From a virus, in IMG/VR virus record IMGVR_UViG_3300030090_003056, positions 1 to 20,837 of that record: DNA of 20,837 nucleotides. One strand, written 5' to 3'. A program made the translations under genes and the position numbers. Positions 1-20,837 of the stretch are shown piece after piece. The stretch's first letter is position 1, and each line of letters begins with the position of its first letter. Below the pieces are notes generated by a model. The model had not been told where the DNA came from, made no database searches, and worked only from the letters and a program-made list of their open reading frames with translations.

Positions 1-69
1 CCCACAAATTTGAACTCCTACCACCTTCATATTTAAATTTATTTTATCATTAGGTATATTAAAAGTCAT
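1..69 (-). CDS. Possible N-terminal fragment of a truncated ORF at the window edge
   Basis: Reading the minus strand from an ATG at 69 gives 23 open codons (begins MTFNIPNDKINLNMKVVGVQ) running off the left edge. It would start 14 nt after the cytochrome c stop, as expected in this tightly packed operon. No clear Shine-Dalgarno precedes it, and an internal Met at codon 14 is an alternative start. The alternating hydrophobic residues look like a beta strand, but no family can be named from so short a piece. It could equally be non-coding. Confidence 0.3.
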   Translation of the reverse strand, partial: MTFNIPNDKINLNMKVVGVQICG

Positions 70-83
70 TAATAGTGGTAAGT

Positions 84-473
84 TCATTTCATTTTCTCTA
101 AATAATCTAGTATAGTAGTCATATCTTCTTCTTTTTTGATACCTGTCCACATCATCTTAGTATTTTTGACATCTTTACCAAAGTATTCTACTCTAGTTTT
201 TCTATCTGATAACCATGCTTTAAGTGACTCTCTATCCCACACTATGTCAGAATTTTTAAGGTAATCAGAATATCTATAACCCTCTACTTGACCTGCTTTG
301 CTATCAAAAACACCCCAAAGATTAGGACCCATACCACCTTTTTTACCCTCTTCTATTTTATGACAACCAGCACATTTTCTAAACTCTTTATCGATACCGA
401 ATGCAAGTAAAGACCACAGTGATACTACAATAAAAACGATTGTAAATAAAATTAATTCAGACTTTTTAAGCAT
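84..473 (-). CDS. Membrane-anchored class I cytochrome c (mitochondrial/c2/cy type)
   Basis: Small electron-carrier haemoprotein. The N-terminus has a Lys-rich start followed by a hydrophobic segment of about 20 residues (signal anchor or signal peptide), so the haem domain would face the periplasm. Haem attachment motif CAGCH is at about residues 34-38 of this start. GPNLWGVFDSKAG follows and matches the GPNLHG-F-RKAG block of mitochondrial cytochrome c and cytochrome c2. TKMMWTGIKKEED near the C-terminus supplies the axial Met and the last helix. All haem ligands are therefore present. The start is placed at the third codon of the longest ORF (473, 129 aa) because GAGGA lies 6 nt upstream of it but directly abuts the ATG at 479. 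It overlaps nothing essential downstream and follows the 185-aa gene. Known family function is shuttling electrons from bc1 to terminal oxidase. A role in sustaining host respiration during infection is inference. Maturation would need host Ccm proteins. Confidence 0.9.
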   Translation of the reverse strand: MLKKSELILFTIVFIVVSLWSLLAFGIDKEFRKCAGCHKIEEGKKGGMGPNLWGVFDSKAGQVEGYRYSDYLKNSDIVWDRESLKAWLSDRKTRVEYFGKDVKNTKMMWTGIKKEEDMTTILDYLEKMK

Positions 474-1023
474 TTTCATTCCTCATAAAATTATCATTCC
501 AATTAAACGCCTCTTTTACTAAATTAGCAGTGAGACCTTTATAAACACGATTTAACTTCTTATCTTTAATATTTATTAGAAGTAACGCCTCTTCTTTTGA
601 TAAGTTTTCTAACACTTGAATAAACATAGTTTCTTTTCGTGTCTTTGATAAACCAGGATTACCACCTACTAAAAAGTGCCATAACTTCTTTGACTCATCT
701 GCTAACCAAGTATGTTGAGTACCTAAAGGTGCCTCATTTGCTTTATATGGTGGTGTGCCTGTGGGTAAATCCCATTTAATACTAGGGTCAAATGCACCTT
801 TCATTATCATTCTTAAAGGTTCACTATCATAATCACGCAGTATTTGTAGTTTCTTTGGTTTGTCTTTTGCGTTATTAATTCTTTTAAATATCTCGTGATA
901 CGTTGCTTTACTACTTTTATTTGCCGTTCTAGCATACGCCTCCATATTCTTTTTAGGAATGAGATTTGGGTTCTGTTTAGGTTGTTCGTTTAGTTGTTCT
1001 ACTTTAAATCGGTTATCTACCAT
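466..1023 (-). CDS. Unknown 185-aa phage protein behind a late-type promoter
   Basis: The ORF starts with ATG at 1023 behind a strong AAGGAG 6 nt upstream. The protein is basic and soluble, with no signal peptide. The N-terminal 50 residues are rich in Asn, Gln and Lys and look disordered. The middle contains a Pro/Gly-rich stretch (WDLPTGTPPYKANEAP) and the C-terminal half is probably helical (TRKETMFIQVLENLSKEEALLLI). By recollection, T4-like cyanophages and pelagiphages carry conserved unknown proteins of similar size and style, but I cannot name the family with certainty. It is the first gene after the only convincing T4-late-type box in the window, which suggests late expression, perhaps a virion or assembly role. 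The last 8 nt overlap the cytochrome c start. Confidence 0.8.
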   Translation of the reverse strand: MVDNRFKVEQLNEQPKQNPNLIPKKNMEAYARTANKSSKATYHEIFKRINNAKDKPKKLQILRDYDSEPLRMIMKGAFDPSIKWDLPTGTPPYKANEAPLGTQHTWLADESKKLWHFLVGGNPGLSKTRKETMFIQVLENLSKEEALLLINIKDKKLNRVYKGLTANLVKEAFNWNDNFMRNENA

Positions 1024-1047
1024 AATTTCTCCTTCAATTCATACTGA

Positions 1048-1055
1048 TATTTATA
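1048..1055 (-). promoter_or_regulatory. T4-late-type promoter box TATAAATA
   Basis: On the minus strand an exact TATAAATA lies 24 nt upstream of the ATG at 1023, with an AAGGAG ribosome binding site between them. Transcription starting 5-7 nt downstream, as in T4 late promoters, would give a leader of about 19 nt containing the ribosome site. Only its first bases overlap the stop of the upstream ORF. The same octamer occurs by chance inside coding sequence elsewhere in this AT-rich window, so position is the main support. Confidence 0.5.
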
Positions 1056-1533
1056 CATCAAAATCTGGGTCAAAACCTATGTCGCCACCGTCTTTCATAT
1101 CTTTTAAATCAGCACTTAACTCTTTGCTAAAAACATTTTTCTTTCTGCTATTTTTAGCATTTTTTAAAACTCTTGTGTAATCTATTTTTGCTGATGGTCC
1201 TAAATTTTTATCATCAAAAAGTGCAACCATCTCATCAACTAATTTTTGTGAGGGATACTTCATATCAAAATCTCTATAAATCAATCCTCTTAATACATCA
1301 ATCAGTAATGCTAAATCTCTTGTAAATACGGCAGATGATGTTCTAATCTGTAAATCTAAAAATGATTTACATAGCATAATCGCAATGTCATCTACGGCAG
1401 TTTCAACAAATTGTCTTGTTTGTTGTTGCTCTATTTTAGTATATTGTTCTTGTACTTGTTTTTTATCTACTATTACTTTATCTTTGTTCTTAATTCTATC
1501 AGTAGGAAAAACTATTACATTATCTTTTGTCAT
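1051..1533 (-). CDS. Unknown protein with KDNVIxFP N-terminus
   Basis: A 160-aa soluble protein that I do not recognise. It opens with MTKDNVIVFPTDRI, followed by a Lys/Gln-rich helical segment (KQVQEQYTKIEQQQTRQF). A predicted helical core of about residues 40-95 (VDDIAIMLCKSFLDLQ, DLALLIDVLRGLIYRDF) follows, then a Lys-rich and finally acidic tail ending FDPDFDV. The N-terminal octet is nearly identical to that of the next gene upstream (1520-1690), suggesting shared origin or a common docking segment. There is only a weak ribosome site and the start overlaps the upstream gene by 14 nt, so translation is probably coupled. Composition resembles other small T4-like marine phage proteins of unknown function. 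Confidence 0.75.
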   Translation of the reverse strand: MTKDNVIVFPTDRIKNKDKVIVDKKQVQEQYTKIEQQQTRQFVETAVDDIAIMLCKSFLDLQIRTSSAVFTRDLALLIDVLRGLIYRDFDMKYPSQKLVDEMVALFDDKNLGPSAKIDYTRVLKNAKNSRKKNVFSKELSADLKDMKDGGDIGFDPDFDV

Positions 1534-1690
1534 TTAAAATACTTTCTATAATATATTTTTTTTGCTCGTCTATTAGTTCTCTTTGTTCTTTTATTTTTAT
1601 CATTTGATTTGCAATATCATTTGCAATATCTCTTATCTTAACTTCTCTTATATTGCTTTTAGGAAATTGTATCACGTTATCTTTACTCAT
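1520..1690 (-). CDS. Small 56-aa protein with KDNVIxFP N-terminus
   Basis: This short ORF fills the gap between glutaredoxin and the 160-aa gene. It starts MSKDNVIQFPKSNIREVKIR and continues as a charged amphipathic helix rich in Ile, Lys and Glu, probably coiled coil, ending ILNDKR. GGAGAG lies about 8 nt upstream of the ATG. It overlaps glutaredoxin by 8 nt and the next gene by 14 nt, typical of real genes here. The first ten residues match the neighbour's MTKDNVIVFP at eight positions, which strongly supports both starts. Function is unknown. Confidence 0.7.
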   Translation of the reverse strand: MSKDNVIQFPKSNIREVKIRDIANDIANQMIKIKEQRELIDEQKKYIIESILNDKR

Positions 1691-1949
1691 TTATAATCTC
1701 TCCTTTAAAATTTACTTTACCTTTATCAGCAAAGTATTCAACTAATTGATTATAACCACCTACTAGTTTACTATTTATTTTAATTTGAGGTACAGTTTTA
1801 ACACGTTTACCTATCGCCTCTAAAAACTCTTGTTTAGTATCGTAATCATTAATACTGTTCTCGACATAAGACAATCCAAGACCCTTTAGTAGAGTCTTGG
1901 ATTTATCACAATAGATGCAGTCAGGTTTACTGAATATTTCTATCTTCAT
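1683..1949 (-). CDS. Glutaredoxin
   Basis: An 88-aa thioredoxin-fold disulfide reductant of normal glutaredoxin length. The dithiol site CIYC is at residues 11-14 after the first strand (MKIEIFSKPD), the cis-proline motif TVP is at 52-54, and the VGGYNQL motif is at about 63-69, which in the family contacts glutathione. It therefore has every catalytic element of a dithiol glutaredoxin. Phage glutaredoxins commonly reduce phage class Ia ribonucleotide reductase, and nrdA/nrdB lie in the same window, although about 16 kb away. AAGG lies 6 nt upstream of the ATG. It overlaps the lipoprotein gene by 23 nt. The coding sequence contains a perfect 10-bp inverted repeat just after the CIYC codons. 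Confidence 0.92.
   Translation of the reverse strand: MKIEIFSKPDCIYCDKSKTLLKGLGLSYVENSINDYDTKQEFLEAIGKRVKTVPQIKINSKLVGGYNQLVEYFADKGKVNFKGEIINE
1873..1903 (-). repeat. Perfect 10-bp inverted repeat inside glutaredoxin
   Basis: On the minus strand the arms AATCCAAGAC and GTCTTGGATT are exact reverse complements separated by 11 nt. The encoded mRNA could form a 10-bp stem-loop. It encodes residues around KSKTLLKGLG immediately after CIYC. No U-tract follows, so it is not a standard intrinsic terminator. Confidence 0.6.
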
Positions 1950-2544
1950 TCGAACCTTCTTTCATAAGGTTTGAATATGCCTCTTTTGACTTATCTTCTA
2001 CTTTATAAGCATTTAATATTTGTTCTGCATCATACTCATATAACTTATTAAACTCGCCAAGAGGTAATCTCAAACCAACCCATGCTCTATAGTTACCATT
2101 AACTGTTAATGTTACATCTTGTTCAAAGATTTCATAACCTTTAACAACTGTTGCTTTAATCTCATTTACAGTTACAGTTTCAAAATCGTTAGCAACTTGT
2201 TTTTTATTAACACTAGTGCCAATTTCTTTTGCATATTGTTTAGACTGCTTGTTCATCTCACCCTTAACTAAATCGGCGAGGTCTGCTTTTGCTTTCATCT
2301 TTGCTTTCTCTATTGCTAAATCTAAACTAGGTGATACGGCAGTACCCATACCGTATATGCAAACTTTATTATTATCTTTTTTAGTCCACATTGATAAATC
2401 ACACGCCTTCGATTCTTTTATATCTGCCATGAACCAACTAGGTACAGTATTCACTACCTTACCACTCTCACTTTTAATTTGATAAGTTGTGCTTGAGCAA
2501 CCCACTCCAAGTAAACCTATCACTACTAACATAATATATCTCAT
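1927..2544 (-). CDS. LPP20-like outer-membrane lipoprotein
   Basis: A 205-aa secreted protein. The N-terminus MRYIMLVVIGLLGVGC followed by SS is a lipoprotein signal peptide with the modified Cys at residue 16 and no Asp at +2, which favours outer-membrane sorting. The mature part has the LPP20 pattern: a P-S-W near the start, then IYGMGTAVSPSLDLAIEKAK and a long alpha helix with regularly spaced Ala (KMKAKADLADLV), then beta strands ending in YRAWVGLRLPL. The family was named from a Helicobacter lipoprotein and its biochemical role is unclear. GAGGAA precedes the ATG, and the start shares one base with the stop of the 58-aa membrane protein. A phage lipoprotein placed beside three other envelope proteins may alter the host outer membrane, for example in superinfection exclusion or lysis. 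That is inference. Confidence 0.75.
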   Translation of the reverse strand: MRYIMLVVIGLLGVGCSSTTYQIKSESGKVVNTVPSWFMADIKESKACDLSMWTKKDNNKVCIYGMGTAVSPSLDLAIEKAKMKAKADLADLVKGEMNKQSKQYAKEIGTSVNKKQVANDFETVTVNEIKATVVKGYEIFEQDVTLTVNGNYRAWVGLRLPLGEFNKLYEYDAEQILNAYKVEDKSKEAYSNLMKEGSNEDRNIQ

Positions 2545-2720
2545 TATTCTTCCTCACTTTCATTATCATTTATGTCAAATTCGTCTATAATTTTATCTTT
2601 ATTATCTACTAATTCTTGAACTTTGTCAACAGTAGTTCTAATGCTATCAAAAAAATTAGATATACCTGTTAGATAAATTACCCACGCAAGTAAACCTAAT
2701 ATTATTATATTCTTAATCAT
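2544..2720 (-). CDS. Small single-span membrane protein, 58 aa
   Basis: This ORF fills the gap between the lipoprotein and the Cys-module protein. It begins MIKNIIILGLLAWVIYLTGI, a single hydrophobic span, followed by a charged helical part (about residues 26-47) and an acidic tail ending NESEEE. Start and stop are tightly coupled: ATGA overlap with the gene upstream and TAATG with the lipoprotein downstream. AAGGTGGG serves as ribosome site. Orientation and function are unknown. A membrane span followed by a helix next to an outer-membrane lipoprotein is reminiscent of i-spanin/o-spanin layout, but the lengths are unusual and this is only a suggestion. Confidence 0.7.
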   Translation of the reverse strand: MIKNIIILGLLAWVIYLTGISNFFDSIRTTVDKVQELVDNKDKIIDEFDINDNESEEE

Positions 2721-3106
2721 TTAATTTCCCACCTTCCATTTACAGTTAAACAAGTTTTTCCGTGTGATTTGAATGCGTGTCTACCTCTACTATAATATCT
2801 ACAATATTCAGGTTGATTTACATCTCTATAGTAATATTCAGCAAACAAATCCCAATAACTAGGACCGTCTAGTCTTTTTCTACCATCAGCACAAGTCATA
2901 ACTTCTTCTCTCTCTATGACATCACCTTTTTGTCTAGTTATAGTTTTTACAATGCAGTGTTGACCATCTACATTCTTTTGATTGTATGGCACGACTGACC
3001 CATATAAAATATCATCACCAGCATTACCTTTTCTAACAATCGCTATTATACCTAACAATATAAAAAGTGCAAGTATAATTAATTTTAATAAATTATTTTG
3101 TGTCAT
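2717..3106 (-). CDS. Membrane-anchored periplasmic protein with two Cys/GRW modules
   Basis: The start is placed at the ATG at 3106 (129 aa), 13 codons inside the longest ORF, because GGGAGA lies 7 nt upstream and the protein then begins with a clean signal anchor (MTQNNLLKLIILALFILLGI). After the span, two similar units are visible: Cys51 to C72-ADGRK, and Cys102 (YCRYYSRG) to C119 in GKTC followed by NGRW. Each resembles the C-terminal unit of 17-kDa surface antigens, in which a Cys is followed about 20-30 residues later by a second Cys and a D/N-G-x-W motif. The four Cys could form two periplasmic disulfides. It lies between a glycine-zipper protein carrying the same unit and a small membrane protein. 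Function unknown. Confidence 0.7.
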   Translation of the reverse strand: MTQNNLLKLIILALFILLGIIAIVRKGNAGDDILYGSVVPYNQKNVDGQHCIVKTITRQKGDVIEREEVMTCADGRKRLDGPSYWDLFAEYYYRDVNQPEYCRYYSRGRHAFKSHGKTCLTVNGRWEIK

Positions 3107-3578
3107 CAAACCATCTCCCGTCTGGTGCTTGGCATACTCTACCAAACGTTACTTCCCTATGAGGACTACTATCACCATAACCCATTAGAGGAAATGATTT
3201 ATTAATATCTACAGTTGAGTCATACTCTTTACATTTTAGAGGACCTTTTAAGTAAGTTCTGGTAACTCTAATTGTACCTGAATTACCAGTTTCACTATTA
3301 GACCAGTTTGTGTAACCAACATCAGAACCGCCATGATTTAAGTGGTCTACAAACTGTGCGTTATGGACATCATAATCATCATTATATAATGCCTCTGCAC
3401 CCACAAATGCACCTGCTATGGCACATACACCTGCTACATAAGGATTATCACTCACATATTTTACACAACCAGCAGTTGCAGATGCACCACCTACGACTGC
3501 ACCCATTTCTGAACGACTAGCACAATTAACTAATGCTAAACTAGTCAGTAAAATCCATATCATTCTCACGAATTTCAT
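3093..3578 (-). CDS. Glycine-zipper, 17-kDa surface antigen-like envelope protein
   Basis: A 161-aa exported protein. The signal peptide MKFVRMIWILLTSLALVNC ends in a Cys that may be lipidated, although Asn at -1 is atypical for a lipobox. Residues about 26-62 form a Gly/Ala-rich zipper (GAVVGGASATAG, then YVAGVCAIAGAFVGAEAL), as in rickettsial 17-kDa antigens and related lipoproteins, where it is thought to insert in or pack against membrane. The C-terminal unit runs from Cys116 in KCKEYDST to Cys149 in GRVCQAPDGRW, a close match to the C-RQPDG-W ending of that family. The middle (about 65-105) is Asn/Gly-rich. It overlaps the next gene by 14 nt and the 70-aa gene by 38 nt. A role in the host envelope during infection is likely but unproven. 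Confidence 0.75.
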   Translation of the reverse strand: MKFVRMIWILLTSLALVNCASRSEMGAVVGGASATAGCVKYVSDNPYVAGVCAIAGAFVGAEALYNDDYDVHNAQFVDHLNHGGSDVGYTNWSNSETGNSGTIRVTRTYLKGPLKCKEYDSTVDINKSFPLMGYGDSSPHREVTFGRVCQAPDGRWFDDTK

Positions 3579-3753
3579 TACAAATTTTCCTTTTATTTAA
3601 ATTGTTAATAACATATAGGTTATTCTTCGAATTACCTACAACCACATATTTAGAATACTCTCTCATATTCCAAAATTCTTTTGCTTTTTCTGATATACAA
3701 ATTATAGTAGAACAATCATCAAAATCAGACATTGTTATTTTAAAATCACTCAT
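3541..3753 (-). CDS. Unknown 70-aa protein
   Basis: A small soluble ORF with a good GGGGAG ribosome site upstream of the ATG at 3753. It contains a Cys-bearing stretch (FDDCSTIICISEKAKEFWN) followed by strands (YSKYVVVGNSKNNLYVINNL) and a charged end. No domain is recognised. It has an ATGA overlap with the gene upstream and extends 38 nt into the start of the glycine-zipper gene. No signal peptide is present, so it differs from its secreted neighbours. Confidence 0.6.
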   Translation of the reverse strand: MSDFKITMSDFDDCSTIICISEKAKEFWNMREYSKYVVVGNSKNNLYVINNLNKRKICNEIRENDMDFTD

Positions 3754-4064
3754 ACTTTTCTCCCCATTGTTTTAATATCAGAACCATCTACTAATTGATA
3801 CGTACCTTTATTATAACCTATACCTACAGTCTTACCTTTCGGTATGTAAGGTTCACTAGGTGACCACTTCTTTCTACCTATACCTGATATATTGTTACTT
3901 AATTTATAATGTTCTACTGTTGATAAGTCAGGAAACGGTGTTCCTAATCTTTGTTTGATAATAACTCTATTTCTAGTGTTAATGTTCAGACCCATAGATA
4001 GTAAAAACTTTCTATGTTCATTCTGTGCTTTTTGTAATCTTTGTTTTTTTGTCAATTTTTTCAT
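3750..4064 (-). CDS. Unknown basic phage protein, 104 aa
   Basis: A strongly basic N-terminus (MKKLTKKQRLQKAQNEHRKF) leads to a Pro/Ser-rich middle and a conserved-looking C-terminus (KTVGIGYNKGTYQLVDGSDIKTMGRKV). Many marine phages carry small unknown proteins with the same architecture: a basic start and a C-terminal GI-x-K-[SG]-x-x-x-P/L-x-x-[DE]-x-x-x-M-x-R block. I see that resemblance from memory only. No function is established for them. The ATG at 4064 lacks a visible Shine-Dalgarno, which is unusual here. Its stop overlaps the next start by ATGA. Confidence 0.65.
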   Translation of the reverse strand: MKKLTKKQRLQKAQNEHRKFLLSMGLNINTRNRVIIKQRLGTPFPDLSTVEHYKLSNNISGIGRKKWSPSEPYIPKGKTVGIGYNKGTYQLVDGSDIKTMGRKV

Positions 4065-4078
4065 AATATAATATAAGT

Positions 4079-4297
4079 CTATCTCATTCCTGAAATCTTG
4101 TCAAGTTTCTCTATGAGATGTTTTAGAATTTGTTTTATCTCTTGTAAATCTTGATTACCTACAGTGGTAAAATCACCATCAGATGTTCTAGTTCTACCTT
4201 TTACCTCTGCTAGATACAAGTCATCAAATATTTTTTCTTCTTCTTTCACTTTCTTACTCCTCACAGACTCACGCCAGGCGTCATCCATCATACCCAT
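4079..4297 (-). CDS. Unknown 72-aa protein with C-terminal coiled coil
   Basis: The ORF starts MGMMDDAWRE with AGGAG 5 nt upstream of the ATG. The N-terminal third is charged and helical, the middle is a short Thr/Gly-rich linker (GRTRTSDGDFTTVG), and residues about 50-70 form a heptad-like helix (LQEIKQILKHLIEKLDKI). That suggests an oligomerising small protein. No family recognised. It sits in a row of similar small genes that may be early host-interaction genes. Confidence 0.6.
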   Translation of the reverse strand: MGMMDDAWRESVRSKKVKEEEKIFDDLYLAEVKGRTRTSDGDFTTVGNQDLQEIKQILKHLIEKLDKISGMR

Positions 4298-4305
4298 TTA
4301 TACTC

Positions 4306-4515
4306 CTATCTATTTATATATTGGTCATAATAGCATTCCATCTTATCCCAGAGGTCTTCTGAACTAGTGTTAAGTTCATCTGCAATAGTGTTGAAGTTAT
4401 CTTCTAGGGTATCTACATCAGACATTGATTGTCCTGCTAGAGTTGCCTGTAAATCTTGATATACAGAGAATGCTTGATTTTCTAAATCGATTATTTGTTC
4501 ATTTGTTAGTGTCAT
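4306..4515 (-). CDS. Unknown acidic 69-aa protein
   Basis: Starts MTLTNEQIIDLENQAFSVYQ behind AAAGGA 6 nt upstream. It is strongly acidic, probably two helices with a break near GQSMSDVD, ending CYYDQYINR. No domain recognised. Upstream lies a 40-nt intergenic gap with a TATAAT sequence, one of the few spaces between genes in this region. Small acidic proteins are common in phage early regions, but its role is unknown. Confidence 0.6.
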   Translation of the reverse strand: MTLTNEQIIDLENQAFSVYQDLQATLAGQSMSDVDTLEDNFNTIADELNTSSEDLWDKMECYYDQYINR

Positions 4516-4546
4516 ATTTAGTCCTTTCGAATCATTTATTGTTTAT

Positions 4547-4581
4547 ATTATAATATTACTCTATATTGTGTATAATGTCAA
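4547..4581 (-). promoter_or_regulatory. Candidate sigma70-like promoter before the 69-aa gene
   Basis: A TATAAT at 4552-4547 lies in the 40-nt gap upstream of the start at 4515, and a TTGACA at 4581-4576 lies farther upstream. The spacing of 23 nt is too long for a standard promoter. TAATAT, 17 nt after TTGACA, is an alternative -10. In DNA this AT-rich such matches arise easily. Confidence 0.25.
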
Positions 4582-4828
4582 GTGTTTTTTTTCTATCGTC
4601 ATCATCATAGGTTTCACCTACTAACCAACTCTCGTCTTCAGGTGCGTTAGGATTAGGGTTTTCATATACAAATTGACCTTCTATATTGTGTCTAAACATA
4701 GTCATATACACATTTTCTATGGTCTTTTCATAGTCTTCTTGACTTTTAAAAGACTTTAAATCAATGCTTTGTATTAGTCTAGCAAAGTGTTCAGTTCTGT
4801 GTTTATTGAATTGTTTAGAATAGTCCAT
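4556..4828 (-). CDS. Unknown acidic 90-aa protein
   Basis: Starts MDYSKQFNKHRTEHFARLIQ with GAGAGG just upstream. The first 55 residues look helical (SQEDYEKTIENVYMTMFRHN). The rest is Pro/Asn/Asp-rich (ENPNPNAPEDESWLVGE, then TYDDDDRKK) and ends in a short helix. No family recognised. It is 13 nt from the gene upstream and belongs to the small-gene run between the envelope group and the glycan cluster. Confidence 0.6.
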   Translation of the reverse strand: MDYSKQFNKHRTEHFARLIQSIDLKSFKSQEDYEKTIENVYMTMFRHNIEGQFVYENPNPNAPEDESWLVGETYDDDDRKKTLDIIHNIE

Positions 4829-4841
4829 AGTGTCCTCTCAA

Positions 4842-5087
4842 TTAGGTTAATAAAATATCTTGTTCAATTGAATCTAACTTCTTCATAATAGCAGTATTTT
4901 CTGCTTGAAGTGTCTTATTATCAGTCTGAAGAATGTTCAGTTGAACTTGCATTTTCTTCAAAGTATCAACTAGAATTGACATTTGACCGTCAATTTTATC
5001 TACGTTGACCTTAATTTTATCTTGGTCTACACCAATTTCTTCATTTAATAAACTGTAAATATCGTCATTATTATACATAGTATCCAT
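4842..5087 (-). CDS. Unknown 81-aa coiled-coil protein
   Basis: The ORF begins MDTMYNNDDIYSLLNEEIGV with AAGGA 7 nt upstream. From about residue 28 it is a long heptad-patterned helix (MSILVDTLKKMQVQLNILQT, continuing to MKKLDSIEQDILLT), so it is probably a coiled-coil oligomer. No enzyme motif is present. It is the first gene after a 67-nt gap holding the best sigma70-like promoter candidate in the window, and could head a short early transcription unit. Confidence 0.65.
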   Translation of the reverse strand: MDTMYNNDDIYSLLNEEIGVDQDKIKVNVDKIDGQMSILVDTLKKMQVQLNILQTDNKTLQAENTAIMKKLDSIEQDILLT

Positions 5088-5127
5088 TATTTTTCCTTTC
5101 TTTTATTGTTAACGAATCACTCATACT

Positions 5128-5158
5128 ATTATAATAGCAGATACTACAAAAAAGTCAA
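5128..5158 (-). promoter_or_regulatory. Candidate sigma70-like promoter for the small-gene run
   Basis: On the minus strand TTGACT (5158-5153) and TATAAT (5133-5128) are separated by 19 nt in the 67-nt gap upstream of the gene starting at 5087. The -10 lies within a perfect 12-nt palindrome CTATTATAATAG (5126-5137). The -35 overlaps the stop of the preceding gene. Spacing is slightly long. This is the largest intergenic space in the window, which supports a regulatory role. Confidence 0.4.
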
Positions 5159-5367
5159 GACATTTTTTTCTCTAATTGTTTCTTTTTTTCTTCAGCAGAC
5201 TTTAATTTGACCTCTTTTGTATGCACCATCATCTTATTTAAATTATAGTGTTCTATAAATGCTAGTGTCATACATTCAACTTCAAATGTCAATTTGTCAA
5301 TCTTTTCGTTTTTTTCATCTATTTTTCTATCTATTTCTTTTAATAACTTTAATATACCACTTCTCAT
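5155..5367 (-). CDS. Unknown 70-aa coiled-coil protein
   Basis: Starts MRSGILKLLKEIDRKIDEKN with GGAG 5 nt upstream, one base after the stop of the glycosyltransferase. It has two helical segments, the second very Lys/Glu-rich (KEVKLKSAEEKKKQLEKKMS), with a short hydrophobic part between them (FEVECMTLAFIEHYNL). No family recognised. It appears to be the last gene of the glycan-cluster transcript before the 67-nt gap. Confidence 0.6.
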   Translation of the reverse strand: MRSGILKLLKEIDRKIDEKNEKIDKLTFEVECMTLAFIEHYNLNKMMVHTKEVKLKSAEEKKKQLEKKMS

Positions 5368-5368
5368 A

Positions 5369-6061
5369 TTATCTCCAATTATCTATGACCCATTTCTCCT
5401 CTGATTCGTGAGGTTTAGGGTATCCATGAAAGACTGCTATCTTTCCATTAGGATTTTGTTCAAATGTCCATAAATTTTTACCAAATCTAGGGTTTTCTCT
5501 ATCGTGCCACTTATAAGAAAAAGACCACTCATCAGGAAAAGGTTTAACATTTTCGTGACTATATTTCTTATTTTGTCTTAACAACTCTGTAATAGCATTC
5601 TGGTCACCTTGAAGTGTATACCAATACTGTCTTTTCTTTACAAATTCATCCCATATTATAGGACGCATTGTTTCACTGTGCCACTTCATAATACTTGAGT
5701 TATACCAAATCTTTCTACCATTAAAGTCTGTTGTTATGCTAAAGTCTTTTTCACTGCTAAATTTAGCAAAACAATCTATATTTCTTAATATAACAACGTC
5801 TAAATCTAGATACAAATTTACACCTGATAAACCATTATCTGGGTGAAATAATTGCATTTTGTTCCACCAACCTTGCATATCTGCAAACGGAAACTGTTTT
5901 ACTATTATATCACCTTCTAATACTTTGTCTAGTCTTAAATGGTCTGTAAAACAATAAAATTTATATGGTACACTTAAATGTCTTTGAACCATATTATATA
6001 AATTCTGTACATATTTTTTGTCATACTTATCGCCGTATAACACACAACAAAAATTAATCAT
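5369..6061 (-). CDS. Glycosyltransferase, GT-A fold
   Basis: A 230-aa cytoplasmic glycosyltransferase. The N-terminus INFCCVLYGDKYDKKYVQNL is the nucleotide-sugar binding start seen in a group of phage and bacterial enzymes. The DXD metal motif is in LYLDLDVVIL (residues 86-88), GDQNAITELL follows at about 153-162, and the C-terminal IAVFHGYPKPHE contains the His found near the metal site of such enzymes. The donor and acceptor cannot be told. It starts by ATGA overlap with the small gene upstream and has no strong ribosome site of its own, so translation is probably coupled. It is the last enzyme of the glycan cluster. Its product may modify host lipopolysaccharide or phage surface (inference). 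Confidence 0.85.
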   Translation of the reverse strand: MINFCCVLYGDKYDKKYVQNLYNMVQRHLSVPYKFYCFTDHLRLDKVLEGDIIVKQFPFADMQGWWNKMQLFHPDNGLSGVNLYLDLDVVILRNIDCFAKFSSEKDFSITTDFNGRKIWYNSSIMKWHSETMRPIIWDEFVKKRQYWYTLQGDQNAITELLRQNKKYSHENVKPFPDEWSFSYKWHDRENPRFGKNLWTFEQNPNGKIAVFHGYPKPHESEEKWVIDNWR

Positions 6062-6276
6062 CTTAAATCACTTTTCACTCTTTGTAATTGTTCAATTATT
6101 TGATTTAATTTAAATTTACTAGTGTCCATCTGTTCTCTGCTTTCAAAATAAACAGAATCACCTAACATATATGCTTTACCTTGATACTTTTGTATAAATG
6201 ATTGTAAATCACTTATCATATTTTTAGCAACACTTAATTGATAATCTATGGGATTATATTTTTCTTTAGCACTCAT
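6058..6276 (-). CDS. Unknown 72-aa helical protein within the glycan cluster
   Basis: Starts MSAKEKYNPIDYQLSVAKNM behind a strong AAGGAG. It is largely helical, with an amphipathic C-terminal helix (FKLNQIIEQLQRVKSDLR). It is joined to both neighbouring glycosyltransferase genes by 4-nt ATGA overlaps, so it is made together with them. No family recognised. A partner or regulator of the adjacent enzymes is possible, but equally it may be an unrelated small phage gene. Confidence 0.6.
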   Translation of the reverse strand: MSAKEKYNPIDYQLSVAKNMISDLQSFIQKYQGKAYMLGDSVYFESREQMDTSKFKLNQIIEQLQRVKSDLR

Positions 6277-7091
6277 TCAGTCACTCCTTGATTTTTTAAT
6301 AATTTATATGCCGTACCGTCTTCGATTTCATTCATTGTAAACTGTTGTTCTGTGATAAACTTCAACCACTCATTTACAGTTTTTTTACCTGGTCTAAAAG
6401 GTTTTTCAATATACTTAGCATCTCTTGATGCAACTGCCCACGCAACGTTTCTACCGTCTGTTATCACAGGTACTCTATTTAATATTGCGTCTACAGATGC
6501 TATGCTCATATTTGTTACTAAACAATGACAATCTTTCAATTGTTCTCTTATATTAGTTCCCCACCATTCATTACCTGGTCTAGGTTTATTTCTCACTATT
6601 ATTTCTCTGTCAGTATGTTTTGCTAACTCCATCTTAACTTCAGTCACCCAATCTTCTTGCGTCATATTATTTAACTGTCTAGTAACTGTTGGTGATGATG
6701 GACAAACTAAAACGTGTTTTGTATCACCAGTATACCATCCTTTGAACTCTGCGTCAAGTCCCTCTGCTTGTAATCTTTTTAATCTAGCACCATCACCTAC
6801 TTTACCTCTGATTGTGTGTAGACCACCCTTGACTATTCTAAAATAGGTGGTGTCAGGTTTAGTTATTTCAGGAACAGGATATCTAGTTATCTCATCAGTA
6901 ATATATCCTATGTCAACATAATACCATTCTTCTTTTTTCTCTTCACATTCTGCAATCTCTCTAATATTTTTACCTGCTAATCCCCAAAAGAAATGTATCT
7001 TTCTATCGTTATCTGTCCAACCCTTTTCTATCAATGGAAATATCTTATGAGATAGACATTTATCCCAAGATAACTTATGTGTTATAATCAT
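6273..7091 (-). CDS. GT-B-like glycan synthesis protein, paralog 1
   Basis: The start is set at 7091 (272 aa) because AGAGG lies 6 nt upstream, whereas the longer ORF start at 7109 has none. The N-terminal half contains WYYVDIGYI followed by TYFRIVKGGLH. The C-terminal half has a Rossmann-like strand HVLVCPSSPT, then DREIIVRNKPRP and the signature LVTNMSIASVDAILNRVPVI at about 191-210. That last block resembles the GT-B/capsule-synthesis pattern in which a Ser/Thr-rich loop and an acidic residue bind the sugar nucleotide. Two more genes in this window (13531-14451 and 14441-15421) share these blocks. The precise transferase activity is unknown. It overlaps the FkbM gene by 17 nt. Confidence 0.7.
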   Translation of the reverse strand: MIITHKLSWDKCLSHKIFPLIEKGWTDNDRKIHFFWGLAGKNIREIAECEEKKEEWYYVDIGYITDEITRYPVPEITKPDTTYFRIVKGGLHTIRGKVGDGARLKRLQAEGLDAEFKGWYTGDTKHVLVCPSSPTVTRQLNNMTQEDWVTEVKMELAKHTDREIIVRNKPRPGNEWWGTNIREQLKDCHCLVTNMSIASVDAILNRVPVITDGRNVAWAVASRDAKYIEKPFRPGKKTVNEWLKFITEQQFTMNEIEDGTAYKLLKNQGVTE

Positions 7092-7716
7092 ATAATACCT
7101 CTGCACCAATTCTAAAAACTTCTTTATAATTTACTTTACTTAATAACTTTGTATAATCATCTGCTGAATGTCGCATTCTTTTTGATTTCATTTCTAGATG
7201 AACAAAAGGTCTGCATCTTTGTATTGTTTCTTTTGCACCTTGTACAATATTATATTCATAACCCTCTGCATCTACTTTAATATAATCAACTTGTTTTAAG
7301 TTAAAACTATCTAAAGTTCTAATCTCTGTATTACCTTTTCTAGTAGGGTGAACGTTTGTGTTACCTGAATTATCATTCTCTATATTCAAATGTCCTGTTG
7401 TATTTTTGTGACCTAATGCAAAAGGATAAACTGAATAATTATCAAACCCACCCATATTTAAAACATAACATTCTCTGACTGCCTGATTAGGTTCAAATGC
7501 CCATATATATTTTGTATTTGCTCTGTGCATCATAGGTCGTGACCACAACCCCACATGACCACCTACGTCAACAATATATTCTATTTCTCTTTTACCTTCC
7601 ATAAACTGAAAGATTGCATCTCTTTGTTTTGCTTGATACTCACCGTTAAGTATCCACCTCTCAAAGTGTGTATCACTCGAAGGGAAAAGATAATTGCCTA
7701 TTTTCTTGTTCATCAT
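7075..7716 (-). CDS. FkbM-family SAM methyltransferase
   Basis: A class I methyltransferase of 213 aa. Motif I is VDVGGHVGLW (about residues 49-58), binding S-adenosylmethionine. FEPN (74-77) carries the acidic residue expected to bind the ribose. DYIKVDAEGYEYNIVQGA (144-161) is the diagnostic FkbM block. Family members O-methylate sugars or polyketides, and in glycan clusters they usually cap or decorate sugars. The longest ORF begins at 7728, but a GAGAG-type ribosome site fits the ATG at 7716 or 7713 better. It overlaps the 90-aa ORF by 44 nt and the GT-B-like gene by 17 nt. The sugar target is not known. Confidence 0.85.
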   Translation of the reverse strand: MMNKKIGNYLFPSSDTHFERWILNGEYQAKQRDAIFQFMEGKREIEYIVDVGGHVGLWSRPMMHRANTKYIWAFEPNQAVRECYVLNMGGFDNYSVYPFALGHKNTTGHLNIENDNSGNTNVHPTRKGNTEIRTLDSFNLKQVDYIKVDAEGYEYNIVQGAKETIQRCRPFVHLEMKSKRMRHSADDYTKLLSKVNYKEVFRIGAEVLYDYNT

Positions 7717-7945
7717 TTTCACTCTCATTCAAAAGTTGTCCACTTTTATTTTCATTAACTCTCTCATCTATCCAAGGTGCATCAGGAGAGTAAGTGGGTA
7801 TCATTTTACCTGTACCAAAATCTTCAGGTTTTTGCTCTTTGTAAATTTTAACTGACTCTCCTGTGTAATCACCAAAATCTCTTTCTCTTATTTCACCTGT
7901 ATCAGGATTTCTTTCATATATTTTTATATTTTTTTTTGTATTCAT
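7673..7945 (-). CDS. Unknown 90-aa protein ending QLSFPFE
   Basis: A highly charged, probably largely disordered protein: MNTKKNIKIYERNPDTGEIR, then DYTGESVKIYKEQKPEDFGT, a Pro-rich centre and an Asn/Glu-rich tail ending in RQLSFPFE. No domain recognised. It overlaps both neighbours (32 and 44 nt). The final hydrophobic tail after a disordered region resembles a short docking peptide, for instance the sliding-clamp binding tails of T4 late factors, but this is a weak visual resemblance. Long overlaps on both sides lower confidence slightly, though the protein-like N-terminus supports it. Confidence 0.6.
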   Translation of the reverse strand: MNTKKNIKIYERNPDTGEIRERDFGDYTGESVKIYKEQKPEDFGTGKMIPTYSPDAPWIDERVNENKSGQLLNESENDEQENRQLSFPFE

Positions 7946-8732
7946 AGTTACTCCTTTCTTTTATGTATGATGTGAAAAAATATGCTTTTCTTTTACCTTT
8001 AAAATCATAGAAGAAAGTATTATCGTCAAATCCTCTTCTATGGTGTGGGTATATATCAAAACTGCCACACTCATCACCACCATATTCAATTAGTTTTATT
8101 TTACAACCTCTAACTATGTATGAACCTAATTTGTAACTATACTTTTTAGGTGGGTCACGAACTGGTAGTAAATTCAATTCTTCTCTTAAAATATTGTCAT
8201 ATGTTCTTTGGTCGCCATACCAATCCCAATGTGGGTCTTTATTTTTTTGTATAAATCTCTCATAACGATATTCAAAAAATCTTTTGACATTATCTGTTAC
8301 TTTTTTTACAACTATCATAGCATTGTTAACACGTTTACCTTTTCTTATAGGTATCTTAATATCAAAGTCTTGATTTAAAAACATCTTATCTAAATTTCTA
8401 TTGATGAGATGGTCAGTACCACACATAATTATATTCTCATTATATCCATTGTCATCACAAATAAATCTAGTTTCATTGTAAACTTTAGATTGTATAATAG
8501 TTTTTTCGTCAGTGTCTTGTCTATAATAATGACCTTCATAACCTAATGGTTTTGTGTGTCTGTCTGTAGACAGTATTAATTTACCATCAGGATTGTATCT
8601 GTAAAATGATTCATTTAAACAATTTAAAAATTTATGATAATCATATCTCTTGTTTTTAACAAAATCAATTATCTCTGGTGCCTCTTTTATTTTAAATGAT
8701 GCGTTTTTATAAAACGGAACTAGATAAACCAT
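7914..8732 (-). CDS. Putative divergent glycosyltransferase
   Basis: The ORF can begin at 8765, but GGAG lies 8 nt upstream of the ATG at 8732, giving 272 aa starting MVYLVPFYKN. Features fit a GT-A fold loosely. A strand-rich start (KLILSTDRHT) is followed by NIIMCGTDHLINRNLDKMFL, the place where GT-A enzymes have a DXD and a 'D-L-d-x-F' follow-up, here with a single Asp. WYGDQRTYDNIL is the usual GDQ helix, and FFYDFKGKRKAYF resembles the C-terminal H-F-K-G-x-R-K motif. The DXD is not intact, so activity or metal dependence is uncertain. Context between the DegT aminotransferase (26-nt overlap) and FkbM supports a sugar role. Confidence 0.6.
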   Translation of the reverse strand: MVYLVPFYKNASFKIKEAPEIIDFVKNKRYDYHKFLNCLNESFYRYNPDGKLILSTDRHTKPLGYEGHYYRQDTDEKTIIQSKVYNETRFICDDNGYNENIIMCGTDHLINRNLDKMFLNQDFDIKIPIRKGKRVNNAMIVVKKVTDNVKRFFEYRYERFIQKNKDPHWDWYGDQRTYDNILREELNLLPVRDPPKKYSYKLGSYIVRGCKIKLIEYGGDECGSFDIYPHHRRGFDDNTFFYDFKGKRKAYFFTSYIKERSNYEYKKKYKNI

Positions 8733-9807
8733 TACCATTACTCCAATGTTTTTGCAAAATATCAATCACTTCTTCTTTATTTAGACCTGGATATATAGGC
8801 ACACTAACTTGTAATTTAGAAATTTTATCTGTTACAGGTAAATCAAAATCTGTAAATTTTTCGTTCTTACTGCTATCATACATATTACCTCTAAAATGAA
8901 ATGCAGGATTTTGGTGTACAGGTTTATCATAGTGTTTTTTTAATTGCATCTCATCATTACATCTTCTAATTAAATTTTCTCTATCTCTGTGCAGTATTGG
9001 ATATATATGATAACTATGTTCAACACCTTTATCAACGTGGCAATAATTTAAATGCTCATCATAATATTTCGCAATCTCTTTTTTTACTTTCAACACTTCA
9101 GGATAATATTTTAATTTTAGACTTAAAAATCTAGCATTAATGTTTGCCATTCTAAAATTAAAACCCACATCATTCTCTTTCCAACTTCTTTGCTCTTTTA
9201 GTTCTTTTGCTAAACCCTCATCATTAGTTATGATACAACCAGCATCACCAAAAGCACCAATACCTTTTCCTGGATAAAAACTAAACGTACCTGCTTTACC
9301 AAAAGTACCAACGTGTTGACCATTAATTCTTGTGCCGTGTGCTTGTGAACAGTCCTCTATGATATTTGTGTTAATTGATTTTTTACTAATTATACTTGGC
9401 ATATCACAAGCATTACCATACATATGAACTGGTAATATTACTTTTGTGTTATAGTCACTCACATCTAGTAAATCAGGATTCATACAATACGTCTTTTCAT
9501 TTATGTCTACAAATTCGTGTGTAGCACCTAATTGTTTTATGCTTGTAACTGTAGCAGTAAATGTATGTGATACTGTTTTGACTTTATCACCTGGTCGAAC
9601 ATCACAGGTAAATAGAGCAAGTATTAATGCTGAGGTGCCACTGTTTACACCCACACAATATTTTGCACCTGTAAATTCTGCAAACTCTTCTTCAAATTTA
9701 TCTGTGCCAAATACAAAGTTACTTGTATCTAATAACTCTTTTACTTCACTCATAAACTCTTCTTTGAGAGGTTTATGAATTTCATTCATATCATAATATG
9801 GTATCAT
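8707..9807 (-). CDS. DegT/DnrJ/EryC1 (ArnB-type) PLP sugar aminotransferase
   Basis: A 366-aa PLP-dependent enzyme that transfers an amino group from glutamate to a keto-sugar nucleotide. Normal family length. It has NSGTSALILAL (about 55-65, phosphate binding), HTFTATVTS with the family's strand-helix pattern, IIEDCSQAHG (149-158, Asp binding the pyridine nitrogen) and SFYPGKGIGAFGDAG with the Schiff-base lysine at 181. The C-terminal small domain is present and intact. It begins by ATGA overlap with the Gfo/Idh/MocA gene, and an acyltransferase lies two genes upstream. In WbpB/WbpE/WbpD-type pathways these three make a 3-acetamido sugar. The alternative is a dTDP-3-amino sugar. Confidence 0.93.
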   Translation of the reverse strand: MIPYYDMNEIHKPLKEEFMSEVKELLDTSNFVFGTDKFEEEFAEFTGAKYCVGVNSGTSALILALFTCDVRPGDKVKTVSHTFTATVTSIKQLGATHEFVDINEKTYCMNPDLLDVSDYNTKVILPVHMYGNACDMPSIISKKSINTNIIEDCSQAHGTRINGQHVGTFGKAGTFSFYPGKGIGAFGDAGCIITNDEGLAKELKEQRSWKENDVGFNFRMANINARFLSLKLKYYPEVLKVKKEIAKYYDEHLNYCHVDKGVEHSYHIYPILHRDRENLIRRCNDEMQLKKHYDKPVHQNPAFHFRGNMYDSSKNEKFTDFDLPVTDKISKLQVSVPIYPGLNKEEVIDILQKHWSNGNGLSSSVL

Positions 9808-10748
9808 TCAATGTCTATCCATTTCATCAAATCTTTAGCAAAGTTTAAATCAGACATCATAGGTTTACATTCGTTATTAATACCTTCAAGAAAGTTTCTC
9901 TTTGCGTTTAATAATGCCTCTGTAGTATCTAATTTTGGACTAATCATATCACCTAATTGATTGATATTATAGTCTTCACCTATATCACCTGTATCATAAA
10001 CTTTAATTTTGTTTACATCAATATCATCATATATAACAGATTTTTTTGTGCCTGTCAAGATTATCTCTCTTTTTTTAACTGGACTTACCCAATTACAATT
10101 TATCGTAGCAGTAAATCTTTTCTTTTCTATACCACCTATCTCAAATTCAAAACATAATATTGCTTGATTATGCATTTCATTAATATGACTATGTTTTGTT
10201 ATACTCTTTCTTGTTAAACTAGCAAGAGGATATAAATGTTTTATTATTGCTAAATCGTGTATTGCTAAGTCTTTTACTACATCAACATCTTTTTGAAACT
10301 TACCTAAACTAATTCTATGACTATCATAATATAAAGGGTCACCAATATCAACTCTCGACATCTCACGCACCGCAGGGTGAAATAAAAAAGTATGGTCAAC
10401 AAAAACTCTTAGTTTACTATTTTGTTCGAACAAATATCTTTCTAATTCTAAAGTTTCTTCATATGATTGACATATAGGTTTTTCTATCCAGACGTGTCTA
10501 TTATAGTATATTGATAACTTTGCTAAATCTAAATGACTTTCTGGTGGTGTTGCTATTAATACTGCTTTTATGTCTTTATTATACTCTAAAACATTTGCTA
10601 AATTATTTTCATAATTTACACTACCTCCATAATCATATTTTGCTTTACTCAAATTAGCATCATTTTTATCAACGATAAACTTTAATTCATCTCTAAAAAC
10701 TCTTGCTAGATTTTTACCCCAATAACCATACCCCACCAATGCTATCAT
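9804..10748 (-). CDS. Gfo/Idh/MocA-family sugar nucleotide dehydrogenase
   Basis: A 314-aa NAD(P)-dependent oxidoreductase. The N-terminal Rossmann fold starts IALVGYGYWGKNLARVF (GYGYWG at 6-11), AVLIATPPESH (62-72) lies at the cofactor edge and WIEKPI (88-92) has the conserved Lys of the family. The region VVKDLAIHDLAIIKHL supplies the Asp/His pair usual in the active site. The C-terminal half is the beta-sheet substrate domain. Such enzymes oxidise C3 of UDP-GlcNAc uronate (WbpB/WlbA) before transamination by a DegT enzyme. Here the DegT gene follows directly with ATGA overlap, so this reaction order is the simplest reading. AAGGA lies 7 nt upstream of the ATG. It starts one base after the HMA gene. 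Confidence 0.88.
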   Translation of the reverse strand: MIALVGYGYWGKNLARVFRDELKFIVDKNDANLSKAKYDYGGSVNYENNLANVLEYNKDIKAVLIATPPESHLDLAKLSIYYNRHVWIEKPICQSYEETLELERYLFEQNSKLRVFVDHTFLFHPAVREMSRVDIGDPLYYDSHRISLGKFQKDVDVVKDLAIHDLAIIKHLYPLASLTRKSITKHSHINEMHNQAILCFEFEIGGIEKKRFTATINCNWVSPVKKREIILTGTKKSVIYDDIDVNKIKVYDTGDIGEDYNINQLGDMISPKLDTTEALLNAKRNFLEGINNECKPMMSDLNFAKDLMKWIDIE

Positions 10749-10749
10749 T

Positions 10750-11052
10750 TTATTTCCTTGTTATATTAATTACATTATATCCAGCATCTTCAAATAATTT
10801 TCTTATTCTAATGTCTGAGATACCATCTTCATCTTTTTCAAATACATCTGCCATTTTTATATGAACATTACCTCTATCTAAATTTACATATACAACTGCT
10901 ACGCCAGGTTGTTTCATAAAAACTTTTTCTATTGATTGGGCACAAAAATCACATACTAAACCCTCAACCTCTATATCAATAATTTTTGACTGTAAAGCAT
11001 TTACAATTAGCATTGCACATATAAACATTACTAAGTAATCTAATATTTTCAT
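10750..11052 (-). CDS. Membrane-anchored heavy-metal-associated (HMA) domain protein
   Basis: A 100-aa protein with an N-terminal hydrophobic segment (DYLVMFICAMLIVNAL, about 5-20) acting as signal or anchor, followed by an HMA fold: IIDIEVEGLVCDFCAQSIEK, then a helix, PGVAVVYVNLDRGNVHIKM, and a final helix-strand (IRKLFEDAGYNVINI). The metal site is CDFC at residues 34-37. This is the beta-alpha-beta-beta-alpha-beta pattern of MerP, CopZ and the N-domains of P-type ATPases. It binds soft metals such as Cu(I) or Hg(II) in known members, here probably in the periplasm. It has the strongest ribosome site in the window (AAGGAGG). It sits within sugar genes and starts by ATGA overlap with the acyltransferase, so it is co-expressed with enzymes of apparently unrelated function. 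Confidence 0.85.
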   Translation of the reverse strand: MKILDYLVMFICAMLIVNALQSKIIDIEVEGLVCDFCAQSIEKVFMKQPGVAVVYVNLDRGNVHIKMADVFEKDEDGISDIRIRKLFEDAGYNVINITRK

Positions 11053-11501
11053 TTTATCCTCCTTGCTGGATTACCTGCATATATTCCTGGTTCATTTATA
11101 TCTTTTGTAACAACAGAACCAGCACCTATTGTTACATCATCACATATCTTAACAGGTAGTAATGTAACGTTTGAACCAATTCTACATCTTTGACCTATAT
11201 ATGTGGGTAAATAATCTTTACTTAATTTACCATCAGCAAATTTATCGTTTGTAAACATCACACCGTGTGCTATAAAAGTGTCGTCACCTATATAAGTTTT
11301 CTCACATATAAAACTATGTGATTGTATTCTCACATTACAACCTATGATAACATCTTTTTGTATCTCACAAAATGGACCAATAAAAACATTATCACCTATT
11401 ATCGCACCGTACATATTTATGGGTTCTATATAGATTAAATTTTCACCAACAATATTATCTACGACTTTACTTATTTTTGAATTCATTTGTTTCATTACCA
11501 T
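11049..11501 (-). CDS. Left-handed beta-helix (hexapeptide) sugar N-acetyltransferase, WbpD-like
   Basis: A 150-aa acyltransferase of the hexapeptide-repeat class. Repeats run through most of the sequence (IGDNVFIGPFCEI, VIIGCNVRIQSHSFI, YIGDDTFIAHGVMF, YIGQRCRIGSNVTL, VTIGAGSVV), and it ends with YAGNPARRIK, typical of sugar acyltransferases. The catalytic His is probably in AHGVMFTND. WbpD/WlbB-like enzymes of this size acetylate the 3-amino group made by a DegT aminotransferase, and that enzyme and a matching dehydrogenase are close downstream. Met codons at 11501, 11495 and 11486 are all possible starts and none has a strong ribosome site. The largest ORF overlaps the upstream methyltransferase by 35 nt. 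Confidence 0.88.
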   Translation of the reverse strand: MVMKQMNSKISKVVDNIVGENLIYIEPINMYGAIIGDNVFIGPFCEIQKDVIIGCNVRIQSHSFICEKTYIGDDTFIAHGVMFTNDKFADGKLSKDYLPTYIGQRCRIGSNVTLLPVKICDDVTIGAGSVVTKDINEPGIYAGNPARRIK

Positions 11502-12312
11502 CTAACACTGTTGTCTTTTTTGTTTTTTCGTATTTTCTTTGTAACATTTCAAATAATGTTTTATCTTTTCTATCTCCTGCATACTTCATTTGTAAAGGGT
11601 ATTGAAATCTCATATACTCTTGTTTTTGTGCAACACATATTATAATCACTTCTTCAGGTTTACTAGGATATGATTTTCTATTAAGTGGGTCAGGTATAAA
11701 GAAATCTAAGTTATCTTCAACTTCTCTTCTAGTTCCTTTAACACCTATCAAGTCTGTAACCTGCCAACCATTTTGATGAAAAATATCTGTGTACGCAGTA
11801 GGACAGAAGTTCCAGAAACCGTGATTAATCTTTGATGCAGGTGCCGCCATAAATATAGTGCCACCTAACTTTGTCATCTCCATAATATTTTTGAATGCTT
11901 GACCTACGTTGAAACAATGTTCTAAAGTACCTACGTCAAATATTAAATCATATTTCTCTTTATACTCATAAGGTAGTGGTTCATTTAAATCCATTATTTT
12001 CTCAACACCTAAATGTGAGTATATATCAAACACATCTATATCCATATTAAACTGATTAAAGAAACTTTCTGTTGTGTATAGATGTTTAGTGCCATCTGCC
12101 TCTAATTTTGCTCTTAACTTTTTGTGTAAACTTGTGTCAACAAATCTTTCTCTGACATCTAATTTCTCAAGATTAATACCTACATTTTTTAAATCAGTTT
12201 CTGATACCATCAAGTCAGGATAACCTAAAGTTGCTACTTTAATTCTTTCTTCTTTTTTTATTCTTCTAAAAGTTCTCACTGCTGATTTTAAAAAATACTT
12301 ATCTATTGCCAT
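11467..12312 (-). CDS. SAM-dependent methyltransferase (class I, type-11-like)
   Basis: A 281-aa protein. A helical N-terminal part is followed by a Rossmann-like core: KIMDLNEPLP (about 105-114, acidic end of strand 2), YDLIFDVGTLEHCFNVGQAF (121-140, the 'D-x-V-x-x-x-x-x-x-E-H' motif of methyltransferases acting on small molecules) and LGGTIFMAAP (149-158). A glycine-rich motif I is not obvious, since the N-terminal region (IKVATLGYPDLM) is divergent. The C-terminal extension is rich in charged residues. AGGTGA lies 6 nt upstream of the ATG. The start overlaps the stop of the metallo-beta-lactamase-fold gene (TAATG), so the two are probably translated together. Sugar methylation is the likely role given neighbours. 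Confidence 0.75.
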   Translation of the reverse strand: MAIDKYFLKSAVRTFRRIKKEERIKVATLGYPDLMVSETDLKNVGINLEKLDVRERFVDTSLHKKLRAKLEADGTKHLYTTESFFNQFNMDIDVFDIYSHLGVEKIMDLNEPLPYEYKEKYDLIFDVGTLEHCFNVGQAFKNIMEMTKLGGTIFMAAPASKINHGFWNFCPTAYTDIFHQNGWQVTDLIGVKGTRREVEDNLDFFIPDPLNRKSYPSKPEEVIIICVAQKQEYMRFQYPLQMKYAGDRKDKTLFEMLQRKYEKTKKTTVLDGNETNEFKNK

Positions 12313-13538
12313 TATAAGTCACCTATCAATCTTTGATAAAAATTATCTTGATTGACTATTTCATTTAGCATTAAATTTTTACCTAGATATTTACCTATGT
12401 TATTATAGTACCATAAATTTGTTTGATTGAAAAAGTTATTTACTCTGTCATAATTAATCTGACACCTACCACTAATTAGAACAGTACCTCTACCCCATTT
12501 ATTTTTAATTAAGAAATATAAACACTCACTAGACATTGAAATATCATTTTCTAGTTGTGAAACAATTTCAAAAGTTATATTCTTTATATCATACTTTATA
12601 ACGTTACCCCAATCAGGCACACTTATATACGTTTCTTCAGCATCAAATAATGACATATCATTTTTATTGTGTATCTCATCACACATTTCTAAAAATGATG
12701 ATTTTACTTCTTGTAAAGGTTGCACGTTATTTTTATGTTTAGGATTTATCATCTTTTTCATTGTCGCCCAATATTGAGCATTTGTGTCTGACATTCTCTC
12801 TTCATAAGTCATATCAGGATGTGGAAAGAAACATTTAATATTTTTACTTTCAGCAAATCTTTTGACATCATGTATGTTTGGTGTGTATTGATTCATATAA
12901 AAATTTTCATGGTGAGAGAAATAAACGAATGATGCACAAGGTATCCAAACTTCAGGTTTCAATACTTTAAATTGAGTTGATAATCTATCATATATAATAC
13001 TCTGTGCTTTCTTTGGCATATTCTCATCACCTTTATTACCTGCCCAATTTGCATAAGAAAATTGAGAGAACAAGTAATCAACTTTTTTAAGTTGCAATTT
13101 TTGTAAATCTTTTTCATCAGTAACTTGATAGTCATTTAAATTAACATAAGTTTTAGTTTTTGTTTTATACACAAAAAAACTATCAAAACCACTTGACTCA
13201 ACTCTTATGTCACCATAATTTAATTTATAGTATTGAGAACTTTCACATTCTAATGTTTTAAATCCTAATTTTTTTACGAACTCTAAAACTTTACCGTCCA
13301 TTGTTTTGTGAAAAATCACAGTTTTTGTTTCTGGATTAGAAATAGATTTTAAAGTGGGTATGTGAAAATGGTCAGGATGTTCGTGAGATATGAAAATATA
13401 ATCAAACCTTATTCTGTTTATGTCATAATCTATTTCTTTTAATAAGTTCCACCCATTTAGAAATATTTCACCTTTGAACCAAGGGTCAACTAAAATATCG
13501 TCAATTAAAAATGTTGAATGATTATAAAATTTAAACAT
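12312..13538 (-). CDS. Metallo-beta-lactamase-fold hydrolase or oxygenase
   Basis: A 408-aa protein with an N-terminal metallo-beta-lactamase domain: MFKFYNHSTFLIDDILVDPW forms the first beta hairpins and FISHEHPDHFHI (49-60) is the HxHxDH dinuclear metal motif with both His pairs and Asp. Further metal ligands (HHENFYM and later His) are plausible. A region around YVNLNDYQV and DYLFSQFSYANWAG resembles the CMP-N-acetylneuraminate hydroxylase-like/UlaG-like branch of the fold, and the C-terminal 150 residues form an extra domain of unknown type. In glycan clusters this branch is thought to act on sugar nucleotides or lipid carriers. The specific reaction cannot be told. The start overlaps the GT-B-like gene by 8 nt. 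Confidence 0.8.
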   Translation of the reverse strand: MFKFYNHSTFLIDDILVDPWFKGEIFLNGWNLLKEIDYDINRIRFDYIFISHEHPDHFHIPTLKSISNPETKTVIFHKTMDGKVLEFVKKLGFKTLECESSQYYKLNYGDIRVESSGFDSFFVYKTKTKTYVNLNDYQVTDEKDLQKLQLKKVDYLFSQFSYANWAGNKGDENMPKKAQSIIYDRLSTQFKVLKPEVWIPCASFVYFSHHENFYMNQYTPNIHDVKRFAESKNIKCFFPHPDMTYEERMSDTNAQYWATMKKMINPKHKNNVQPLQEVKSSFLEMCDEIHNKNDMSLFDAEETYISVPDWGNVIKYDIKNITFEIVSQLENDISMSSECLYFLIKNKWGRGTVLISGRCQINYDRVNNFFNQTNLWYYNNIGKYLGKNLMLNEIVNQDNFYQRLIGDL

Positions 13539-14451
13539 TATATTCGTCTGCTATCTTTTCTTTGTATGGTTTTACGTCACCTTGTAAACATTTTATTATT
13601 CTGTGAGCATAATCAGTTTTCATCTCAGTGCCTGTAAACTGACACCACTTTAAATAATCTATGTGATTAAATATCTTTTCTGCACCTGCCCAATATGGTT
13701 TTTCTATATTTTCAAGATTTGTTTCACTTAAATATGCTCCTGCGTTAGGTCCTAAAGTTATAGCAGGCACACCCACTGTTATTGACTCTAATGATGCTAT
13801 GCTATTGTATGTTACAATGCAATGATATTTACCCTCTCTTAGTTGGTCTTGTAAAGAATAATCAATTCTCTCTGACCTTGATAATTTTGCTCTAATTTCT
13901 ATTTTTCTATTTGTTAAATTTTTAATTTTTTCAATCAATTGCTCTGTATATTTTTGTGCTACACCCCCAAAATGATTAAAAACTTTTTGACTTGGTGGTA
14001 CTATCAATATGCTTTTATTGTCGTGATACTCTCTTTCTTTTATATCCCACCTTACAATATCTCTTCGCATAGTCCTTACATTGTAAATTTCTAATGATGA
14101 AAACTCTGTTGATAATCTATCTTCAATTTCTTCTTTTGATAAATGATTTAGAGTTTGTAAGTTATTGTATGCTATTCTATGCCATTGCTTTGTATTTTGA
14201 TTACCAAAATAACCTGTGTCTATATAAAGATAGTCTATGTTGTTTTCTATACAATCCCATATCATAGGTGATTTACCTAAACCACGAAACACACAAGGTG
14301 TCTTATCATCAGTATTAAAGTCATCATCATTTATATAATTACCTTCACAACCCTTAGAAAAACCATGAATATATGGGTCTATTGCATTTTTACCTTTTCT
14401 AACTCTTTCGTCTGCTTTTTCTTTTGACCAATCAACACATCTATATGACAT
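13531..14451 (-). CDS. GT-B-like glycan synthesis protein, paralog 2
   Basis: The start is placed at 14451 (306 aa, MSYRCVDWSKEKADERVRKG) because GGAGGAGAG lies about 8 nt upstream. The longer ORF start at 14478 lacks a site. It shares blocks with the genes at 6273-7091 and 14441-15421: YLYIDTGYFG with WHRIAYNNLQ in the first half, SILIVPPSQKVF, NRKIEIRAKLSRSE, and CIVTYNSIASLESITVGVPA at 211-230. The last block has the Ser-rich loop and Glu typical of GT-B enzymes in capsule or teichoic acid-like synthesis. Its reaction is not known. It overlaps the gene upstream by 11 nt. Being adjacent to paralog 3 suggests tandem duplication followed by divergence. Confidence 0.7.
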   Translation of the reverse strand: MSYRCVDWSKEKADERVRKGKNAIDPYIHGFSKGCEGNYINDDDFNTDDKTPCVFRGLGKSPMIWDCIENNIDYLYIDTGYFGNQNTKQWHRIAYNNLQTLNHLSKEEIEDRLSTEFSSLEIYNVRTMRRDIVRWDIKEREYHDNKSILIVPPSQKVFNHFGGVAQKYTEQLIEKIKNLTNRKIEIRAKLSRSERIDYSLQDQLREGKYHCIVTYNSIASLESITVGVPAITLGPNAGAYLSETNLENIEKPYWAGAEKIFNHIDYLKWCQFTGTEMKTDYAHRIIKCLQGDVKPYKEKIADEYNV

Positions 14452-15421
14452 CTTTAACTCTCCTCCAATATTCACCACTCTTTAAATCTGGTAATCTCCA
14501 ATGTGAGTATCCTAGATTATTTAAAAACTGTTGTCTGTCTATACTTATATTAGGATTTTCAATGTTTGATAAACGACCTGCTCTCATAGGTAAAAAGTAG
14601 CATCTCTTATTAGTGATGAATAATGGTTTACCTTCAGTGATTGCAGGACCACCAGCAGTTGATGTAAATATTACAACTGCGTATGACTTTCTAATTGCTT
14701 TAATTAAGTTAGGAAATTCATCAAGAGGTGAATGTAATGATACATTTTTAGCAGTTTCACAATATTCTTTTAATCTTTTATAATCAGTTTTGTGTTCCAT
14801 ATAAGACCGTGATGAATGTTGTCTTATGATAATGGGTCTATCAGTGTGTTTTCTTAACTCTTCTACAGTTTCTATTGACCATTGGGCGGCGTTAACACCT
14901 AAACCAGAGTAACCACTAGAACCTCTGTTACAACAGATGTAAATATAATCACCACGCAAATCATAATCTTTTAATTCTATACCTTTAATTTTTGCCATCT
15001 CGTTCCACCTATCTGATGGACAGTTTTCATTGAAGTATTTTGCCTTACCAGGATAAACATCACCATAAGCAACTCTGACATAAGAATTTTTTATATCGTA
15101 TTCATAATTGTGATTTAAATGTGAGTCAACACCATTTAATACATCATTATCAAACATCCATATCTTACCACTGTCTTTATATTTGTTCCAAACATTTACT
15201 CTTAATTGTAATCTATCTTTTAATTTTTCTTTAATTGATGCAACTCTTTGATAATTGAATATCAAGGCGTGTGATGTATTCTTTACCTCGAAACCATCAG
15301 CACCTTTATGATGTATGACGTGAATACCTTCATCTTCTAATGGTTTAGCAAACGCCTCCATCAGTTCCATTTTAAAACCATACTTCACTGTTGTTGCATA
15401 ATATACACACAAATCTCTCAT
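14441..15421 (-). CDS. GT-B-like glycan synthesis protein, paralog 3
   Basis: An ORF open from a GTG at 15427, but GGAG lies 5 nt upstream of the ATG at 15421, giving 326 aa. The N-terminal part (CVYYATTVKYGFKMELMEAF) and SHALIFNYQR fit the first GT-B lobe. IWMFDNDVLN with YVRVAYGDVY corresponds to the aromatic-D-x-GY/R-I block of the paralogs. The second lobe has YIYICCNRGSSGYSG (159-173), DRPIIIRQHSS (194-204) and SYAVVIFTSTAGGPAITEGK (246-265). The last is the equivalent of the SIAS-x-E/D block, here STAGGPAITEG with Glu retained. Enzymatic specificity is unknown. The gene begins 2 nt after the GT8-like gene's stop. Confidence 0.7.
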   Translation of the reverse strand: MRDLCVYYATTVKYGFKMELMEAFAKPLEDEGIHVIHHKGADGFEVKNTSHALIFNYQRVASIKEKLKDRLQLRVNVWNKYKDSGKIWMFDNDVLNGVDSHLNHNYEYDIKNSYVRVAYGDVYPGKAKYFNENCPSDRWNEMAKIKGIELKDYDLRGDYIYICCNRGSSGYSGLGVNAAQWSIETVEELRKHTDRPIIIRQHSSRSYMEHKTDYKRLKEYCETAKNVSLHSPLDEFPNLIKAIRKSYAVVIFTSTAGGPAITEGKPLFITNKRCYFLPMRAGRLSNIENPNISIDRQQFLNNLGYSHWRLPDLKSGEYWRRVKDVI

Positions 15422-15423
15422 TA

Positions 15424-16098
15424 TCACTCCATATCTATTTGTGTTGTTTCACCATAATATTTAAACCAGTCTGCTGAATAATCACCATCTTCGTATTCAT
15501 TAAACCAAGGACCACCCTCTGTAAAATGAATATTCTTGACATTATCTTTTTTTTCATATTCACCTGCTAACCAGTTCCACTCTAGTGGTAAATCACCTAT
15601 GAGATTATCACTCTCTAACCATTTGAATTGATGCAACTCTAAACCACTTGCTCTGTTTACATAATTAGGTGTTAGTGCAGTACACTTCTTACAATTCATT
15701 AACATAAAACTTGACCAGTTCTTTTTAGGATAAACTGTTTGTTTCTGATTTAGAAATTTTATTGTACTCTTTGGTGTGTAATCGTGTTTACAAACTTGCA
15801 CTGCATATCTATCATCTCTTAATCTCCACAGTTCATTAATGTCTGCTTTCATTAACATATCACAATCCATAAACAATGCCCAACCTTGATAGTTCATTAA
15901 GTGTGGTGTGATGAATCTACTAAATGAAAATTCTGTAGATGATAAATTATTTCGTTCTCTAACAAAATCATCTTTTATATTATCAAGATAGATAGGTGTA
16001 ATAGATACAGGTTGTGTGCTATTCTTTAATATACTATATGATAACACACTAAATGATACTTTTTCTTTTGTATCATAACCTATAAAAACATTAATCAT
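15424..16098 (-). CDS. GT8-like glycosyltransferase
   Basis: A 224-aa GT-A fold enzyme. It starts with INVFIGYDTKEKVSFSVLSY, typical of GT8-related phage glycosyltransferases that bind a nucleotide sugar. The metal-binding motif is DCD in WALFMDCDMLMKADI (78-80). Downstream WNWLAGEY and KNIHFTEGGPWF have the His/Gly pattern near the second metal contact (the 'H-x-x-x-G-G-P-W' end is common in this group). NWSSFMLMNC precedes the acceptor region. It begins by ATGA overlap with the cupin gene and has no clear ribosome site of its own. It is probably one of the enzymes that add sugars to lipopolysaccharide or virion glycans. Confidence 0.85.
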   Translation of the reverse strand: MINVFIGYDTKEKVSFSVLSYSILKNSTQPVSITPIYLDNIKDDFVRERNNLSSTEFSFSRFITPHLMNYQGWALFMDCDMLMKADINELWRLRDDRYAVQVCKHDYTPKSTIKFLNQKQTVYPKKNWSSFMLMNCKKCTALTPNYVNRASGLELHQFKWLESDNLIGDLPLEWNWLAGEYEKKDNVKNIHFTEGGPWFNEYEDGDYSADWFKYYGETTQIDME

Positions 16099-16439
16099 AC
16101 TTTACTGCCGACTGTTTCTCTTTCTATATCACCGTGGTCAAACTCTGCCCAATATAATTCAAATGCAACACCATCTTCTAAACCTATGAACTGATGATAC
16201 TCGTTCGGTTTTACTTGTGTGAAATCACCAGGTCCTAATATTGTTTCATCTACTAAATCATAATCATTTTTCCAAACTCTTACAATCATCTTACCAGATT
16301 CAACAAAGAACCCATTCCATTTAAATTTGTGTTTGTGCTTAGAACACGATACGTCTTTTTTAAATTCTATTCTATGAAACTCAAGAACTCCATTTGCGTG
16401 AATGAGTTCTGTTTGTCCCCAAATTTTTCCTGCTTTCAT
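16095..16439 (-). CDS. Small single-domain cupin
   Basis: A 114-aa cupin barrel. Motif 1 is KHKHKFKWNGFFVESGKM with metal ligands His35, His37 and Glu47. Motif 2 is GDFTQVKPNEYHQF with His82. All four expected metal ligands are present. Such cupins in sugar clusters act as isomerases or epimerases of nucleotide sugars, or resemble the C-terminal domain of mannose-6-phosphate isomerase/GDP-mannose pyrophosphorylase. The length is at the small end, so a stand-alone catalytic role is unproven. It is tied by ATGA overlaps to glycosyltransferases on both sides, which points to a sugar substrate. The ribosome site is AGGAGA about 10 nt upstream. Confidence 0.82.
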   Translation of the reverse strand: MKAGKIWGQTELIHANGVLEFHRIEFKKDVSCSKHKHKFKWNGFFVESGKMIVRVWKNDYDLVDETILGPGDFTQVKPNEYHQFIGLEDGVAFELYWAEFDHGDIERETVGSKV

Positions 16440-17197
16440 TTTAACATTTCTCCTGCATCTTTTCTTGCTTTACCTTTTAGATGGTCCATATATTCTGCCA
16501 TAGGTGTATCTGGCCAAGGATTACCTACTTTTCTAATTTTAGGTGATAAATTAAATTGTGGTGTGTTATATAAAATTTTCTTTCTAACGACATCAAAAAT
16601 ATAACTGTCGTGCCATTCTTTTTCTTTTAATAAATTTAGTGATGTGTAGTATTCTTCTAATTTTTTAACAAATATTCTAGTGTCAGGATTTTTTAAATTG
16701 TAACCTACAAAACCACATTCACTATAATAAGTTGGTCTATGTATGAAAGATATCGCATATTTTCTTGGTAAAAATTTTTCTATAACTTCTTTTTCAGTTA
16801 TGTTCTTTTTGAATATAACATCAGCATCAATCCAAAACATATAATCATATGAATGTCTAGGTGCCATCATAGCATCACATTTTGCAAATACCTTATAACT
16901 AAATCTTACTGCATCTTTTTTATAATTTGTGCCATGAATAATTTTATCAGGTCTACCTTTTTCTACACTATCAACATTAAATTCACTTGCTTTCGCATGA
17001 AATTTTTCTAACTTCTCACCAACTTTACCATTATGAATATTTCTGTAATAAATGTTATCTCTAATTGCAAAATCTTCAGGTATCCACCCTTCGTGATAAA
17101 TGAATAGGTCAAATGGCCAATTATAAGATTTTAAAAATCTATGTGCGTAATATTCGTAAAGTCTTTTATTAAAACTAGTTACAATACCAATCTTCAT
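16436..17197 (-). CDS. Glycosyltransferase, GT-A fold with DAD motif
   Basis: A 253-aa enzyme. It opens with MKIGIVTSFNKRLYEYYAHR. The metal motif DAD lies in YMFWIDADVIFKK (124-126). YYSECGFVGYNL then forms the acceptor loop and KEWHDSYIFDVV carries the 'H-D-S/Q' helix typical of the fold. The C-terminus is basic. This type occurs widely in T4-like cyanophages and pelagiphages as an unspecific 'glycosyltransferase'. It overlaps the RuvC-like gene by 23 nt, so the glycan cluster is transcribed as a continuation of the nucleotide-metabolism block. The sugar donor is unknown. Confidence 0.82.
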   Translation of the reverse strand: MKIGIVTSFNKRLYEYYAHRFLKSYNWPFDLFIYHEGWIPEDFAIRDNIYYRNIHNGKVGEKLEKFHAKASEFNVDSVEKGRPDKIIHGTNYKKDAVRFSYKVFAKCDAMMAPRHSYDYMFWIDADVIFKKNITEKEVIEKFLPRKYAISFIHRPTYYSECGFVGYNLKNPDTRIFVKKLEEYYTSLNLLKEKEWHDSYIFDVVRKKILYNTPQFNLSPKIRKVGNPWPDTPMAEYMDHLKGKARKDAGEMLK

Positions 17198-17738
17198 TTC
17201 CTGTCCTCATTATGTAATATGAATCAACAATGTCAGTTACAGGATTTGATAATTTATTCATACCTAATTGAGATACTAAATCTTCTCCACCGTCTTTCAT
17301 AAATTGTTCATACATTAATTCTTTGTTTGCGTTCCCTTTTGTCGTTGCTCTTTTCTTAACTACACTAGGAACGATTGTAGAATAGTTAGATTTTTTATTG
17401 AGCATCAGTTTGTGTTTTAAGATACCACAGTTCTCTGCTATTTGAAATAGACCTTGTCCTTTTGACCCGAATGAATAACCTTCTATAAAAACCATAGTAT
17501 CACTTTTAATAAAACTCAATACCCATTCAGAGATTAAATCAAATCTTTGAATGTTATCACTATAGTATTTAGGGTACTCGTGACCATACACTTTTGAGGC
17601 AACTTTTCCTAGATACTTTTTTTTAGCAGTTAGAAAATGAAACTCACAATCTTTAATACCTACACCTATGTCATTTGATTTAGATATACATAACGCAGGA
17701 CTATTTAATGAATAGTCAATCCCAATTATCTTCTTCAT
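17175..17738 (-). CDS. RuvC-like Holliday junction nuclease (RNase H fold)
   Basis: A 187-aa protein with the acidic residues of a RuvC/RNase H-fold nuclease: Asp8 in IIGIDYSLNSPA, Glu86 in MVFIEGYSFGSKGQG, and Asp169/Asp172 in NPVTDIVDSYYI. A basic stretch (PSVVKKRATTKGNANK) between the second and third motifs suits DNA binding. Known relatives resolve branched DNA. T4-like marine phages carry such a gene near the RNR genes, where it may resolve recombination intermediates before packaging. GAGGA lies 5 nt upstream of the ATG. It overlaps the zinc-ribbon gene by 23 nt and the first glycosyltransferase by 23 nt. Confidence 0.82.
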   Translation of the reverse strand: MKKIIGIDYSLNSPALCISKSNDIGVGIKDCEFHFLTAKKKYLGKVASKVYGHEYPKYYSDNIQRFDLISEWVLSFIKSDTMVFIEGYSFGSKGQGLFQIAENCGILKHKLMLNKKSNYSTIVPSVVKKRATTKGNANKELMYEQFMKDGGEDLVSQLGMNKLSNPVTDIVDSYYIMRTGNEDWYCN

Positions 17739-17877
17739 CTAGTTCCTCATAGTCATTTTCTTCATCATCAAATTCGTGTCCACAGAAAGGACATAATATA
17801 GGAAGAATATCTTTAGTTTCATCCCAACCTATTCTCATATTTGTATTGCAGTTATAACACTTAATTGTTTTTATCAT
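17716..17877 (-). CDS. Small zinc-ribbon protein with acidic tail
   Basis: A 53-aa ORF filling the gap between nrdB and the RuvC-like gene. It begins MIKTIKCYNCNTNMRIGWDE and has a second pair CPFCGHEF, so two CxxC knuckles (C7/C10 and C29/C32) would bind one Zn. The last third is almost entirely acidic (DDEENDYEELDEEDNWD). It is linked to nrdB by an ATGA overlap, and its end overlaps the RuvC-like start by 23 nt. Small zinc ribbons in phages often contact RNA polymerase or nucleic-acid enzymes, but no function is shown here. Confidence 0.8.
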   Translation of the reverse strand: MIKTIKCYNCNTNMRIGWDETKDILPILCPFCGHEFDDEENDYEELDEEDNWD

Positions 17878-18977
17878 AACTTAAACTGTTTGAATTGGTC
17901 TTTTTTAACATCTTGTTTTATTCCTCCAATAACATAAGACTCTATCTCTGTTTCTTGTGGTGCGTTCTGTAAACCTCTACTACTTAACCAATGAGTTATC
18001 CACGGTAATGGGTTTGACTTTTGTTCGTACTTCGGCGTTAGACGTATCGCCTTCATTCTTCGGTTTGCCATATGTTCTACAAACTGGTGTAACAGTTTTT
18101 CTGACAATCCAATCATACTTCCTTGTGAAAATAGATATGTTGCCCACCTTTTCTCCTCTGATACTGCGTCATCAAACATTTGATACACTTGTTGTTCTGT
18201 ATCTTTGATAACTTGATTCATAACTTTATCATTTTCACGTTCTCTATAATTATTAATTATATTCTGTGACATGGCAAAGTGTTGACTTTCATCTCTTGCG
18301 ATAAATGATATTATCTTTGCTGAACCCTCTAACTTTTTAAGTTCACCAAATGCAAATGAACAAGCAAAAGATACATAAAATCTTAAACCCTCAAGTATGT
18401 TAACAGTTACTAATGCTAACCATAATCTTTTCTTCAATTCATACATATCAACTTTATCAGGTGTTACTGACCATTGATAACCCATTTTTATTAAATCATC
18501 ATAAGTTTGAGTAACTGATTTTGCTCTACGTTCTATCTTCTCATCTTCTATGATTGTATCAAAAACATCACTAGGGTTTGGGTATAAGTTTTTTATAATG
18601 TATGTATAACTTCTACTGTGTATTGTTTCCATAAAATCCCAAGTTACAACACAACCTTCTATTTCAGGTAGTGATACAAATGGTAGAAATGCTAAACACG
18701 GTCCTCTACCTTGCACACTATCTAACATAGTTTGATATTTTAAATTAGATGTAAAGATAAACTTTTGCTCATCTCTTAATTCTAAAAAATCATTTCTATC
18801 TTTTTGCAGTGATACTTCTTCTGGTCTCCAAAAATATCCTAATTGTGTTTGATTTAATTTATCAAACACAGGATATTTAAAAGTATCGTATCTTTGCACT
18901 GCTAAATCTTCACCAAAGAACATTGGTTGTTTAGTCGCATCTAAACCTTTATTTTTATTAAACACACTCTTACTCAT
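17874..18977 (-). CDS. nrdB: Class Ia ribonucleotide reductase, beta subunit
   Basis: A 367-aa di-iron/tyrosyl radical subunit that generates the radical used by NrdA to reduce ribonucleoside diphosphates. All hallmark residues are visible (E. coli equivalents in brackets): Asp86 in LDSVQGRGP (D84), Glu117 and His120 and radical Tyr124 in METIHSRSYTYI (E115, H118, Y122), Glu196 in LEGLRFYVSF (E204), and Glu230/His233 in IARDESQHF (E238, H241). The C-terminus ends FKQFKL after ESYVIGG, resembling the tail that docks to NrdA. Length is normal. AAGGA lies about 8 nt upstream of the ATG, with an 8-nt overlap with the gene between nrdA and nrdB. Confidence 0.97.
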   Translation of the reverse strand: MSKSVFNKNKGLDATKQPMFFGEDLAVQRYDTFKYPVFDKLNQTQLGYFWRPEEVSLQKDRNDFLELRDEQKFIFTSNLKYQTMLDSVQGRGPCLAFLPFVSLPEIEGCVVTWDFMETIHSRSYTYIIKNLYPNPSDVFDTIIEDEKIERRAKSVTQTYDDLIKMGYQWSVTPDKVDMYELKKRLWLALVTVNILEGLRFYVSFACSFAFGELKKLEGSAKIISFIARDESQHFAMSQNIINNYRERENDKVMNQVIKDTEQQVYQMFDDAVSEEKRWATYLFSQGSMIGLSEKLLHQFVEHMANRRMKAIRLTPKYEQKSNPLPWITHWLSSRGLQNAPQETEIESYVIGGIKQDVKKDQFKQFKL

Positions 18978-19617
18978 TTTTTAAATCCTTTAGTTCATAG
19001 TGCCATTCATCTGTATCACCAGCAGTCCATTTATGTGTACCTTCTACTTCATATTCTATGGTAGAAACTTTGAAATCAGGAAACTTTAACTTACTAGGTG
19101 ATAAAGATTTATCATAAAATATAACTCTATTGTTTGGTTGTGCGGCGATATGACCATTCTCAAGTGCTATTATATTAAATGATTTGTGTTGACTAGGTGT
19201 TTCTGAAAACGATACATCTCTTTCCATAGCAGACGAGGCACAACTATCTATAGTCCACCAATAATGACCTTTGTACCATTTCTTTTCAGGTGACATATAT
19301 TTACACATACTACCACCTAATAATACTTTTTGTATGATTGTGATATCATAACTAAAACAATCCCACAATTGTAATTCTGTTAAGGGCATATTACCCTCAT
19401 AATCTTTTTTCCATACAAATGCTGATATAGGTAATTTATCAAACAACGCACCATACTCTGGTAAAAAAGTTTCAAAGTATAATGCTCTACCCATTATTGA
19501 TTTTGCAGTTACCCATATCCCCTCAGTCAATTCTCCATGACCTTTTTTTAAATCATAAAGATATTCTTTCTTTACCCAAACTTCTTCGTGCGGTGTGTTA
19601 ATTGCTAAATGTGCCAT
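18970..19617 (-). CDS. Unknown protein between nrdA and nrdB
   Basis: A 215-aa soluble protein beginning MAHLAINTPHEEVWVKKEYL with AAGGAG just before the ATG. It is rich in aromatic residues (KKWYKGHYWWTIDSC) and ends in beta-like strands (STIEYEVEGTHKWTAGD) without a recognisable enzymatic motif. It lies exactly between nrdA and nrdB, 9 nt after the former and overlapping the latter by 8 nt. By recollection, T4-like cyanophages also carry an unknown gene at this place, which would suggest a conserved role tied to RNR. It is not a homing endonuclease by appearance. Function unknown. Confidence 0.8.
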   Translation of the reverse strand: MAHLAINTPHEEVWVKKEYLYDLKKGHGELTEGIWVTAKSIMGRALYFETFLPEYGALFDKLPISAFVWKKDYEGNMPLTELQLWDCFSYDITIIQKVLLGGSMCKYMSPEKKWYKGHYWWTIDSCASSAMERDVSFSETPSQHKSFNIIALENGHIAAQPNNRVIFYDKSLSPSKLKFPDFKVSTIEYEVEGTHKWTAGDTDEWHYELKDLKNE

Positions 19618-19626
19618 TCTCTCTCC

Positions 19627-20837
19627 TTAAATTGTACAACTTTCGCATTCTTCGTCTTCTATCTTTGTTTCAGGTACTTCATCTTTAAAACCTATAGGGT
19701 GTGCTGGTTCATCTTCATCTTTTTTACTATCGTATGTGTTTTGATAATATGAAGTCTTCCACCCTAATTTATATGTCGTTAGTAAATCTTGTGCCATAAC
19801 TGACACTGGTACTTGACCGTCTTCAAAGTGTTCTGGATTGTATGACCAGTTACCACTAATTGCTTGGTCAAAATATTTTTGCATAACAGAAACTATATTT
19901 ATATATCCATTCATATTTTTCATATCCCATAACAATGTGTAATGATTTTTAAGTTTATAATAATCAGGTACGACTTGTTTTAGTGGACCTTTCTTAGATT
20001 TCTTTACACTTAAATAATCTCTAGGTGGTTCAATACCATTCGTTGCATTACTGACAACACTAGATGATTCAGATGGCATCTGTGCTGACAACGTGCTATG
20101 TCTTAAACCATTGCTCTTAATATCATCTCTTAATTTATCCCAAGGTAAACTTAATTTTCTGTCTGTCAATTCATCTACATCTTTTTTATATGTATCTATG
20201 GGTAAAATACCATCTGCATATTTTGTTCTATCAAAGTATTCACACTTACCTTTTTCTTTAGCAAGATTACAACTTGCCCATAATAAATGAAACTGAAATG
20301 CCTCAGTAAGTTCATCTACTAATTTCCACGCATCTGGATTATCATAAGTAACTTTGTGCTTTGCAAGATAATGAGCAAGACCAATATAACCTATACCTAA
20401 ACTTCTTCTTGCTTTAGTAGATATTTCTGCCGCCCTCACTGGATACTTCTGGTGGTCTATTATTTCATCTAAACCTCTTACTGCTAAATCACATAAATCT
20501 TCTAGTTCATCAAGTGATTTCATTGCACCTACATTTATAGCACTTAATATACATAATGCTATCTCACCCTCACCATCTATGTGTTGTATTGGGTCTGTAG
20601 GTAACGTAATCTCTTGACACAAGTTAGACATATAAACTCTATCTTTAAAACTAGAATGAGTATTACAGTGGTCGATATTCATAATGTAAATACGACCTGT
20701 TTCTGCTCTCTCTTTTAATATGTCAAAAAATAATTGCTGACAACTAACTTTCTTTTTCTTAACGTGTTTTCTTTCTGCTTTTTCATACAGTGCATCAAAT
20801 TCATCAGTTCCCCAAGCATCATATAATTCAGGAACTT
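19627..20837 (-). CDS. nrdA: Class Ia ribonucleotide reductase, alpha subunit (C-terminal part)
   Basis: The reading frame continues to the right edge. The 402 codons seen here are the C-terminal half of a protein of about 760 aa. The upstream part VPELYDAWGTDEFDALYEKA runs straight into ERAETGRIYIMNIDHCNTHS, so an internal Met at 20682 is not the start. NLCQE (codon for the thiyl-radical Cys at 20619-20617) matches E. coli N437-C439-E441, and ALCILSAIN matches C462 of the redox pair. SYYQNT holds the Tyr pair of the radical pathway (Y730/Y731). The C-terminus ends CESCTI, the swinging dithiol that receives electrons from glutaredoxin or thioredoxin. The enzyme reduces ribonucleotides to deoxyribonucleotides with NrdB, encoded two genes downstream. 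Confidence 0.97.
   Translation of the reverse strand, partial: VPELYDAWGTDEFDALYEKAERKHVKKKKVSCQQLFFDILKERAETGRIYIMNIDHCNTHSSFKDRVYMSNLCQEITLPTDPIQHIDGEGEIALCILSAINVGAMKSLDELEDLCDLAVRGLDEIIDHQKYPVRAAEISTKARRSLGIGYIGLAHYLAKHKVTYDNPDAWKLVDELTEAFQFHLLWASCNLAKEKGKCEYFDRTKYADGILPIDTYKKDVDELTDRKLSLPWDKLRDDIKSNGLRHSTLSAQMPSESSSVVSNATNGIEPPRDYLSVKKSKKGPLKQVVPDYYKLKNHYTLLWDMKNMNGYINIVSVMQKYFDQAISGNWSYNPEHFEDGQVPVSVMAQDLLTTYKLGWKTSYYQNTYDSKKDEDEPAHPIGFKDEVPETKIEDEECESCTI

Follow-up and report, generated by a model that had tools for sequence, protein, structure and literature searches.

A putative phage-borne operon for a nucleotide-activated 3-acetamido sugar in T4-like phages of SAR11

Based on gene order, family placement and structure comparison, it was concluded that an operon of the bacterial exopolysaccharide/O-antigen type is carried by one lineage of SAR11 T4-like phages, where it rather probably makes a nucleotide-activated 3-acetamido sugar, most likely from UDP-GlcNAc, for glycan decoration. 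The window, i.e. the whole stretch of DNA that was analyzed, is a 20,837-base IMG/VR virus record. Of the phages with names, Pelagibacter phage Mosig EXVC030M and HTVC008M come closest to it. It is a pelagimyophage contig, belonging with these two relatives to the SAR11-infecting T4-like phage lineage. SAR11 and its phages rank among the commonest marine organisms.

Organization of the locus

All noteworthy predicted genes of the window were located on the minus strand, and nrdA/nrdB together with a RuvC-like gene were found at its right end. An earlier note on this DNA had described genes for a dehydrogenase, a DegT aminotransferase and a hexapeptide acyltransferase lying nearly together. All three were confirmed on the minus strand, and the adjacency held, with the correction that a fourth gene lies between the acetyltransferase and the dehydrogenase:

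8707-9807, minus strand: DegT/DnrJ/EryC1 PLP aminotransferase (DegT), 366 aa (PF01041, 1e-76)
9804-10748, minus strand: Gfo/Idh/MocA dehydrogenase (Gfo), 314 aa (PF01408, 7e-13)
10750-11052, minus strand: HMA/CopZ-like metal-binding open reading frame, 100 aa (PF00403, 8.7e-8), with VCDFC and a hydrophobic N-terminus
11049-11501, minus strand: hexapeptide (left-handed beta-helix) N-acetyltransferase, 150 aa (Pfam Hexapep, 1e-20)

The genes are transcribed in the order acetyltransferase, HMA/CopZ-like gene, dehydrogenase and aminotransferase, separated by -4, +1 and -4 bases. A methyltransferase-like gene precedes them and a conserved gene follows, again with short overlaps, so the region looks like a single transcript. 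The HMA/CopZ-like gene, which splits the acetyltransferase from the dehydrogenase in the window, was seen in just one other contig, L003, and the two genes directly adjoin without it in the close contigs L004, L005 and L006; it is probably an insertion outside the sugar pathway. The active-site residues were present in both larger enzymes. In DegT these were the PLP aspartate D152 and the PLP lysine K181 (FYPGK181G), the latter as the earlier note had stated, and in Gfo the GxGxxG motif, K90 (EKP), D160 and H164 were all intact.

The trio is flanked by glycosyltransferase genes, methyltransferases and other cluster genes, which were assigned as follows:

5369-6061, minus strand: glycosyltransferase (phrog_1962, 3e-22; 45% to Mosig_00183, annotated as a glycosyltransferase)
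6273-7109, minus strand: cluster protein, paralogue of 13531-14478 (by sequence comparison)
7075-7728, minus strand: FkbM-type methyltransferase (PF05050, 4e-18)
7914-8765, minus strand: conserved protein overlapping the 3' end of DegT, with a GTDHLINRNL stretch (66-95% identity downstream of DegT in four close contigs)
11467-12312, minus strand: putative methyltransferase (weak), upstream of the acetyltransferase (phrog_22502, 5e-4; Pfam Methyltransf_11/12, ~0.007)
12312-13538, minus strand: metallo-beta-lactamase-fold protein (PF13483, 1e-7)
13531-14478, minus strand: cluster protein, paralogue of 6273-7109 (by sequence comparison)
14441-15427, minus strand: cluster protein, distant paralogue of the 6273-7109/13531-14478 family (by sequence comparison)
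15424-16098, minus strand: GT8-family glycosyltransferase (PF01501, 2e-5; 76% to Mosig_00188, annotated as a glycosyltransferase)
16095-16439, minus strand: cupin (PF07883, 1.5e-6; 94-97% identity in three other contigs)
16436-17197, minus strand: conserved cluster protein with an FWIDADVIF stretch, without a Pfam match (33% to Mosig_00189)

The products of 7914-8765 and 16436-17197 might, at a guess, be glycosyltransferases. The former gave no family match and no PDB match by profile, and its AF2 model built from five sequences reached a pLDDT of 31. A loose-threshold Pfam search of the unassigned cluster genes returned chance-level matches only.

At the corresponding site upstream of nrdB, Mosig carries a sulfotransferase-like gene besides glycosyltransferases and methyltransferases. 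HTVC008M carries nucleotide-sugar dehydrogenase, NadE-like and carbamoyltransferase genes there. The site near nrdAB is a cargo site for glycan genes, the contents of which differ from phage to phage.

The window also encodes a phage-borne class I cytochrome c at 84-479 on the minus strand (CAGCH; PF00034, 1.4e-8), whose N-terminus is hydrophobic. Relatives with 37-87% identity were found on four further viral contigs and none in the named phage collection.

Conservation of the trio in viruses and bacteria

Four other IMG/VR contigs were found to hold Gfo (68-97% identity) and DegT (74-92%) within the same surrounding cluster. The acetyltransferase was present in three of them, and the fourth, L003, ends before the acetyltransferase position. 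Pairwise dN/dS values of 0.10-0.25 were obtained for all three genes among the close phage contigs, which indicates that the genes are maintained as proteins. Taken with the Gfo identities and the gene order kept across viral contigs, these values argue that the adjacency of the trio is more than chance.

Codons 211-275 of Gfo were near-invariant among the phages, with dN of 0.01-0.06 despite high dS, a mark of exceptionally tight constraint. Recombination was rejected as the cause, since dS in this block was ~1.1-1.3 in three of four comparisons, like the remainder of the gene. One guess is that the block forms a contact surface with the aminotransferase or within an oligomer.

On plasmids of Gloeothece, Pelagibacterium and Rhizobium, polysaccharide clusters contain the genes for the acyltransferase, Gfo and DegT in the same order, an arrangement referred to here as the cassette; Aureimonas carries the Gfo-DegT pair, with acyltransferases farther away. 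By tblastn counts, which are lower bounds, all three genes lay within 3 kb in at least 42 of 80 bacterial relatives (species genomes), 17 of them ordered Hex-Gfo-DegT, and in at least 22 of 80 viral loci, 12 of them ordered as in the window. The window shares the features of the bacterial Hex-Gfo-DegT cassette: its Gfo falls within the cassette clade, the three genes are on one strand and the synteny is conserved. Among named phage records, no cassette Gfo was found except for one 24% match in an unannotated faecal phage.

In the Gallionellaceae MAG L055, one locus was observed to contain a WbpA-B-D-E set and, beside it, a further Gfo and a further hexapeptide gene of the cassette type, which suggests two distinct 3-amino sugar routes.

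Family placement of the three enzymes

The best single-sequence PDB match of the phage Gfo was 7bvj, titled UDP-GlcNAc 3-dehydrogenase GnnA. GnnA also ranked first by both VIA-align and Foldseek when an AF2 model of the phage Gfo (pLDDT 94) was compared. VIA-align gave Z 33.9 over 285 residues with an rmsd of 2.0, the best among the PDB chains compared (WlbA, Z 30.9), in a family where all structures share the fold and lie within a few Z units of the GnnA match. In a family-profile search, the uncharacterised structure 3c1a slightly outscored GnnA. Among NCBIfam models, NF040723 (archaeal UDP-GlcNAc 3-dehydrogenase) ranked first for the phage Gfo and for each of the six cassette Gfo proteins tested. 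Its scores were 77 bits for the phage protein, 77-187 for phage and cassette Gfo together, 190-212 for GnnA and 84 for WbpB, for which iolG was ahead; the curated cut-off of 450 bits was reached by none of them.

In a maximum-likelihood tree of 91 sequences, the phage Gfo was placed inside the cassette family, and WbpB and GnnA formed two separate clades, divided from that family by a starred branch. The GnnA clade (support 100/98) stood apart from the cassette family, and the phage Gfo did not cluster with it. The WbpB and WbpE controls were taken from L055, where WbpB is WlbA-like (5e-177 to 3q2i) and WbpE matches the PDB WbpE at 1e-144; this WbpB grouped with the L030 and L035 copies in a clade of its own. 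The approximately unbiased (AU) test rejected the phage Gfo and WbpB as one clade (p=0.0036).

The active-site segment of the phage Gfo was DVDVVKDLAIHD, whereas the control WbpB sequences have GGAxxNQxxH there. A segment of the D-x-x-V-x-x-D-L-x-x-H-D type was common to the phage, GnnA and most cassette members for which the segment was captured; the GnnA motif found in the phage protein can be written D-V-D/N-V-x-x-D-L-x-x-H-D. The phage Gfo thus fits the GnnA pattern, combining the catalytic Lys with D-[VI]-x-V-x-x-D-L-x-x-H-D and the GnnA fold. On sequence grounds, it is assigned to a third family, separate from those of WbpB and GnnA.

The PDB matches of the phage DegT were 7b0d (2e-65), QdtB (1e-51) and WbpE (6e-39), and 7b0d, 5u1z and QdtB all outranked WbpE. 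In the DegT tree, the phage enzyme was located near QdtB-like C3 aminotransferases and away from GnnB. AU tests on a quick DegT tree rejected the grouping of the phage enzyme with WbpE (p=6e-5) and that of the phage kin with WbpE and GnnB (p=0.016). The best PDB matches of the hexapeptide protein were the 3-N-acyltransferases WxcM-like 4mzu (1.6e-19) and QdtC (3e-17), and its identity was 40-44% to the bacterial cassette members versus 26% to the control WbpD. The best sequence matches with a known role were therefore GnnA for Gfo, QdtB and similar enzymes for DegT, and WxcM-like/QdtC for the hexapeptide protein. The claim of the earlier note that the three enzymes form one pathway was supported by these matches, by the fitting step types and by the recurrence of the trio in bacterial polysaccharide clusters.

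Proposed pathway and substrate

The chemistry of the trio, as predicted from sequence, is very likely C3 oxidation, C3 transamination and 3-N-acetylation. Gfo would oxidize the C3 hydroxyl of an NDP-hexose to the 3-keto form with NAD+. DegT would then aminate the keto group to the 3-amine by means of PLP and an amino acid donor, and the hexapeptide enzyme would N-acetylate the amine to the 3-acetamido group with acetyl-CoA. The product would be a nucleotide-activated 3-acetamido-3-deoxy sugar.

UDP-GlcNAc was considered the likeliest predicted substrate, at about even confidence, by fold and motif and because GnnA and the archaeal 3-dehydrogenase offer analogous cases; UDP-glucose was its main rival. 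UDP-GlcNAc would be used directly, as by GnnA/GnnB, leading to UDP-2,3-diacetamido-2,3-dideoxyglucose. A strict GnnA/GnnB analogy is weakened by the position of the phage DegT near QdtB-like enzymes rather than GnnB. Action on UDP-glucose, a widespread cell metabolite, with formation of UDP-3-acetamido-3-deoxyglucose (UDP-N-acetylkanosamine), would resemble rifamycin biosynthesis, where UDP-glucose was reported to undergo the first two steps through the RifL/RifK oxidoreductase/DegT pair (PMC8788734). Such a pathway is rather unlikely: the best fold match and the best family model of the phage Gfo are GnnA and NF040723, and among the matches of the phage DegT the AHBA-synthase structures 1b9h/1b9i came well after both QdtB and WbpE.

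The earlier note had assigned the trio to the WbpB/WbpE/WbpD type acting on UDP-GlcNAc uronate, with the precursor taken from the host or the UDP-GlcNAc 6-dehydrogenase encoded elsewhere in the phage. The three enzyme classes are identical, WbpE is clearly related to the phage DegT, and HTVC008M has a UDP-glucose/GDP-mannose dehydrogenase at the corresponding site. Nevertheless, both AU tests, the different Gfo catalytic motif and the low identity to WbpD contradicted the assignment, and this pathway was judged quite improbable. The first enzyme was indeed absent from the window, and a wbpA-like gene, which the earlier note had proposed to look for in the rest of the genome, was sought more widely. 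No WbpA-type dehydrogenase (PF03721) was found in the window, in the four sister contigs or in Mosig, all contigs of the close lineage being fragments; the HTVC008M enzyme at the corresponding site is of this type. Among 19 long viral contigs with a cassette-kind Gfo, it was absent from 15, including those of 116 and 137 kb, and present in four. At the trio loci it was seen in 2 of 42 bacterial and 1 of 22 viral cases.

As cassette-family trio loci seldom contain a WbpA-type gene, no "missing first enzyme" is required, and with UDP-GlcNAc as the direct substrate a UDP-GlcNAc 6-dehydrogenase would be unnecessary. The WbpA-type step is probably no part of the phage pathway rather than a missing step supplied from elsewhere. 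A need for UDP-GlcNAc uronate was likewise unsupported, given the GnnA-type motif and the rarity of the WbpA-type gene. A sugar building block already present in every host cell would suffice as the starting material of the trio.

Possible role and significance

It was proposed that the phage glycosyltransferases of the cluster would then attach the trio sugar to a glycan, most probably a host surface polysaccharide during infection and less probably a virion protein. In SAR11 strain HTCC1062, the LPS genes are located in a hypervariable region, in which SAR11 strains differ (PMC2217521), and remodelling of the host O-chain by pelagimyophages has been put forward as a proposal (PMC7029224). 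Together with the glycan-cargo site, these points make a surface or virion glycan the likely target. A surface-glycan role of the trio product is plausible, with the chances about evenly divided. Decoration of the virion instead, on a tail or capsid glycoprotein, is a possibility of lower probability. The glycosyltransferases encoded alongside the trio and the glycan genes at the nrdAB-adjacent site of Mosig and HTVC008M would agree with it too, but no virion gene was recognized within the window, and the published opinion on pelagimyophage glycosyltransferases, a proposal as noted, is O-chain modification (PMC7029224).

Metagenome studies have already reported single wbpE, gnnA or wbp-family genes of viruses (PMC12783922, PMC13211439), and no description of an intact trio at the nrdAB-side site was found in the open-licence literature. 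The complete trio at this site thus seems undescribed, while this kind of phage cargo is not unprecedented. It may tentatively be suggested that the cassette, with its Gfo family apart from WbpB and GnnA, represents a third route to UDP-diacetamido sugars, by direct C3 oxidation of UDP-GlcNAc, which pelagimyophages carry whole and which would give host or virion glycans a sugar that the host does not make. The labels wbpB, wbpE, wbpD and gnnA on viral genes in databases may misstate the true substrate. An intact, selected sugar-precursor operon beside phage glycosyltransferases offers a concrete small-molecule product to seek and three enzymes that can be assayed together.

Comparison with known systems

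In Acidithiobacillus, for example, GnnA/GnnB use UDP-GlcNAc to form UDP-GlcNAc3N for lipid A, and the product passes to LpxA rather than to an N-acetyltransferase. The phage system resembles this pair in that a Gfo/Idh/MocA 3-dehydrogenase and a DegT enzyme are encoded together, with a shared catalytic motif and the best fold match; however, GnnA and GnnB form clades separate from the phage and cassette Gfo and DegT. The Methanococcus maripaludis proteins MMP0352/0351/0350, a UDP-GlcNAc 3-dehydrogenase, aminotransferase and acetyltransferase acting directly on UDP-GlcNAc, comprise the three matching enzyme classes; the comparison was made through the archaeal family model NF040723, the best one for the phage Gfo, which scored 77 bits and thus far under the cut-off of 450.

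The reaction types of the WbpB/WbpE/WbpD (WlbA/C/B) O-antigen pathway are equal to those proposed for the phage trio (PMC10622841). That pathway differs in acting on UDP-GlcNAcA after WbpA, in its Gfo motif and in its clades, which were set apart by the AU test. The O-chain auxiliary genes of SAR11 T4-like phages comprise glycosyltransferases as well as enzymes for sugar precursors (rfaE, UDP-Glc 6-dehydrogenase) (PMC7029224); unlike the window trio, those in the main text of that report include neither an aminotransferase nor an acetyltransferase.

In the polysaccharide clusters of Rhizobium, Pelagibacterium and Gloeothece, the acyltransferase-Gfo-DegT cassette resembles the phage trio in gene order, in motifs and in a Gfo identity of 37-38% over 94% of the length, the phage Gfo being ~30 residues shorter.
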